Notes: generated by a model from the sequence alone, not told the origin. Shown: positions 1-64,000, numbered from the stretch's first letter. The stretch: DNA of 64,000 bases from Marinitoga piezophila KA3 (GCF_000255135.1 NC_016751.1:1550001-1614000); one strand, 5' to 3'. Program-made: numbers and translations.

Positions 1-103
1 AAAATGTAGAAAAGCAAAACCAGATTTAAACGAACTTGAACCAGGACATTTTGTAAGATGTTGGAATCCTGTATTGGACGCAAAAATGGGAGGAGATAAA
101 TAA
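1..103 (+). CDS. ABC importer ATPase, C-terminal end only (OppD-like)
   Basis: Only the last 33 codons are inside the window, ending in TAA at 101-103. The visible tail has the two-cysteine, Pro/Leu and Gly-His-Phe-Val-x-Cys pattern typical of the C-terminal extension of oligopeptide-transporter ATPases (OppD/DppD). Its stop codon shares one base with the ATG of the next ATPase gene, so the two are translationally coupled and probably form a heterodimeric ATPase pair. Substrate cannot be told from this fragment. Confidence 0.75.
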   Translation, partial: KCRKAKPDLNELEPGHFVRCWNPVLDAKMGGDK

Positions 104-1266
104 TGCTTTTAAGAGTTAATAATTTAAAAAAATATTTCCCTATAAAACACGGATTTATTGTTGAAAAAACTGTAGGATATGTAAAAGCAGTTGATGATGT
201 TTCATTTACTCTTGATAAAAATGAAACATATGGTCTTGTTGGAGAATCTGGTTGTGGTAAGACAACTATCGGTAAAACAATTTTAAGATTATATAATCAA
301 ACAGATGGTGAAATCTTTATTGATGACGAAGATACAAGTTATTTCTTCATGAAAAGATCAGAAGCAAGAAAGTATCTTCAAAAACATTATATAGATGTAT
401 TACATGAAGGAATAAAGGAAAAATCAGAATCAGAATTCTTAAAATCAATTCCAGATTATAAAAGAAAGTATTTTGAATACATTATAAAAAATGGTGAAGC
501 AAGATTTATAAATTACATGCTTTCAGATTTAAAGCAAAAAAGAATGCATTTTAGAAGAAAGGTACAGATTGTTTTCCAGGATCCAACATCCTCATTGAAC
601 CCAAGAATGGCTGTTGGACAGATACTTGCTGAACCGCTTTTATTCCATGGTATTGCAAAAAACAAAAATGAAGCGTATGATATAGTTAGAGAAATACTTG
701 TAAACGTTGGATTAAAAAAATACCATGTTGATAGATATCCACATCAGTTCTCTGGAGGACAAAGACAGAGAATTGCTGTTGCAAGGGCAGCTATTTTAAA
801 ACCAGATTTAATCATTCTTGACGAGCCAACTTCAGCTCTTGACGTTTCTGTTCAGGCACAGATAATCAAATTATTAAAAGATTTACAGAAGGAATTAGAA
901 GCTGGATATCTCTTCATTTCACACGACTTAGGTGTTGTAAGATTCATTTCAAATTATGTTGGTATTATGTATCTTGGAAGAATGGTTGAATATGGCGATT
1001 CTGATGAAATATTTGACCATTATAAACATCCATATACAGAAGCTTTATTAAATGCAGCTCCTGTACCGGATCCTAAAAAGAGAAGAGACAGAAAACAATT
1101 TATTATACAGGGACAGGTTCCATCTCCAATTAATAGACCAAGCGGATGTTTCTTCTCACCAAGATGTAAATATGCATTTGAACCATGTTCAAAGAAATAT
1201 CCACCTTATTATAAAGTAGGTAATAATCATTTTGTAAGTTGTTATAAGTATGAAGCAAAATCATGA
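103..1266 (+). CDS. Oligopeptide/oligosaccharide ABC importer ATP-binding protein (OppF-like)
   Basis: This is the second cytoplasmic ATPase of a family-5 solute importer. Walker A is GESGCGKTT (residues 47-55), the Q-loop VFQDP is near 158, the signature FSGGQ is near 216 and Walker B LIILDEP near 237. The C-terminal oligopeptide-transporter extension carries three Cys after residue 340. The protein is 387 residues, longer than the usual 310-330, because about 70 residues (roughly 78-150, charged and probably helical) are inserted between Walker A and the Q-loop. The operon order is ATPase, ATPase, binding protein, permease, permease. Specificity is not visible; the GH57 glucanase next door makes alpha-glucan oligosaccharides as plausible a cargo as peptides. 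Confidence 0.92.
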   Translation: MLLRVNNLKKYFPIKHGFIVEKTVGYVKAVDDVSFTLDKNETYGLVGESGCGKTTIGKTILRLYNQTDGEIFIDDEDTSYFFMKRSEARKYLQKHYIDVLHEGIKEKSESEFLKSIPDYKRKYFEYIIKNGEARFINYMLSDLKQKRMHFRRKVQIVFQDPTSSLNPRMAVGQILAEPLLFHGIAKNKNEAYDIVREILVNVGLKKYHVDRYPHQFSGGQRQRIAVARAAILKPDLIILDEPTSALDVSVQAQIIKLLKDLQKELEAGYLFISHDLGVVRFISNYVGIMYLGRMVEYGDSDEIFDHYKHPYTEALLNAAPVPDPKKRRDRKQFIIQGQVPSPINRPSGCFFSPRCKYAFEPCSKKYPPYYKVGNNHFVSCYKYEAKS

Positions 1267-1286
1267 AAATCAAGGGAGGGAGTAGC

Positions 1287-3029
1287 ATGAAGAAGTTATT
1301 AGTATTGTTGTTTGTTCTTGTTACAGCATTAGCTGTGTTTGCAGATGAAGTAGATTGGGCTATTGAAGATGTTGCTGGAAAACCAGGGGGAACACTTTTC
1401 TTAAGTACAACATCAGGTCCAAAAACTATGAACCCAGCATGGGCACAGGAAACATCTTCAACAGAAATTATTGGATGGGTATTAGACACATTGGTACATT
1501 CTTCAAACAAAGGTTTGCCAGAATTACCAGGTTTAGCAAAGGAATTTTCAGCTGAAGTTACAGCAGACGGAAAAACAGTATATACTTACGTATTGAGAAA
1601 AGGTTTAAAATGGTCAGATGGCGAACCATTAACAATTGACGATGTTATCTGGTCATTTGAAAAAATTTGGTTCGATCCAAACATGACAGCAAACGGAAAT
1701 GGTGGATACCTTGATGCTAATGATGAATTACCAACTATTAAAAAAGTTGATGACTACACAGTAAAATTCATTTACAACTCAAAATTCAGAAGAGGTCATC
1801 AATCAATAGGATGGGCAGAAATCTTACCAAAACACGTATTAGAACCATATTACAAAGCAGGTAAATTCTCAGAAGCATGGTCATTAAAAGAAATAGATAA
1901 AGTTGTAGGTTCTGGTCCATTTGTATTAAAAGAATACAAAGAAGGCGTTAGAGTTGTATTAGAAAAGAACCCATATTACTATAGAAAAGATAAAAATGGT
2001 GTACAATTACCATATTTAGATAAAATCATTTATATTGTTGTTAAAGACTTAAACACAGCAAGACTTAAGTTCGAAGCTGGAGAAACAGATATCTATTCAC
2101 CAACAGCAGAAGAATTCCCAGAAATCAGGGCAATGGCTGACGAAAAAGGTTGGATAGTAAGACAGGGTGGACCAAACTTAGGTTCAAACTTTGTAACATT
2201 CAACTTCAATGCAAAAGATCCAGTTAAGAGAAAATGGTTCAGAAATGACCACTTCAGAAAAGCTATTGCATACGCAATTGATAAACAAACATTAATCGAT
2301 GTTCTTTACAATGGATTAGGTGCTGCATTATACGGTCCTGTATCACCATCATCAGGATACTATAATCCAGAAGTTGAAGAATTAGGATACAGATACTCAT
2401 TAGCAAGAGCTAAGAGAGAACTTAAAAAAGGCGGATTTGTATTAAAAGGCGGAAAATTATACGATGCAGATGGAAATCCAGTTAAATTTGAATTAACAAC
2501 AAACGCAGGTAACAACGTTCGTGAAGAAATTGGAAACATCTTAGCAGAAAACTTAAAGAAATTAGGAATTGAAGTTAACTTTGCACCAATGCAATTCAAT
2601 GCACTTGTTGGTAAATTGGTATCAACAGGAGATTGGGAAGCAATTATTATTGGTTTAACAGGTTCTGTAGATCCAGCATCAGGATGGAACGTATGGAAAT
2701 TAGATGGTGGATTACATTTCTGGAACTACTCACCAGAAGTAAAACCAGATATGTTTGACGAAGAATTAAAAGCAGATTACTGGGTACCAGATTACGAAAA
2801 GAGAATTGACGAAATTATGAGAGCTCAGGTTGGAGCAGTTGATGAAAAAGAACTTAGAGACTTATTCAACGAATTCCAGATGTTAGTAGCAGAACATCAG
2901 ATTTTAGTATACACAGTTGCACAGAACTACTTAGTAGCATACAAGAACACAGTTCATATCTACAATCCAGAACCAAATCCAGCAGCTGGTGTATTATGGT
3001 CAGCATGGAACATCTGGAAAGATCAATAA
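1287..3029 (+). CDS. Extracellular solute-binding protein, family 5 (OppA/DppA type)
   Basis: This is the substrate-capturing component of the importer. A Sec signal peptide (MKKLLVLLFVLVTALAVFA, residues 1-19) is followed by a family-5 binding domain with the typical LRKGLKWSDGEPLTIDDV segment (about residues 95-112). I start at the ATG at 1287 because it has AGGGAGGG just upstream and begins directly with the signal peptide; an in-frame ATG at 1263 would overlap the ATPase stop and adds eight residues before the signal. At about 580 residues it has normal family length. Many Thermotogota proteins of this family bind sugars rather than peptides, so the ligand is left open. A stem-loop after the gene probably keeps its mRNA level above that of the permeases. 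Confidence 0.92.
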   Translation: MKKLLVLLFVLVTALAVFADEVDWAIEDVAGKPGGTLFLSTTSGPKTMNPAWAQETSSTEIIGWVLDTLVHSSNKGLPELPGLAKEFSAEVTADGKTVYTYVLRKGLKWSDGEPLTIDDVIWSFEKIWFDPNMTANGNGGYLDANDELPTIKKVDDYTVKFIYNSKFRRGHQSIGWAEILPKHVLEPYYKAGKFSEAWSLKEIDKVVGSGPFVLKEYKEGVRVVLEKNPYYYRKDKNGVQLPYLDKIIYIVVKDLNTARLKFEAGETDIYSPTAEEFPEIRAMADEKGWIVRQGGPNLGSNFVTFNFNAKDPVKRKWFRNDHFRKAIAYAIDKQTLIDVLYNGLGAALYGPVSPSSGYYNPEVEELGYRYSLARAKRELKKGGFVLKGGKLYDADGNPVKFELTTNAGNNVREEIGNILAENLKKLGIEVNFAPMQFNALVGKLVSTGDWEAIIIGLTGSVDPASGWNVWKLDGGLHFWNYSPEVKPDMFDEELKADYWVPDYEKRIDEIMRAQVGAVDEKELRDLFNEFQMLVAEHQILVYTVAQNYLVAYKNTVHIYNPEPNPAAGVLWSAWNIWKDQ

Positions 3030-3079
3030 TACATAATTTTATGTTTAATTAATTTATTATTATCTTTTTAATTTCAATT

Positions 3080-3117
3080 GGGAGTGGGGGAATGTGGAGA
3101 TTTCTCCACTCCCTTTT
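3080..3117 (+). terminator. Stem-loop/attenuator after the binding-protein gene
   Basis: GGGAGTGG (3080-3087) pairs with CCACTCCC (3106-3113) and is followed by TTTT. A competing inner hairpin GTGGAGA/TCTCCAC (3094-3109) uses part of the same arm. Lying inside an operon, it probably causes partial termination or protects the 3' end of the binding-protein mRNA. Confidence 0.75.
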
Positions 3118-3146
3118 AAATTCATTCCATAAGGAGGTCAGTTTTA

Positions 3147-4124
3147 ATGTTAAAGTATATTTTAAGGAGGCTTATATTAGCCATTCCTGTACTTCTTGGA
3201 GTTTCCATTTTTTCTTTTATGATTATTTCACTTGCTCCAGGTGACTTTTTGGATTCTTATAGAATGAATCCGGCAGTTAACCCTGAACAGGTAAAGAACC
3301 TTGAAAGAAAATTTGGTCTTGATAAATCCCCTGTTGTACAATACCTATTATGGTTGAAGAATATTCTTCAAGGTGAATGGGGAGATTCATTTACCTATCA
3401 GGTTCCTGTTTGGGATTTAATCTGGAGAAGAGCAGGAGCAACATTATTACTCAGTATCACTACATTCATTTTTACCTGGGGGATAGGTATCCCGCTGGGT
3501 ATATATGCGGCGTTACACCAGTATAGTATTGGTGACCAGATTATAGGGGTTATAGGTTTCATAGGATTATCTATACCTAACTTCTTCTTTGCATTATTGT
3601 TCCTCTATTTTGCAGCAAAGACAGGTGGAAAGATATTCCCTGTTGGTGGATATATCTCATTAGATTACGATACATTCCCAGCATGGAAGAAATTTTTAGA
3701 CCATGTATGGCACGTATTAGGACCTATGATTACTCTTGGTACTTCAGGTTTAGCTGGTACAATGAGGGTTATGAGAGGTCAGTTGCTTGATGAATTAAAA
3801 CAGGATTATGTTGAATTTGCAAGAGCAAAAGGTATGCCAGAAAAGGTTGTTATTTATAAACATGCTTTGAGAAATGCTATAAATCCAATAGTTACATCAT
3901 TGGGTTTTGCAATTTCCGGTCTTTTAGGTGGAGCTGTTTTAACAGAAAACGTATTTGGATGGCCAGGTATGGGGCAATTAATTATTGAAGCTCTCATGCA
4001 ACAGGATATGTTTGTTATTATGGCTGATATTATGTTAGCTTCTGTATTGTTGGTTATAGGTAACTTAATTGCTGATATCTTACTCGCTGCTGTTGACCCA
4101 AGAGTAAGATTAAGATTAGGATAA
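3147..4124 (+). CDS. ABC importer permease, first subunit (OppB/DppB-like)
   Basis: This inner-membrane subunit has 325 residues and about six membrane segments. The first is MLKYILRRLILAIPVLLGVS onward, the standard OppB N-terminus. The cytoplasmic EAA loop that contacts the ATPase is visible near residues 220-245 (EFARAKGMPEKVVIYKHALR followed by NAINP). A strong AAGGAGGT lies ten bases before the ATG. It follows the attenuator after the binding-protein gene and sits 13 bases before the second permease, so all are one operon. Substrate specificity cannot be read from the permease. Confidence 0.92.
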   Translation: MLKYILRRLILAIPVLLGVSIFSFMIISLAPGDFLDSYRMNPAVNPEQVKNLERKFGLDKSPVVQYLLWLKNILQGEWGDSFTYQVPVWDLIWRRAGATLLLSITTFIFTWGIGIPLGIYAALHQYSIGDQIIGVIGFIGLSIPNFFFALLFLYFAAKTGGKIFPVGGYISLDYDTFPAWKKFLDHVWHVLGPMITLGTSGLAGTMRVMRGQLLDELKQDYVEFARAKGMPEKVVIYKHALRNAINPIVTSLGFAISGLLGGAVLTENVFGWPGMGQLIIEALMQQDMFVIMADIMLASVLLVIGNLIADILLAAVDPRVRLRLG

Positions 4125-4137
4125 CGGAGGGAAGATA

Positions 4138-5814
4138 ATGGCTGAAAATAAAGAAATAAAAAACAATCAGGAAAATCAGGACGTTTTTGAGAAACAATTT
4201 TTGTCCACCCCTCAGTTAATATGGAGAGCTTTAAAAAGACATAAATTTGGTATGGTTTCAATGTGGATTTTGATTATATTCTATATTTTTGCATTGTTTG
4301 CAGATTTCTTATCTCCAATGGATTATAGGGTACAGCATATACAATATAAGTTTGCTCCTCCAATGAAGGTATTCTGGAAGGATGTAACAGGAAAATCTAC
4401 AGGACCTCATGTATATTTATATAAAAGGGTAAAGGATCCAGTTACATTTCAGAGTACATATAATCCAGCAACATATTTTGATAGATTTGTTGCATATGAT
4501 GATTTAAATTTTGATACAGAAAAGGAAACAGAATTAAGCCTTCAGGAATATAATCCAGATTTCGAATCAACAGTAACAAATTATCTTTTCGTTTTAAAAT
4601 ATGAAACATATGCTGTTGATAAAAATGGAAAAGAATACAAAATTGATTCTCAAATAAAAGAAGAACCTTTAGTAACCTTTGAAGAATTAGGAATTGCAGG
4701 AAAAACTGTTGAAGCAGATGAAAATGGATATATTTCTACAGATCAAATTCCGTTATTAAAAGGAGATAAGGTTCTTTTAAGTGAAGAAAACAGTAATCTC
4801 AGTAAGGTATTTTATTTTGAAGAAAACCCAAAAACAAAAAGAAATCTTGATAGATATAATTTAAAGAAAGAAGATATTACAGAATTTAAAAAATATGTTT
4901 TACTTGATACAATCTCAGTTGAAACAGAAGAAGATTTTTATGAATATTATCCAGAAAACTTAGAAAAAGTAAAATTAAAAACATTTAACATTAAATTCTT
5001 TACACATGGTTGGGAATATAAATGGCTTGGTTTAATTCCAATGGATCTTCATTTATTTGGAGTTGAAAAAAGTAAATTACCATATTTTGCAGAAGATTAT
5101 GCAACAAAAGATGGAATTATTTATCTCTGGGGTGCAGATAAATTTGGAAGAGATATGATTAGTAGATTGGTATTTGGAAGTAGGGTTTCATTAACAATAG
5201 GTCTTTTAGGTATTGCTATTACATTTACTATAGGGTTATTCCTTGGTGGTGTTGCAGGTTACTTTGGTGGATGGATTGATGAAGTGTTAATGAGATTTAC
5301 AGAAATACTTATGTCAATTCCAAGTTTCTATTTGCTTGTTTCATTGAGTGCAATATTGCCATCAGAACTTTCACCAGCTATAAAGTATATTCTTATTATA
5401 GTAATACTTTCATTTATAGGTTGGCCAGGAATGACAAGGGTTATCAGAGGTATGACTCTTGGTTTAAAAGAAACAGAATTTATTCAGGCAGCTGTAGCAT
5501 TGGGATATCCATCAGGTAGAATTATCTGGAAACATTTATTGCCAAATACTGCTACATATGTTATAGTTTCAGCTACATTATCCATACCAGGTTATATTCT
5601 TGGTGAAGCAGGTCTTAGTTTCCTTGGTTTGGGTATCAGGGAACCCTCTGCAAGTTGGGGATTAATGTTAGCTCAGGCACAAAATATTACAGCATTAACT
5701 AATTATCCATGGTTGTTATTGCCAGGTTTATTTATCTTTATAACAGTTCTTGCATTTAACCTCTTTGGTGATGCTATAAGAGACGCACTTGATCCAAGAG
5801 CATTAGGACATTAA
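4138..5814 (+). CDS. ABC importer permease, second subunit with a large extra domain (OppC-like)
   Basis: The C-terminal ~230 residues are a normal OppC/DppC permease core (membrane segments from about residue 345; EAA loop LGYPSGRIIWKHLLPNT near 460). The first membrane segment lies at about 38-58, as in all OppC proteins. Between them are about 280 residues that ordinary OppC proteins (near 300 residues in total) lack. This stretch is soluble, charged and rich in E, K, Y and T, and by topology would lie outside the membrane on the binding-protein side. It may form a docking domain for the binding protein. An AGGGAAG ribosome site precedes the ATG. Confidence 0.9.
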   Translation: MAENKEIKNNQENQDVFEKQFLSTPQLIWRALKRHKFGMVSMWILIIFYIFALFADFLSPMDYRVQHIQYKFAPPMKVFWKDVTGKSTGPHVYLYKRVKDPVTFQSTYNPATYFDRFVAYDDLNFDTEKETELSLQEYNPDFESTVTNYLFVLKYETYAVDKNGKEYKIDSQIKEEPLVTFEELGIAGKTVEADENGYISTDQIPLLKGDKVLLSEENSNLSKVFYFEENPKTKRNLDRYNLKKEDITEFKKYVLLDTISVETEEDFYEYYPENLEKVKLKTFNIKFFTHGWEYKWLGLIPMDLHLFGVEKSKLPYFAEDYATKDGIIYLWGADKFGRDMISRLVFGSRVSLTIGLLGIAITFTIGLFLGGVAGYFGGWIDEVLMRFTEILMSIPSFYLLVSLSAILPSELSPAIKYILIIVILSFIGWPGMTRVIRGMTLGLKETEFIQAAVALGYPSGRIIWKHLLPNTATYVIVSATLSIPGYILGEAGLSFLGLGIREPSASWGLMLAQAQNITALTNYPWLLLPGLFIFITVLAFNLFGDAIRDALDPRALGH

Positions 5815-5832
5815 TATTTAGTTATATAAATA

Positions 5833-5865
5833 TCAGCCCTCTCATTTTTGAGAGGGCTGATTTGT
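5833..5865. terminator. Bidirectional terminator between importer operon and GH57 gene
   Basis: A perfect 12-bp stem, TCAGCCCTCTCA (5833-5844) and its complement (5849-5860), has a TTTT loop. It is flanked by T-rich DNA on one side and A-rich DNA on the other, so it can serve both converging genes. Confidence 0.9.
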
Positions 5866-5879
5866 TTAATATTTTAATA

Positions 5880-8800
5880 TTAAAAATCTATTTCTACAGG
5901 TATTAATGTTGCATATTTTTCTTTTGAAGCATCATATGAAGATAATACTTTATGCTGATCATAACCTTCTGGAACGATAATATCAAGAACAAATGGTCCA
6001 AAATCACCAGCATCTGATGGATATCCTCCAAGTGTCCATTGTCCTGATTCAGGAGTTACTGCTCTGAAGTGATCTGCACCATATCCATCCTGAGAACCAA
6101 CCATAAAGTATGCAAATATTTTATTTGAATCCATTTTTAAATATTTTTTCATTACTATAACTGAAATAATTTTTTCTCCAGGATCACATTCTACCTGAAC
6201 ACCTTCTGGAAATTCCTGATCATTTGAATCAGCAAGCAATTGTCCATATGAAGGCCAACCGGCAATTTTTATGAAATAATCCCATGGATGTGCAGTATCA
6301 AATTGAACCCTTGCACCTTCTTTATAAGTAGAAACTTTTCCACCATCTTTGGTATCGAGATAAATATTTATAAGCTGATGTGAAAAACCTTTTGGAGCTC
6401 CCCATGGATTTGTAATTTCACCAAATTTGAATTTAAATACAATTGAATCATCTGCATCATAAACCTTTACCCATTCAATATCCCATAATCCTTTAAATGG
6501 TTCAAAAGCACCGTCTTTTGGATATGTATATCCTCCAGGACCATCTTCGTCTCCTATAGGATCTTTAAATTCTTTTACTAATTTTCCACCAATTTCTTTT
6601 GGAATCATTACATGTACAGGACCACTATTTGGTGCGAAATCAACATCTTTTGAATTGCCTTTTTCAGTATATGCCATAACAACTGCAAGATTAAATTCAT
6701 CACCGCTTTTTACACCAATTAAATCGTAAGGAATTTTAAATTCAACAATGTTTCCTTTTACTGCGATTAGATCCTTTTTCTTTCCACCAATCATCCATCT
6801 TTCTGTTCCGCTTGCATTATAATAATATAAATCTGATAATTTAGGATATTTTTGTAAATTGAAAGAAAATCTCTTTGCCAGTGCGAAACCGAGATCGGTT
6901 ACTTTTTCTCCTACTCCGGAATATGCAGTCCTTGTATTTAATTTTTGTGCTCCTGGTTTATCTGTGTAGATTTCTAATTTATAAGGTTTACCTTTTAAAT
7001 CTTCAATGGATTTTTTCAATTCTACAGCTACATATAAATTAGCATTATCTCTTCCCACATAAATTCCTGAAATTAAATCTCCTTCTTTATACATTACGCC
7101 AGAATCATCATCAAGGTAATATGCGGATTTTTCCATTTCATTATCGGATATTTCGCCATCGAGAACAATTTCAACTTTTCCAATATTACCTTTACTTGCT
7201 GTTGAAGGGCGTTTGTTTGCTATATATAAATATCCAGGGATTTTTTCTTCAGGAACTCCTGCAAGTTTATATATTTGAATTAAAAGTTTCTTAAATTGCA
7301 TATCAAATAATACTTCATTTGGTCCGGCATCCTGATCGCTTCCATACCACCAGAACCAGTCACTACCTTCTGCAGCGTATAATGTATTTAATGCCTTTTT
7401 GAAATCTTCTTTAGATATATTATCTTTATTACTCATTAAAACTTCTCTTGCTTTTGCCAGTCTATCCCATGCTTCATTTTCTTCCTTTTCTCCGTACCAG
7501 GTATCTAAGCTTCCACCAACCCATGAACCTTTTGGCAATTGATTTAATTCGTTATTTACTCCGTAATTTTCAATATATTCTTCAGGTGTAACAAGTTCTA
7601 TATATGGATCATTTGATAATGCTTCATAGAATAATTTTCTGAAATCATTACCGTTATTTGGGTAATGTTCCCAGGCGTTTTCACCATCAAGAGCTACAGT
7701 TACAACCATATCACCTTCATCATTCATCTTTTGAATATTATGTAAAGCGCTTAGAAAATCTTTTACAGCTCCTTCTTTAGACATATTAGAATATTTAAAA
7801 CCTATTCTGTCTGAAAGGTCTGTATCTCTAAAGAATACCACTACACTTTTTCCGTCTACTGTTACTTTATATGGTTTATATAATTGATGTGGATCGCCTG
7901 TATTTATTCCAGCTTTTTGAAGTATTTGTTTATCTGTAACTATCCATTTTACATTATTATCTGCAAACATTGGAACAAGTGGAGTGCTTACAGCCTGTTC
8001 AGAAGGCCACATACCTTCAGGTCTTTTTCCAAAAATTTCTTCGAAATAACTTAAACCTTTTTCTATTTGAGCTTTTGCGTCTTCTGGCCAACCCATATCT
8101 ATTAATAATGGCAAAATTGGGTGATAATAAGGTGTTGTGGTTAATTCAATTTTTCCTTCTTCCCATAATTTTTGATATTTTTCAACTATACTATTCATTA
8201 ATTCATAATGTTTTGAAATTACGTAATCAAGATCATCCTTTGTATAATTTCTATCTTTTTCCATAAGTGCTTTTAATCTTTTGTCAGCATTTATATATTC
8301 TATATTTATCCAGTATAAGTTCCACATTACTTTTAAATCAAGCCAATCCTGAGAATTGAATTCTTCATTTTTATCTCTTTTTTCCCTTAATTCAACATAT
8401 CTTGGATGTGTATCTACAAATTGAGGATTTATATCAAAAAAGTGCCACTTTACAAAATCCTTTTCTTCATCTGTAAGATTATCTTTTAATGATAATTTAA
8501 GATATTTATCTTCTCCGCCGTTTTTTACATAATCCATTAATTGCATTAATAATACAGGTGTGATATTAAAGGTTACTCTTCCAGAGGTAAGGTATTTATC
8601 TACAAGATCAGCCATATATGGATAATCGTTTACGGCATGAGCTCTAACCCATGGCATTTCAGCATCCTTTTCGCCAGGTATTTTATAGGCAGGTTGATGA
8701 TGATGCCAGATAATAACTACTTTTAAAGGTTCCTTATCTTCATTTCCTTTTGGAACTGAATTTAAAAATGCTTCTACGCTTTTTTCATTAATTTCATTAA

Positions 8801-9650
8801 TTTCTGGTGCATTGGAATTATCAGAAGCTGTAGCTTGAGGAGGTAAATCTCTCCAGGAAGCAACAGAATCCTTTTGTTCCTGTTCAATATCTTTTACTAT
8901 AACAACTCTATTTGGAATTTCCTCTCCATTTTCATCCTTTTCAACAGTATCCCAGTTTCCTCTTGTATATTTATATTCAAGTCTTTTTCCAACTTCTGTT
9001 TCTAATTCAAATGTTGCTTTTAATCCATTTCTTTTCATTGCCAGCTTTCCAGGATCCCAATTATTAAAATTACCAACTATATAGATAACATCATTTTCTG
9101 GAGTGTTTGGAGGCAGGGTTACCTCAAATTTTACAACGGCTTTTTCACCAGGCTGAGCAGCAGTTTTTATTTCAGCAGGAATATCTGCCCAGCTTTCAAC
9201 AGTATCTTCAACAATTTTGTTAGAATCAGCAATAACTTTTCTATTTGCTATTTCATTTCCGTCTTTATCCTTTTCAACTGTTCCCCAATTTCCCCGTGTA
9301 TATTTATACTCAATCTCTGTATCTTTATTAACAGTGATAGTAACAGTTCCTGTATTGCCATCTCTGTTTAATACATAAGCGTCATCGCCAGGATTCCAAT
9401 CATTAAAGGAACCTACAATATAAACCTTTTCATCAGCAGGTGTGTTTGAAGGTAAAGCTACTTTAAAGGTTAATGTAACTTCTGAGGTGTTGCTTTCTAC
9501 TTTTGCATTTGATTCAACAGATGTTTCTGGTGGTGTAATTGCTGTGGTAGTAGATTGCTGTTGAGCACCACAACCAACAAATAATACCAATGATAAAATA
9601 CTTAATAAGATCATGAGCACATAGCCATGACGAAGATGTGTCTTTTTCAT
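5880..9650 (-). CDS. Cell-surface GH57 alpha-glucanase (amylopullulanase-like) lipoprotein
   Basis: A lipoprotein signal with lipobox LFVGC (Cys27) anchors a 1256-residue starch-degrading enzyme. Two CBM20/48-like starch-binding modules follow (about 58-155 and 168-270), each with a VYIVGSFNDWNPG or IYIVGNFNNWDPG strand and a YKYTRGNW segment. The GH57 domain starts near 308 (VVIIWHHHQPAY). It contains GMWPSEQAVS, with the probable nucleophile Glu, and ALDGENAW, with the probable acid Asp. The last ~420 residues resemble the glucodextranase/amylopullulanase C-terminal beta domains. A GGGGG ribosome site precedes the ATG. It would release oligosaccharides for uptake, perhaps by the adjacent importer. 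Exact bond specificity (alpha-1,4 or alpha-1,6) is not determinable here. Confidence 0.92.
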   Translation of the reverse strand: MKKTHLRHGYVLMILLSILSLVLFVGCGAQQQSTTTAITPPETSVESNAKVESNTSEVTLTFKVALPSNTPADEKVYIVGSFNDWNPGDDAYVLNRDGNTGTVTITVNKDTEIEYKYTRGNWGTVEKDKDGNEIANRKVIADSNKIVEDTVESWADIPAEIKTAAQPGEKAVVKFEVTLPPNTPENDVIYIVGNFNNWDPGKLAMKRNGLKATFELETEVGKRLEYKYTRGNWDTVEKDENGEEIPNRVVIVKDIEQEQKDSVASWRDLPPQATASDNSNAPEINEINEKSVEAFLNSVPKGNEDKEPLKVVIIWHHHQPAYKIPGEKDAEMPWVRAHAVNDYPYMADLVDKYLTSGRVTFNITPVLLMQLMDYVKNGGEDKYLKLSLKDNLTDEEKDFVKWHFFDINPQFVDTHPRYVELREKRDKNEEFNSQDWLDLKVMWNLYWINIEYINADKRLKALMEKDRNYTKDDLDYVISKHYELMNSIVEKYQKLWEEGKIELTTTPYYHPILPLLIDMGWPEDAKAQIEKGLSYFEEIFGKRPEGMWPSEQAVSTPLVPMFADNNVKWIVTDKQILQKAGINTGDPHQLYKPYKVTVDGKSVVVFFRDTDLSDRIGFKYSNMSKEGAVKDFLSALHNIQKMNDEGDMVVTVALDGENAWEHYPNNGNDFRKLFYEALSNDPYIELVTPEEYIENYGVNNELNQLPKGSWVGGSLDTWYGEKEENEAWDRLAKAREVLMSNKDNISKEDFKKALNTLYAAEGSDWFWWYGSDQDAGPNEVLFDMQFKKLLIQIYKLAGVPEEKIPGYLYIANKRPSTASKGNIGKVEIVLDGEISDNEMEKSAYYLDDDSGVMYKEGDLISGIYVGRDNANLYVAVELKKSIEDLKGKPYKLEIYTDKPGAQKLNTRTAYSGVGEKVTDLGFALAKRFSFNLQKYPKLSDLYYYNASGTERWMIGGKKKDLIAVKGNIVEFKIPYDLIGVKSGDEFNLAVVMAYTEKGNSKDVDFAPNSGPVHVMIPKEIGGKLVKEFKDPIGDEDGPGGYTYPKDGAFEPFKGLWDIEWVKVYDADDSIVFKFKFGEITNPWGAPKGFSHQLINIYLDTKDGGKVSTYKEGARVQFDTAHPWDYFIKIAGWPSYGQLLADSNDQEFPEGVQVECDPGEKIISVIVMKKYLKMDSNKIFAYFMVGSQDGYGADHFRAVTPESGQWTLGGYPSDAGDFGPFVLDIIVPEGYDQHKVLSSYDASKEKYATLIPVEIDF

Positions 9651-9720
9651 AGACTCTTTAACCCCCTTTTAAAATTTGTGATATACGGTATTTTAATATA
9701 TATATCTTCACTCAAAGATA

Positions 9721-9750
9721 ATTATACACCAAAATATAATATTTTTTCAA
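9721..9750 (-). promoter_or_regulatory. Promoter of the GH57 gene
   Basis: Read on the minus strand, TTGAAA (9750-9745) and TATAAT (9726-9721) are 18 bp apart. The predicted start lies about 60 bases upstream of the coding region. Confidence 0.7.
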
Positions 9751-9795
9751 GTTTTTAACTGTTTTCTATATAAAATATTTATAACCTATTATATT

Positions 9796-9823
9796 TTGAT
9801 TTATGTTTTTTATATGGTAAAAT
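9796..9823 (+). promoter_or_regulatory. Promoter of panC
   Basis: TTGATT (9796-9801) and TAAAAT (9818-9823) are 16 bp apart. The panC ribosome site follows about 25 bases downstream. Confidence 0.65.
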
Positions 9824-9861
9824 TCTTTTAGAAAAAGAATTTGAATAGAGGGGGAAAAAGT

Positions 9862-10704
9862 ATGAAAGTAATAAATTCTATTAATGAAATGAAGGATATT
9901 AGAAATTCGCTTATTATGGAAGGCAAAACTATAGGTTTTGTTCCAACAATGGGGTATCTTCATAAAGGACATTTATCTCTTGTAAAACAGGCGAGAGAAG
10001 ATAATGATATTGTTGTTGTGAGTATTTTTGTAAATCCAACGCAATTTGGTCCAAATGAAGATTTTGATAGATATCCAAGAGATTTAAATAGGGATATGGA
10101 GTTATTAAAAGAATTTAACGTTGATTATATTTTCCATCCTGATGTAATGGAAATGTATCCAGACGGATATTCTACATATGTTGAAGAAACAAAACTTACA
10201 AATGTATTATGTGGAAAGTCACGTCCTGGGCATTTTAAAGGAGTAACAACAATAGTTTCAAAACTTTTTAATATCGTTAGACCAACAAGAGCTTATTTTG
10301 GTCAAAAAGATGCACAACAATTTAGAGTATTAAGAAAAATGGTTGATGATTTAAATATGGATGTAAAAATGGTTGAAATGCCTATTATTCGTGAAGAAGA
10401 TGGATTGGCTATGAGTTCAAGAAATATTTATTTAAAAGGCGAAGAAAGAGTTCAGGCATTAGCATTGTATAAATCATTATTAAAAGCAAAAGAATTATTT
10501 GAAAATGGTGAAAGAGATGCTACAAAGATTAAAGAAGAAATGAAAAAGGTTTTTGATGAAAATCCGCTTGTAAAAGTTGATTATATTGAAATTGTTGATG
10601 AATATAATCTTGAACCAGTTGAGAAAATTGAAAAAAGAGTTCTCGTAGCTGTTGCTGCATTTGTTGGTAAAGCGCGTTTAATTGATAATATAATATTAGG
10701 ATAG
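9862..10704 (+). CDS. panC: Pantothenate synthetase
   Basis: The enzyme joins pantoate and beta-alanine with ATP to make pantothenate, the precursor of coenzyme A. The nucleotide-binding signature [16 protein letters not shown] holds the two adenylate-binding His. [20 protein letters not shown] and the KMS-like MSSRNIYL are also present, and 280 residues is the normal length. I chose the ATG at 9862, which has GAGGGGG eight bases upstream; the reading frame is also open from a TTG at 9841 without a ribosome site. The gene has its own promoter. Its downstream neighbour, a chemoreceptor-like gene, starts 11 bases after the stop and is probably co-transcribed, with no obvious functional link. 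Confidence 0.95.
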
Positions 10705-10715
10705 GGGTGGCGAAA

Positions 10716-12602
10716 GTGTCTCGCATATCAATGAAGGTTTTATTAAATACTTTTTCAATGATAATTATAATAATTGCTGTATTTGCTACAATATTTTATT
10801 TAAAATATGATCTTGAATCAAAAGTATATACTCCGCTTTCAGAAAGCATTATGAACGAAATCTCCCAGACAGGAGATTTTATATCCATGTATTTTGAAAA
10901 TGAAATGCTAAAACTCAAAACTGCGTCTTCACAAATAACTATAAGTTCTACCAATACTATTGAAACATTAAAAGGTTTAAAAGATACTCTTAAAGAGTTT
11001 CCGGAATTTGAAGAATTTTTTGTGGCAAATAGCGAAGGAGAAAGTATTTCAAGTTCAAATATCTTTACTAATATTTCAAGATATAGATATTTCAGAGATA
11101 TATTTAATACAGATAAAAAAAATTCTTTAAGTGATTTATATATTTCAAAAATTTCCGGTAATGTTGCAATTATCCTTGCAACTTCTGTAGAAAAGAATGG
11201 TAAAAAATATCTTTTTGGTGGTGCTTTAAATTTAAAGGATTTATTTTCAAAAATTCAAAAATATAAATTCAAGGATTATGGAGAGATATTTTTTATAGAT
11301 AAATTGGGAAATTATTTTAGTATAAAAAATGAAGGAGATATTGACTCTGGAACATTTGCGAAAAATTTTAGAGATAATATTATAAGGGATTTAAAAAATG
11401 AAGAAGGTTATATGGAAGTAAAAAAGAACAAGGAAAATTATTATTTGTTTCTAAGTAAGATTTCGTTTCTTGATTGGAATATAGGATATTATGTAAAAAA
11501 AGATATGATTTCCCCAAAATTTACAAAATATTATATATATGGAGGAATATTTACTCTACTGTTGATATTGTTTGAAATTTTAGCTAATCATATAGTATTG
11601 AAAAAACGTTTTAATAAATCAATAGATGTATTAAAATCAGAATTAAAGAAATTAAATGAGTTAAATTTCAATTCAACAAATATTACAGTTAAGGAACCTA
11701 TGTTTATAGACTTTACAGATAATTTGCAACTTACCATAGTAAATTTGAAAGAAAATTTTGAATCATTTTCTCGTAAAGTAAATGCATTAGAAAAATTTCT
11801 TGCACAAAATAGATTATTAATAAATGAAGAATTAAAGAGAATAGGTGAAGAAGAGGAAACAGTAGAAAAGCTTTCAAAAACCTTTGAAGCAATATCAAAA
11901 TCCATTTCCGATTCACAAAAGATTTCTGAAAGCTATAAATCCAAATTAAATAATTATGATGATGAATTAGAAGAATTACGCCATATATTACTGAAATCAA
12001 AATCGAAGATATCATATTTTTCTGATTTATCCAAAAAACTTATAGATATATCTGAAAAGGTTAGTGATTTGTCGTATAGAACAGAGATTTTGTCTTTGAA
12101 TGCAGCATTAGAAGCATCAAAAGAAAAATCTTCATTAACCTTTGCTGTTATTGCAGCAGATATGCGAGATATGTCATATACATTGAAAGAGTTTAATAAT
12201 AAAACCGTTTCTCATGTAAATCATATTAATGAGAATCTCAGCGACTATAAAGAAAACCTTAATGAGTTATTTGATAATATTGATAATAATATTTCTGAAT
12301 TAAGAAAAATATCCGGTAATTTCGAAGAAATAGAAACTTCAATAAAAGAACATAATCTTTCTGCTGCCCAAATTAAAAACGTTTTAAATCTTTTAAAAGT
12401 AGTAATAGGAAAGAATAAGAATATTATGAACGATATTGTATCGAATTTTGAAATGATAGAAAGAAACTTTAAAGAGTTGAAAAAGGCATTTGTAACCAAA
12501 AAAGCTACAAAGAATCTTGAGGAGATTTTTCAAAAATTAGAAGAAATAGAAAAAAAGGAAAATATTGGAAGTGAAAGTAATGATGAAAACCAATCCGTTT
12601 AA
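10716..12602 (+). CDS. Divergent methyl-accepting chemotaxis-like receptor
   Basis: The membrane topology is that of a chemoreceptor. There is one membrane segment near residues 8-30, an extracytoplasmic sensor of about 230 residues (Cache-like by size and pattern), a second segment near 270-290 and a long cytoplasmic coiled coil. The signalling tip is recognisable but degraded: SYRTEILSLNAALEASKEKS aligns with the canonical [18 protein letters not shown] core, and the following FAVIAADMRDMSYTLKEF replaces FAVVADEVRKLA. A canonical HAMP domain is not obvious. GTG at 10716 is preferred because GGGGTGG sits five bases upstream; GTG at 10707 and ATG at 10731 are alternatives. A CheW-like gene overlaps its 3' end. 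Confidence 0.8.
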   Translation: MSRISMKVLLNTFSMIIIIIAVFATIFYLKYDLESKVYTPLSESIMNEISQTGDFISMYFENEMLKLKTASSQITISSTNTIETLKGLKDTLKEFPEFEEFFVANSEGESISSSNIFTNISRYRYFRDIFNTDKKNSLSDLYISKISGNVAIILATSVEKNGKKYLFGGALNLKDLFSKIQKYKFKDYGEIFFIDKLGNYFSIKNEGDIDSGTFAKNFRDNIIRDLKNEEGYMEVKKNKENYYLFLSKISFLDWNIGYYVKKDMISPKFTKYYIYGGIFTLLLILFEILANHIVLKKRFNKSIDVLKSELKKLNELNFNSTNITVKEPMFIDFTDNLQLTIVNLKENFESFSRKVNALEKFLAQNRLLINEELKRIGEEEETVEKLSKTFEAISKSISDSQKISESYKSKLNNYDDELEELRHILLKSKSKISYFSDLSKKLIDISEKVSDLSYRTEILSLNAALEASKEKSSLTFAVIAADMRDMSYTLKEFNNKTVSHVNHINENLSDYKENLNELFDNIDNNISELRKISGNFEEIETSIKEHNLSAAQIKNVLNLLKVVIGKNKNIMNDIVSNFEMIERNFKELKKAFVTKKATKNLEEIFQKLEEIEKKENIGSESNDENQSV

Positions 12603-13044
12603 AGATTTAAAAAAGAAAATTCTGTTAAAAGATAAAATGGATAGCTTTATTATATTTAAGATTAAAGATATGCAATATGCATTAAAAACAGATTATGTTA
12701 AATATATACTTCCATATTTAGAAGTAAAAAATGTAGAAAATATGCCAGAATATATTAAGGGAACTATTATTTATGAAGATATTCCAATTACGTTAATAGA
12801 TATGAGCATACTTCTCAATCAGCAATCTCAGGAGTATACAGATAAAACTTTTAATATTGTATTTTCTATAGAAGATAAAATGTATTCTATATTTACTAAT
12901 AATATAATAGATGTAATAACTATAGATAAAAATATATTAAAGGATGCCGGGGAAGAGTTTAAAGAGTATTTTTTTGTGGATAAAATTTTTTCATATAATA
13001 TGGAAACATTTATGGTGATAAATCCTGAAAAGCTAATAAGTTAG
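12580..13044 (+). CDS. CheW-like coupling protein
   Basis: This protein of about 154 residues has a CheW-type beta-barrel pattern: SFIIFKIKDMQYALKTDYV, then EYIKGTIIYEDIPITLIDM, the usual 'I-N-x-R-G-x-v-i-P-v-x-D' region in divergent form. CheW links chemoreceptors to the kinase CheA. It starts inside the last 23 bases of the divergent receptor gene, so the two products are probably made together and may be dedicated partners. The start is uncertain between the ATGs at 12580 and 12583 and weaker codons upstream. Similarity to CheW is weak and was judged from pattern and context. Confidence 0.6.
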   Translation: MMKTNPFKDLKKKILLKDKMDSFIIFKIKDMQYALKTDYVKYILPYLEVKNVENMPEYIKGTIIYEDIPITLIDMSILLNQQSQEYTDKTFNIVFSIEDKMYSIFTNNIIDVITIDKNILKDAGEEFKEYFFVDKIFSYNMETFMVINPEKLIS

Positions 13045-13052
13045 ATATTAAT

Positions 13053-13090
13053 AAAAAACTCGGGCTTAAGATAGCTCGAGTTTTTTATTT
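13053..13090 (+). terminator. Terminator after the CheW-like gene
   Basis: AAAAAACTCGGGCT (13053-13066) pairs with AGCTCGAGTTTTTT (13073-13086) across a short loop, and a T-run follows. Confidence 0.85.
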
Positions 13091-13149
13091 TTTCAATTAA
13101 GTTAATCTTTTATTCGTGTTATTGATAACGTAAACTTATGGCAAAAATA

Positions 13150-13158
13150 TGATATAAT
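13150..13158 (+). promoter_or_regulatory. Extended -10 promoter of the tungsten/molybdopterin operon
   Basis: TGATATAAT at 13150-13158 is an extended -10 element. No good -35 lies 16-18 bp upstream; the nearest TTGATA (13122-13127) is too far. A GGGGGG ribosome site follows before the ATG at 13181. Confidence 0.55.
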
Positions 13159-13180
13159 TTGTAAAGAAAGGGGGGCGTAT

Positions 13181-13624
13181 ATGAAAAGTGTGATAATATC
13201 ATTAAACGTTTCATCGCAAAAAGGAGTTCCAAAAGAAGAAGTTAAAGAGTGTGAATTAATAGAGAACTGGGGGATTAAAGGTGATGCACATGCAGGAAAA
13301 TGGCATAGGCAGGTTTCAATGTTATCAACAGTTAGTATTGAAAAAGTTGATCCTGAAATAAGAAAAAAATTAAAATATGGAGATTTTGCTGCAAATATTG
13401 TTGTCAAAGACCTTGAAATATTTAAATTTCCTGTTGGAACACAGGTTAAAATTAATGATGCATTGCTTGAAATAACGCAAATAGGAAAAGAATGCCATGA
13501 AGATAATCTTGTTTTGAAATTAACGGGAAAATGTATAACACCTGAAGAAGGAATATTTCTTAAAGTAATAAAAGGGGGAAAAGTAAAAATAGGAGATAAA
13601 GTAGAGTTTTTAATAAATAAATAA
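13181..13624 (+). CDS. MOSC-domain protein
   Basis: This small stand-alone MOSC domain (147 residues) belongs to the molybdenum-cofactor sulfurase C-terminal family, thought to bind or carry sulfur for molybdenum/tungsten cofactor. The visible family features are the N-terminal LNVSSQKGVPKEEV, the GIKGDAHAG loop near residue 32 and the cysteine segment QIGKECHEDN followed by GKCITPEEGIFLKVIKGG. It is the first gene of the cofactor and tungstate-transport operon, with a strong ribosome site and 21 bases to the next gene. Its exact role in cofactor handling is not known. Confidence 0.88.
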   Translation: MKSVIISLNVSSQKGVPKEEVKECELIENWGIKGDAHAGKWHRQVSMLSTVSIEKVDPEIRKKLKYGDFAANIVVKDLEIFKFPVGTQVKINDALLEITQIGKECHEDNLVLKLTGKCITPEEGIFLKVIKGGKVKIGDKVEFLINK

Positions 13625-13645
13625 AAAAGTAAAGGGGGATTATGG

Positions 13646-14566
13646 ATGAAAAAAGTGTTATTTTTATTCGTTATTCTTTTTACCGTATCTATTATGATGG
13701 CAGAAGAATTGGTAATTTTTCATGCAGGTTCTTTGACCAATGTATTAAATGCAGTTGCCAGAGAATTTGAAAAGGAAAATCCTGGAGTAAAGGTGAAGCT
13801 AATGGGATCAGGTAGTCTTGTTGTTGCAAGAAAAATTACAGAATTAGGTCAAAGAGCAGATCTGGCATTTGTGGCAGATTATACAATAATACCAAAATTC
13901 TTTTTTGATAAATATGCTGATTATAACGTTGTTTTCTCTTCAAACAGCATGATTATAGCGTATAACGATAAATCGAAATATAGTAAAGAAATAAATGAAA
14001 AAAACTGGTATGAAATACTATTTAAAAATGGAGTTAAATTTGGTCACTCCAATCCTGATCTTGATCCATGTGGTTATAGAACATTAATGACAATGCAATT
14101 AGCGGAAAAATATTACAATCTTCCAGGAATATACGATAAATTTCTTAAAACAAAAAATCGTATGGTGTTAAAAAAATCTATAGATTTAATAGCATATCTT
14201 GAAGCAAATGAAATGGATTATGCATTTTTATATAAATCAGAAGCATTTCAGCATAATTTAAAGTATATAGAATTGCCTGAAGAAATAGATCTTTCATCTT
14301 TGAAGTATGAAGAAAATTATAAAACAGCATTTGTAGAAGTGCCAGGAAAATCAGGAAAGAAGATAAAAATATATGGAAAACCTATTAATTATGGTTTTAC
14401 ATTATTAAAGAATGCACCACATAGAAATCTTGCAATTGAATTTGTTAAATTTATGTATTCTGAAAAGGGAAAGGAAATATTTAAAAATATGGGAATGGAA
14501 TTATTTGCAAATGTAGACAGACCTAAAAATCTTCCAGAAGAATTTAAGGAATTGTGGGGTTATTGA
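13646..14566 (+). CDS. wtpA: Tungstate/molybdate ABC transporter binding protein
   Basis: This secreted oxyanion-binding protein starts with a signal peptide (MKKVLFLFVILFTVSIMMA). The family pattern ELVIFHAGSLTNVLNAVAREF follows, then MGSGSLVVARKITELGQRAD, in which the Ser residues bind the oxyanion. Further on, HSNPDLDPCGYRTL near residue 135 is typical of the archaeal-type WtpA/ModA group that prefers tungstate. The length (306 residues) fits. AGGGGGAT precedes the start. It is followed by its ATPase and permease genes and lies in a cofactor operon, which supports tungstate or molybdate as the ligand; choosing tungstate is an inference from the family and from the maturase downstream. Confidence 0.88.
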   Translation: MKKVLFLFVILFTVSIMMAEELVIFHAGSLTNVLNAVAREFEKENPGVKVKLMGSGSLVVARKITELGQRADLAFVADYTIIPKFFFDKYADYNVVFSSNSMIIAYNDKSKYSKEINEKNWYEILFKNGVKFGHSNPDLDPCGYRTLMTMQLAEKYYNLPGIYDKFLKTKNRMVLKKSIDLIAYLEANEMDYAFLYKSEAFQHNLKYIELPEEIDLSSLKYEENYKTAFVEVPGKSGKKIKIYGKPINYGFTLLKNAPHRNLAIEFVKFMYSEKGKEIFKNMGMELFANVDRPKNLPEEFKELWGY

Positions 14567-14568
14567 GA

Positions 14569-15231
14569 TTGAAGATACAAATAGAAAATCTGGAAATAGC
14601 TATTGATGCATTTAAATTAACAGTAAAAGAGATGAATATAAAGTCAGGAGAATATGTATATATACTTGGTCCTACAGGATCAGGAAAAACTGTATTTCTT
14701 GAAATACTTGCAGGTTTTTTAAGTCCAGATGAAGGAAGGATATATTTTGAGGGAAAAAATGTAATAAATATTCCACCTGAAAAACGCAACATAGGGTTTA
14801 TGTATCAAAACTATCATCTTTTTCCTCATTTAAATGTAAGAAAAAATATAGAATTTGGAACAAGAATGAGAAATAATTACGATAAAGATTTTATAAATTA
14901 TCTCTGTGAAAAGCTGGGGATAATAAAATTACTCAATAGAAAAGTTCAAAAGCTTTCTGGAGGCGAAAAGCAGAGAGTAGCTTTAGCAAGAGCACTTGCT
15001 ATAAAACCTTCGTTATTATTGTTGGATGAACCTCTTTCAGCTGTAGATGCACACACAAAAAATGAAATTCTTAAATTATTGCATGAATTAAATCAGGAAT
15101 ATAATTTAACCACCATACATGTAACTCATGATGAAAAAGAAATTATAAATAATAGTCCTGTATATATTATAAAAGATGGAGAATTAAAGAAGAGGTGTTT
15201 AAATGTTCAAGCACATAATAATATTTATTAG
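14569..15231 (+). CDS. wtpC: Tungstate/molybdate ABC transporter ATP-binding protein
   Basis: The ATPase has Walker A GPTGSGKT, a Q-loop in FMYQNYHLF, signature LSGGEKQR and Walker B LLLLDEP. It lacks the extra C-terminal regulatory domain of larger ModC proteins (about 220 residues in all). There is no ATG at the front. I prefer TTG at 14569, just after the wtpA stop, with GTGGGG about nine bases upstream; TTG 14563 and GTG 14554 are also possible. It overlaps the permease gene by 29 bases, so translation is coupled. Confidence 0.85.
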   Translation: MKIQIENLEIAIDAFKLTVKEMNIKSGEYVYILGPTGSGKTVFLEILAGFLSPDEGRIYFEGKNVINIPPEKRNIGFMYQNYHLFPHLNVRKNIEFGTRMRNNYDKDFINYLCEKLGIIKLLNRKVQKLSGGEKQRVALARALAIKPSLLLLDEPLSAVDAHTKNEILKLLHELNQEYNLTTIHVTHDEKEIINNSPVYIIKDGELKKRCLNVQAHNNIY

Positions 15232-15979
15232 CATAATATTTGTTCTGGCAGTAACCCTTCCATTTATAGTTGTTTTTTTAAATGTTGATTTTAATTTATT
15301 AATTGAAATATCAAAAAGCCCGGAATTCTTAGATGCTGTTGAAACAACATTTCTTGCTGGATTTACTGCAACGTTTATAGCAATAATATTTGGAATTCCT
15401 TTTGCATATGCAATAACCAGATATAATTTTCCATTTAAATCAATTCTTGAAGCTATTGTAGATATACCACAAACAATTCCGCATACTGCAGCAGGTATTG
15501 CATTATTAATGACGCTTGGAAGAGCTTCAACTATTGGTAAAATTGCAGATAATTTTGGAATATCCTTTGTTCAAACATTCTGGGGTGTAGTTGCCGCTAT
15601 GGGATTTTTGAGTTTTAGTATATTTGTTAATTCTGTAAAAGAAGGTTTTAGAAAACTGGATATTAGATATGAAAAAGTGGCACGTTCCCTTGGAGCAACG
15701 CCATCAAAGGTATTTTTTCTTATTTCAATTCCAATGGTAAAACATGAAATTATAACTGGAGCATTATTAATGTGGGCAAGAGGTATATCTGAATTTGGTG
15801 CTGTAGCAATTCTGGCATATTATCCAATGACATTATCTGTTTTAACCTATGATAGATTTCAGGGATATGGATTAAAACAATCTCTTGCGCTTACAGCTTT
15901 AATTTTTATAATGTCAATGATTATATTTGTAGTAATAAGGGTTATACAAAATCTCTGGAAATATTCTGAAACGAGGTAA
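15203..15979 (+). CDS. wtpB: Tungstate/molybdate ABC transporter permease
   Basis: This inner-membrane permease of 258 residues has about six membrane segments. The conserved DIPQTIPHTAAGIALLM segment follows the second and third helices. The EAA loop KVARSLGATPSKVFFLISIP couples to the ATPase, and GISEFGAVAILAYYP is a typical ModB/WtpB signature. It starts inside the ATPase gene after GAGGTG. It completes a WtpABC importer that feeds the cofactor genes downstream. Confidence 0.9.
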   Translation: MFKHIIIFISIIFVLAVTLPFIVVFLNVDFNLLIEISKSPEFLDAVETTFLAGFTATFIAIIFGIPFAYAITRYNFPFKSILEAIVDIPQTIPHTAAGIALLMTLGRASTIGKIADNFGISFVQTFWGVVAAMGFLSFSIFVNSVKEGFRKLDIRYEKVARSLGATPSKVFFLISIPMVKHEIITGALLMWARGISEFGAVAILAYYPMTLSVLTYDRFQGYGLKQSLALTALIFIMSMIIFVVIRVIQNLWKYSETR

Positions 15980-15984
15980 TATTA

Positions 15985-16929
15985 ATGTATGTAGATAAAT
16001 TTAACAGAAAAATAAAATATGTAAGACTTTCAATAACCGATAGATGTAATTTTAGATGTATATATTGTATGGGAGAAAATACAGAATTTCTTCCAGAAAA
16101 TGCGTTATTGTCTTTAGAGGAAATAGAGAAGTTGGTAAAAACATTAAAAGATATGAAAATTGAAAAGATAAGAATTACCGGTGGTGAACCTACCATCAGG
16201 ACGGATATTATAGAAATTGCAAAGGTTATAAATAAATATTATTCTGGTTTTAGTATTACAACCAATGGAGCTATGCTTTCAAATATAGTTGAAGATTTGA
16301 AAAAATATGGATTGGATTCTGTAAATCTCAGTTTGGATTCATTAAATGAAAAAAACTTTTTAAAGATTACACGAAGAAATATGTTGAAAAATACATTAGA
16401 AGGATTATACAAAACTTTAGAAATAGGCGTTCCTGTAAAGTTAAATACAGTAGTGCAAAAGGAAAATTTTGATGAAATACATGATTTAATAGAATTTTCA
16501 GCAAAATTGAAAATACCTATAAGATTTATAGAACTTATGCCTATAGGAACCGAATATAATGAAGATGAGTTTGTAAAAGAAGATGAAGTAAAAGCAAAAA
16601 TACAGGAAAAGTATACTCTGGAAAAAATTCAAAAAAAATTTGGATATGGTCCATCAAATTACTATAGAATAAAAGAATTAAACTCATATGTTGGATTTAT
16701 TTCAGCAATAACACATAACTTCTGCTCTACATGTAATAAAATTAGAATTTCTTCAGATGGAAATATATATCCATGTTTAGCCTTTGATTATCATGTTCCA
16801 ATAAAGGATGTAATTAACGATGAAGAAAAATTAAAGGAAAGAATTGAATTTGCAATTTCTAAAAAACCAAAACAACATTTTTTAACAGAACTAAGAAAAA
16901 AGACACCTATGCATAAGATGGGGGGATAA
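15985..16929 (+). CDS. moaA: GTP 3',8-cyclase, first step of molybdopterin synthesis
   Basis: This radical SAM enzyme converts GTP to 3',8-cyclo-GTP. The N-terminal cluster motif is CNFRCIYC (near residues 24-31) and the SAM-binding ITGGEPTIR follows. The second, GTP-binding 4Fe-4S cluster is held by CSTCNKIRISSDGNIYPC near residues 249-266. The protein ends in Gly-Gly, the conserved double-Gly tail needed for activity. At 314 residues its length is normal. It starts five bases after wtpB with an ACGAGGT ribosome site and is followed directly by moaC, its partner in cyclic pyranopterin formation. Confidence 0.96.
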   Translation: MYVDKFNRKIKYVRLSITDRCNFRCIYCMGENTEFLPENALLSLEEIEKLVKTLKDMKIEKIRITGGEPTIRTDIIEIAKVINKYYSGFSITTNGAMLSNIVEDLKKYGLDSVNLSLDSLNEKNFLKITRRNMLKNTLEGLYKTLEIGVPVKLNTVVQKENFDEIHDLIEFSAKLKIPIRFIELMPIGTEYNEDEFVKEDEVKAKIQEKYTLEKIQKKFGYGPSNYYRIKELNSYVGFISAITHNFCSTCNKIRISSDGNIYPCLAFDYHVPIKDVINDEEKLKERIEFAISKKPKQHFLTELRKKTPMHKMGG

Positions 16930-16933
16930 TAAA

Positions 16934-17416
16934 TTGAATTTATCGCATATTGATGAAAATGGAAATGTACAAATGGTTGATGTAAGCCAGAAAAAAAGCA
17001 CTTTAAGAATAGCAAAAGCGCATGCGAAAATAACCATGAAAAAAGAGACGCTGGAAGCAATTATAAGCGGAAAGATAACTAAAGGTAATGTTTTAACAAC
17101 AGCAAAAGTAGCAGGGATTATGGGGGCTAAAAAAACTTCAGAATTAATTCCAATGTGCCATAATATATTTATTTCAAAGATAGACGTTGAATTTAAAATA
17201 GATAAAAAAAACAATTCAATAGAAATATTCTCTTTGGCAAAGACAGAATCACAAACGGGAATTGAAATGGAGGCATTAACAGCGGCTTCCATAAGTGCTT
17301 TGACAATATATGATATGTGTAAGGCAATGGATAAAGGAATGGAAATATCAGAAGTATATTTAATGGAAAAATCTGGTGGAAAAAGCGGTCATTATATAAG
17401 GGAGGAAAAGAGATGA
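16934..17416 (+). CDS. moaC: Cyclic pyranopterin monophosphate synthase
   Basis: The enzyme acts after MoaA to form cyclic pyranopterin monophosphate. Family motifs are visible: MVDVSQKKSTLRIAKAHAKI, KVAGIMGAKKTSELIPMCHN with the catalytic Lys/His region, TESQTGIEMEALTAAS and the terminal KSGGKSGHYIREE. I use the TTG start at 16934, eight bases after GGGGG that overlaps the end of moaA; no ATG lies nearby in frame. The stop overlaps the next start by four bases (ATGA). Confidence 0.95.
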   Translation: MNLSHIDENGNVQMVDVSQKKSTLRIAKAHAKITMKKETLEAIISGKITKGNVLTTAKVAGIMGAKKTSELIPMCHNIFISKIDVEFKIDKKNNSIEIFSLAKTESQTGIEMEALTAASISALTIYDMCKAMDKGMEISEVYLMEKSGGKSGHYIREEKR

Positions 17417-17901
17417 AGTATTTTATCCTGACATTAAGCGATAAAGGTTCTAAGGGAGAAAGAGAGGATTTAAGCGGAAAAGAAATAGAGAAATTAATGG
17501 ATAGCATAAATGCAGAAAAGGCAGGATATAAAATATTGCCAGATGAAAAGGAATTAATTGCAGAAGAATTAAGAAACCTGGTAAAAGAAGATATTGACCT
17601 TATTTTAACAACTGGAGGTACTGGATTAACAACAAGGGATGTAACCCCGGAAGCAACACTTGAAGTAATAGAAAGAAGGATATATGGAATGGAAATGGCA
17701 ATGATAATTGAGGCATTAAAACATACGCCTCATGGAATGCTTTCAAGGGCTGTAGTTGGAATAGCAAATAAAACATTAATTATAAATTTGCCGGGAAGTC
17801 CAAGGGCCGTAAGGGAAAACCTTGCAGTATTATTGCCAGCAATTCCACATGCTGTGGAAAAAATAAATGACTCACCGGTAGAATGTGGCAACGAGGAGTG
17901 A
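17413..17901 (+). CDS. MoaB/Mog-family molybdopterin adenylyltransferase
   Basis: A 162-residue protein of the MogA/MoaB fold, which activates molybdopterin by adenylation before metal insertion. Family motifs are the N-terminal ILTLSDKGSKGEREDLSG, the TTGGTGLTTRDVTPEA loop near residues 57-72 and LIINLPGSPRAVREN near 125. It is coupled to moaC through an ATGA overlap and leads directly into moeA, the metal insertase. MoaB and Mog cannot be separated by eye, so no symbol is given. Confidence 0.92.
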   Translation: MKYFILTLSDKGSKGEREDLSGKEIEKLMDSINAEKAGYKILPDEKELIAEELRNLVKEDIDLILTTGGTGLTTRDVTPEATLEVIERRIYGMEMAMIIEALKHTPHGMLSRAVVGIANKTLIINLPGSPRAVRENLAVLLPAIPHAVEKINDSPVECGNEE

Positions 17902-17905
17902 AAGG

Positions 17906-19135
17906 ATGAAAAAAAGATTTCAGAAATTTGTTCCAAGAACAGAAATATATGAAAATTTTATTGATAAACTTAATATAACAACATCTGTAATTGAAAAACA
18001 TGTATCAGAAAGTTTCGGATTTGCAGTTGCAGAGGATATATATGCACCGGAAAACATTCCAGGATTTGATAAGGCTACTATAGATGGTTATGCTGTAAAA
18101 GCTGCAGATACATTTGGAGCCTCCGATGGAAATCCAGCATTATTAAAAATAGTTGGAGAAGTATTTATGGGAAAAGAATATGACGGGAAACCTATTAATC
18201 CTGGAGAATGTGTAAAAATTCCAACAGGAGGAATGCTCCCAGAAGGTGCTGATGCATGTGTAATGATAGAAAATACCAGTCAAATAGGTAAACGTGTTGA
18301 AATATATAAATCTGTAGCACCAGGTGAAAATATAATAAAAAAAGATGAAGATGTAAAAAAAGACTCTATAGTCTTAAAAAAAGGTGAAAGAATAAACATT
18401 GGACATATTCATAATTTAATGAGTTTGGGAATCACAAAAGTAAAGGTTTATCAAAAACCTACAATATGTATTATTCCAACAGGAGATGAAGTGGTAGAAC
18501 CTGAAAAGGATAGGAAGTTAACACAAATAAGAGATGGTAATTCTTATGCATTAATGGCATGGCTAAAAAGTTATGGATATAATGTAAAAAGGCATCCGTT
18601 GGTGAAAGATAATCCTGATGAGTTTAAAAAAGGTGTAGAATGGGGATTGGAAAACGGTGATATAGTGATAATATCAGGTGGAAGTTCTTTAGGAGCAAGG
18701 GATTATGCGTTATCAACAATAGAACATTTTGGTGAAGTGTTATATAATGGCGTTCAGGTGAAGCCAGGTAAACCGGTAATATTTGGCAAAACAGAAAATA
18801 AGGTAATTCTCGGATTACCGGGAAATCCAACATCCTTTGTTGTGAGTTCATATTTATTTTTATTTCCAATAATAAGAAAGGTTGCCGGGAATATAGATTA
18901 TCTTCCAAAACCAGATTCTATTGTAAGAATTAGCACTAATGTTCCTGCAGCACAGGGAAGAGAAAGGTTTGTATTTGTGCGATTGGAATATACGGAAAAA
19001 GGTTTTATTGCACATCCTATTCTTGGAGAATCAGGATTGGCATCGCCGTTTAGAATGGCGGATGGTGTTGTGAGAATTCCTCTTGGGAAAGAAGGATTAT
19101 ATAAAGATGAAGAGTGTGAATTTTATAGATTTTAA
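17906..19135 (+). CDS. moeA: Molybdopterin molybdenumtransferase (metal insertase)
   Basis: MoeA inserts molybdate or tungstate into adenylated molybdopterin. The visible features are PGFDKATIDGYAVKA near residue 45, PTGGMLPEGADACVMIENT near 100, the domain III ISGGSSLGARDYA with the conserved Gly/Ser/Asp and VILGLPGNPTS. I use the ATG at 17906, which has GAGGAG seven bases upstream. The frame is open from a GTG at 17885 inside the previous gene. It is the last gene of the run begun by the MOSC gene; the maturase downstream is separated from it by a repeat element. Confidence 0.94.
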   Translation: MKKRFQKFVPRTEIYENFIDKLNITTSVIEKHVSESFGFAVAEDIYAPENIPGFDKATIDGYAVKAADTFGASDGNPALLKIVGEVFMGKEYDGKPINPGECVKIPTGGMLPEGADACVMIENTSQIGKRVEIYKSVAPGENIIKKDEDVKKDSIVLKKGERINIGHIHNLMSLGITKVKVYQKPTICIIPTGDEVVEPEKDRKLTQIRDGNSYALMAWLKSYGYNVKRHPLVKDNPDEFKKGVEWGLENGDIVIISGGSSLGARDYALSTIEHFGEVLYNGVQVKPGKPVIFGKTENKVILGLPGNPTSFVVSSYLFLFPIIRKVAGNIDYLPKPDSIVRISTNVPAAQGRERFVFVRLEYTEKGFIAHPILGESGLASPFRMADGVVRIPLGKEGLYKDEECEFYRF

Positions 19136-19289
19136 TGGAGTGAGAAAAACAAAAATAACTAATGAAGAAAATAGTACGAATAATGTTCGCCAAACCGTAG
19201 AAAAATCTTATCCTCAAAAATTCTCGTTCCCGCCGGCCGTTGCAGACTCACGTCCGTGTTCGTCCTTTTTGTTGTAGATTGAAAAAAAT

Positions 19290-19560
19290 AAAAGTTCATT
19301 CATACGACTTGAGCACTAATCCTCAAAAACTGCTCATATACGTGGGGGCGCTCAGATTCCCCATCCATGGGGAAGCTTCGCTCAAAAAAACATCCTGTTT
19401 TTTTGTCCCTCTTCATTCGCAGTTTTTTTCGGGTGCTCTGCGAGTATTCATTCACTTTTATTTTTTTCAATCATCATTGTTTCTCCTTGGGAATTTTCAA
19501 GTTTTCGCTCACATTATTCGTACTATTTTCTTTATCAGATATTTTTCTCACAACATAGAG
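19290..19560 (+). repeat. GC-rich hairpin repeat, copy 1 (inverted relative to copy 2)
   Basis: This noncoding stretch is markedly richer in GC and in short palindromes than its surroundings. It is the reverse complement, at roughly 75-80% identity by eye, of 23275-23560. Distinct hairpins are TTCCCCAT/ATGGGGAA (19357-19374) and an A7CA/TGT7 hairpin (19384-19404). In the other copy the first hairpin has two compensatory base-pair changes. Open frames through it give similar peptides in both copies only because the DNA is similar. The preceding 19136-19289 also holds no gene I can recognise. Confidence 0.8.
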
Positions 19561-19579
19561 AGTTAAGATTGGAGATGAC

Positions 19580-20674
19580 ATGATGAAAAAGAAAGAGTAT
19601 ATTTTTGAAATGAAAAGCGCTCAGTTGATTTTAAAACCTGAACCGGATATAAAGAAGGTTTATCTGGAATTATCTTCAAGGTGTAATCTCGATTGTCCAA
19701 TGTGTTTTAAAAACACCTTTACAGATCCAGAAGGATTTATGACTAAAAAAACGTTTAATAAAGTAATGGAAGACCTGAAAGAGTTTCCAGAAGTTGAGCA
19801 CATAGTTTTTGGTGGTATTGGAGAATGTTCCATGAATCCGCATTTCTTTGAAATGGTTAAAAGGGTAAAAGAAGAAGGGTATATGCTTACAGTAACCACA
19901 AATGGATATTTTTTAAATGATCTTCAGATTTTAAAACTTATAGATCTTAAAATTGATGAAATGGTAATTTCTGTTGAAACAGGAGACGTAGGACATCCGA
20001 GTTTTAAATATGTAAGAAAACTTCTTGAAAAAATAGATAATTACAAAAAACAAAAAAATACTGGAAAACCGGCATTATCCATTGAAACAGTTTTAACTGA
20101 AAAAAATCATAATGATTTTCCAGGAATTATTCAGACTTTATTGCCATATGGAATACGTAAAGTTGTAATATCGAATATTATACCTGTATATGAGCATTTT
20201 CTTGGACTTGAGTTATATAGAGAAGATAGCAAAGAAAAGGATTTAATGTTGAGAAAACAGATTTCAGATGCAGTTACAGCAAAGGTTAGTGCTATAATAC
20301 CAAATTTTAGGTTAAAAACAGAACGTCATTGTAATTTTATAGAAAATAATGCCACTGTAATTAGATGGGATGGAGAGGTAGTTCCATGCTATAGGTTTTT
20401 ACACGATGGAATAGAATATGTTTATGGTCAGAAAAAAGAAATAAGGGCATATTCCTTTGGTAATGTAGAGAAAAAATCATTATATGAAATATGGACATCT
20501 AAGGATTATTCATGGTTTAGATATAAGGTAAAAAATGCATTATTCCCTTCTTGTACAGATTGCGATTTAAAGGATGGTTGCCATTTTATAGAAAATACCG
20601 ATCTAGATTGTTGGGGAAATACTCCTTCATGCGCAGATTGTATATGGTGGAGAAATATAATTATGTGTCCATAA
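19580..20674 (+). CDS. Radical SAM/SPASM protein, tungsten-enzyme maturase type
   Basis: The radical SAM cluster motif is CNLDCPMC (near residues 35-42), followed by a GGIGECSMNP SAM-binding segment. The C-terminal part is very cysteine-rich. An auxiliary-cluster motif lies around RHCNFIE and VVPCYRF, then CTDCDLKDGC, DLDC and CADCIWW, ending in IIMCP. This resembles the radical SAM maturases found beside tungsten-containing aldehyde ferredoxin oxidoreductases; I recall the family and have not searched for it. Placement beside the tungstate-transport and cofactor genes agrees. No oxidoreductase gene is in the window. GGAG lies five bases before the ATG. The gene sits between two inverted repeat copies. 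Confidence 0.75.
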   Translation: MMKKKEYIFEMKSAQLILKPEPDIKKVYLELSSRCNLDCPMCFKNTFTDPEGFMTKKTFNKVMEDLKEFPEVEHIVFGGIGECSMNPHFFEMVKRVKEEGYMLTVTTNGYFLNDLQILKLIDLKIDEMVISVETGDVGHPSFKYVRKLLEKIDNYKKQKNTGKPALSIETVLTEKNHNDFPGIIQTLLPYGIRKVVISNIIPVYEHFLGLELYREDSKEKDLMLRKQISDAVTAKVSAIIPNFRLKTERHCNFIENNATVIRWDGEVVPCYRFLHDGIEYVYGQKKEIRAYSFGNVEKKSLYEIWTSKDYSWFRYKVKNALFPSCTDCDLKDGCHFIENTDLDCWGNTPSCADCIWWRNIIMCP

Positions 20675-20708
20675 TAAAATGAAGCCAATATATGGCTTCA
20701 TTTTATTA
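20671..20708. terminator. Bidirectional terminator between the maturase and aroKB
   Basis: ATAATAAAATGAAGCCA (20671-20687) and its near-perfect complement (20692-20708) form a long stem. It overlaps the stop codons of both converging genes, with A/T runs on each side. Confidence 0.88.
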
Positions 20709-22161
20709 TATCAGTTATTTTTATTTTTTCAAGTTCCACATTTCCTATAGATTTAATTATTGGAAAATCAATAATGCTATTATTATTAATCTTTTTATCC
20801 TGAATAATATAATTTTTAAGTTTTTCAGTTGGTATATCTTTTTTGAATATTTCTTCAGGTAATATTTTTTTAAGGAAATTCAGAATAATCTTTTTATCTT
20901 TTTCTTTGATTTTATCCTCAAAAAGTTCTATTTCTTTTTTTATTCCCCATCCCACGGATAATCCGTGAGTAATTCCTGTAATACTCTCGAATCCATGCCC
21001 GAAAGTATGACCGAGATTTAATAATCGTCTTATATTATTATCATAAGGGTCTTTTGAAACTATTTTTAGTTTAGTAATTGCAGCGTATTTAATAATCTTT
21101 TCCAGAATATTGAGATTTCTATTTTTTATTTTTTCTATATTTTCAGTGAACAATGAAGTATTTCCGTCTATTATCGCTATTTTAAATCCTTCAATAATTC
21201 CACTGAGATAATTTTTTTCATCCTGTGAAATAATGGTAATAGGATCTATAATAACCTTTTCAGGAATGGAAAATGTTCCAATTACATTCTTAATTTTTGA
21301 AAAGTTTATTCCCGTTTTTCCGCCTATTGATGCATCTATTTGGGATAATAATGTGGTTGGATAAAAATAAAAATCAAGCCCTCTTTTAAATGTAGAACCA
21401 ATAAATCCCGTTAAATCTGTAACGCTTCCGCCACCAACACCATAAATTTCATCTTTTCGTGAAATTTCATTTTCAATGAGATATTGATATATATATTCCA
21501 GATTTTTATAATCCTTTTTTTCTTCTCCTTCTTTAAGCAAAAATGGTTTATTGAAAAATTCCCTGTATATTCTATAAACGTTTTTACTTGCAAATACGTA
21601 TTTTTTATTCTTTAAATCCATTAATCCTTTGTATTTTATAATAACTTCCTGAAAATCATTTTCCAGTATTTCTTCTTTTTCATCTATTATCTCATATAAA
21701 ATCTTTGCCAGGCTTTCCTGAATATTTAAATTGCTTAAATCTATCTTTTTAAATTCATTGTATAAAGCTTTTCTCATATCCCATATTTTATACAATCTAT
21801 CTTTTCCATCTTTTAACAATGGACGATTGTCAGGATTAATTCTTTTGATTAAATCCTCAACAGGAACATATAAAAAAATAGTTTTATGATTTTTTAAGAA
21901 TAATCTATTTTCTTTTCTTAAGATAATTCCCCCACCTGTTGCTACAATTGCATTTTTCGCTTCTGTATTTTTTAAAACCTTTGATTCTAAATTTCGAAAA
22001 TATTCTTCTCCTTTTTTTGAAAAAAGGTTATTAATGGTGGTGTTTTCAATCTTTTCAATTTCTTTGTCAAGGTCTATAAAGGACATATTGAGAATCTTGC
22101 TTAATTTATTACCAAGTGTGGTCTTGCCAGAACCCATCATTCCAATTAGATAAATTGGCAC
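20698..22161 (-). CDS. aroKB: Bifunctional shikimate kinase / 3-dehydroquinate synthase
   Basis: This fusion carries two non-adjacent steps of the shikimate pathway. The N-terminal ~160 residues are shikimate kinase: P-loop GMMGSGKTT (7-15), the shikimate-binding Asp in FIDLDKEIE and the ATGGGIILR loop. The C-terminal ~310 residues are dehydroquinate synthase: NAD-binding GVGGGSVTDLTGF, TTLLSQIDASIGGKTGIN and the zinc-binding NLGHTFGHGFE. The same fusion is known in Thermotoga. A GTG start at 22161 follows GGAGGT, inside the last 53 bases of aroC, so the genes are coupled. Confidence 0.94.
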   Translation of the reverse strand: MPIYLIGMMGSGKTTLGNKLSKILNMSFIDLDKEIEKIENTTINNLFSKKGEEYFRNLESKVLKNTEAKNAIVATGGGIILRKENRLFLKNHKTIFLYVPVEDLIKRINPDNRPLLKDGKDRLYKIWDMRKALYNEFKKIDLSNLNIQESLAKILYEIIDEKEEILENDFQEVIIKYKGLMDLKNKKYVFASKNVYRIYREFFNKPFLLKEGEEKKDYKNLEYIYQYLIENEISRKDEIYGVGGGSVTDLTGFIGSTFKRGLDFYFYPTTLLSQIDASIGGKTGINFSKIKNVIGTFSIPEKVIIDPITIISQDEKNYLSGIIEGFKIAIIDGNTSLFTENIEKIKNRNLNILEKIIKYAAITKLKIVSKDPYDNNIRRLLNLGHTFGHGFESITGITHGLSVGWGIKKEIELFEDKIKEKDKKIILNFLKKILPEEIFKKDIPTEKLKNYIIQDKKINNNSIIDFPIIKSIGNVELEKIKITDIIK

Positions 22162-23185
22162 TATTATACCTCCTTGCTATTTCCTCAACATTATCATTTC
22201 CAAATTGATTAATAATACTTTTTGCAATAACTAATGCTACAGCATTTTCAAGAATAACCACACTCGCTGGAATAACAGTTACATCTGATCGAATATATGG
22301 AGATTTTGTATTTTCTCCTGTTGCAAGATTTATGGAATTTAACGGTTTTGCAAGTGTAGGGATTGGTTTGAGAAAAACAGTAATCTCAATATTCTCACCA
22401 TTGGTAAAACCTGCTTCAATTCCACCGGCATTGTTTGATTTTCTCTTGATTTTATTTTTTTCTTTTTCATAATAAAATTCATCATGATATTCTCTTCCTG
22501 AAAGTGAAAAGTCATTATTGCCTATTATCAATCCTTTAACAGAAGGGATTGTCATTATAATTTGTCCAAGTTGTGAATCCAATCTTTCAAATATGCTTGA
22601 GTATCCACCAATTCCAGGGTTTATATTTTTTACAATGATTTTTACGCTTCCTCCGAGCGTATCGCCATTTGTTTTAGCATTATCAATATACTCTTTTGCT
22701 TCCTCTGTTAAAATATCGTTTTTTAATTTTATCTTCCCTATACTTTCAACATATCCTTCTATTTCAATATTTAAAAGATTGAGAAATTGCTTTGCAATAT
22801 TTCCAAGAGCTGTAAGAACAACGGTCCAACGAGCGCTATTCCTTTCAGGATATATATTTAAATCAGGTAACTTATATTTCATATATGAGCTATAATCACC
22901 GTGGCCGGGACGAGGAATGCTTCTAACTTCTTTTTCTGTATTTTTACCTTTGTTCTCAATTAATACTGAAATTGGAGCGCCTGTGGTGATGCCTTTCCAT
23001 ATTCCTGAGACAATTTCAACTTTATCATTTTCTATTTTCATACGTTTTCCACGGCCATATCCTTCCTGGCGTCTTTTTAAATCTTCATTTATCTTTTCAA
23101 TATTTATCTTTAATCCTGCTGGAAATCCAGTTAAAGTGCCAATCATCACCGGCCCATGAGAATCACCTGAAATTACAAAATCCAT
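22109..23185 (-). CDS. aroC: Chorismate synthase
   Basis: The enzyme makes chorismate from EPSP, using reduced flavin. Signatures are SGDSHGPVMIGTLTGFPAG at the N-terminus, the RRQEGYGRGKRM phosphate/flavin-binding stretch, RPGHGDYS near residue 95 and RNSARWTV near 117, where many family members have ERSSARET. The protein has 358 residues. GGAG sits nine bases before the ATG. The 3' end overlaps aroKB by 53 bases, which is long for an operon overlap, so the C-terminal residues also encode the start of the kinase. Confidence 0.93.
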   Translation of the reverse strand: MDFVISGDSHGPVMIGTLTGFPAGLKINIEKINEDLKRRQEGYGRGKRMKIENDKVEIVSGIWKGITTGAPISVLIENKGKNTEKEVRSIPRPGHGDYSSYMKYKLPDLNIYPERNSARWTVVLTALGNIAKQFLNLLNIEIEGYVESIGKIKLKNDILTEEAKEYIDNAKTNGDTLGGSVKIIVKNINPGIGGYSSIFERLDSQLGQIIMTIPSVKGLIIGNNDFSLSGREYHDEFYYEKEKNKIKRKSNNAGGIEAGFTNGENIEITVFLKPIPTLAKPLNSINLATGENTKSPYIRSDVTVIPASVVILENAVALVIAKSIINQFGNDNVEEIARRYNSANLSNWNDGFWQDHTW

Positions 23186-23220
23186 ACTATCAACTCCATA
23201 AACAATTGTTTTCAGTGTAA

Positions 23221-23229
23221 ATTATACCA
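23221..23229 (-). promoter_or_regulatory. Extended -10 promoter of aroC-aroKB
   Basis: On the minus strand TGGTATAAT (23229-23221) is an extended -10 element about 35 bases upstream of the aroC start. No convincing -35 is present. Confidence 0.5.
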
Positions 23230-23274
23230 TCTTCATTGGAAGTTTCTTTATGTTGGAAAAATAAAAGTTAAGTT

Positions 23275-23560
23275 TAAGAATAAAAAACACGAGTAAAAAA
23301 GTGAATGAAGTCTTGAAATTTCCCTAACGGAAATATTGCGTGAGCCGGAACAGCAAAAGTATTGTGAAAAATAAAAACGAATGAAGACTCGAAGAACGCC
23401 CGAAAAAACTGCGAATGGAGAGGGTCAAAAAAACAGGATGTTTTTTTGAGCGCAGCTTCTGCAGGGATGCAGAATCTAAGCGACCCCGCGAATATGAGCA
23501 GTTTTTGAGGATCAGCGTTCGAGTTGTCTGAAAGTAGTTTTTTATTTTTCACAATTATAA
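23275..23560 (-). repeat. GC-rich hairpin repeat, copy 2
   Basis: This is the reverse-oriented counterpart of 19290-19560. Its hairpin TTCTGCA/TGCAGAA (23457-23474) matches the copy-1 hairpin in place and size, with two compensated pairs. The A7/T7 hairpin recurs at 23425-23447. Both copies end in an A/T-rich tail resembling ATTTTTCACAAT. No ribosome site or real gene is seen inside. Confidence 0.8.
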
Positions 23561-23663
23561 GAAATTTCACCGCCTGAAGAAACCTTTTTAGGAGTGTTTT
23601 TTATAGAGCAAGGATCAGAAATTCTTGCCGTCTGAGAGAATATTATTTTTCTACTTTCAAAGA

Positions 23664-23718
23664 GATTTTTCGAAGATTAGCACTCAAGTTGCCTGAAAAA
23701 GCTTTTATTTTTCACAAT
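23664..23718 (-). repeat. Partial extra copy of the repeat end
   Basis: About 55 bp here match the outer end of copy 2 (23501-23556) at roughly 75% by eye, including the terminal TTTTATTTTTCACAAT. The stretch between (23561-23663) holds short inverted stretches but no gene. It may be a decayed second unit. Confidence 0.5.
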
Positions 23719-23741
23719 ATATCATTTAAAATCTGACAAAT

Positions 23742-23771
23742 TTGGATATATTTCCAGTTTTATGATATAAT
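23742..23771 (+). promoter_or_regulatory. Promoter of the VIT-family gene
   Basis: TTGGAT (23742-23747) and TATAAT (23766-23771) are 18 bp apart, with an extended TGA directly before the -10 element. Confidence 0.7.
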
Positions 23772-23814
23772 TAAACTTGAAAAATTATATTAAATACAAA
23801 TTTGAGGTGAGAGT

Positions 23815-24681
23815 ATGATTGATAATGAGCTAAAGAAAAAATTAATGGCATTTCAGAAAAATGAAATTACAGAACACCATGTTTATAAACACCTTTCCAA
23901 AAGAATTAAAGGAAAAAACGCTAAAATCTTAGAAAACATAGCAAAAGATGAGTATAAGCATTATAACATCTTAAAAAAATATACAGAAACCGAAGTATCT
24001 CCTAATTCATTTTTAGTATTCTGGTATGTTTTATTATCCTACATCTTTGGACTAACCTTTGCCTTAAATGCAATGGAAAAAGGAGAAGAAAATGCTCAAA
24101 GAGTTTATGAAGAAGCAAAAGATGTTATTCCTGAATTCAAAGAAATTATCCTTGATGAAAATGTTCATGAAAAGAAATTATTAGGTCTTATTGATGAAGA
24201 AAAAATACAGTATGTAAGTTCAATGGTTTTGGGGTTAAATGATGCACTTGTTGAATTAACTGGTACATTAGCAGGTTTAACCTTTGCATTTCAAAATTCA
24301 AGACTTGTTGCATTATCAGGATTAATTACCGGAATTGCAGCCTCATTTTCAATGGCGGCATCAGAGTATTTATCTCAACGAGCGGATAAAAATTCCAAGA
24401 ATCCTTTAAAAGCTTCTATTTATACGGGAATTGCATATATATTTACTGTAATTTTGCTTGTTGCTCCTTATTTTATCTTCTCAAATCCAATGATTTCATT
24501 AATATTTACAATGATTAATGCAGTTATAGTAATTGTATTCTTTTCATTCTTTGTTTCTGTGGTTCAGGAAAAAACATTTAAACATTATTTCTTTGAAATG
24601 CTCTTTATTAGCTTTGGAGTAATGGCATTATCCTTTGTAATAGGTCTTATAGCAAGGGCTTTCTTTAATATAGAAGTTTAG
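23815..24681 (+). CDS. Rubrerythrin-like / VIT1-CCC1 family iron or manganese transporter
   Basis: A 288-residue fusion. The N-terminal ~130 residues are a ferritin/rubrerythrin-like helical domain with repeated E...EH and DEYKH metal-ligand patterns (residues 15-58 and a later ENVHEKK). The C-terminal half is a VIT1/CCC1 membrane domain with about five helices and the family's GLNDALVELTGTLAGLTFA and SMAASEYLSQRAD segments. Such fusions move ferrous iron or manganese across the membrane, usually outward from the cytoplasm. A GAGGTGAG ribosome site and own promoter are present. The direction of transport and the metal are inferred from the family. Confidence 0.88.
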   Translation: MIDNELKKKLMAFQKNEITEHHVYKHLSKRIKGKNAKILENIAKDEYKHYNILKKYTETEVSPNSFLVFWYVLLSYIFGLTFALNAMEKGEENAQRVYEEAKDVIPEFKEIILDENVHEKKLLGLIDEEKIQYVSSMVLGLNDALVELTGTLAGLTFAFQNSRLVALSGLITGIAASFSMAASEYLSQRADKNSKNPLKASIYTGIAYIFTVILLVAPYFIFSNPMISLIFTMINAVIVIVFFSFFVSVVQEKTFKHYFFEMLFISFGVMALSFVIGLIARAFFNIEV

Positions 24682-24693
24682 TAGAAAAATCAA

Positions 24694-26139
24694 TTATAAA
24701 AACCTCTCAATAATATCATCAATCAAAACTCTTTCATCATCTTCAAAAGAGTAATAGCCTAAAGCAACGCGTTTTTGACCAAGACCATATTTAATAGCAA
24801 AATCCCTAACCTTACCTTTTGGATAAGGAGTAATGGGCCATTTAATATCGTATCGAACACAATTTCTTAAAAACACATCAAAGATTTTCATTTCCTCATC
24901 ACTGAGCTTAAAATAGTTAAACACAAATTCCTTAAAGTTCTTTGTTTTCTTAAAAAGCTCAGTGATGAGTTTTTTTCTTGCTAAATAAAATGGTGAAATA
25001 TTATATTCCGAATCTTCAACATCTTCAGAATTCAATAATCTTCTTTCAGCTTTCTTCAAATCAAAATCACTCATCATAACATTAAAAAAATACATCTTCT
25101 CATAATCCCTTGAAAAATATTTAATGGTTTTTTCCTTATTACCTTCAAAAATCAATTTCAAAATATGACTCTTTGTAAAAAATGGTTTTTCTATTAATGT
25201 TGTATATGTTGAGAAGAATAATATTGGGATTTTATGATTTTTAACTTTTTCTATGATGGAAAGGTTATCTCTGAAATTATGAGAGATAATTTTTTTAAAA
25301 CTTCTATTTCTGAAAAAGCTTTTATTATTATAAACCTCTTCAAAATCAGATTTAATCTCAAAAGATACATTATTCTTATAATTCATAACAACGGATGAAA
25401 TATCAAATAAATTTAAAGACTTATTTATTTTATATACCTCAAAAATCGTATCAAACCAGTTATAGGTATAATTTAAATCATCGAAATAATAGCCAATATA
25501 ATATTCAAGTAAATTTGCAGGAATTAAAGCCTTCTTTTTATCTTCATTTCTCATCCACCATGCAGCACCATTTAAACCATTACACATCATAGTTGGATGT
25601 GGAAAGTCTTTTGCAAGAAAATAACCTTCTATGAATAATTCATATGCTTTATTATATTCTTTATTCTTAATATGTTCTCTTGCTTGAGAATATTTTAAGA
25701 TAGCTTTATCTACATTATTTTCTTCATAATTATCAGAATACGCTTTAAAATCCTTATCGAGGATATTATATTTTGTATTCAATAATTTTAAACCAGGAAT
25801 CATTAAATTCCTGGCATATTCAGAAATATTCTTAAAGTTATTTCTTAGATATTCACATTCTTTTTTAGCCATATCAAATTGATTATTTTTTACATAAAGA
25901 GATATGAGTTCAAATCTTGCAAGTTCTCTTAATATTGTTGTTGTTGTTGTTGTTGTTGCAATAATTTTATTTGCATAAAATATTGCCATATTTTTGTTTT
26001 TCTTCCAAATATTTTTTAATAATAATAAATAATATTCTACAGATTTTTCTTTAGTTTTAGAAAGAATGTAATTAGAAATTGGATTTGAATAATATCCGTA
26101 TCTAACAATGGAAACAATATCCTTTATATGAGAAGTCAT
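24694..26139 (-). CDS. Unrecognised helical (TPR-like) cytoplasmic protein
   Basis: I do not recognise the family. The protein is about 481 residues, without signal peptide or membrane segments, and rich in paired amphipathic helices. The stretch around residues 150-190 (KYSQAREHIKNKEYNKAYELF) looks like a tetratricopeptide repeat. The C-terminal ~50 residues include a Gly-rich YGLGQKRVALGYYSF segment. There is no clear N-terminal helix-turn-helix. A run of seven Thr is encoded by a CAA-type trinucleotide repeat (25935-25958). I start at the second ATG (26139) because AAAGG lies at a proper distance from it; the first ATG at 26148 abuts the ribosome site. It is divergent from a secreted-peptide gene, which suggests a peptide sensor as one possibility. 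Confidence 0.75.
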   Translation of the reverse strand: MTSHIKDIVSIVRYGYYSNPISNYILSKTKEKSVEYYLLLLKNIWKKNKNMAIFYANKIIATTTTTTTILRELARFELISLYVKNNQFDMAKKECEYLRNNFKNISEYARNLMIPGLKLLNTKYNILDKDFKAYSDNYEENNVDKAILKYSQAREHIKNKEYNKAYELFIEGYFLAKDFPHPTMMCNGLNGAAWWMRNEDKKKALIPANLLEYYIGYYFDDLNYTYNWFDTIFEVYKINKSLNLFDISSVVMNYKNNVSFEIKSDFEEVYNNKSFFRNRSFKKIISHNFRDNLSIIEKVKNHKIPILFFSTYTTLIEKPFFTKSHILKLIFEGNKEKTIKYFSRDYEKMYFFNVMMSDFDLKKAERRLLNSEDVEDSEYNISPFYLARKKLITELFKKTKNFKEFVFNYFKLSDEEMKIFDVFLRNCVRYDIKWPITPYPKGKVRDFAIKYGLGQKRVALGYYSFEDDERVLIDDIIERFL

Positions 26140-26336
26140 GTTAATCATCCTTTTACAAAGAGTTAATTATTATGTTTCAATAAAATTCGAAAACCAAGAA
26201 ACTTTATGGACTTTTTGGAATGAAATTTGAAAAATAAAAATATAAAAATAGTCAAAAATAGGAAATAAGCTTCTTTTATAATTATTACAAAAAAAAAAAC
26301 AAAAATTAAAAAAATGAAAATTAATTAAAATGGAAT

Positions 26337-26378
26337 AAAAATCCGATTCTCAAATGTTGATAAAAGCGGATTTTTATT
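26337..26378 (+). terminator. Orphan terminator-like hairpin
   Basis: AAAAATCCG (26337-26345) pairs with CGGATTTTT (26367-26375), followed by more T. No gene ends here on either strand. The preceding 26140-26336 is A-rich and holds no open frame with a ribosome site. It may end a small RNA or mark a lost gene, or insulate the promoter that follows. Confidence 0.5.
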
Positions 26379-26420
26379 TTAGAAAAAACACTTGCAAGTC
26401 ATGTTAGAAATGATAAAATT
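26370..26420 (+). promoter_or_regulatory. Promoter of the secreted-peptide gene (copy A of a duplicated promoter)
   Basis: TTGCAA (26392-26397) and TAAAAT (26414-26419) are 16 bp apart. From about 26370 the sequence is almost the same as 29430-29479: the core from the A-run before the -35 through the -10 differs at only two positions. Confidence 0.75.
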
Positions 26421-26439
26421 TAAAGCAGGAGGTGGGACA

Positions 26440-26571
26440 ATGAAAAAAATAATTATATTAATAATTGTAGGAATTATTATGTTTTCAACAATAATATTTG
26501 CAGGGGATAATGATGACGAGTATGCTACTCATTCAGCCAACCCTCAAATTCAAACTGAATTTTCTAAATAA
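26440..26571 (+). CDS. Short secreted peptide (43 residues)
   Basis: This gene is too short for length-based calling but has AGGAGGTGGG five bases before its ATG and a clear promoter. The product starts with Lys-Lys and a hydrophobic stretch ending FSTIIFA, a Sec-type signal. A 22-residue polar tail follows, beginning GDNDDEY and ending QIQTEFSK; it is acidic and has no Cys. It is not recognised. It shares its promoter sequence with the six-Cys peptide operon and faces away from the TPR-like gene. A signalling peptide or small secreted factor is plausible; a substrate of the nearby radical SAM enzymes is less likely because it lacks Cys and has an export signal. Confidence 0.65.
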   Translation: MKKIIILIIVGIIMFSTIIFAGDNDDEYATHSANPQIQTEFSK

Positions 26572-26597
26572 TTAAACACAATCTAATTTTAATTTTT

Positions 26598-26613
26598 ATA
26601 TCTACGTAGATAT
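26598..26613. repeat. Perfect 16-bp palindrome 1
   Basis: ATATCTACGTAGATAT reads the same on both strands. It lies 27 bp after the secreted-peptide stop and could be an operator or a weak terminator stem. Confidence 0.6.
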
Positions 26614-26633
26614 TATATCAAAAAATTAAATCT

Positions 26634-26649
26634 TTTCAGCCGGCTGAAA
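26634..26649. repeat. Perfect 16-bp palindrome 2
   Basis: TTTCAGCCGGCTGAAA is self-complementary; its centre is 36 bp from that of palindrome 1. A moderately T-rich stretch follows, so it could also end the secreted-peptide transcript. Confidence 0.6.
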
Positions 26650-26694
26650 GAAATCTGTTTTATTTTATCATATACATTATTTATATCTTTAAAT

Positions 26695-26728
26695 TTGAAA
26701 GCATTTTTTATGAGTATATATATAAAAT
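26695..26728 (+). promoter_or_regulatory. Promoter of RiPP set 1
   Basis: TTGAAA (26695-26700) is followed by alternating T/A DNA, with TATATA at 26717-26722 (16 bp spacing) and TATAAAAT at 26721-26728. The exact -10 is uncertain. The precursor's ribosome site follows at 26757-26764. Confidence 0.5.
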
Positions 26729-26772
26729 TGTAATAAGTGTGTAACTTAATAAATAGAAGGAGGTGCTTTTTT

Positions 26773-26916
26773 ATGTTAAATGAAAGAAAGGATGAAAATA
26801 TAATAAACAAAGAAGAGATTTTAGATTTTGGAATAAGTAATGATGAATTAAATGAACTTTTTTCATTAAGTGTTATTGTAATATGTGAAGGAGGTCAAGA
26901 GGGAGATTTAGGATAA
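26773..26916 (+). CDS. Single-Cys RiPP precursor peptide (47 residues)
   Basis: AAGGAGGTG precedes the ATG. The product has a charged, helical leader (about residues 1-31, ending NDELNELFS). A short hydrophobic core then leads into a single Cys and an acidic Gly-rich end: SVIVICEGGQEGDLG, with Cys38, Glu39, Glu43 and Asp45. This layout, next to a SPASM radical SAM enzyme of the QhpD/SCIFF type, fits a ribosomally made peptide that receives a thioether from Cys38 to a nearby residue. In QhpC- and PapA-type substrates the acceptor is Asp or Glu, which this core offers. No peptide family is recognised. A palindrome directly after the stop may attenuate the downstream enzymes. Confidence 0.75.
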   Translation: MLNERKDENIINKEEILDFGISNDELNELFSLSVIVICEGGQEGDLG

Positions 26917-26924
26917 AATAATGA

Positions 26925-26940
26925 ATACAGGGCCCTGTAT
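26925..26940. repeat. Perfect 16-bp palindrome 3
   Basis: ATACAGGGCCCTGTAT lies between the precursor and the GNAT gene. As RNA it would form a GC-rich hairpin without a T-run, suited to keeping the precursor mRNA in excess. Confidence 0.6.
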
Positions 26941-26976
26941 ATCTATATGTGATTATGTATTATAATGAGGTGAAAA

Positions 26977-27708
26977 ATGATAAAGTTTAAAAATTATTAT
27001 TTAAATTATATAGGTATTAATAGAGCAAAAAGCAAGAAGATTATATTAACAAAAAATAGAAATATTATAATAAATAATGTATACCAATATCCCTTTATTA
27101 TAAGTAACTTAAATAATAATTTATTAATCTCGATTTCGCCACAATATAAAGAATACATAATTTATACAAGTTTTATATTACAAAAAGAAATGGAAGTATT
27201 ATCTTTATATAATATTTTGAAAAATAGATTAAAAAATGAAAATATTGATTTGATGCGAATATATACATTTGAAAGTAATGAATATACCTTTGATACACAA
27301 GAAGTAAAGATATTAAATTTAGAAGAAAAAGAAAAATATTTTACAATATTTAAAAATAAGAAATTCGATAAAATACTTTTAGAAAAATTATGGAATAGAA
27401 ATATAAGAAAAATTTTAGAAAAACGTTTTTTTTACATAGAAAAAAATGGTGAAATTGTGTCATATTCATACATTTCTGATATTAATTTTAATGGAGGAAA
27501 TATTATAGTATATACTAATCCAAAATGGAGAAATATGGGATTTGGTAAAAAAGTGGCAGGAGCCTCTGTAAAATGGTGTATTAATAATAATATTTTACCA
27601 ATATATAGGGTATCAGAAAATAATAGTAACTCTATCCGTATTGCAGAAAAAATAGAACTTTTATTTAAAAAAAGAGAAATAGTTTTAAAAATAAAAGTAA
27701 GGAAATAG
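26977..27708 (+). CDS. GNAT-type acetyltransferase of RiPP set 1
   Basis: The 243-residue protein has a GNAT fold in its C-terminal half. IVYTNPKWRNMGFGKKVAGA resembles the acetyl-CoA-binding Q/R-x-x-G-x-G/A motif (RNMGFG, about residues 187-192), and RVSENNSNSIRIAEKIEL is the family's usual last helix region. The N-terminal half (about 1-120) is not recognised and is unusually rich in Asn, Ile and Lys. GAGGTG precedes the ATG. Placed between precursor and radical SAM gene, it may acetylate the peptide or serve as self-protection; neither is shown by the sequence. Confidence 0.75.
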   Translation: MIKFKNYYLNYIGINRAKSKKIILTKNRNIIINNVYQYPFIISNLNNNLLISISPQYKEYIIYTSFILQKEMEVLSLYNILKNRLKNENIDLMRIYTFESNEYTFDTQEVKILNLEEKEKYFTIFKNKKFDKILLEKLWNRNIRKILEKRFFYIEKNGEIVSYSYISDINFNGGNIIVYTNPKWRNMGFGKKVAGASVKWCINNNILPIYRVSENNSNSIRIAEKIELLFKKREIVLKIKVRK

Positions 27709-27719
27709 GAGGATTTTTT

Positions 27720-28988
27720 ATGAATAGAGTTTGGAATTTTGAGATTGATTCTATTAAATATGTATTTGACGGAAACAATATAATAATAAAAAAAGAAAAT
27801 AATATAAAAAATATAGAAAATGCAGATGAAACGATTTTTATAGATAAAAAAGGTTTAAGAACTTTAGCATTAAATGTAATAAATGATTGTAATTTAAAAT
27901 GTGATTATTGTTTTGCAAATTTTGGATATTATAAAGATGGAAAAACAGTAATGAAATTTGAAATTGCTAAAAAGGCTGTAGATCTGTTATTGAATTCTGC
28001 AATAGAAAACGGTAATAAAGAAATAACAATAGCTTTTTTTGGAGGAGAACCACTTTTAAATTTTGATTTGATAAAAAAAGTAGTTGACTATGCAGAGAAA
28101 ACAAAAAGTGATAATTTAGAGATCAAATATTTAATAACAACAAATGGAACATTGTTTGACCTTGAAAAAATTAAATTTATGAAAAAGTACAAATTCCAAA
28201 TTACATTAAGTATCGATGGAGGAAAAGAGCTTCATAATTCTAATCGAAAATTTATTAATGGTAAAGGAAGTTTTGAAGTAATACAAAATAATTTCGAATT
28301 ACTTTTAAAGTCATTTGTAGTGAATGCAAGAATAACAATTAATAATAAAAATTATAATATATTAAAGAGTATAAAAGAACTCAAAAATTTAGGTTTTAGA
28401 AGATTTACTTTTGCACCTGATTATAATTTGTCACAAGAAAATTTTGAAAAATATTTAGAAAGTTTATCTTCATTATTTGAATATTATTATAATTTAATAT
28501 TAAAAAAGGAATACATTGATATAACGAACATAACTCGAGTATTAATGAATATATTATTTAGAATAAAAAAAATAAACCATTGTAATGCAGGATTAACCTA
28601 TTTTTCGGTAGCTACAAATGGTAATATATATAGATGTCCTAGATTTACAGATGAAAAAGATTTTCTTTTAGGTAATATAAATAATCTTGAAATTAAAGAT
28701 ATAAATTATCATATAAAAAAATTAAGAAAAAATATTATTAATTATCATATGAATAGCCTAACTCATAAATGCAATAAATGCCCATTTTTATTTTTATGTG
28801 GTGGAGCATGTTACCATTATTCATATATAAATAATAAAACGGAATTTGATGTTGTTGAAAGAGAATGCACAGAAAAAACCTTAATATATGAAGAAACTAT
28901 TAAATTAATCACTAAATTGAATGTAGAACAAAGAAAAGATTTTATACTATCTTTGAAAACCATTTGGAAAAATACAAAATTGTTATAA
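27720..28988 (+). CDS. SPASM radical SAM peptide maturase of RiPP set 1 (QhpD/SCIFF-like)
   Basis: The radical SAM cluster Cys are C57, C61 and C64 in NDCNLKCDYCFANFGYY; the CYA/CFA-x-x-G-x-Y extension is typical of thioether-forming maturases. AFFGGEPLLNF is the SAM-binding GGEP motif. The SPASM region has NHCNAGLTYFSVATNGNIYRC (about 285-306), then CNKCPFLFLCGGAC and a final EREC, enough ligands for two auxiliary 4Fe-4S clusters. The length (422) fits. An AGGAGG ribosome site precedes the ATG 12 bases after the GNAT gene. The likely reaction is a thioether from the precursor's only Cys. Assignment to the QhpD/SCIFF/PapB group is from motif recall. Confidence 0.85.
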   Translation: MNRVWNFEIDSIKYVFDGNNIIIKKENNIKNIENADETIFIDKKGLRTLALNVINDCNLKCDYCFANFGYYKDGKTVMKFEIAKKAVDLLLNSAIENGNKEITIAFFGGEPLLNFDLIKKVVDYAEKTKSDNLEIKYLITTNGTLFDLEKIKFMKKYKFQITLSIDGGKELHNSNRKFINGKGSFEVIQNNFELLLKSFVVNARITINNKNYNILKSIKELKNLGFRRFTFAPDYNLSQENFEKYLESLSSLFEYYYNLILKKEYIDITNITRVLMNILFRIKKINHCNAGLTYFSVATNGNIYRCPRFTDEKDFLLGNINNLEIKDINYHIKKLRKNIINYHMNSLTHKCNKCPFLFLCGGACYHYSYINNKTEFDVVERECTEKTLIYEETIKLITKLNVEQRKDFILSLKTIWKNTKLL

Positions 28989-29149
28989 TAGTTTTTTAGT
29001 GTATACGGTAAAATAAATTGGTTCTTTCTGATTTTATTTGATGAAAATGATTAAAAATAATATTATATTTAGGTTTAAATAAATAATATGGAGAATTTTA
29101 TATTTTTCATTTGAACCTGGTATATAAATGTATTTTAATAAAAGTTTTT

Positions 29150-29380
29150 AAGTGTTTTCCGAAAAAAAACATAAATTGCCCCTTTATAAGGAAAAGGGTA
29201 AAAAATTGCCCTCCTGGAAAGAAAAAATTTTTGATGGGTAGTAAAATAGAAATATAACTCGTTGAAAGAAGAATAGGGTGATGAAACAATATGGAAGCAC
29301 ATGAAATTATTACAACGTGTAAGGAAACAGGAACAATAAAAGGAATAGCTAAAAAAATTGGTATATTGAAAAATATTTAA
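29150..29380 (+). pseudogene. Possible insertion-sequence remnant (IS21-like left end)
   Basis: The 28989-29641 gap holds no complete gene apart from this doubtful relic. AAATTGCCC occurs twice (29171-29213) in a stretch that looks like the repeated end of an IS element. Downstream a 29-codon frame (29291-29380), preceded by GGGTGA, encodes a helix-turn-helix-like peptide: KETGTIKGIAKKIGI resembles the N-terminus of IS21-type transposases. The frame then ends in TAA. This is a pattern-based guess. Confidence 0.3.
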
Positions 29381-29429
29381 AATTTTTGGAAAAGTCAAAA
29401 ATGTGATTTTGGAATACTGATGAATAATG

Positions 29430-29479
29430 AATTTTTACTTTAAAAAACACTTGAAAGTCATGTTAGAAATGGTAAAATT
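29430..29479 (+). promoter_or_regulatory. Promoter of RiPP set 2 (copy B of the duplicated promoter)
   Basis: TTGAAA (29451-29456) and TAAAAT (29473-29478) are 16 bp apart, inside a 50-bp block nearly the same as 26370-26420. A leader of about 155 bases, A/T-rich and without an open frame, separates it from the first enzyme gene. Confidence 0.75.
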
Positions 29480-29641
29480 CAAAATAAGAGATGTAATTTA
29501 AATTGTCTAAATAAATTTCATTAATTAAATACTTTATATTTTTTTAAATATATAAATTATTATAACAAAAAATATAAGAACAGAAATAATTGAAAACTAA
29601 TGAAAATAAGTTCTTATAAAGATAACATGGCAGGTGAAAAA

Positions 29642-30937
29642 ATGTATAAGGAATCATACTACAATTATTTTTTAGAAATAGATGAAGTTCCAGTATTGGT
29701 TAATTTAAGAACAGGAGCGATAGCAGAAGTAAAGCGTGAAAATGTTCAAAAAATAAAAGAAATATTAAAAGGGAATATAGTTGATGAAGAATTATTTGAA
29801 CAATTAAAATATGGTGGTTATATAGTAGAAGAAGGATATAATGAATATGAAGAAATAAAGATGAGAAATTATAAAGCGCGTTTTGATAATTCAAAAGCAA
29901 TGTTTACAATAATACCAACATTTCAGTGTAATTTTGATTGTATATACTGTTATGAAACAAAAAGAAATAAAATAATGACAATAGAAAAAGCGGAAGAAAT
30001 AGCAGATTATATTATAAATATAAGCAAAAACAAAAAAACGATTTCAATAGGGTGGTTTGGTGGAGAACCATTAATGAATTTTAAAGTTATTGAACATATA
30101 AATATGAAAATAATAGGAGAAAGTGAAGCAGAATTATTTTCATCAATGTCCTCAAATGGATATTTATTAAATTATATAGATGTATCAAAATTTGATGAGT
30201 TAAAAATAAAAAATGTGCAAATAACTCTTGATGGAATAGAAGAAACACATAATAAATATCGACCATTAATAGGTGGCGGAAAAACATTTGATAAAATAAT
30301 AAAAGGAATAGAAAAATTATTTGAAAATACAGAAAAAACAAATGTATCAATAAGGGTAAATGTTGGTCCGGAAAATTATGATAAAATAGAAGAATTGTTT
30401 GAGTATCTTGAAAAATTTCCAAAAGAAAGAATGAAAATATATTTTAGATGGATATTTCAAGCATCTGAAAAAAATAAAGATTTTCATGTACATGTAAGAG
30501 ATTTTAGAAAAGAAAATTCATTTACTAAACTCTCAAAATTATATGAAATGGCAATAAACAGAGGTTATAAAGTAATGTTGCCAATATTGAATGGAGATAT
30601 GTATTGTGAATTTGATAATGTATATAATATGGTAATAGGACCGGAAGGGGAAATATATCCATGTACAGTTGCAGTAGAAGAAGGAATGGAAATGGGGAAA
30701 ATAGAAAACGGAAAAATAAAACTGGAAACAAAAAAACATTTAAAATGGCATAGTCATAATGGATATGAAGATAAAAATTGTAAAGAGTGCAAAATATTAC
30801 CATTATGTCATGGTGGGTGTAGAAATGCAGCATTAAATGGAAATAGAGGATGTCCTGAAGAAAAGCGAGAAACAGAAAGCTTTATAAAATTATGGTATAA
30901 GGTAAAAAAGTTTGAAAAAAAGATGGTGGTTAGATGA
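29642..30937 (+). CDS. SPASM radical SAM peptide maturase 1 of RiPP set 2
   Basis: The first ~80 residues are a small domain (EVPVLVNLRTGAIAEVKREN) followed by a KYGGYIVEEG turn, resembling the peptide-binding front of other SPASM maturases. The radical SAM motif is CNFDCIYCYE (Cys 96, 100, 103) and GWFGGEPLMNF is the GGEP motif. The SPASM end has MYCEFDNVYN, EIYPC, then CKECKILPLCHGGC and GC. I start at 29642: AGGTGA lies six bases upstream, and this makes the cluster Cys fall at residue 96 as in the next enzyme. The frame is open from ATG 29600, which has no ribosome site. The stop overlaps the next start by ATGA. Confidence 0.85.
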   Translation: MYKESYYNYFLEIDEVPVLVNLRTGAIAEVKRENVQKIKEILKGNIVDEELFEQLKYGGYIVEEGYNEYEEIKMRNYKARFDNSKAMFTIIPTFQCNFDCIYCYETKRNKIMTIEKAEEIADYIINISKNKKTISIGWFGGEPLMNFKVIEHINMKIIGESEAELFSSMSSNGYLLNYIDVSKFDELKIKNVQITLDGIEETHNKYRPLIGGGKTFDKIIKGIEKLFENTEKTNVSIRVNVGPENYDKIEELFEYLEKFPKERMKIYFRWIFQASEKNKDFHVHVRDFRKENSFTKLSKLYEMAINRGYKVMLPILNGDMYCEFDNVYNMVIGPEGEIYPCTVAVEEGMEMGKIENGKIKLETKKHLKWHSHNGYEDKNCKECKILPLCHGGCRNAALNGNRGCPEEKRETESFIKLWYKVKKFEKKMVVR

Positions 30938-32274
30938 AAGCTTCCAGATACAATACCATTATAGAAAAAGAAGACGGAAGTCTTCTTCTTTTTAATGGAA
31001 TAACAAATGCAATATTAAAAGTTGAAAAAAAGAATGCCGAAAGGATAAAAAAAATATTAAACGGAAAACTGGAAAATGAAGAAGAGATAAGTATATTAAA
31101 AAAAGGTGGATTCATAATAGAAAATGACAGAGACGAATTAAGCGATATAATAGCAAAATATAAAAAATTTCAATTTTCAAATGAATATTTTCATCTAACA
31201 ATAACCATGACCACAAACTGTAATTTCAATTGTAAATACTGTTATCAAAGTCAGGCAAAAGAAATAAGTCAAAAACCATTTCAAATAAATAATATAAAAA
31301 AACAAACAATAGATTCAATAATAATGCTGGTAAAAGAAAAAATAAAAGAAAAAAAGCCAAAAATATTCAGCGTAACCTTCTGGGGTGGGGAACCATTACT
31401 TGAAAAAAATAAGATATTAAAAATAAGCAAGAATATAAAAAATATCTGTGAAAAAGAAAATATAGAATACGATGCATTTATAATAACAAACGGTTATTTA
31501 CTTAATGAAACGACAATAAAAGAACTAAAAAAAGCTGGAGTAGGGAAATTAATAATAACTCTTGATGGAACAGAAGAAGAGCATAATAAATTAAGAATAT
31601 TAAAAAATGGAAATGGGACATTTGAAAAAATATATGAAAATATCAAAAAAGCATCAAAAGAAATATTTGTAAAAATAAGAATAAATGTATTTCCACATAA
31701 TGTAAATAGCATAAAAAGATTGATAGATAAAATATCAGAAGATAATTTAAAAGTTGAAATAGATTTAAGACAGGGAGAAATGGCAGATAACAATAAATTA
31801 AAATCATTTACATTAAAAGAATTTGCGAAAGTGGAAAGTGAATTATATAATTATATAATAGAAAAAATAGAATATTATAACTTCAATCCATTTGTAAGAA
31901 TAAATCAGGCAAGATGCGATGCAACCAGTGTAAATTCTCTTGTAATTGATGCAGATGGGAAATTATACAAATGCTGGGGAGAAATAGGCGGAATATCAAA
32001 AGAAATAGGTGAATTAAAGGAAAACGGTAAAGTAGAATTAAATCACAGAAAAAATATATGGTTAGCCTTAGAACCATTTGATGAAGAGTGTAAAAATTGT
32101 AAAGTATTGCCATATTGTATGGGGGGATGCATACTGGGAAAAGTGCTGGCAGAAAAATATGGCGTAATAGAATATGGAAGAGAAAGATGCCTTCCAATAA
32201 AATATAATCTGGAAGAAATGATAGTATTAACAGAAAAAACATATAGGAGGCGAAAAAATGGAATTCGTAAATGA
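30934..32274 (+). CDS. SPASM radical SAM peptide maturase 2 of RiPP set 2
   Basis: A colinear paralogue of the preceding enzyme. The front domain has SLLLFNGITNAILKVEKKN and a KKGGFIIEND turn, CNFNCKYCYQ again puts the cluster Cys at 96, 100 and 103, and FWGGEPLLEK is the SAM-binding motif. The SPASM end has QARCDATSVN, KLYKCWGE, then CKNCKVLPYCMGGC and RERC. By eye the two share roughly a quarter to a third of residues, so they are old duplicates with probably different jobs or a joint heteromer. It is coupled to its neighbours on both sides: ATGA overlap upstream, and 17 bases shared with the peptide gene downstream. Confidence 0.85.
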   Translation: MKASRYNTIIEKEDGSLLLFNGITNAILKVEKKNAERIKKILNGKLENEEEISILKKGGFIIENDRDELSDIIAKYKKFQFSNEYFHLTITMTTNCNFNCKYCYQSQAKEISQKPFQINNIKKQTIDSIIMLVKEKIKEKKPKIFSVTFWGGEPLLEKNKILKISKNIKNICEKENIEYDAFIITNGYLLNETTIKELKKAGVGKLIITLDGTEEEHNKLRILKNGNGTFEKIYENIKKASKEIFVKIRINVFPHNVNSIKRLIDKISEDNLKVEIDLRQGEMADNNKLKSFTLKEFAKVESELYNYIIEKIEYYNFNPFVRINQARCDATSVNSLVIDADGKLYKCWGEIGGISKEIGELKENGKVELNHRKNIWLALEPFDEECKNCKVLPYCMGGCILGKVLAEKYGVIEYGRERCLPIKYNLEEMIVLTEKTYRRRKNGIRK

Positions 32275-32419
32275 ACCAAGAGAAGAAAATTTATTCTCAT
32301 TCTGTGACTTTGGAAAAGACAAAGTTGAAAATTGTGACGAATGCTTTAATCAAGCATGTGAGCAAAATGCGAGTTGCAAAGGAGAAGACAAAGGATTCTG
32401 GGATTGGTGTGATTCCTGA
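32258..32419 (+). CDS. Six-Cys RiPP precursor peptide (53 residues)
   Basis: A strong AGGAGG lies seven bases before the ATG, inside the end of the maturase 2 gene. The stop (32417-32419) is two bases before the exporter permease ATG, so this tiny frame fills exactly the gap between two genes. The peptide has Cys at 16, 26, 29, 34, 40 and 51. Three of them are followed by Asp and one by Glu (CD, CD, CE, CD), and it ends FWDWCDS. The leader is short and acidic (about residues 1-13). The Cys/acid pattern and two SPASM enzymes fit a polycyclic thioether peptide of the ranthipeptide or sactipeptide kind. No known family is recognised. A disulfide-rich peptide is an alternative. Confidence 0.82.
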   Translation: MEFVNEPREENLFSFCDFGKDKVENCDECFNQACEQNASCKGEDKGFWDWCDS

Positions 32420-32421
32420 AC

Positions 32422-33234
32422 ATGAAACAAATAAAAAAATTCCTGTATTTTCTGGTAAGGGATATATTAATATGGAAAAGCTACAAAACACAGGCAGTAT
32501 TGGGGATACTGAGTGGATTCTTAGGATTATTGCAATTTGGATTCATGGGAAGGTTTATAGCCCAGGGGAATTACTTTCCAATGATAGAGCAGTATGGAGG
32601 AAACATACTGGCATATTTCATATCAGGAAGCGTATTCATGAGTTACACTACTCTCTCCTTAACAACATTCAAAAGTGTAATAAGACAGGAGCAGGTAATG
32701 GGAACAATAGAATACCTGCTCCTGTCGGAAACACCATTATGGGAAGTATTTATATACACAATCTTCTCAAGATTGGTATTTACAATAATAAACACAGGAA
32801 TAGTATTTATATTCTTAATATACACATTTGATGTAGAAATAAAAATGAATATAATAGCATCAATAATATTATTGATAATAACAATGATAAGTTTAAGTGG
32901 AATAGGATTATTAAGTGCAGGGTTCATAATGCTAACCAAAAAAGGAGATCCAGTAAGTTGGGTATATTCATTCTTAACAGGAATGTTTTCAGGGATATAC
33001 TATCCGGTGGAAATATTGCCAAAATGGATAAGGGGAGTATCGTATATACTGCCAACAACATATGCAATGGATGGATTGAGAAAAACATTAATAAAAGGAT
33101 ACAGTCTATACGAAATAAAAGAGGATATAATAATCCTGGTAATAATGACAGCAATAATATTACCAATAGGGATATACTGGTTCAGAGAATCATTTAACAA
33201 AGCCAGGAAATATGGCACAATATCGCAGTATTAG
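32422..33234 (+). CDS. ABC-2 type exporter permease of RiPP set 2
   Basis: A 270-residue membrane protein with about six helices and the ABC-2 permease layout. GTIEYLLLSETPLWEVF lies near residue 95, and a Gly/Pro-rich FSGIYYPVEILPKWIRGVSY stretch before the last pair of helices is the usual ABC-2 signature region. It starts two bases after the six-Cys peptide gene and ends 11 bases before its ATPase gene. With that ATPase it would carry the matured peptide out, or protect the producer. No protease domain is attached, so leader removal must happen elsewhere or not at all. Confidence 0.85.
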   Translation: MKQIKKFLYFLVRDILIWKSYKTQAVLGILSGFLGLLQFGFMGRFIAQGNYFPMIEQYGGNILAYFISGSVFMSYTTLSLTTFKSVIRQEQVMGTIEYLLLSETPLWEVFIYTIFSRLVFTIINTGIVFIFLIYTFDVEIKMNIIASIILLIITMISLSGIGLLSAGFIMLTKKGDPVSWVYSFLTGMFSGIYYPVEILPKWIRGVSYILPTTYAMDGLRKTLIKGYSLYEIKEDIIILVIMTAIILPIGIYWFRESFNKARKYGTISQY

Positions 33235-33245
33235 GAAGTGAAACA

Positions 33246-33968
33246 ATGGAAAAAATAATAGAAATCAAAAACCTGACAAAAATATACAAAAATGGGATAA
33301 AAGCGCTGGAAAATATAAATCTAACAATAAACAAAGGAGAAAAAATAACAATATTTGGACCAAATGGAGCAGGAAAAACAACATTAATAAAAACAATAGG
33401 AATGTTCATAATACCGGATAAAGGAAAAATAACAATAAAAGGATATGACATAAAAAAAGAATCAAAACAAATAAAAAAATTAATATCAATAGCGACATCA
33501 AATGAAAGGTCATTCTATTACAGATTAAGCTTAGAAGAAAATCTAAACTTCTTTGGAATGTTAAACAACCTAACAGGAAAAGAATTAAAAAAGAAAGTGG
33601 AAAAAGGATTAAAAGAAATGGGGCTATATGAAACCAGAAAAATAAAGTATATGGAAGCATCAACGGGGATGAAGAGGAGATTAAATCTAGCAAGGGCATT
33701 AATAAAAGAAGCGGAAATATATTTACTTGATGAACCGACAAATGGAGTGGATATAGAAACGAAAATAAAGATATATGAAATAATGGAAGAGCTAAGTCAA
33801 AAAGGAAAAACAATAATCTTAGCCAGTCATGATGTAAGTGAAATAGAAAAAACAGACAGGATAGTGGTATTAAAAAAAGGGAAAATAACAGCAGACAAAA
33901 AAACAGGAGAAATCCTGGAAAAAACAACGAGAAAAAATGAAGAAAAATTGCTGGAATTAATCAAATGA
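33246..33968 (+). CDS. ABC-2 type exporter ATPase of RiPP set 2
   Basis: The 240-residue ATPase pairs with the preceding permease. Walker A is FGPNGAGKTTL, the signature is ASTGMKRRLNLARAL (ST-G in place of LSGGQ, common in ABC-2 exporters), Walker B is IYLLDEPTNGVD and the switch His is in ILASHDVSE. GGAAG precedes the ATG. It is the last gene of the operon; its stop codon lies within the stem of the terminator. The coding strand is extremely A-rich, with ATA the main Ile codon, as in the rest of RiPP set 2. Confidence 0.9.
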   Translation: MEKIIEIKNLTKIYKNGIKALENINLTINKGEKITIFGPNGAGKTTLIKTIGMFIIPDKGKITIKGYDIKKESKQIKKLISIATSNERSFYYRLSLEENLNFFGMLNNLTGKELKKKVEKGLKEMGLYETRKIKYMEASTGMKRRLNLARALIKEAEIYLLDEPTNGVDIETKIKIYEIMEELSQKGKTIILASHDVSEIEKTDRIVVLKKGKITADKKTGEILEKTTRKNEEKLLELIK

Positions 33969-33990
33969 GGCGAAAGCCTCATTTTGTTTT
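33963..33990 (+). terminator. Terminator of RiPP set 2
   Basis: AAATGAGGC (33963-33971) pairs with GCCTCATTT (33976-33984) across a GAAA tetraloop, followed by a T-rich tract. The stop codon of the ATPase is in the stem. Confidence 0.9.
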
Positions 33991-33994
33991 GATA

Positions 33995-34110
33995 TGGTAT
34001 AATTGAAGAGTAGAATGTGTGGTTTATAAAAACGAACTTTGAAAATCCATCGAAAGTGAGAAACTAATTAAAAATTTGCAGAATTGAAATTCTATAGTTT
34101 TTTTAATTAA
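33995..34110 (+). ncRNA. Candidate small RNA
   Basis: TGGTATAAT (33995-34003) is an extended -10 element. About 95 bases later AGAATTGAAATTCT and an outer AACTA/TAGTT pairing lead into TTTTTTT (near 34098-34104), which looks like a weak terminator. No open frame with a ribosome site lies between. The pieces fit a short transcript, but the hairpin is weak and A/T-only. Confidence 0.25.
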
Positions 34111-34128
34111 TTATTTATATTTCCTTTA

Positions 34129-34157
34129 TTGCAAATACAAAAAAATTCTGGTAAAAT
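34129..34157 (+). promoter_or_regulatory. Promoter of tRNA-Arg
   Basis: TTGCAA (34129-34134) and TAAAAT (34152-34157) are 17 bp apart, placing the start about 20 bases before the tRNA. Confidence 0.75.
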
Positions 34158-34182
34158 TATATTTGGTTCTAATAATATATGC

Positions 34183-34257
34183 GCCCTCATAGTTCAATGG
34201 ATAGAACGGCGGATTCCTAATCCGCAAATGGAGGTTCGATTCCTCCTGGGGGCACCA
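34183..34257 (+). tRNA. tRNA-Arg (anticodon CCU)
   Basis: A full cloverleaf is visible. The acceptor GCCCTCA pairs with TGGGGGC, the D stem GTTC/GAAC encloses AATGGATA, the anticodon stem GCGGA/TCCGC holds the loop TTCCTAA, and the T stem GGAGG/CCTCC holds TTCGATT. CCA is encoded at 34255-34257. It reads AGG codons. A terminator follows at once. Confidence 0.96.
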
Positions 34258-34261
34258 CAAG

Positions 34262-34286
34262 ATCCGGGAACTTCCCGGATTTTTTG
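34262..34286 (+). terminator. Terminator after tRNA-Arg
   Basis: ATCCGGGA (34262-34269) pairs with TCCCGGAT (34273-34280) and is followed by TTTTT. Confidence 0.85.
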
Positions 34287-34311
34287 TTATTACAAAAAGG
34301 AGTGTGACATT

Positions 34312-35136
34312 ATGTGGTATCCCGGTCATATAAAAAAGGCAAAATCGAAAATTAAAACATATTTAAAAACTGTTCAGGGTGTTCTGGAATTAGTTGATGC
34401 TAGAGCTCCATATGCCAGCAGGGCTTATGAGTTTGAGGATTTATTTAAAGATAAGGATAGAATAATATTGTTTAATAAAATTGATATTGCAGACGAAAAA
34501 CAGTTAAAATTCTGGAAAGATTATTATAAATCCAAAGGATATAAGGTTTTAGAAACTTCTTTAAAGAAGGTAAGTATAAAAAGCTTCTTAACTAAAGTTG
34601 TTTATAAAACATTTCCTAAAAAGTTTAGAGAATTGCGTGTAATGGTTGCTGGAATTCCTAATGTTGGTAAATCTACGCTAATAAATAGTTTAAAAGGTAA
34701 AAAATCATTACGCGTTGGAAATACACCAGGAGTTACCAAAGGCGTTCAATGGATAAGTGTGAATGATAATTTTATGTTGCTTGATACACCTGGAATTTTA
34801 TATTCTGATATATACAATAAAAAAATTCTCTATAAATTAATACTTATTGGTTCAGTAAAACCAGAAGATGATGAAAAAGAGTTTGCAATAGAGTATGGAT
34901 TTAACTTTTTCAAGGAAAAATATCCAGAGATTTTAAAAACAGCGCTTAAAGGAGATAATCCGCCGGAGGACTATTATGAATTTTTAAATATGTTTGCTAA
35001 AAAAAGAAACTTTATAAAGTCTGGAAATGAATACGATATAGAAAGAGCCATGAGTACATTTTTAAAGGAATTGTCAGATGGAAAATTTGGAAAGGTTGTA
35101 TATGATTATCCGGAGGATTATGAGATATTAAAGTGA
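34312..35136 (+). CDS. ylqF: Ribosome-assembly GTPase YlqF/RbgA
   Basis: A circularly permuted GTPase that helps assemble the large ribosomal subunit. The motif order is permuted: G4 NKID (near residue 59), G5-like ETS, then G1 GIPNVGKSTLIN (near 120), G2 region GNTPGVT and G3 DTPG. The N-terminus MWYPGHIKKAKSKI is the family signature. I start at the ATG at 34312, which has AAAGGAGTG upstream; the frame runs back through the tRNA but cannot be coding there. At 274 residues it has normal length. It heads a ylqF-ylqG-ylqH-like arrangement known from Bacillus. Confidence 0.93.
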   Translation: MWYPGHIKKAKSKIKTYLKTVQGVLELVDARAPYASRAYEFEDLFKDKDRIILFNKIDIADEKQLKFWKDYYKSKGYKVLETSLKKVSIKSFLTKVVYKTFPKKFRELRVMVAGIPNVGKSTLINSLKGKKSLRVGNTPGVTKGVQWISVNDNFMLLDTPGILYSDIYNKKILYKLILIGSVKPEDDEKEFAIEYGFNFFKEKYPEILKTALKGDNPPEDYYEFLNMFAKKRNFIKSGNEYDIERAMSTFLKELSDGKFGKVVYDYPEDYEILK

Positions 35137-35190
35137 GGGATTAATATTTTAAATGAGGTAAATATTTTTGGAATAAACCTATTTAAAGAA

Positions 35191-36363
35191 TTGATAAAAC
35201 AGAAGAATATAAAAACATTACTGGCTATTGTAGAAGCCATAGATTCTGATATTGTCCATTTAAAGATTAATAACAACAAACAGATTATTATAAAAAATCC
35301 CGGAAAGAATTTTAAAGATATAAAACCCGGTGATTATATAAATATCTTAAATAATGAAAGCGAAAAAAAAGATATTGTACAGACCAGAGAAATTTTAAAA
35401 ATAGATGGGAAGTATATACATTTTAATTTATTGAACGCTAAAAATAACATTGATTTAATTTTGCCTGATAATTCAATAAATAATAACACAAAAAAATTTT
35501 TATTCTGGCTTGGAAAGTTCATTAATACATTTAATGAAGAAGTTTATAAATCCGATGAAAATATTCAGGAAAAGATAGTTTTTAATAAAAGCCAGAAAAA
35601 TTTCCTAATGTCATTTTTAAAAGAGATATATAATTCTCTAACAAATAATAAATCGTTAAAGATTCCAGATCCTGTTAAAAGTGCCAATATAATAAAAAGT
35701 TTGATTATAACCGATTTAAAAGAAGAACTTAAAAAAAGCAATACAATTTCTAAAAATAATGAACAAAAGTATAATGACAATTTTCAAAATTCTAAAATTC
35801 AGAGTTTTGAAAATAAGGGAGAACAGTTAAATATTAATAAAAGTAAAATCATTGATAATGCAGGGATAAAAAAAGAAGAAGATAGAAAGGGTAATGAAGA
35901 TATTAAAAAAGAAAACGATATTTTAGGAGAAAAGAAAGATATTCCTATACTAAAAAATCAAACACATAATAATATCGTCAAAAACGCAATAAATGCATAT
36001 CAAAATTTTTCAAATATGAAACCAGAAGAAAACTTTATATTTTTATCACTTTTCGGATTTCCAATATTTTTTAATATAGGCAATGAGTTTAAAATAGATG
36101 AACATACTAAAAATACAGTGAAAGTAAAAAGGATCTCCTTTTCCATATTAACCAGAAATTTTGGAAATATCAAATGTATTATATATGAAATCAATAAATC
36201 CCTGAATCTTTCCTTTGAAATTGAAAAAGAAAACAAAAAGTTTTCAGATAAAATAGAGACGCTTATTGATGAAATAAGAAGAGAAGGATTTACCGTTGGA
36301 GGATTAAAGATTACAGAATTAAAAGAAGATTCCAACCTTTCTGGAGATGGTTTATATGGATAA
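35191..36363 (+). CDS. FliK/YlqG-like protein
   Basis: The coordinates use the TTG at 35191, but the frame is open back to the ylqF stop and the true start may be an ATT at 35146 (see findings). The protein is at least 390 residues. It has a structured N-terminal part, a low-complexity middle rich in Lys, Asn, Glu and Ile (about 190-270) and a folded C-terminal ~110 residues ending LIDEIRREGFTVGGLKITEL. That layout resembles flagellar hook-length proteins (FliK) and B. subtilis YlqG. Its position between ylqF and an FlhB-tail gene supports YlqG. Direct sequence similarity is too weak to call by eye. Confidence 0.6.
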   Translation: MIKQKNIKTLLAIVEAIDSDIVHLKINNNKQIIIKNPGKNFKDIKPGDYINILNNESEKKDIVQTREILKIDGKYIHFNLLNAKNNIDLILPDNSINNNTKKFLFWLGKFINTFNEEVYKSDENIQEKIVFNKSQKNFLMSFLKEIYNSLTNNKSLKIPDPVKSANIIKSLIITDLKEELKKSNTISKNNEQKYNDNFQNSKIQSFENKGEQLNINKSKIIDNAGIKKEEDRKGNEDIKKENDILGEKKDIPILKNQTHNNIVKNAINAYQNFSNMKPEENFIFLSLFGFPIFFNIGNEFKIDEHTKNTVKVKRISFSILTRNFGNIKCIIYEINKSLNLSFEIEKENKKFSDKIETLIDEIRREGFTVGGLKITELKEDSNLSGDGLYG

Positions 36364-36625
36364 AAAGGTTGTTGCAATGAAATATGATGAACTAACAGAT
36401 GAAGTGCCAGTAGTTATTGCAAAAGGCATAAATCATATAGCTGAAAAAATACTTGAAATAGCAAAGGAAAACAATATTCCTATAATGAAAAATACAAAAG
36501 TAGTGGAATCTCTGTATTCAATGGATATTCCTTCAGAAATTCCAGAAGATATGTATTCCATTGTGGCAAAGATAATTGCTTATGTTATGAAACTCGATAA
36601 TGAAAATACAGGAGGTATTTTATGA
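36356..36625 (+). CDS. FlhB C-terminal-domain-like protein (YlqH type)
   Basis: This 89-residue protein matches the cytoplasmic tail of the flagellar export switch protein FlhB: VVAMKYDELTDEVPVVIAKG corresponds to the region after the autocleavage site, and HIAEKILEIAKENNIPIM is the hallmark of the tail. The Asn-Pro-Thr-His cleavage site itself is absent, as in YlqH. I start at the ATG at 36356, with GGAG nine bases upstream; ATG 36347 is in frame. It overlaps the FliK-like gene by eight bases and the TPR gene by four. FliK-like and FlhB-tail-like proteins side by side suggest an interaction copying that of the flagellar switch. Confidence 0.88.
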   Translation: MDKKVVAMKYDELTDEVPVVIAKGINHIAEKILEIAKENNIPIMKNTKVVESLYSMDIPSEIPEDMYSIVAKIIAYVMKLDNENTGGIL

Positions 36626-38388
36626 AAAATTACAAATATGCAATTGTATATCTTGATTTAAAACCAGAATATGCAAAATTATATAATCTTCCAGTAAAAT
36701 TGCCAGTGCTTGTTGAAGATATGAAAAAGGTTGCAAATAAAAACAAATTGCCTCTCGATGTCATCTTAAGGGGTTTGGAAGCTCAATATGAAATATCAAA
36801 AGATGAATATTATAAGAGTTACCTTGTATATTTCTATTATGAAGCATTTAAAGAAGCGCTTAATAAAGATGACTTTGAACAGGCAAATTATTATCTTAAT
36901 GCAGCGAAAAAGCTTGGTGGTGAAGATTATCGTTTTAACTTTTATAGGGCTTTGTTGTTAAAAAAAAGCGAGCAGGAAGAATTAGCTGAACTTGAATTGA
37001 AAGAAGCTCTTGTAAAGAATCCAAATTTTCATCTTGGTCATTTTGAACTTGGTAACCTTATGTTTGAAAGGAAATTATATGATGAAGCTCTTGAAGCATA
37101 TAAAAATGCCCTTGAATTGAATCCTGAATTCCTTTTGCCAAAATTAAAGATAGCTGATGTATATATTGAAAATGGGTTATTTTCTGAAGCTATTCAGGAG
37201 CTTAATGAGCTTCTTGAAAAAGATCCGGGATTTGTTGCAGCATATGTTCGTCTTGGAATATTATTCAATCAATTGCAAAGATATGAAGATGCTGCATTAA
37301 TTCAGGAAAAAGGATTAAAAATAGATTCTGAAAATGTGGAATTGTTATATAATCTTGGATTTACCTATGCACGTTTGGGAAAACATCTTAAAGCTGTAGA
37401 AGTGCTTAAAAAGGCTGCAGAAATTTCAGAAACAGATTATATATTACACGAATTGGCAATTGCCTATAGAAATATAGGAGAATATATAAAATCTTATGAT
37501 ACAGCTAAGAAAGCATATAATGTTGCTAAAAAAGAAAATAAAAATTTAATAGCTTTATTTTTGATAAAAATATTATCTATAATAGGTAATTATGAAGATA
37601 TAGAAAAATATTATAACGAATTGAAGGATACTGAATTTATGGTTTCAGCAAAAACATTTTTAATGTTTGCATATATTTCAGAAGGTGAAATTGAAAAGGC
37701 AAAACAACTGGCAAATGAGTTAAATAACTATGGTTTGTATGGAAATATGGTTTCAATATTGGATAAGGTTGAAAAGTATGTAGATTATTTAGAAAGTATA
37801 GCAGATGAAAAGTATACAATACCACTAATCAATTCTTTTGATGAAGAAGGGTTTATTGATAAATTAGGATTGTATGAAAATTTAAAGAAAAATAACATTG
37901 AAATAGAAAGTTTATTAAATGATGAAATAAATGAGGAAATTTCTGGGTTAGAATTAATTACAAATGCGTTATTATTAAGTGGTATAGATTATGGTTTAGG
38001 CGAAAGAGTTGCAACATTATTGGCGAGATATTTATGGAAAGATGGAAAGGGACTGTTTATAACAAGATTCTTATTAAGAATTTATCAGGATAAAGTTTTT
38101 GGCAATTTTAGCACACTTGATGTGTTTATAAGCGATATAATAGAGGAAATGAAAGATTTGCATTTTGGCCTTTCGAGATTGCTTGCAGATTATGAGTTAA
38201 ATTTAATAGATTTTGATGGGTTAATAGAATATAATTTAAGTGAGTTTGAGGATATAATAAAAGTAATAATTTCATATATGCATATAAAGCCATTAAAAAG
38301 CGAAATTGAAAATGAAGAGTTCGAAGATTCAAAAGTTCAATCGCTATTATTATGGTTAGCCAATCTTGATGAACTAATAAAAATTTAA
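36622..38388 (+). CDS. Tetratricopeptide-repeat protein
   Basis: The 588-residue soluble protein has clear TPR units between about residues 85 and 300, for example HFELGNLMFERKLYDEALEA then NALELNPEF, and LLYNLGFTYARLGKHLKAVE. The second half is helical but less regular, and no enzyme domain is seen. The N-terminal ~55 residues (YAIVYLDLKPEYAKLYNLPV) are not recognised. TPR arrays bind other proteins; the partner is unknown. It starts within the stop of the FlhB-tail gene (ATGA), so it belongs to the same operon. Confidence 0.85.
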   Translation: MKNYKYAIVYLDLKPEYAKLYNLPVKLPVLVEDMKKVANKNKLPLDVILRGLEAQYEISKDEYYKSYLVYFYYEAFKEALNKDDFEQANYYLNAAKKLGGEDYRFNFYRALLLKKSEQEELAELELKEALVKNPNFHLGHFELGNLMFERKLYDEALEAYKNALELNPEFLLPKLKIADVYIENGLFSEAIQELNELLEKDPGFVAAYVRLGILFNQLQRYEDAALIQEKGLKIDSENVELLYNLGFTYARLGKHLKAVEVLKKAAEISETDYILHELAIAYRNIGEYIKSYDTAKKAYNVAKKENKNLIALFLIKILSIIGNYEDIEKYYNELKDTEFMVSAKTFLMFAYISEGEIEKAKQLANELNNYGLYGNMVSILDKVEKYVDYLESIADEKYTIPLINSFDEEGFIDKLGLYENLKKNNIEIESLLNDEINEEISGLELITNALLLSGIDYGLGERVATLLARYLWKDGKGLFITRFLLRIYQDKVFGNFSTLDVFISDIIEEMKDLHFGLSRLLADYELNLIDFDGLIEYNLSEFEDIIKVIISYMHIKPLKSEIENEEFEDSKVQSLLLWLANLDELIKI

Positions 38389-38416
38389 TTAAAATAATAG
38401 GTTGGGAGGCAGTATA

Positions 38417-39559
38417 ATGAAGAATCTAAGGGGTATATTATTGGGGATAATTATCCTGATATTATTTGTAGCAGGTTGTACGTTAAAACAGGATCAAAAA
38501 CCTGTTATTCAGTTAGTAGAGCCTAATTCTGATATTATAGATAGCGGTTTTAATTTTCATTTAAAAATTTCAGATGATGTATATTTAAAAGGTTTGACGA
38601 TTATGATAAATAATTCTGAAAAAATAGAAGTGGTAAGAAATCCTGAATTTAGTATTTTAAATGATGGCCTTGATTTAATGAGTTCTTTTAAAATTAATGT
38701 ATTAAACGATAAGTCAATAGAATTAATATCATTAAAACCATATCCTATAGATGAAATCCCTGATGGGGAAATATTACATATACTTATAACAGCTGAAGAT
38801 AATATTGATAATAAAACAGAATTGGAAAAAGACTTAAAGGTTGTTAGAAAGCCTATTATTAAATTACTTCCTTCGGAAGAAGCATATGACACAGTAGAAG
38901 GTACATTTGATATAATGGCATATATAAAAGATATAGATGCTGAAGGGAAAGAGGATTTAAGCGAATATTCAATAAACTTATATCATAAAGGTAATTTAAT
39001 AGATTCAACACTTTCTCCAGTTGAAATGAAATACAATGAACACGATAAGGATGCTACGGTTACAACGCAAACATTTGAAGCATATAGATATCCTGTTGGC
39101 GATACACTTGAGTTAAAAATTTCAGCAACTGATAGAGCATCAAATACAGTAACTTTAGAAAAGGAAATAAAAGTTGGGGGAAAAGCTCCGGAGATAACAA
39201 TTATAAAACCAAATATGTTATCCTCAGGTGCAACAATTGTTAATATAGAAGCAATGGTTACAGATGATGTTGAAATAAAGTCAGTAAGATTATTGGTTAA
39301 TGATGTAGATATAAACGGAGATATACATATAAAATCACTTGATGCGCCAGCATTAACGCTTGATGAATTTAAAAAGAAAGAATATGTAAAAAAGGTTTTT
39401 ATAACTAAAAACAATGTGGAGCTTAAAGATTCAGAAACAAGGATTATAATCGAAGCTGAAGATAGAGCCGGTAATATTGTTTCGAAAGGATTTAAAATTG
39501 TTATAGTCAATAATGAAAATTCACCAACAAAGAGATTTAAAATAGTAAAAGAGTGGTGA
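38417..39559 (+). CDS. Lipoprotein with Ig-like repeats
   Basis: A lipoprotein signal with lipobox LFVAGC (Cys near residue 21) precedes about 360 residues of beta-rich sequence. Patterns such as ITIIKPNMLSSGATIVNIEA and IKLLPSEEAYDTVEGTFDIM, and a repeated D-x-A-x-N segment (ISATDRASNTV, IEAEDRAGNIV), are typical of bacterial Ig-like or cadherin-like modules, probably three. GGGAGG lies before the ATG at 38417. It is anchored outside the cytoplasmic membrane. Function is unknown, though a structural envelope or binding role is likely. The end overlaps the next gene by seven bases. Confidence 0.82.
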   Translation: MKNLRGILLGIIILILFVAGCTLKQDQKPVIQLVEPNSDIIDSGFNFHLKISDDVYLKGLTIMINNSEKIEVVRNPEFSILNDGLDLMSSFKINVLNDKSIELISLKPYPIDEIPDGEILHILITAEDNIDNKTELEKDLKVVRKPIIKLLPSEEAYDTVEGTFDIMAYIKDIDAEGKEDLSEYSINLYHKGNLIDSTLSPVEMKYNEHDKDATVTTQTFEAYRYPVGDTLELKISATDRASNTVTLEKEIKVGGKAPEITIIKPNMLSSGATIVNIEAMVTDDVEIKSVRLLVNDVDINGDIHIKSLDAPALTLDEFKKKEYVKKVFITKNNVELKDSETRIIIEAEDRAGNIVSKGFKIVIVNNENSPTKRFKIVKEW

Positions 39560-42288
39560 TTATTATAAAAAAATATATTTTGTTTGTGTTTTATCTTATA
39601 TTATTCCAGCTCTTTTTTGGACAATCACTTAAATTAAAAAGTATATTTCCAGAAAATAATAGCGAAGGCATTTCGCCAACAGGTGTAATATTAAAATGGA
39701 ACTTTGAAAATACGGAAAATAAAAAAATTACATATGATATATATTTAGGGGAGAATAATTCTCCCCGTTTGTATAATGAAAATCTTCCAACAAATATATA
39801 TCCGGTAAAATTTTTAAAACCGGAAACAACATATTTCTGGAAAATTGCTGTTAAAGAAAATGGTGAAAAAATATATGAAACCCCTATTTTGAAATTTAAA
39901 ACAAGAAAATACAATAATGGCGAGTTAATATGGGTAGCTTTTGTGAAGGATAAAACTCAAATTTTTTCATATGAAAATTATACTGTTACTGCTGGGAATA
40001 ACGTTATAGATATATATGATGAAAATAAAAAAATAAAATTTTCATTAAAAGAAAGATTTGTAGATATAGATATTAAAGGGGAATTTATATATCTTTTAAA
40101 TAATTCATACATAAAATTATTTGATATTTCAAGTGGGAATTTAATTAACCAAATTAATCTTGATAACATATATGCCAGTATTAAAATTGATAGCAATAAT
40201 AATATATTTATATACAACAGCAAAAGACTGGAAAAATTAAATGGAAAAAGTGTGGTTTTTAGGATATCCTTCGATTCAGAAATAGAAAGTGTAATATTTA
40301 AAAAAGATTTTTTTGCAGTAAAAACCCAAAAAAACTTTTCTGTTTTTGATTTAAATGGCCAGATAATTAAAGAATTTAAAATTCCCGGTCAAATACTTGA
40401 ATATGATAATAATATAATTGTTTTTAAAAATGCAAATTCGTTAATAATGTCTGATTTTTCTGGGAAGATGATAAAATTACCGTTTTATGCAGAAAAAATA
40501 AAGATTTCAAATGGATATATTATATATTATGAAAAAAACTATCTAAAGCTTTATAACTATAAAACCAAAAGAATTCTTGAATTTAAAAGTTTTTCTGATT
40601 TTTTAGATGTGAAAATAATAAACAATATCATTTATGTGTTTGGTGAATACACATATGCTCAGGACTTTTCAGGTAATATAATATGGAAACATTATTTTCA
40701 GGGGAATATAATTGTTTCAAAAGTTATAAAAACAGAAAGACAAACTTTTGTATTTATATTAAAAGACAGAAATTACAATAAAATTGTTGAAATATATGAT
40801 TACGATATCGGTAAAAAAGAGAATAATGAAATCATAGCTGAAAATACTATATCAGATGAAAATATATTAAAAAATGAAACAAAAGAAAGTTTAATATCAA
40901 CACCTATACTTTTATATCCTGAAAATGGAGATATTATAAATACTTATACTGTTTCACTAAAATGGAAAATGCCACATTCAGAAAATGCGACAAATATAAG
41001 ATATGAGATATTTTTAAAAGAAATAGGAAATGGATATATAAAAGAACAAAAAATAAAAAATATAAAAAATAATGAATACACAATAAATTTAAAACCAGAA
41101 AAAAGATATATCTGGAAAGTAATAGCTGTTATAAATGAACGTAAAGTTGAAAGTTCTGAAAAAGAATTTTTAACAGGCAAAATGGACTTTGTTTTAAAAA
41201 GGCTAAATATGGCAGCAGATCAGATGCTTTTGGATTTATATATCAACAATGAAAAAGTATATTTTACAGGTTATGGCGAAAATCCCGAATATAAAATATT
41301 GAACTTATTATATGGTGAAATTGATTTTAAATTTTCAAATCCAGATGTAAAAATATATTTGGAGAAATTTGAAAATTATGGAAAAAAGATAGAGGTTACA
41401 GATGACTCAAGTGCAATGATTATAGGTTTTTCCAGCAAAAAAGATATTCGCGGGGATATGTATTTATGTTTATTAAATACAAAAGATAAAAAAATTCTCT
41501 GGGAAACATTTGCTGGAAGTACCAAAAGGGATTCGTTTGAAGACTTTTATTTTGATAAAAATGAAGGATACATATACACCACAGGTACAATTGGGAATGA
41601 TCGCTCTGAGACAAATATACAAATTTCAAAATATTCTTTAACAGGTTATAGAATATGGTCAAAAGAGTATGGAGGATATGATCTTGAATTTGCATCCAAA
41701 ATAATAAAATTGGATCCATATTCATTTATTTTAGCAGGATCTACAAAATCATTTGGGAATGGAGGATATGACTTTTATATAATAAAAACCAATGAATTAG
41801 GTGAAAAAATCTGGGATTTAACAGCAGGTACTTCAAAGGACGATTTTGTTTCAAATATAATTCCTATTTCTAAAAATGAATTTATTGTGATTGGAACATC
41901 ATTTAGAGATGTCCTTCAGCCATATTTTGTTAGATTAGATTCAAATGGATTTAAAACATATGGGAAAATTATTCCATTTGTAAATGATATAAATATTGTA
42001 AAAGCTATAAAAGAAGGAGAGTATATATATACTGTTGGCTGGGTTAGAGATAAAAATACATTAATAAGAAAAGGATTTATTGCAAAATTCAACTTTAACG
42101 GAGAAAAAATCTGGGCAAAAAGTTTTTCTATAAAAAAACAGGATACTATTTTTACAGATATAGGATTTATAAACAATAAAATGATAATTGCAGGAGTTTC
42201 TGAATATAAAAGTCCTAATTTAAGAGATATTATATTTATTCAAACAACAGAAAAGTATATTCTTTCAAATTTTACAGATGAAAAATAA
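39553..42288 (+). CDS. Large secreted protein with fibronectin-like domains and beta-propeller repeats
   Basis: A signal peptide (KKYILFVFYLILFQLFFGQS) leads a 911-residue extracytoplasmic protein. Two fibronectin type III-like domains are visible (about 25-118 and 450-540), each with an ETTYFWKI or EKRYIWKV strand. Between them lies a WD/PQQ-like run of strands. After about 575, repeats of the SBBP/beta-propeller kind appear (WETFAGSTKRDSFEDF, WSKEYGGYDLEFASKI, WDLTAGTSKDDFVSNI). The start codon is unclear: GTG 39553 or 39556 overlaps the lipoprotein gene, and no ATG is near. Probably a cell-surface protein of the toga or periplasm; function unknown. Confidence 0.82.
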   Translation: MVIIIKKYILFVFYLILFQLFFGQSLKLKSIFPENNSEGISPTGVILKWNFENTENKKITYDIYLGENNSPRLYNENLPTNIYPVKFLKPETTYFWKIAVKENGEKIYETPILKFKTRKYNNGELIWVAFVKDKTQIFSYENYTVTAGNNVIDIYDENKKIKFSLKERFVDIDIKGEFIYLLNNSYIKLFDISSGNLINQINLDNIYASIKIDSNNNIFIYNSKRLEKLNGKSVVFRISFDSEIESVIFKKDFFAVKTQKNFSVFDLNGQIIKEFKIPGQILEYDNNIIVFKNANSLIMSDFSGKMIKLPFYAEKIKISNGYIIYYEKNYLKLYNYKTKRILEFKSFSDFLDVKIINNIIYVFGEYTYAQDFSGNIIWKHYFQGNIIVSKVIKTERQTFVFILKDRNYNKIVEIYDYDIGKKENNEIIAENTISDENILKNETKESLISTPILLYPENGDIINTYTVSLKWKMPHSENATNIRYEIFLKEIGNGYIKEQKIKNIKNNEYTINLKPEKRYIWKVIAVINERKVESSEKEFLTGKMDFVLKRLNMAADQMLLDLYINNEKVYFTGYGENPEYKILNLLYGEIDFKFSNPDVKIYLEKFENYGKKIEVTDDSSAMIIGFSSKKDIRGDMYLCLLNTKDKKILWETFAGSTKRDSFEDFYFDKNEGYIYTTGTIGNDRSETNIQISKYSLTGYRIWSKEYGGYDLEFASKIIKLDPYSFILAGSTKSFGNGGYDFYIIKTNELGEKIWDLTAGTSKDDFVSNIIPISKNEFIVIGTSFRDVLQPYFVRLDSNGFKTYGKIIPFVNDINIVKAIKEGEYIYTVGWVRDKNTLIRKGFIAKFNFNGEKIWAKSFSIKKQDTIFTDIGFINNKMIIAGVSEYKSPNLRDIIFIQTTEKYILSNFTDEK

Positions 42289-42300
42289 TAGTAAAAAATA

Positions 42301-42309
42301 TGTTATAAT
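42301..42309 (+). promoter_or_regulatory. Extended -10 promoter of the chemoreceptor gene
   Basis: TGTTATAAT (42301-42309) is an extended -10 element about 40 bases before the start; no clear -35 element is visible. Confidence 0.5.
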
Positions 42310-42350
42310 ATTAAATATGAAGGGGTATTCTATTTCAGGGAGGGGTAATA

Positions 42351-44558
42351 ATGAAAATAAACGGAAAGATTCTGTTGTTTGTTTCTCTCATACTTATTAT
42401 TTCCTTTTCTGTTTTTCTTTTTTATAGCGTTATTCAATCGCAAAATGCTTTGGAAGAAAGTTTTGTTAGTAAATTGATAGTTGCGCGTGATTCAAAGAGT
42501 ATGTTTTTAAAAAACACCTTATCTTTAATAGAAAAAGATCTTGAGTATTTTTCAAAACTTCCAGTAATAATGCAGGATTTTAATGATATTGTAGCTCAGG
42601 AAACAATGTTTAAAAGTATGGGGGATACTGAAAATTTCTTAAAAGAATTAAGAGAAGTATATTATGAAAAAAATCCTTATAAAGAAAGAGAAAAGCTGAT
42701 AAACTTTTTTTACGATGAAAATTTCGATGAATCAAAAATTTCAGATGCTGCACAAACAGATTTATATCCCTACAATTCAACCCATGAAGATTTACATCCT
42801 CTTTTAACGAAATTTGTTGATACAAAAGATATTTATTATGATATTTATCTTGTGTCAAAAGACGGAAATATACTATACTCTGTAAAAAAGAATGAAGATT
42901 TTGCTACAAATTTGAAAAATGGAAAATATAAAAATACTCAACTTGGAATTTTATTTAATATATTAGAAAGTTCTGGAGATACAAAAGTACATTTTTCAGA
43001 TATAGGTAAATATAATGCCGGCAATAAAAAATATGGTTTTTTTGCAGGAATAAAAATCTTAAATGATTATGATGAAGTATCTGGATATTTTATAGTATAT
43101 ATTGATACAAATTATCTTGAATCTGCTTTAAAAGATAAAAGTGGAATGGGAAAAACCGGTATTACATATATCGTGGGAACAGATAAATATTTAAGAAGCA
43201 ATCTTCCAGATAAAGAGGTATTATTAACTCAAAAAGCCAATACAAAGCCTGTAGAAAAAGCATTAAAAGGTGAAACAGGCTGGATGGTATCAAATAATTT
43301 TGAAGGGAAAAAAGTCCTCAGTGCTTATGCTCCATTTCAATTTAAAGAAGTAAAATGGGCGTTTATTTCAGAAGTTTCTGTTGAGGAAGCATTTGCAGCA
43401 TCTAAAAAGATAAGAAATTCCCTGATTTTTATGTCTTTGATTATTATTTTAATTTCAATATTATTGTCTCTAATTTTTTCCAGGAAAATTACCAATCCTC
43501 TTGTAAATCTCAGCAAAAAAGTTGATAAATTTGCTTCTGGAGATTTCACTGTGGATTTTAAAATTGAAGGTAAAGATGAAGTAGCCTTAATAGCAAATTC
43601 ATTAAAAAATATGTCAGATAATTTAAGAGATACAACATTATGGATGCTTGAAGCTGGTAAAAAAATAGAAGAATCTTCAGAAATTTTAGCGAAAATTTCA
43701 GAAAAAACGGCTTCTCTCAATGATAATGTATTAAAAAAATCGCAATTAATTGAATCTAATTCTGAAAATGCTTCAGCAACAACAGAAGAATTAACTTCAG
43801 GAGTAAATGAAGTTTCTACAGCAGCTCAAAATGTTTCTGAAACCGCTGCTGAAATTTCAAGATCAGTAAATAATACAACTCAATTGACGCAGGATGGAGA
43901 AAAATCAATTATAAAAATTGCTGAAATTATAGATAATGCAGTAAAAAAATCCAAGGAAACAGAAAAAACGGTTGCAGTTTTGGCTGAAAAAGCTCAGAAT
44001 ATTGGAGAAATTGTGGAGACAATTACCAGTATAACCGAACAGACAAATCTACTTGCTCTAAATGCAGCAATAGAAGCAGCAAGAGCTGGAGAAGCAGGAA
44101 AAGGTTTTGCTGTTGTTGCTGATGAAATTAGAAAGTTAGCAGAAGAAAGTAGAAAGGCTACTGAAGAAATAGCCAAAATATTAAATGAAATAAAAGATGG
44201 CGCTGCAAAAGCCAATCAGGCTACAGATGATACTGTAAAAGTTATAAGTCAGGTTGAAATAAGTGCAGATGAAATTCAAAGAAAATTCTCAGAGATACTT
44301 GAAAGAGTTGAAAGCATTAATGCAAGAGTAGAAGATTTAACAGCAAGTGCGCAACAACAAAGTGCTTCAACAGAAGAAATGGCTGCAGCTACAGATAAAA
44401 CGGCACAAATGATATTGGAAATATCAAAAGAAGTATCAGATATAACAAGAGAAATTGAGGACGAAAGTCTGGAAATAGAAAATGTCAGTGAAAAAGCTAT
44501 GGATTTATCGAAACTTGTAGAACAATTAAACGAAAGACTTAAAAAATTTAAGATTTAG
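42351..44558 (+). CDS. Methyl-accepting chemotaxis protein with Cache-type sensor
   Basis: A full chemoreceptor of 735 residues. The first membrane segment lies near 7-28. An extracytoplasmic sensor of about 320 residues follows, with a double-Cache pattern ([34 protein letters not shown]). The second membrane segment is near 363-385, then a HAMP domain with [20 protein letters not shown]. The signalling core is canonical ([20 protein letters not shown] then [20 protein letters not shown]), with Glu/Gln-rich methylation helices on each side. GGGAGGGG precedes the ATG. The ligand is unknown; Cache sensors usually bind small organic molecules. Confidence 0.94.
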
Positions 44559-44562
44559 AAAT

Positions 44563-44595
44563 AAAACACCACCAATTAAGGTGGTGTTTTTTAAA
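44563..44595 (+). terminator. Terminator of the chemoreceptor gene
   Basis: AAAACACCACC (44563-44573) pairs with GGTGGTGTTTT (44580-44590) across AATTAA, with further T. Confidence 0.9.
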
Positions 44596-44654
44596 TTAAT
44601 ATATCATTGATTAATTAATTATTTGTAAAATTATTAGGACTTTTTAATAATTAT

Positions 44655-44684
44655 TTGACATGAGATAAACTAGTATGTTATAAT
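44655..44684 (+). promoter_or_regulatory. Promoter of the small coiled-coil gene
   Basis: A consensus TTGACA (44655-44660) and TATAAT (44679-44684), 18 bp apart, with TGT directly before the -10. This is the strongest-looking promoter in the window. Confidence 0.85.
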
Positions 44685-44724
44685 TCATATGTGAAAAATA
44701 AGTTTAAACAAAGAGGATGATAGT

Positions 44725-44952
44725 ATGAAAGGGAAACAATATAATCATGAAGAGATTGAAAGAATAATTGCTGATAAGATCAAACAGGCAAATGAGCTTT
44801 TAAAAGAGGTTGAAGAATTACTAGATGAAGAAAGTCATTTAATTAAAACTGAGTCTCAAAGCCGATTAGGAGAACTTATAAATGGGCATATTGCTCTAAG
44901 TGAACATTCTGAAGAAATCAAAGAGAAAAGCGGAACTTCCCAAAAAGATTAG
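44725..44952 (+). CDS. Small acidic coiled-coil protein (75 residues)
   Basis: I do not recognise the family. The protein is short, very charged, and almost entirely helical. Residues 8-45 have heptad-like spacing of Ile/Leu (IERIIADKIKQANELLKEVE) followed by an acidic stretch. There is no Cys, signal or membrane segment. AAAGAGGATG precedes the ATG. It has a near-consensus promoter and its own terminator, so it is probably a highly expressed single-gene unit. The last codons form the first arm of the terminator. A structural or regulatory small protein is likely. Confidence 0.75.
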   Translation: MKGKQYNHEEIERIIADKIKQANELLKEVEELLDEESHLIKTESQSRLGELINGHIALSEHSEEIKEKSGTSQKD

Positions 44953-44970
44953 GAAGATCCGCTTTTTATT
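44929..44970. terminator. Terminator between the small gene and nrdJ
   Basis: AGCGGA-x2-TTCC (44929-44940) pairs with GGAA-x2-TCCGCT (44952-44963), followed by TTTTATTTATTTT. The A-run on the other side lets it work for nrdJ as well. Confidence 0.8.
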
Positions 44971-44974
44971 TATT

Positions 44975-47497
44975 TTAAGAGCATTTAGACCATCCGCAGG
45001 TTTTACATGAAATACATCCTTCTGTCATTAACAGGGAATTTTTGCTTAGACAGGTAGGACAATATGTATTACCTTCGTTATCTATATAATAGCCTTTTGT
45101 ATATTCGAGTTTATTAGCGTGAACAAACTTTTCAACTTCTTCTCTACTTAAAGGTTTTCCAACATGAAATACCTCAATATCTCCTTCGTTGTCTTTCCAT
45201 AAATCTTCGAAATCCTCAAGTGCTTTCTTAATTTCACCAGAAATACCTTTACAATATGTACCTTTTACTTTTGACAGCTGCTCTAAAATTTCATCTGCTG
45301 AGACACCTGATCTCAAAGCGATGGATGAAAGTCTTCCTATAATTTCTGCGGTTTCTGTACCATCAGAAAGGAATATTTCTATTGCTTCACCGTTATCATC
45401 AAATGAAACTGTAATATATACCGTTCCTGATCCTGTTTTATATTTTCTTGTTACGCTTTTTAAAGTATCCTTTCTTGGCCTTGCTCTTAATTTATGCTTT
45501 TCATCAAGAACAAAGAAAGTAACCTTTTTATCGTCTTTCTTTTTTGCTTTGGTTAAAACCTGTGTTTCTAATGAGCCATCTCTATATATTGTAATTCCTT
45601 TTAAACTTAATTCCATAGCCATTTTATATATATTTTTAATATCATCAACAGTTGCTTCTTTAGGAAGGTTAATGGTTTTGGAACATGATGCATCAAGATA
45701 GCTTTGAATCATATGTTGAGCCATTAAGTGATCTTCACCTGAAATGTCCATGGCAGTTACAAAAACGCGTTTTATTTCCTCGGAAATACCTTCAATATTT
45801 TGAACACTCCCTTTTTCTATAATCTCTGCTTCTAACTCACTGGTGAGTTCTCCATCTAATTTTTCTTTTAGAATTCTGTTCATATATGGTAAAGGGACTC
45901 TATTACCTTCTTTGTCTGTCATATATCTAATATATGCAAGCATAAAATTTGGTTCTATACCACTTGAAGTATCTGCAATATTTGAAATTGATCCTGTTGG
46001 TGCAACAGTATTAACCTGCACATTTCTTTTAAATTCTTTTGCTTCATTAAAGAAATGTTTTCTAATAAGCTCATTCCACTTTCTTATATTTTCTGAAAAA
46101 TCATCTTTGAGCATGGCAAAAGGAATAAATCCTTTTTTGTATTTTGATCTGTCAAATAGAGGGAAACTTCCTCTTTCTTTAGCTAATTCAGTACTTGCAA
46201 GATGTGAATAATATGCAAACTGTGCAGTACTTTCAGCCATAAACCTTCTTCCTTCTTCAGAATTATAAGCTAATTCCTTTTTAAACAAAGCATCAGCAAG
46301 GCCCATAATACCGAGACCAATAAATCGTTGTTCCTTTGAAACCTTATCTATTTCTTCAAGTGGATAAACGTTAATATCTATAACATCATCAAGAAAGCGG
46401 CTGCACCAGTAAATTAAATCCTTGAAAAGCTCGTTATTTTCATGATCAGGGTTTCCAAGATTAACAAAATCCACAACCTTAGCCAGATCAATAGAACCAA
46501 GATTACAACTTCCATATGGAGGAAGAGGTTCCTCACCGCATGGGTTAGTAGCACTTACAGGAGTTACATCGCTTAGTGCATAATACTTATTGTGCCTTCC
46601 TAAAAATAGCATTCCGGGATCGCCTGATTTCCATGCATTATTTGCAATTAAATCAAATAACTCTCTTGCTTTTATTGTTTTTTTTATATTTGAATTCGGA
46701 TGACTAAGTTCAATTTCTTCATCGTTTTCTAACTTTTTTAAGAATTCTTCTGGATTATCGAAATTAACGGAGATATTGAAATAGTTTAATACAGACTTAC
46801 CATCATTATTCTTTTTTGAATTAATAAAATCAATTACATCAGGATGGTCATATCTCATAACAGCCATTTGAGCGCCTCTTCTTGCTCCACCTTGCTCTAT
46901 TGTTGAAGCGGTAGTATTAAAGACATTCATAAAACTTATTGGACCAGATGATTTTCCACCTGTGCCAGCAATAGAACTATCTTTTGGTCTTAAAACAGAA
47001 AAATCATATCCCACACCACCGCCATATTTTTGAATTAAAGCTGCATCTTTAACAGCTTCAAATATTCCTTCCATAGAGTCTTCTAATGGAACAACAAAAC
47101 ACGCAGATAACATATTATGTCTATTTCTTGAATTATATATTCTTTTATAATCTTCAATAGTCATTTCTTCTAAGGGCTTTTTAAATATTTCTAATGGCAA
47201 AGTTTTTCCAGAATTGAATAATGTTGGACTATTGGGAAGGAAAACACGACTTTTAAGAAGTTTATAAAATTTCTTTTCAACATTTCTTATTTCTTCAATA
47301 TCTTCCGTATATAAAATTTCAGCGCTGGCTATATATCTTGAAACCCTCCTTGTAATATCTTCCCAGCTATGTTCAAGATAATTACCTTCTCCATCTTTAA
47401 GAAAATATCTATCTCGTAATATCCTTTCAGCATTTTCAGATGGAGAAATATTTATAAAATGGTCAAGAAAATCATCAAGATTAAAAATTTCAGTCAC
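44975..47497 (-). CDS. nrdJ: Class II (adenosylcobalamin-dependent) ribonucleotide reductase
   Basis: The enzyme makes deoxyribonucleotides using adenosylcobalamin instead of a separate radical subunit. [12 protein letters not shown] near residue 80, [18 protein letters not shown], and the active-site loop [20 protein letters not shown], with its radical Cys and Glu, are visible. [17 protein letters not shown] comes later. The C-terminus ends in a zinc-ribbon-like part with CPTC and CKTCGWSKC, a usual place for the reducing Cys pair. I start at GTG 47497, with GGGGG seven bases upstream; the frame is open to an ATG at 47542 that has no ribosome site. It is about 840 residues. The promoter carries two NrdR-type boxes. 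Confidence 0.94.
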
Positions 47498-47530
47498 ACC
47501 ATTACCCCCTTCGATTTTATTCCAAAAAAG

Positions 47531-47552
47531 ATTATACCACAATATATGGTGG
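47531..47552 (-). promoter_or_regulatory. nrdJ -10 element with NrdR box 1
   Basis: On the minus strand TATAAT (47536-47531) is preceded by TGG. It abuts the palindrome CCACAATATATGGTGG (47537-47552), which fits the NrdR-box pattern of inverted CAC/GTG around an AT core. Confidence 0.75.
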
Positions 47553-47568
47553 GAGTTACCAATTATTT

Positions 47569-47584
47569 ACACAAGAAATAGTGG
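47569..47584 (-). promoter_or_regulatory. NrdR box 2
   Basis: ACACAAGAAATAGTGG (47569-47584) is a weaker box of the same shape. Its start is exactly 32 bp (three helical turns) from box 1, the spacing typical of NrdR-controlled ribonucleotide reductase promoters. No nrdR gene is in the window. Confidence 0.7.
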
Positions 47585-47617
47585 AATATTATAATATAAT
47601 ATTAATAAAAAAAACAG

Positions 47618-47646
47618 TTGACTTAAAGATTTTTTTGTATTATAAT
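47618..47646 (+). promoter_or_regulatory. Promoter of the TetR/RND operon
   Basis: TTGACT (47618-47623) and TATAAT (47641-47646) are 17 bp apart. Confidence 0.85.
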
Positions 47647-47649
47647 AAA

Positions 47650-47663
47650 AACGAACGTTCGTT
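47650..47663. promoter_or_regulatory. TetR-type operator
   Basis: AACGAACGTTCGTT is a perfect 14-bp palindrome lying just after the -10 and over the predicted start of transcription. Its position ahead of the TetR gene suggests autorepression. Confidence 0.75.
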
Positions 47664-47681
47664 CGAAAGCGGGGTGAGATT

Positions 47682-48278
47682 TTGAAAGGTGTAAAGGAAA
47701 GGATTATGGATGCAGCAGTAGAGTTGTTTTATAAAAAAGGATTTGCCGCAACAGGAGTTAGAGAAATTGCAAAAAAAGCTGGTGTAAGCACATCAATGAT
47801 TAATTATCATTTTGGTTCAAAAATGGGGATTTTGAAAGAAATAATGGAAGTTCTTTTTGAAAAGCTTATTGAGGAATTTAAAGTTACAAATCTTGATGGG
47901 AAACCGCTTGAAGAGAGGATAAGAATTGCTATTAAAGCTCTTGTAAAATCAATAAAAAACAATGAAAAGATGTTCAGAATTATGCTCATGCAAATTCCTG
48001 ATGAAGAAAGTGATTTAATTGAATACAGGGCATCTAAGGTAAGGGAAATTATTTATAGCGTGTTTAAAAATCATTTTGAAGGATTTGGAGATGAAAAACA
48101 TTTTGAAATTTTAGGTCCAGCATTGAGCGGTATGATTTTTTCGCATTTTATTTTAAAGGATATTATTCCCCAGGTCTCAGGAATAGAATATCCAGAAAAT
48201 TTTTATGACACTTACGCAGATTATATTGCAGATTTATATCTTCATGGAGCATTAAGCATTATCAATAAAAATAAGTAA
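47682..48278 (+). CDS. TetR-family transcriptional regulator
   Basis: The 198-residue repressor has an N-terminal helix-turn-helix of the TetR kind (FAATGVREIAKKAGVSTSMI then NYHFGSKMG, residues 20-50) and a helical ligand-binding C-terminal domain. The start is TTG at 47682, with GGGGTGAG upstream and no competing ATG. It lies directly before an RND-family exporter gene (13-base gap) and behind a perfect palindromic operator, so it probably represses itself and the exporter until an inducer binds. The inducer is not known. Confidence 0.92.
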   Translation: MKGVKERIMDAAVELFYKKGFAATGVREIAKKAGVSTSMINYHFGSKMGILKEIMEVLFEKLIEEFKVTNLDGKPLEERIRIAIKALVKSIKNNEKMFRIMLMQIPDEESDLIEYRASKVREIIYSVFKNHFEGFGDEKHFEILGPALSGMIFSHFILKDIIPQVSGIEYPENFYDTYADYIADLYLHGALSIINKNK

Positions 48279-48291
48279 AGGGGAGATAAAT

Positions 48292-50415
48292 ATGGAAAGA
48301 TATGTAGATTTTATAAGAAATCATAGAAAAGGTTTATCAATTCTTCTTGCTATAATTAATATTGTAGCGCTTATAGGGTTATTTAGAATAAGATTGAATG
48401 TTGATATGAAAACATTTCTCCCAACTGATTCTGCGTATTTAACAACATACGATGAAATAGAAAAAAAATATGATTTATCAGATCAATTAATTGTAATGTT
48501 TGAACTTAATAAAGATCCTTTAAAAGATATCAATACGTATAAAAAATTGTGGCAATTACAGAGGGAACTTGAAGAGATAGATGGTGTAAACTTTATTTCC
48601 AGTTTATTTCCAGAAAACTTACCGGGATACAATATAAAAAATGCTGATGAAATTACAGAGAACTTTATAAAAAAGATAGATTCTATTGAAATGTTTAAAG
48701 ATAAGTTTTTAAGAGAGAAAAATGGGAAATACTATACACTGTTTACTATACCATTAAAAACAGAGGACTTTAAAGTGGTTAATGAAATAGAAAAAAAACT
48801 TGAAGGTATAAATCACTACGGTGCTGGAACGGTATATTTTACAAAAAAATTATTTGATTATTTATTTAATCTTTATATTTATCTTCCGCCTCTTGCGTTT
48901 ATAATAATGCTTATTATTTTCTCTTTACAATTAGGTTCTAAAAAAGCTGCATTTTTCTCTGTGATACCTGCTGGTATGGGATCGTTGTGGACATTGGGAT
49001 TAATGGGATGGTATGGTAAGGAATTAACTATAGCCAGCGTTCTGGTTCCGATCTTTACCATTATTATGGGAAGTGCTGATGGAATGCATTTTTTAACGCA
49101 TTATATAGAATATATAGAACGCGGTCTTAATAAAAGAACTGCTGTTATTGAAACATTAAAAAGTACCGGGATTGCAATGATTATGACAACTGTAACTACA
49201 ATAATTGGCTTTATTTCAATGGTATTTATTAATTCAAATATGATGAAAGAAATGGGAATATGGACATCATTTGGTATAGGTTTTGCAGGAATTGCAACAT
49301 TATATATATTACCACTTATTATTTTTGGTAATGTTGAATTAAAAAGAAAAAGAACACATGTATTTGATGTTTCTTTTGTAAAAAAATATTGGAATATAAA
49401 AGGTGTGTATATATACATAATCTTTATTTTAATTTTTGGATATTTAATTACTAATATAACAATAAAATTTGATCAGATTTCCATGTTTAAACGATATACA
49501 AAGGTAAGAAAAGACTATGAAAAACTTAGTTCTGTTTTTGATTTTAATATTCCTATTATGGTAGATTTTGGAACAATCCGAGAACCGCTTGATAAAATAT
49601 ATTTAAATGAAATGGGAAGTTTAAAAGAAACGCTTAAAGATAAAATATATGATTTTACATATCCACAGGAATTTTTAGATGTAATGGGAAGGGAATTATA
49701 CAATTTTAAAATGTATCCAAATGCTTTACAGATTTTAATTATGAAAAAAGGTTTGAAAAATAATCCATTATTTGATCTTGTTAAAAACAGGGATTATCTT
49801 GCAATAATAACTCCAAAGGATAATTCAGAAGAAACTTTAAAAGAAATAGAAAATGATGTATTAAAACTTAAAGATAAGAAAATATTTAAATCAATAAATA
49901 TAACAGGAATGCCTTTTGTTTTCAATGAAATGAATACTACAGTATTACACAGTCAGATAAGCAGTCTTATAATTAGTGTGGTATTTGTATTTCTATCACT
50001 ATTTGTCATAGTAAGAAGTTTAAAAATATCATTTTTTGGAATATTACCATTATTTGGTGCATTAATTATAGAATTTGGTGTAATGGCATTATTTAAAATT
50101 CCGCTTAATATTATAAGTGCTTTAATGTCAAACATTACAATAGGTATTGGAATTGATTATGCAATTCATATGATAGGAACATATGGATATTATAAATCTC
50201 GAAGCGAAAATCCAATTGAGGAAACATTTAATGTTGTTCAAAAACCAATTATGGCAAATGCAATAGGATTGTCTTTAGGATTGTCTATATTAAACCTTTC
50301 TCCATTTACATTCCATTCACATCTTTCAGTAATAATGTGGTTTGGTATGCTTAGTGCATCAATGTTTACATTAATATTATTACCATATTTTTTCAGGAGA
50401 TTTGATATAAAATAA
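48292..50415 (+). CDS. RND-superfamily exporter (MmpL/HpnN-like)
   Basis: The 707-residue membrane protein has two halves with the same layout: one membrane helix, an extracytoplasmic loop of about 150-180 residues and five more helices. The first half has NVDMKTFLPTDSAYLTTYDE, typical of MmpL-like exporters. The helix sets include IMGSADGMHFLTHYIE near residue 260 and ITIGIGIDYAIHMIG near 620, where conserved Asp residues carry the proton path. It is shorter than AcrB-type pumps and more like lipid or hydrophobic-compound exporters. GGGGAG precedes the ATG. Regulated with the TetR gene; the substrate is unknown. Confidence 0.9.
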   Translation: MERYVDFIRNHRKGLSILLAIINIVALIGLFRIRLNVDMKTFLPTDSAYLTTYDEIEKKYDLSDQLIVMFELNKDPLKDINTYKKLWQLQRELEEIDGVNFISSLFPENLPGYNIKNADEITENFIKKIDSIEMFKDKFLREKNGKYYTLFTIPLKTEDFKVVNEIEKKLEGINHYGAGTVYFTKKLFDYLFNLYIYLPPLAFIIMLIIFSLQLGSKKAAFFSVIPAGMGSLWTLGLMGWYGKELTIASVLVPIFTIIMGSADGMHFLTHYIEYIERGLNKRTAVIETLKSTGIAMIMTTVTTIIGFISMVFINSNMMKEMGIWTSFGIGFAGIATLYILPLIIFGNVELKRKRTHVFDVSFVKKYWNIKGVYIYIIFILIFGYLITNITIKFDQISMFKRYTKVRKDYEKLSSVFDFNIPIMVDFGTIREPLDKIYLNEMGSLKETLKDKIYDFTYPQEFLDVMGRELYNFKMYPNALQILIMKKGLKNNPLFDLVKNRDYLAIITPKDNSEETLKEIENDVLKLKDKKIFKSINITGMPFVFNEMNTTVLHSQISSLIISVVFVFLSLFVIVRSLKISFFGILPLFGALIIEFGVMALFKIPLNIISALMSNITIGIGIDYAIHMIGTYGYYKSRSENPIEETFNVVQKPIMANAIGLSLGLSILNLSPFTFHSHLSVIMWFGMLSASMFTLILLPYFFRRFDIK

Positions 50416-50447
50416 TTAGAACCCTTCGTATGAAGGGTTCTAATTTT
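50414..50447. terminator. Bidirectional terminator between the RND gene and flagellin
   Basis: AATTAGAACCCTTC (50414-50427) and its perfect complement (50432-50445) form a 14-bp stem with a GTAT loop, followed by T on both strands. Confidence 0.9.
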
Positions 50448-50457
50448 ATTGAGGATA

Positions 50458-51660
50458 TTATCTGAATAACTGTGTAACCTGTTGTGGTAATTGATTTGCC
50501 TGTGACAACATTGCAGTACCACTCTGGAGTAAGATTTGTTGTTTTGTATATTCTGCATATTCTTTTGCCATATCGGCATCTCTGATACGTGATTCTGCTG
50601 CTGTTAAGTTTTCTGAAGCTACTCCTAAGTTCTTAATTGTATGTTCAAGCCTATTTTGAGCGGCACCTAATTTTGCCCTGAATGCAGATACCTTATAAAT
50701 AGCTGCATCAATAGCACTTACAGCAAATTCTGCGTCACTTTGAGAGTTAATCTTCAAACTACTTACAATACCAATATTATCAGCTTTCATACTTTCAAAA
50801 CCTAAAGATATAACCTGACCTTCATTGGCACCAATATGATACTGAATAGGATTTACTCCATTTGCTCCTGCTGTTACAAGGCCATATACAGCTATTGCAC
50901 CACCATCGATTTTTGTTCCAGAAGCAAGAGTTCCACCATAATCTGTGATTTTAGAAATCTGTGTTTGATCCCATCCAATTATAATTGATCCACTGCCTAT
51001 ATCAACAGTAATACTATTAGCATTTACTGATACTATTGAAGTTGATGTATCAATTGTTCCATCTTCTTTAACCACAGTAACCTTAACATCAAGTTGACTT
51101 GTTGCTCCACCAGCAAATTGTCCAACTTCTATAATAACATTAGCATTAACGTCTATACTATTTAAATTTCCTCCACTTTTAATTTCAAAATGAGCTGAAC
51201 CAGGAGAAACAAGTTTAGCTTCTGCACTTCTTGTTCCTCTAATTGAACCATCAAGAAGATTTTTTGTATTAAATTGAGTTGTCTTAGCAATTCTGTTAAT
51301 TTCATTTCTTAATTCAGTGAATTCATTTTGTAATTGATCTCTATCAACATCTGTGTTAGTATCTGTAGAGGATTGAACTGCTAATTCCCTCATACGTTTT
51401 AAAATGGAATGAACTTCATCAAGCGCACCTTCAGCAGTTTGGATCATTGAAATAGCATCCTGTGCATTCCTGATAGCTGTGTTTAACCCTTTAATCTGGT
51501 TTCTCATTTTTTCTGAAATTGCAAGTCCTGCTGCGTCATCTGCTGCTCTGTTAATTCTAAGACCAGAAGAAAGCTTTTCGAGTGATTTGCTCATCTCACC
51601 TTTTACATTACTTAACGTTCTCCAGGCATTTAAAGCCTCCATGTTATGGTAGATTCTCAT
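50458..51660 (-). CDS. Flagellin
   Basis: This is the filament subunit of the flagellum. The conserved D0/D1 N-terminus is complete: SLEKLSSGLRINRAADDAAG, followed by LAISEKMRNQIKGL and NAQDAISMIQTAEGALDEVH. The C-terminal partner NLGVASENLTAAESRIRDAD and the terminal QANQLPQQVTQLFR are also present. The variable middle (about 170-300) is rich in Ser, Thr, Val and Gly, and short for a flagellin of 400 residues. AGGAGGTG-type spacing (GGAGGTG before the ATG) is strong. A TATAAT on the minus strand (51696-51691) may be its -10, but no -35 fits at normal spacing; no clear sigma-28 site is seen. Confidence 0.95.
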   Translation of the reverse strand: MRIYHNMEALNAWRTLSNVKGEMSKSLEKLSSGLRINRAADDAAGLAISEKMRNQIKGLNTAIRNAQDAISMIQTAEGALDEVHSILKRMRELAVQSSTDTNTDVDRDQLQNEFTELRNEINRIAKTTQFNTKNLLDGSIRGTRSAEAKLVSPGSAHFEIKSGGNLNSIDVNANVIIEVGQFAGGATSQLDVKVTVVKEDGTIDTSTSIVSVNANSITVDIGSGSIIIGWDQTQISKITDYGGTLASGTKIDGGAIAVYGLVTAGANGVNPIQYHIGANEGQVISLGFESMKADNIGIVSSLKINSQSDAEFAVSAIDAAIYKVSAFRAKLGAAQNRLEHTIKNLGVASENLTAAESRIRDADMAKEYAEYTKQQILLQSGTAMLSQANQLPQQVTQLFR

Positions 51661-51700
51661 AAAAACTACACCTCCATGTTTTTATAATTGATTATAATAT

Positions 51701-53836
51701 TTATTTTGTTTTGAATATTACAGAATATGGCTCACTGTCATATTTATCAGCTTTAGAATTATCAAATTCATCAACAATCTGGGAAGAATCAATTTTTATT
51801 TCCCAGGTTTGGGTTGAATCAAGAGTTATTCCTTCTAAAACACCATAAAAACCTACTTTTTTACCTTCTGGAAGATTATCCTTTAATAATGAAAACTGAT
51901 AATTTTTATTTGTTTCATAAACCTTTACAGAAATAGTTAAAGAACTTCTTGTTTTAATAAATGATTCATCTATAAATTCTATATTTATTATTGGATTTGT
52001 TGTTGGCGTTGAGATGATTATATTATTTATTGTTGATATATTATTCTCAGGATCATAAGAATAAACAAGTTGATTGTCCAGGGTAACTCTATATAAATCT
52101 GGTGGTTGATCCTCTTTTACAAGAACTTCGAAATACTTTTTTACTTCAAAATTATTATCAACATCTTTAACAGAAATTTCCACTAAGTTATGACCAGATG
52201 GGAATTTATAAGAAGTAAAAACTGTATTGGTTCTTGTTTGTATAGGTTCAGACACATATTCATCTTTTCCATTTACTGAAAATGTATATACATATGTAGC
52301 TGGGTATGTATAAGCTGTTTTTAAATTAAATTTAATATTGAATTCGTTTAACTTATCTGACAGAGGGTCAACGTTTATTTCTTCTGGCATAAAATACGAA
52401 ATAATTGAGCCATCACTTTTTTTCTGTTCTAAAGTATATTCAAGTTCAAAATTATTTATAACTTCAGAAATTCTAAAATACTTATAATATTTTTTGGTAT
52501 ATTTTGTATCTTCTTTTATAATGGTTAAATCCAATTCATAGCTTCCTTTTTCAAAAAACATGGTATTTGTTTCTAATTCTGTTGCATTGGAGGTTAATTC
52601 TATAGGTTCTTTGTAATCTTTTCCGTCTTTTTTTAATATAATCTGGTATTTCAAATCATTTGAAAAATCATAATTTTTATTTACTCTTATTTTAAAAAAT
52701 ATAGGATCCCTGGTTGTTAATGTAGTATCATCAGTAATTAAAATATTTTTATTCATATAATCCTTTTTATATATTTCAAGAGTTGCATCAAACTCATCAA
52801 ATTGCTTAACCTTTAAAGGATAAATAATTTCTGTAGAATATTCCGTAACTTCATTTATTACTGAAATATTCAGATTAATATCTCCGTCTTTAAGATAAAA
52901 TGGACCATACTTAAAACTTTTTTCTGCTAACATTGTTGATTCAATAGTTGTATCTTCTGTTGAAATCTTATATGTATACGAAGCTGGTAAATCATATTTT
53001 TCATTTAAGTTTATTAATGCATATAACGGTTCATTGGTGGTTAATGTGCTATTTTTTGAAACTAAGTCTCCGTTAAAAGAATCTTTATGTAATTCAAAGG
53101 AAAAATTAAAAGTAGTATCTATATTTTTAGGGTTAACCTCAACGGTTGTTCTTCCAAAACCGTTATTTTGTGTATCATAAACTTCAACGCTAATAGTGTG
53201 TTTTTTATTTTCAAAAAACATAGGAGTTGATTCAAAGGTTTTGTTTTTTAAACTGCCACTTTCAATTAAATTAGAATCGAAGTATATTTTATATGTAAAA
53301 TCGCTATTATATAATAGATTGTTGTCAAATGAAACCAGAGCTGTATAGTATCTATATGGATCATATAATTCAGTGCTATCAATAATTTCGTTGGTTTTAA
53401 TATTTTTAAATTTCAAATTTGGGTTTAGTTCTTTTTGGTAGTCATAAATGTTCAAAATTAATGAATTATTGCTTTCATACGTATCTCCACCCAACAAAAA
53501 TATTCCTGTAATCTTATATTTTCCTGCTTCATTAATTTTAAAAGAAGCAGTATATGTATATTGATCGACAGCAGTCATATTTACTGATTTTATGTTTGAT
53601 GTATTATTCATATCTTCAATTTTTAATGTCGCACTTCCAATATCTGCCAGTGGAGAAGAAATTTTAAGAGTGATAGATTCATTTGCTTCTGAAACACTCT
53701 TGTTAATAACAGAAACACTTTCGCTACTATATGATATTTCCACATTAACTTCGAATTTTGATTTTGCAGGTTTAGTACACCCTGAAAAAAGTAGAATAAA
53801 TATAAAAACAAGAAGATATATGTTTTTTAATTTCAT
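51701..53836 (-). CDS. Large repetitive lipoprotein upstream of flagellin
   Basis: The 711-residue protein has a lipoprotein signal (lipobox LLFSGC, Cys near 20). The rest is built of repeated beta domains of about 110 residues. Recurrent features are a Y-x-Y-K-I strand (FTYKIYFDSN, YTYKISTEDT, LKYQIILKKD, YVYTFSVNG) and a following 'T-x-x-F/M-x-F-x-x-G/K' turn. It is not recognised and no catalytic motif is seen. GGAGGGATCC precedes the ATG. The gap to flagellin is only 40 bases, so the two may be co-transcribed; a surface or flagellum-related role is possible but unproven. Confidence 0.8.
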   Translation of the reverse strand: MKLKNIYLLVFIFILLFSGCTKPAKSKFEVNVEISYSSESVSVINKSVSEANESITLKISSPLADIGSATLKIEDMNNTSNIKSVNMTAVDQYTYTASFKINEAGKYKITGIFLLGGDTYESNNSLILNIYDYQKELNPNLKFKNIKTNEIIDSTELYDPYRYYTALVSFDNNLLYNSDFTYKIYFDSNLIESGSLKNKTFESTPMFFENKKHTISVEVYDTQNNGFGRTTVEVNPKNIDTTFNFSFELHKDSFNGDLVSKNSTLTTNEPLYALINLNEKYDLPASYTYKISTEDTTIESTMLAEKSFKYGPFYLKDGDINLNISVINEVTEYSTEIIYPLKVKQFDEFDATLEIYKKDYMNKNILITDDTTLTTRDPIFFKIRVNKNYDFSNDLKYQIILKKDGKDYKEPIELTSNATELETNTMFFEKGSYELDLTIIKEDTKYTKKYYKYFRISEVINNFELEYTLEQKKSDGSIISYFMPEEINVDPLSDKLNEFNIKFNLKTAYTYPATYVYTFSVNGKDEYVSEPIQTRTNTVFTSYKFPSGHNLVEISVKDVDNNFEVKKYFEVLVKEDQPPDLYRVTLDNQLVYSYDPENNISTINNIIISTPTTNPIINIEFIDESFIKTRSSLTISVKVYETNKNYQFSLLKDNLPEGKKVGFYGVLEGITLDSTQTWEIKIDSSQIVDEFDNSKADKYDSEPYSVIFKTK

Positions 53837-53982
53837 ACGGATCCCTCCATGGAAATTCTTTCAATATATCATTCTTTGGAAAAAATTTTTTTCCTAAAAA
53901 TAAGAATCTTCAAAAATAATTAATATATTATCCTGTATGTAAAAAATGAGTATTAATTCAATATTAATCTTAATTTTCACAC

Positions 53983-54011
53983 TTTAAAATTTAAACTAAA
54001 AAGAGTATAAT
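53983..54011 (+). promoter_or_regulatory. Promoter of the second full chemoreceptor gene
   Basis: TTTAAA (53983-53988) and TATAAT (54006-54011) are 17 bp apart. Confidence 0.55.
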
Positions 54012-54047
54012 TAATTACCAAAGAAAATTTTATGAAGAGGTGATATG

Positions 54048-56135
54048 ATGAATTTAAAACAACGTATTTTACTTGATTTTTTCCTTATTGTGATTATTTC
54101 TGTTATAATTGGTGTTCTTGGAATATACTCTACAAACGATATAAAAACTTCTGTAATTGAAATTGCAAGCGAAAATCTTCCAAAAGTACAAAAGATTATG
54201 TCAATTTATCAATTGCAAACCGAAATTGAAAGATCAGAAATGGCTTTATTGGGATTTACTGATCAAAAATTAAGAACAGCAGAATATGGAAAAATTTCTA
54301 AAACATGGAAGGAAATAGACAGATTAATTAGTGAATATGAACAGATAAAATTGACAGATCAGGAAAAAAAATATTGGGTAGAATATAAAAAGAAATTACA
54401 AAATTGGAAAACAGAACATGCAAATTTCATGGCATTATCAAAAAAATTAGATGAAACCAAAATATTGGATCCAAAATCATTAAAGTTAGATATAAAAACA
54501 TATGAAGCAGATTTATATCGCTTTGCCTGGATGCTGGAGAAATCCATACTTGAAAATGAACCATTTAATGAAGAATTAAATCCCCACAAAAACCCATTTG
54601 GAAGATGGCTTGATAGTTACCAGACAGAAAATGATTATCTTGCAGATATGTTTAAAGATATGAAAAAATACAATTCTGGATTATTAAAAACTGCAAGTAC
54701 AATAAACAGATTTTTAAAAAAGCAGGATAGTAGTAAAACACAAATGATGCAGAAAATATATAATAATGCTTTAATGCCATATTTAGATAAAATATTTGAT
54801 GTTTTTGATACAATTAATAATATTTCAGATGAGGCTTTAAAGTTAAAAGATCAAATGGCATATCAAAGTTTAAATGTAGATTTACCGTTGTTTGAAGAAT
54901 CCACAGCAGTATTAAAGAAAATAGTTGAATATAATAAAGCAGAAGCGGAGAAAAAAGGCGAAGATGCTCTTTCTAAATCACAAAAAGCATTGTTTATGGT
55001 TCTTACAGGGATAATTGCAGGTGTGATAGTTTCAATATTACTTGGACTTATTATAAGCTCAAATATTTCAAAGAGAATAAATATCCTTATGAAAAAGATA
55101 AAGGCATTTGGTAAAGGTGATTTAACAGTAGACTTCTCTTTAAGTGGAAAAGATGAAATTGCACAGATGGCAAATTCTCTTGCAGTAATGGCAAAAGATT
55201 TAAGAAAATCCATGCAATTAATATCTGAATCATCCAATAAATTGGCTTTATCAGCTGACGCTTTGGCTTCAGTTTCCGAAGAACAAAATGCTATTTCTGA
55301 AGATTTACAGTCTCAATCCAGAATAATTGAAAGTAACACAGATGATGCATCAGCGTCTGTTGAAGAAGTATCATCAGGTGTTGAAGAAATCGCAGATTCA
55401 GCTCATTTAATTTCGCAAAGTGCAGAAGAGTTAGCGTTTAAAGCTACTGAAACATCAGAAGCAGCTAAAAATGGTGAAAAATCTGTAGAAAAAATTGTAG
55501 AAATAGTAGAAAAAGCAGTTGAAGAATCGAAAGTTACACAGGAAAAAGTACAGGCTTTGTCTGAAAAAGCTCAAAATATTGGAAATATTGTAGAAACAAT
55601 AACAAAAATTACAGAACAGACAAATCTATTGGCATTAAATGCCGCAATAGAAGCTGCAAGAGCTGGTGAGGCTGGAAAAGGATTTGCGGTAGTTGCAGAT
55701 GAAATTAGAAAATTGGCAGAACAGAGTAAATCTGCAACTGAAGAAATTGCAAAGATACTTATATCAGTAAAAGAAGGAGCTCAGGATGCAAATGAAGCTA
55801 TGAACGATATAGCAAAGGTAATTAAAGATATTGATATTGAATCCGAAAATGTTTTTGAACAATTTAAAGCAATTCATGAAAAGGTTGAAGATATAAATAT
55901 GAAAGTTCATGAATTATCCTCGGGAGCAGAAGAACAGAGCGCATCAACAGAAGAAATGGCTGCTGCTATGGATAGAATTTCTGGAGTTATAGATGAAATT
56001 TCTCAGCAGGTAAAACATATGGTTTCCGCGATTGAACAACAAACAGAAAGTTCAAGACAGGTAAATGAAGCAGCAGAAGAAAGTAATAAATTATCGCAAT
56101 CATTGATGGAACTTATTAAAAAATTTAAAATATAA
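54048..56135 (+). CDS. Methyl-accepting chemotaxis protein with helical sensor
   Basis: A chemoreceptor of about 695 residues. Membrane helices lie near 8-28 and 320-345. The sensor between is all-helical (four-helix-bundle type), not Cache. It contains [12 protein letters not shown] near residue 185, a motif that resembles the His...Cys-x-x-Gly-x-Trp pattern of zinc-binding chemoreceptor modules but lacks the Cys. HAMP follows ([19 protein letters not shown]), then a canonical signalling core ([20 protein letters not shown], then [20 protein letters not shown]). I prefer the ATG at 54048, which has AGAGGTG five bases upstream, over the ATG at 54045. The ligand is unknown. Confidence 0.93.
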
Positions 56136-56136
56136 A

Positions 56137-56174
56137 TAATAAAAGGGCATGCAAATCGCATGCCCTTTTATTAT
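56137..56174. terminator. Bidirectional terminator
   Basis: ATAATAAAAGGGCATGC (56136-56152) and its complement (56158-56174) make a long stem between the converging chemoreceptor and glycosyltransferase genes. Confidence 0.9.
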
Positions 56175-56914
56175 AAATTTATAACCTCTAAATTTACAGG
56201 AACCTCTTTTGAACGATAAATTTTAAAATAAAAATACATTAAATCTGGAAACTTTTTAAATCTCTTTGGTTCTCTTATCATTCTATATAACCATTCAAGA
56301 CCGAATAATTGGAAAAATCTTGGAGCTCTTGAAACCTTTCCGGAAATTACATCTATACTACCGCCTACACCCATTGCTAATTTAACATTTAATCTATGTA
56401 AGTTCTTATATATAAATTCTTCCTGTTTTGGAACACCCATACCAACAAATAAAACCTCGGCACCACTATTATTAATCATATCGATAATATCTTCTGTTTC
56501 ATTATCTTTAAAATATCCGTGATGTGTTCCAACAATAGAAATATTTTCAAATCTTTTTTCAAGGTTTTCCTTTGCTTTTTCAGCTATCCCTGGCTCTGAA
56601 CCAAGTAAAAATATGTTATGTTTTTGCCATTCGCAGATTTTAAGCATTGTATCAATTCCTGGACAGCGCTCTGTATGATATCCCCATTTTTCAAGATATT
56701 TTACAACACCTATGCCGTCAGGAATAGAAATGGTTGAATTTTGCAATTCATACTTATATTCATTATTTTTGAAATATTCAAGAAACATAAGAGCATTTAA
56801 GGTCACTATCCAGACCTTTTCATCTGTTTCCATTTTATGCTTTATAAAATTCCACATATCTTCTTTTTTCCCCGATAACAATCTAAGACCAAACAACTGA
56901 ACCATTTGAGTCAC
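56171..56914 (-). CDS. WecG/TagA/CpsF-family glycosyltransferase
   Basis: The 247-residue GT26-type enzyme transfers N-acetyl-D-mannosamine or a related sugar onto a lipid-linked acceptor during cell-surface glycan synthesis. Family signatures are VTLNALMFLEYFKNN, SIPDGIGVVKYLEKWG, IFLLGSEPGIAEKA near residue 100, and VLFVGMGVPKQEEFIYKN and MGVGGSIDVISGKVSRAPRF further on, ending LEWLYRMIREPKR. It begins with GTG at 56914 behind AAAGGTGGGA. It stands alone, divergent from lon, with no other glycan genes near. The donor and acceptor cannot be told. Confidence 0.92.
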   Translation of the reverse strand: MTQMVQLFGLRLLSGKKEDMWNFIKHKMETDEKVWIVTLNALMFLEYFKNNEYKYELQNSTISIPDGIGVVKYLEKWGYHTERCPGIDTMLKICEWQKHNIFLLGSEPGIAEKAKENLEKRFENISIVGTHHGYFKDNETEDIIDMINNSGAEVLFVGMGVPKQEEFIYKNLHRLNVKLAMGVGGSIDVISGKVSRAPRFFQLFGLEWLYRMIREPKRFKKFPDLMYFYFKIYRSKEVPVNLEVINL

Positions 56915-57104
56915 TATATTCCCACCTTTATGTTTTTTAATAAACGCTTCTATTTATTTTTTCTTTATCTTTACCTATAATACCTATAAATTACATTAAT
57001 ATGTGTTAAAATATTTTATGCATTTCTGTTTTTATTTTACCATAATAAATGATTAAAATATTGATAGGATTGTTAAAATTACAATAATAATGGAGGTTGA
57101 GCAT

Positions 57105-59465
57105 ATGGCAGAAAAAAGTGCTATAGATAAATTTATAGACAAGACATTAAGCGAAACATTTCCTGAAGAACTGCCTCTGATCCCTACCAGGGCTAAATTT
57201 GTTGTATTTCCAAACTCAATAATACCAATGATAATAGGAAGAAAAAAATCAATAGCTGCTCTGGAAGAATCGCTTGAAAAGTATAACAATTTAATGTTCT
57301 TTGTTTCTCAAAAAGATATAGAATTAGAAGAGCCAACAATAGATGATTTTTATAGAATAGGTACTATAGGAAAAGTTGTTCAAATAATTAGGGGACCTGA
57401 AGGAGAATATAAAGTTCTTGTTGAAGGACTTAAAAGAGCAGAAATAAAGGAATTTACAGAATTTGATGAAGTAATAAAATGTAAAATTAAACCACTAAAT
57501 GTTTCATATAAAAAAACAAAGGTTTTAGAAGCTCTTGTTAGAAGAGTAAAATCATTATTTGAAAAGTATATCAGTCATACAAAGAAATTTCCACAGGAAG
57601 CTATAATGATTATAGAAGAAACAGAGGATCCAGAAGTAATAAGTGACTTAGTAGCTTCTGTATTGCCAATAGAACATACTGAAAAACAGGAAATTCTTGA
57701 AGAGTTACATCCTAAAAAAAGGCTTGAAATGATACTTGAAATTTTAACTCAGGAAGTTGAATTACTGGAAATAGAAGAAACAATTGAAAGTAAAGTGCGT
57801 GAGAAAATAGAAAAAGGTCAGAAGGAATTTTATTTAAGAGAAAAACTTAAAGTAATACAGGAAGAATTAACCGGTGAAGCGGAAAATGAATTTACATTAT
57901 TAAAAGAAAAGATAAAAAAATTAAAAGCACCTGAATATGTAAAAGAAAAAGCGGAATACGAGCTCTCAAAGTTAGAGAAAATGTCACCATTTTCGCCTGA
58001 AGCTAATGTTTCAAGAACATATATAGATTGGTTGCTGGAATTGCCATGGGAACAGAAAACGAGAGATAGATTAAACATAAAAGAAGCAGAAAAATTATTA
58101 AACAAAAATCATTATGGCCTTAAAGAGCCAAAAGAGAGAATTTTGGAATTTTTAGCAGTTAGAAAATTATCAAAAAAACCACGTTCTCCAATATTATGTT
58201 TTGTTGGGGCTCCTGGTGTTGGAAAGACCTCATTAGGTAAATCTGTAGCGGAAGCTTTGGGAAGAAAATTTGGAAGAATTTCGCTTGGTGGAATGAGAGA
58301 TGAAGCTGAAATTAGAGGTCACAGAAGAACATATGTTGGAGCTATGCCGGGAAGAATAATACAATTAATAAAAAAACTTGGTGTAAAAAATCCAGTAATA
58401 GTACTTGATGAAATAGACAAAATGGGAATCTCATATCAGGGAGATCCAGCTTCTGCTTTATTAGAAGTACTTGATCCGGAACAAAATAATGCTTTTGTAG
58501 ATCATTATCTTGAAATACCCTTTGATCTTTCTGAAATAATATTTATTACAACTGCAAATGTATTACATACTATACCAGGTGCTTTAAGAGATAGAATGGA
58601 AATTATACAGATTCCAGGATATACAGATGCAGAAAAATATTATATCGCCAAAGATTATATTATTCCAAAGCTACTTAAAGAACATGGAATAGAAAAAACT
58701 CAGATAAAAATAACAAAAGGTGCTTTACAAAAAATAATTTCAGAATACACAAGAGAATCTGGGGTTCGTTCCCTTGAAAGAATATTGGCAAAACTAATGA
58801 GAAAAGTAGCCTTAAAATTAGCAGAAGGTGAAAAAAGTGTTCATGTAAAAATAAATAATGTCAAAGAGTTATTGGGAACACCTCCATATTTCAGATCAGA
58901 TAAACTTGAAAAACCAGAAGTTGGTGTAGCAACAGGTATGGCATGGACAGCATATGGAGGAGAAATTTTACAGGTAGAAACATTAATTACATCAGGGAAG
59001 GGAAAGTTAATAATAACAGGAAAACTTGGAGATGTAATGAAAGAATCTGCACAAATAGCTTTGACGTTGTCTAAAAAAATCATAGAAAAAAAAGATGAAA
59101 GTTTATTGGAAAAATTTGAGAAATGTGATTTTCATATACATGTTCCAGAAGGAGCAGTTCCAAAAGACGGTCCATCAGCCGGGGTAACTTTAACAACTTC
59201 TATAATATCCTCTATTCTAAATATACCTATTAGAAATGATGTTGCCATGACAGGTGAAATTACCTTAATGGGAAAAGTATTACCAGTTGGAGGAATAAAA
59301 GAAAAACTTTTATCTGCATATAGAAGTGGAATTACAAACATAATAATTCCAAAGCATAATGAAAAGGATCTGGAAAAAATTCCAGAAGAAATATTAGAAA
59401 AACTCAAAGTTTATAAAGTGGAGAATATAAATGAGGTGTTAAAAATAGCCTTAATGGAGGGATAG
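57105..59465 (+). CDS. lon: ATP-dependent protease Lon
   Basis: A 786-residue protease that removes damaged and short-lived regulatory proteins. The N-terminal substrate-binding domain (about 20-215) and coiled coil precede the AAA+ module with Walker A GAPGVGKT (near 370) and Walker [10 protein letters not shown]. The C-terminal protease has the catalytic dyad Ser691 (KDGPSAG) and Lys734 (GGIKEK). I start at the ATG at 57105, which has GGAGG seven bases upstream; the ATG at 57090 precedes that ribosome site. The stop is two bases before engB, so they are coupled. Confidence 0.96.
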
Positions 59466-59467
59466 GA

Positions 59468-60046
59468 ATGTTTAAAAAAATTGAGCTGGTAAAAACAGCC
59501 TATACGAAAGGTGATTATCCACCAATATTAAATGCGGAAATAGCCTTTGCCGGACGTTCAAATGTTGGAAAATCCAGTTTATTAAATAAATTATTTGGAA
59601 TTAAAATTGCAAAAATCAGTTCCAATCCTGGTAAAACAAGATCCATAAATTTCTATAATGTTGATAATAAAGGCTATCTTGTAGATTTACCGGGATATGG
59701 ATTTGCTAACGTTTCAAAATCCGAAAAGAAAAAATGGGCAGATTTAATGGAGGATTACTTTAAAAACAGATATTCATTACAAATGGTATTCCTTCTAATT
59801 GATCATAGACATGAACCGCAAAAAAAAGATATAGAAATGATACAATGGTTAAAGGAACTCGAAATTCCATTTATGATTGTTTTAACAAAACTGGATAAAT
59901 TAAAGAAAAACGAAAGAGTAAAACAGTTAAACCTTATAAAATCCCATTTGTCAAAATATGGGGATTATATATACTTCCCTGTTTCATCCAAAACAGGAGA
60001 AGGTATTGGACAGCTAAAAAATGAAATAATAAAGTTTTTAAAATAA
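59468..60046 (+). CDS. engB: Ribosome-assembly GTPase EngB/YsxC
   Basis: The 192-residue GTPase takes part in large-subunit assembly. The motifs are G1 [12 protein letters not shown] (near 28), G2 region [15 protein letters not shown]3 DLPGYG, G4 TKLDK and G5-like SSKTGEG. Ribosome site GGAGGGATAGG overlaps the end of lon. The lon-engB order is also found in other bacteria such as Bacillus (lonA-ysxC). A strong terminator follows. Confidence 0.95.
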
Positions 60047-60080
60047 AGAAATCTCTCGAATTTTCGAGAGATTTCTTTAT
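60046..60080 (+). terminator. Terminator of lon-engB
   Basis: AAGAAATCTCTCGA and its complement TCGAGAGATTTCTT form a 14-bp stem around a short ATT loop (about 60046-60076), with TTTATTTTAT after it. Confidence 0.9.
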
Positions 60081-60156
60081 TTTATAGTACATATTTCCAA
60101 ATTTGCTTAAAAATCGTCAAATTTATTGAATAAATTCTATCATTAGTAAAAATATA

Positions 60157-60196
60157 GAGTATGCTTGAGTATGAGTGAGTATGTTTGAGTATGCGA
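60157..60196 (+). repeat. Four 10-bp direct repeats upstream of the ornithine operon promoter
   Basis: GAGTATG recurs four times at exact 10-bp steps (60157, 60167, 60177 and 60187), with three variable bases between. The last unit ends two bases before the -35 element. One repeat per helical turn on the same face is what an array of bound activator molecules would need. No regulator gene is adjacent. Confidence 0.85.
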
Positions 60197-60198
60197 AT

Positions 60199-60227
60199 TT
60201 GACTATATGAAAGAAATTTCATAAAAT
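60199..60227 (+). promoter_or_regulatory. Promoter of the ornithine operon
   Basis: TTGACT (60199-60204) and TAAAAT (60222-60227) are 17 bp apart, directly after the repeat array and about 55 bases before the GGGAGG ribosome site of ord. Confidence 0.8.
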
Positions 60228-60287
60228 TAATATGTAAAGGTTTTGTTGAGAAATTATTCATAAAAATTTTAAAGGGAGGCCTAAAAC

Positions 60288-61301
60288 ATGTATAGAGTAG
60301 CTTTATGGGGATTTGGCGCTATGGGTAGCGGAATTGCAAAAAATATTTTATCAAAGTATGAATTGGAATTGGTAGGTGTTCATGACACAAGATATGTTGG
60401 AAAAGATGTAGGAGAATTATTGGGAATTGGAAATATCAATATACCTGTTTATGACACACCAGAAAAAATGTTAGATGAAACAAATCCAGATTTAGTTGTA
60501 ATTGCTACAAACTCATTTGTTAAAGTTGTGAAAGAACATATCATAACTGCTGTAAAAAGACATATTAATGTAATTACAATTGCAGAAGAAATGGCATATC
60601 CATTCTATACACATCCAGAAGAAGCAGAAGAAATGGATAGTCTTGCAAGAAGATATGGAGTTTCTGTTTTAGGAACAGGTATAAATCCTGGTTTTGTTCT
60701 TGATACATTAATTCTTGCATTGTCAGGTGCAGCATTAAATGTTGAACAAATAAAGGCTGCAAGAATTAATGATTTATCACCATTTGGTCCAACAGTTATG
60801 GAAACTCAGGGTGTTGGAACAACAGTTGAAGAATTCGAAGAAGGTTTAAAATCAGGAAAAATCGTAGGACATATTGGTTTTGAACAATCAATTTATATGA
60901 TTGCAGACGCCTTAGGTTGGAATATAGACAAAATTGAACAGACAAGAGAACCAATAATTTCAAATGTTTTAAGGGAAACAAAATATGTAAAGGTTGAACC
61001 AGGAATGGTTGCAGGATGTAATCATGTTGCAAGAGCATATATGGGAGATAAACTCGTTATTGAATTAAAACATCCACAACAGGTAAGACCTGAATTGGAA
61101 AATGTAGATACAGGAGATTATATTGAAATTATAGGAGATCCTAACCTTAACTTAGCAATAAAACCAGAAATACCTGGTGGAAAAGGAACAATTGCTGTTG
61201 CTACAAATATGATTCCTTCAGTAATTGAAGCAGAATCAGGATTATTATCAATGGCAGATTTACCAGTTCCAAGATCATTAATAGGTGATCTTACAATATA
61301 A
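60288..61301 (+). CDS. ord: 2,4-diaminopentanoate dehydrogenase
   Basis: This NAD(P)-dependent enzyme oxidises and deaminates 2,4-diaminopentanoate to 2-amino-4-ketopentanoate in ornithine fermentation. A Rossmann front [18 protein letters not shown] is followed by the dihydrodipicolinate-reductase-like layout, with [19 protein letters not shown] near residue 130. The 337-residue length fits the family. GGGAGGCC lies before the ATG. It is the first gene of ord-ortA-ortB-oraS-oraE, the known ornithine degradation order, which supports the call strongly. Confidence 0.93.
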
Positions 61302-61321
61302 GCTCATAAGGAGTTGATACA

Positions 61322-61627
61322 ATGATAGCCAGAAAAGGCGATTGGGTTCAAATATATTTTGTAGGATTAAATCCACAGCAAAGAGCTGCTAATCTTCCAG
61401 AGGACACAAAACGTGTTCCTCTGGAAATTAGAATAAAAGGTTTTCTGTTAAATGATGAAGCGAATATTGGAGATATTGTAAAGATAGAAACGCCAGTTGG
61501 AAGAGAAGTTGAAGGGAAATTGGAAGAAATATATCCTGAATATAAACACAACTTTGGAAAACCTGTAAAAGAACTTTTAGAAGTGGGAAAGCAATTAAGA
61601 AATATGATCGAAGGTGATCAGCAATGA
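61322..61627 (+). CDS. ortA: 2-amino-4-ketopentanoate thiolase, alpha subunit
   Basis: The small (101-residue) subunit of the thiolase that splits 2-amino-4-ketopentanoate with coenzyme A into alanine and acetyl-CoA. It starts with ARKGDWVQIYFVGLNPQQRA and contains DTKRVPLEIRIKGFL and GDIVKIETPVGREVEGKL, a compact beta-rich domain found beside ortB in ornithine fermenters. AAGGAG precedes the ATG. Its stop overlaps the ortB start by ATGA, as expected for subunits of one enzyme. Confidence 0.92.
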   Translation: MIARKGDWVQIYFVGLNPQQRAANLPEDTKRVPLEIRIKGFLLNDEANIGDIVKIETPVGREVEGKLEEIYPEYKHNFGKPVKELLEVGKQLRNMIEGDQQ

Positions 61628-63036
61628 GAGATATGAGTTATGATGCAGTAATGGCAAGAAAAAATGAAATAATGAAACAATCAGTAGGAGTAGATTATAC
61701 AAAATACGAAATAGAGGGAATAGCCTTTGATTATGAAGCAATGATGAAAGATGCTGGATATTCAATTGAAGAAATAAGAAAAATACAGCTTGAAACAGGT
61801 GTTGGAAACACACCTCTTGTAGAATTAAAGAATATAAATAAATTAATAAAACAAATAGCTCCTAAAGGAAAAGGTGCAAGAATATTTGTAAAGGATGAAG
61901 CAACAAATCCATCAGGCTCGTTTAAAGACAGAAGAGCATCTGTTAGTGCATACAGAGCAAAAGTTATGGGATACAAAGGAGTAATGGCTGCTACAAGCGG
62001 TAATTATGGTGCAGCAGTTGCATCTCAGGCTTCAAAAAGAGGATTAAAATCAATAATTGTTCAAGAATGTTTTGACAGCAGAGGAATTGGACAACCAGAA
62101 ATCCTTGAAAAAGCAAGAGCATGTGAAGCATATGGTGCAGAAGTTGTGCAATTAAGTGTTGGACCCGAACTCTTTTACTATTTCCTCGTTCTCCTTGAAG
62201 AAACGGGGTATTTTAATGCTTCACTTTATACACCATTTGGTATAGCTGGTGTTGAAACATTGGGATATGAAATAGCAGAACAATCAATGAATCAATTTGG
62301 AAAGTATCCTGATGCTGTTGTTATTACTCATGCTGGTGGTGGTAATGTAACAGGAACAGCCAGAGGATTGAAAAAAGCTGGTGCTGTTAATACAAAAATT
62401 ATAGGTGCCAGTGTGGATCTTCATGGATTGCATATGGCATCAGATACAGACTTTAACAAAAAATCATTTACAACAGGTCATACAGGATTTGGAATACCAT
62501 TTGCAACATTTCCGGATAGATCAGATGTTCCAAGAAATGCCGCAAGACCTTTGAGATATATGGATGAATATGTGCTTGTAACTCAGGGTGAAGTCTTCTA
62601 TATTACAGAAATGCTTGCAAATATAGAAGGTATGCAGAGAGGACCTGCCGGGAACACATCATTAGCTGCTGCATTTGCATTGGCAATGGAAATGGAAGAA
62701 GACCAGATAATTGTTGTAAACGAAACAGAATATACAGGTGCAGGTAAATTGCCTTCAGCACAGCTTACATTTGCAAAGGAAAATGGTATTGAAATAAAAT
62801 TTGGAGATCCAATTGAAGAGGATAAACCAGGTAAAAACATAGTATTGCCTGATCATCCATCAAAGTTAAAGGTAATAAAATATCCAATAGAAAAAATGAG
62901 AAAATCATATATAAAAGAATTAAAAAAGAGATTTGGAAAAACAGAATTTACAGAAAAGGAAATTGAATTTATTGCAGAAGATTTGAGGATTTCTACAGAA
63001 GAAGTGAAAAACCTTATTAAGGAGGTATTGAGCTAA
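61624..63036 (+). CDS. ortB: 2-amino-4-ketopentanoate thiolase, beta subunit (PLP enzyme)
   Basis: The 470-residue catalytic subunit belongs to the threonine-synthase-like fold II PLP enzymes. The PLP lysine is in DEATNPSGSFKDRRAS (about residue 102), and the phosphate-binding Gly-rich loop is HAGGGNVTGTARGL (near 238). The C-terminal ~60 residues are a charged helical extension. It is coupled to ortA at its start and shares one base with oraS at its end. Together with OrtA it yields acetyl-CoA and alanine for energy. Confidence 0.93.
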   Translation: MRDMSYDAVMARKNEIMKQSVGVDYTKYEIEGIAFDYEAMMKDAGYSIEEIRKIQLETGVGNTPLVELKNINKLIKQIAPKGKGARIFVKDEATNPSGSFKDRRASVSAYRAKVMGYKGVMAATSGNYGAAVASQASKRGLKSIIVQECFDSRGIGQPEILEKARACEAYGAEVVQLSVGPELFYYFLVLLEETGYFNASLYTPFGIAGVETLGYEIAEQSMNQFGKYPDAVVITHAGGGNVTGTARGLKKAGAVNTKIIGASVDLHGLHMASDTDFNKKSFTTGHTGFGIPFATFPDRSDVPRNAARPLRYMDEYVLVTQGEVFYITEMLANIEGMQRGPAGNTSLAAAFALAMEMEEDQIIVVNETEYTGAGKLPSAQLTFAKENGIEIKFGDPIEEDKPGKNIVLPDHPSKLKVIKYPIEKMRKSYIKELKKRFGKTEFTEKEIEFIAEDLRISTEEVKNLIKEVLS

Positions 63037-63407
63037 TGGAACCAAGAAAATCAGATTTTGAAGAAAGAGCAAAACATTTAATGAATATGTCCGATGAGGA
63101 ATTAGATAAATATTTCTGGGATCTTGTTGAAAAAGTAGTAGATCCTCTAATTGAATTAGCTTCAACACATACATCACCATCTGTTGAAAGATCTGTATTA
63201 TTGAGAATGGGTTTTAACAGTATGGAAGCAAAAGCATTAGTTGATAAATTCTTTGAAAAGAATATACTTGGCAAAGGTGCTGGAAATATTGTATATACAA
63301 TAGCCAAAGAACATAATATTGATTATATACAGGCAGGAAGAGACTTAATTGCAGGAAAATACTGGGACGATGTGGATAGAATTTTTATTCATGGAGGCGA
63401 TAAATGA
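63036..63407 (+). CDS. oraS: D-ornithine 4,5-aminomutase, small subunit
   Basis: The 123-residue alpha subunit of the B12- and PLP-dependent mutase that moves the terminal amino group of D-ornithine. SDFEERAKHLMNMSDEEL, then THTSPSVERSVLLRMGFNSM and GAGNIVYTIAKEHNIDYIQA, are conserved in OraS proteins. AAGGAGG lies before the ATG inside the end of ortB. It overlaps oraE by four bases (ATGATGA region), matching a 1:1 subunit complex. Confidence 0.93.
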   Translation: MEPRKSDFEERAKHLMNMSDEELDKYFWDLVEKVVDPLIELASTHTSPSVERSVLLRMGFNSMEAKALVDKFFEKNILGKGAGNIVYTIAKEHNIDYIQAGRDLIAGKYWDDVDRIFIHGGDK

Positions 63408-64000
63408 TGAAATTAGAGCCTAACAAAAAATTAAATGTAGAAGAAATCTTAAAGGATTTAGATAAATACAGACCAAAAAGAAAAGGTTGGACATGGAGAA
63501 AAAAATTACCTCCAAGAACCAAAATAGGAGAATTTGAATATTATGAAGTAAGCGAACCTCTAAAAAACTTTGTTGCATTACCAGCAGCACATTATTTCAA
63601 CAATATTGATCCACAACCACAGGAAGTAATTACATCAGAAATTGCTTCAGGTAGATTTGAAGAAGATATAAGAAGAATGAGAATGGCCGCATGGCATGGT
63701 GCAGACCATATTATGGTTATTAGAACATTAGGTCAAAGTCATATGGACGGTTTAATTGAAGGAACACCAGAGGGTATTGGTGGTATACCAATTACAAGAA
63801 AGCAATTAAGAGCTTCAAGAAAGGCTCTTGACTTAATAGAAGAAGAAGTGGGTAGACCTATAAACTTCCACAGTTATGTTTCTGGTGTTGCAGGTCCGGA
63901 AGTTGCTGTATTATTTGCTGAAGAAGGTGTAAACGGAGCTCATCAGGATCCACAATACAACGTATTATACAGAGGCATTAATATGATCAGATCATTTGTT
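63404..64000 (+). CDS. oraE: D-ornithine 4,5-aminomutase, large subunit (N-terminal part)
   Basis: About 199 codons are present before the window ends. The protein starts MMKLEPNKKLNVEEIL and shows AWHGADHIMVIRTLGQSHMD, FHSYVSGVAGPEVAVLF and AHQDPQYNVLYRGINMIRSF, all part of the TIM-barrel front of OraE, which binds PLP and, in its missing C-terminal part, adenosylcobalamin. GGAGG sits six bases before the ATG at 63404; ATG 63407 is equally usable. It is truncated only by the window edge. Confidence 0.93.
   Translation, partial: MMKLEPNKKLNVEEILKDLDKYRPKRKGWTWRKKLPPRTKIGEFEYYEVSEPLKNFVALPAAHYFNNIDPQPQEVITSEIASGRFEEDIRRMRMAAWHGADHIMVIRTLGQSHMDGLIEGTPEGIGGIPITRKQLRASRKALDLIEEEVGRPINFHSYVSGVAGPEVAVLFAEEGVNGAHQDPQYNVLYRGINMIRSFV

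Follow-up and report, generated by a model that had tools for sequence, protein, structure and literature searches.

Does a frame of 53 codons, tucked between two radical SAM genes and an ABC exporter of Marinitoga piezophila KA3, a deep-sea, heat-loving bacterium, encode the substrate of a RiPP pathway, and if so, which bonds might the two enzymes write into it? The locus lies in the window, i.e., the whole stretch of 64,000 nucleotides that was analysed (GCF_000255135.1, NC_016751.1:1550001-1614000), and the surrounding genome comprises 2.24 Mb in two contigs. A sequence-only reading had placed a compact RiPP operon at 29430-33990, proposed to make and export a polycyclic thioether peptide. 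The gene content of this segment proved right, but its first gene begins about 200 bp downstream of position 29430.

Layout of the Operon

The operon is encoded on the plus strand and opens with rSAM A (29600..30937; PF04055, E 2.3e-23), for which alignment with relatives favours a start at 29642 over 29600. The colinear rSAM B (30934..32274; PF04055, E 4.3e-24) follows with an ATGA overlap. The 53-codon frame (32258..32419) overlaps rSAM B by 17 bases, is preceded by an AGGAGG ribosome-binding site (32245..32250) 7 bases 5' of its ATG and ends two bases before a DrrB-like ABC-2 permease gene (32422..33234; PF01061, E 3.9e-16). A DrrA-like ABC ATPase comes next (33246..33968; PF00005, E 5.1e-32; drrA model 187 bits, under the cut-off of 312), and the operon closes with an intrinsic-terminator-like hairpin (33963..33984, then TGTTTTGATA). 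The overlaps, the spacings and the hairpin are all present as first described, and so is the composition of the small product, which carries Cys at positions 16, 26, 29, 34, 40 and 51, with Asp after C16, C26 and C51, and Glu after C34. Its N-terminus bears the leader motif MEFVNEP.

Purifying selection marks the 53-residue frame as a genuine gene. It is full length and free of indels in five other Marinitoga, and dN/dS between this genome and these relatives, with the rSAM B overlap excluded, amounts to 0.04-0.07 (about 0.05). Since the ORF is kept in six other Marinitoga genomes (in one of them, the last 14 residues alone are seen at a contig edge), it does not owe its existence to chance. 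Two observations had been named in advance as counter-evidence, namely relatives that keep the enzymes and lose the small frame, and Cys positions that vary. The first is contradicted by the relatives, which retain the frame. The second does not apply within Marinitoga, where all six Cys as well as N31 and N37 are invariant in the five relatives, yet beyond this genus not every Cys is universal.

A Precursor Family in Thermotogota

To survey the distribution of the operon, rSAM B served as query against 103 Thermotogota genomes, and the neighbourhoods of the hits were read. Reading past rSAM B into the genes downstream was possible for the A+B pair of 17 Thermotogota genomes and of one Caldisericales MAG, a count that includes G096, where the first enzyme lies off the contig, and G091, which was judged from coordinates. 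A Cys-rich peptide starting with ME[FY][ILV]N.P is encoded directly 3' of rSAM B in 18/18 of these operons, in agreement with the gene order expected from the sequence-only reading. ABC exporter genes then follow in the fully readable loci, in varying order and, in G085 and G036, at varying distance. Outside Thermotogota, the pair was found in the Caldisericales MAG alone; 23 of 75 other loci from the genome scan were inspected, and these harbour enzymes of at most 31% identity and no MEFxNxP peptides.

A precursor is thus encoded beside the modifying enzymes and conserved along with them, as defines a RiPP operon, and the assignment of the locus to this type, combining a pair of SPASM maturases with a conserved Cys-rich precursor and an ABC-2 exporter, is well supported. 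The notion of a single peptide gives way to that of a family, in which three to five additional related peptides are often encoded upstream of rSAM A. Such upstream peptides occur in four other Marinitoga, in G090, in G001 and in the Caldisericales MAG. The downstream type alone, with both enzymes kept, is found in this genome and in seven others (G039, G014, G036, G047, G048, G051 and G092); apart from the 53-mer itself, the window holds no remnants of upstream precursors.

Among the 39 distinct peptides gathered, 19 of 20 non-redundant ones contain C-x(1,2)-C-x-[ND]-x(2,3)-C, and the conserved nucleus of the family beyond Marinitoga reads NC-x(1,2)-C-x-[ND]-x(2,3)-C. As had been supposed, the 53-mer falls outside known precursor families, with no match in NCBIfam or Pfam, and ten family peptides compared with the NCBIfam precursor models gave no match either. 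No account of A+B loci was found in the literature, which was covered by way of open-licence papers, so that an earlier description in subscription journals is possible. A survey from 2014 lists Tmel_0409 as the sole sactipeptide locus of Thermotogae (BMC Genomics, PMC4289311), a locus that we do not tie to the A+B family. The RiPP family with its paired maturase is hence genuine and apparently undescribed. These operons add a precursor family that is missed by current annotation models, and their thermophile origin implies that A- and B-type enzymes may be robust.

One further Thermotogota locus (L206:8590-10044) encodes a 32-residue peptide with two Cys, one radical SAM enzyme and ABC genes. 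It resembles the Thermotoga maritima TM1316 locus, which we take to consist of a small peptide, a radical SAM gene and ABC genes. Membership in the A+B family was rejected on account of the single enzyme, the short two-Cys peptide and the missing MEFxNxP leader.

In M. lauensis, a close relative (L056), rSAM A, rSAM B and a nearby gene of 484 codons are broken by stops or frameshifts, and the peptides are intact; the interruptions may reflect sequencing error or decay.

Two Old and Distinct SPASM Enzymes

The paralogues rSAM A and rSAM B share about 36% identity. In the tree, either enzyme has a clade to itself (support 100/99), and the main groupings of one subtree recur in the other; A and B therefore represent an old pair that was inherited or transferred together. 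Both enzymes show the pattern of SPASM radical SAM maturases, i.e., a CxxxCxxC motif (CNFDCIYC in A, CNFNCKYC in B) plus seven SPASM Cys, all of which are invariant in seven genomes. The SPASM model TIGR04085 recognizes A above its cut-off (57 bits versus 27). The Pfam SPASM model scores A above the cut-off in the genome search and just below it in a separate search, and is not listed for B.

In the AlphaFold models of A (pLDDT 89) and B (pLDDT 84), residues 1-80 form three strands and three helices arranged as in an RRE, and both proteins are accordingly predicted to begin with a PqqD-like winged helix. This RRE-like domain of A and B would likely bind the short leader of the precursor, consisting of MEFVNEP plus a few residues.

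The best PDB match of both models, over the full length, is CteB, and the sequence profiles agree. TigE and anSME also rank high, and EpeE is among the matches. The SCIFF system CteA-CteB (PDB 5WGG/5WHY) shares with the present one an RRE combined with SPASM and a precursor with six Cys. However, identity of CteB to A and B is 16-20%, the SCIFF model TIGR03974 assigns 110 (A) and 78 (B) bits against a cut-off of 425, and the 53-mer lacks a SCIFF-type Thr acceptor. A and B fall well short of the curated cut-offs of all NCBIfam maturase models listed, among which the nearest are Clo7bot (TIGR04334; A 204, B 256 bits; cut-off 600), TIGR04463 and CefB (NF038107; A 197, B 210 bits; cut-off 600). 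These three top-scoring models align over nearly the full length at 197-256 bits, yet their cut-offs of 525-600 are not reached, and NCBIfam holds no precursor model that matches.

Since operons with the downstream peptide type alone keep both enzymes, A and B probably both act on this peptide, and joint action on a single precursor, either in partnership or one after the other, appears likely. A precedent is thuricin CD, where two adjacent SPASM-type enzymes, TrnC and TrnD, are obliged to work together: they form one complex, in which the radical chemistry of only one enzyme is essential (PMC12093266). Unlike thuricin CD, which features two precursors and sactipeptide links to alpha carbons, one-precursor operons here retain both enzymes. 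In the literature searched, a detailed description was found for thuricin CD only, and the A+B operons offer a second natural case in which to ask for what reason a RiPP keeps two paralogous radical SAM enzymes.

The two enzymes might instead divide the labour, such that one forms Cys thioethers in the NC-x-x-C-x-N-x-x-C nucleus and the other acts on the aromatic tail (FWDWC, WWxWLFPW) at the C-terminus of peptides of the downstream class. Trp occurs in 9/9 downstream peptides (23 Trp in all, in the C-terminal tail) versus 2/13 upstream peptides; CC is present in 9/13 of the latter. This distribution, the existence of two distinct old enzyme clades and the precedent of SPASM enzymes that crosslink aromatic residues, for which NCBIfam holds cyclophane maturase models, fit such a split. 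Yet the same two enzymes serve operons whose upstream peptides are devoid of Trp, and none of the cyclophane maturase models comes near its cut-off with A or B, which leaves a division of labour rather unlikely.

Residues around Cysteine and the Candidate Crosslinks

The residues near Cys in the family peptides were compared with shuffles in which Cys was held fixed; the resulting statistics are inflated by the shared ancestry of the peptides. The sharpest preference concerns position -3, where Asn or Asp occurs at 66 of 155 Cys versus 32 expected (z 7.5), and Asn alone 45 times versus 16.5 (z 8.2). With the shared motif masked, Asn/Asp at -3 still reaches 31/97 versus 17.8 (z 3.9), and Ser/Thr is depleted there (z -3.0). 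As a control, six Cys-rich peptides of the MKWIE type from another locus of this genome show no enrichment of Asn/Asp at -3.

The spacing equals that of the Asn-Cys beta-thioether in NxxcA, where Cys23 is bonded to the Asn20 beta carbon (PMC8326336), and Asn at -3 hints at an acceptor of the NxxC type. The NxxC ranthipeptide of Streptococcus orisratti (NxxcA/NxxcB) resembles the present system in its Asn-x-x-Cys spacing and its SPASM radical SAM maturase. It differs in that one enzyme installs one bridge there; here, two enzymes meet precursors with five to eleven Cys and a MEFxNxP leader, without evident homology to NxxcA. The Asn-x-x-Cys motif is enriched throughout the family and present in the 53-mer at N31/C34 and N37/C40, its two [ND]xxC sites, whereas four of its six Cys have no Asn or Asp at -3.

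The signal is unevenly distributed between the two peptide classes. In the upstream class, Asn/Asp at -3 amounts to 52 versus 22.8 expected (z 7.9), and one such peptide, of 57 residues (L055:113-283), contains six [ND]xxC sites by itself. In the downstream class, which includes the 53-mer, the -3 signal is confined to Asn (12 versus 4.3, z 4.1) and derives largely from one conserved column, Asn plus Asp is not significant (P 0.054), and Asn at +5 is equally high (11 versus 4.0, z 4.0), owing to the same column. With a signal that is strong upstream and largely column-driven downstream, the chemistry is a lead rather than a result. The formation of intramolecular thioethers from Cys sulphur is probable as such. 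The beta carbon of Asn (or Asp) at i-3, i.e., N31 for C34 and N37 for C40, would be the best candidate acceptor, to which we attach somewhat less than an even chance overall, with the 53-mer less well placed than the upstream siblings. The i-3 Asn/Asp nonetheless supplies a rule, open to test, on the side chains that take part in crosslinks.

Other acceptors had been favoured by the sequence-only reading, which emphasized Asp and Glu next to Cys and drew on enzymes of the QhpD and PapB types. Asp directly after Cys is indeed mildly enriched (28 versus 17.9, z 2.8), a weaker signal than Asn at -3. The PapB analogy did not hold up: the SPASM enzyme PapB forms multiple thioethers to Asp in freyrasin, but the Cys-x3-Asp spacing is absent from the 53-mer, and the PapB model NF047865 yields 123 (A) and 119 (B) of 340 bits. 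Sulphur might also be linked to alpha carbons as in sactipeptides, or to beta/gamma carbons of Asp/Glu in the QhpD manner, giving a nested hairpin in which the -3 Asn/Asp is structural only. The Asp enrichment at +1, the fold relationship to the thioether maturase CteB and the fact that TrnC/TrnD, the sole two-enzyme complex of such a sort found in the literature, is a sactisynthase pair all lend weight to this possibility. It is nevertheless unlikely, given the preference for Asn and the depletion of Ser/Thr at -3, and the distance of A from the QhpD-type model (84 of 453 bits) and from SCIFF.

The Cys could, finally, serve disulphides or metal binding, while the enzymes introduce a different change, e.g., epimerisation or C-C bonds. 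Close CxxC spacing could bind a metal, and the chemistry of radical SAM enzymes is diverse, as EpeE and TigE among the fold matches illustrate; to our knowledge, the TigE pathway does not involve Cys thioethers. We consider this quite improbable, since thioether-type SPASM enzymes are repeatedly accompanied by Cys-rich precursors, and the i-3 Asn preference would be left without an obvious reason.

Proposed Pathway

The best overall explanation is a RiPP operon in which A and B jointly install thioethers and a DrrAB-like transporter exports the product; as a whole, this account stands at roughly even chances. Export by the DrrAB-like ABC-2 transporter is quite likely. The leader would be removed by a protease encoded outside the operon, or not at all, as the operon contains no protease and searches of NCBIfam and Pfam found no peptidase domain in the two-gene exporter. 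A bolder version, which we regard as doubtful, holds that A+B form an obligate SPASM pair, old in Thermotogota, that writes repeated [Asn/Asp]-x-x-Cys beta-thioethers (as many as six on a single upstream sibling) on short-leader peptides, and thereby defines a poly-NxxC class of ranthipeptides.

Neighbouring and Related Loci

The exporter genes (32421-34059) recur at L073:5506-7144, within another RiPP locus of the same genome, with 98.2% DNA identity over 1639 bp. The copy boundary lies one base before the permease ATG, and the copy suggests a recent duplication or gene conversion. The same locus (L073:3170-5494), together with L203 and L204, represents another precursor family with MKWIE/MQWIE leaders, 4-8 Cys and a single SPASM radical SAM enzyme. 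Upstream of the A+B operon, a second RiPP-like set (26773-28988) comprises a 47-residue peptide with one Cys, a GNAT gene and a PapB-like SPASM enzyme, rSAM C, which scores 249 of 340 bits for PapB.

Further upstream, outside the operon, a gene of 484 codons (24694..26148, minus strand) diverges from a 43-residue propeptide (26440..26571, plus strand). The 484-residue protein, receptor- or regulator-like and of an unannotated family, has no significant match in Pfam, NCBIfam or PDB, and homologues occur in 52 of the 103 Thermotogota genomes. The N-terminus of the propeptide is signal-peptide-like, and its C-terminus is conserved as NPQIQxE, ending NPQIQxExSE. It is present in seven copies in the genome (the others at G000:C2 112939, 217194, 910811, 927787, 1682717 and 1724946), and for all seven a 484-residue-family gene, or a fragment of one, is located 290-465 bp away. 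In four of the seven cases, a radical SAM gene is found no farther than 1.5 kb away, a zone that makes up a fraction of 0.049 of the genome (binomial P 0.0002, a post hoc test). In M. lauensis, the pair, with the 484-codon gene broken, is located directly upstream of the precursors of the A/B operon. The 484-residue protein is possibly a regulator and the propeptide a pheromone, and the pair may act as a peptide-signalling switch for RiPP loci. Near residue 65, the 484-residue family harbours a variable poly-Thr run of about 5 to 9 Thr, which could be a slippage-prone tract.
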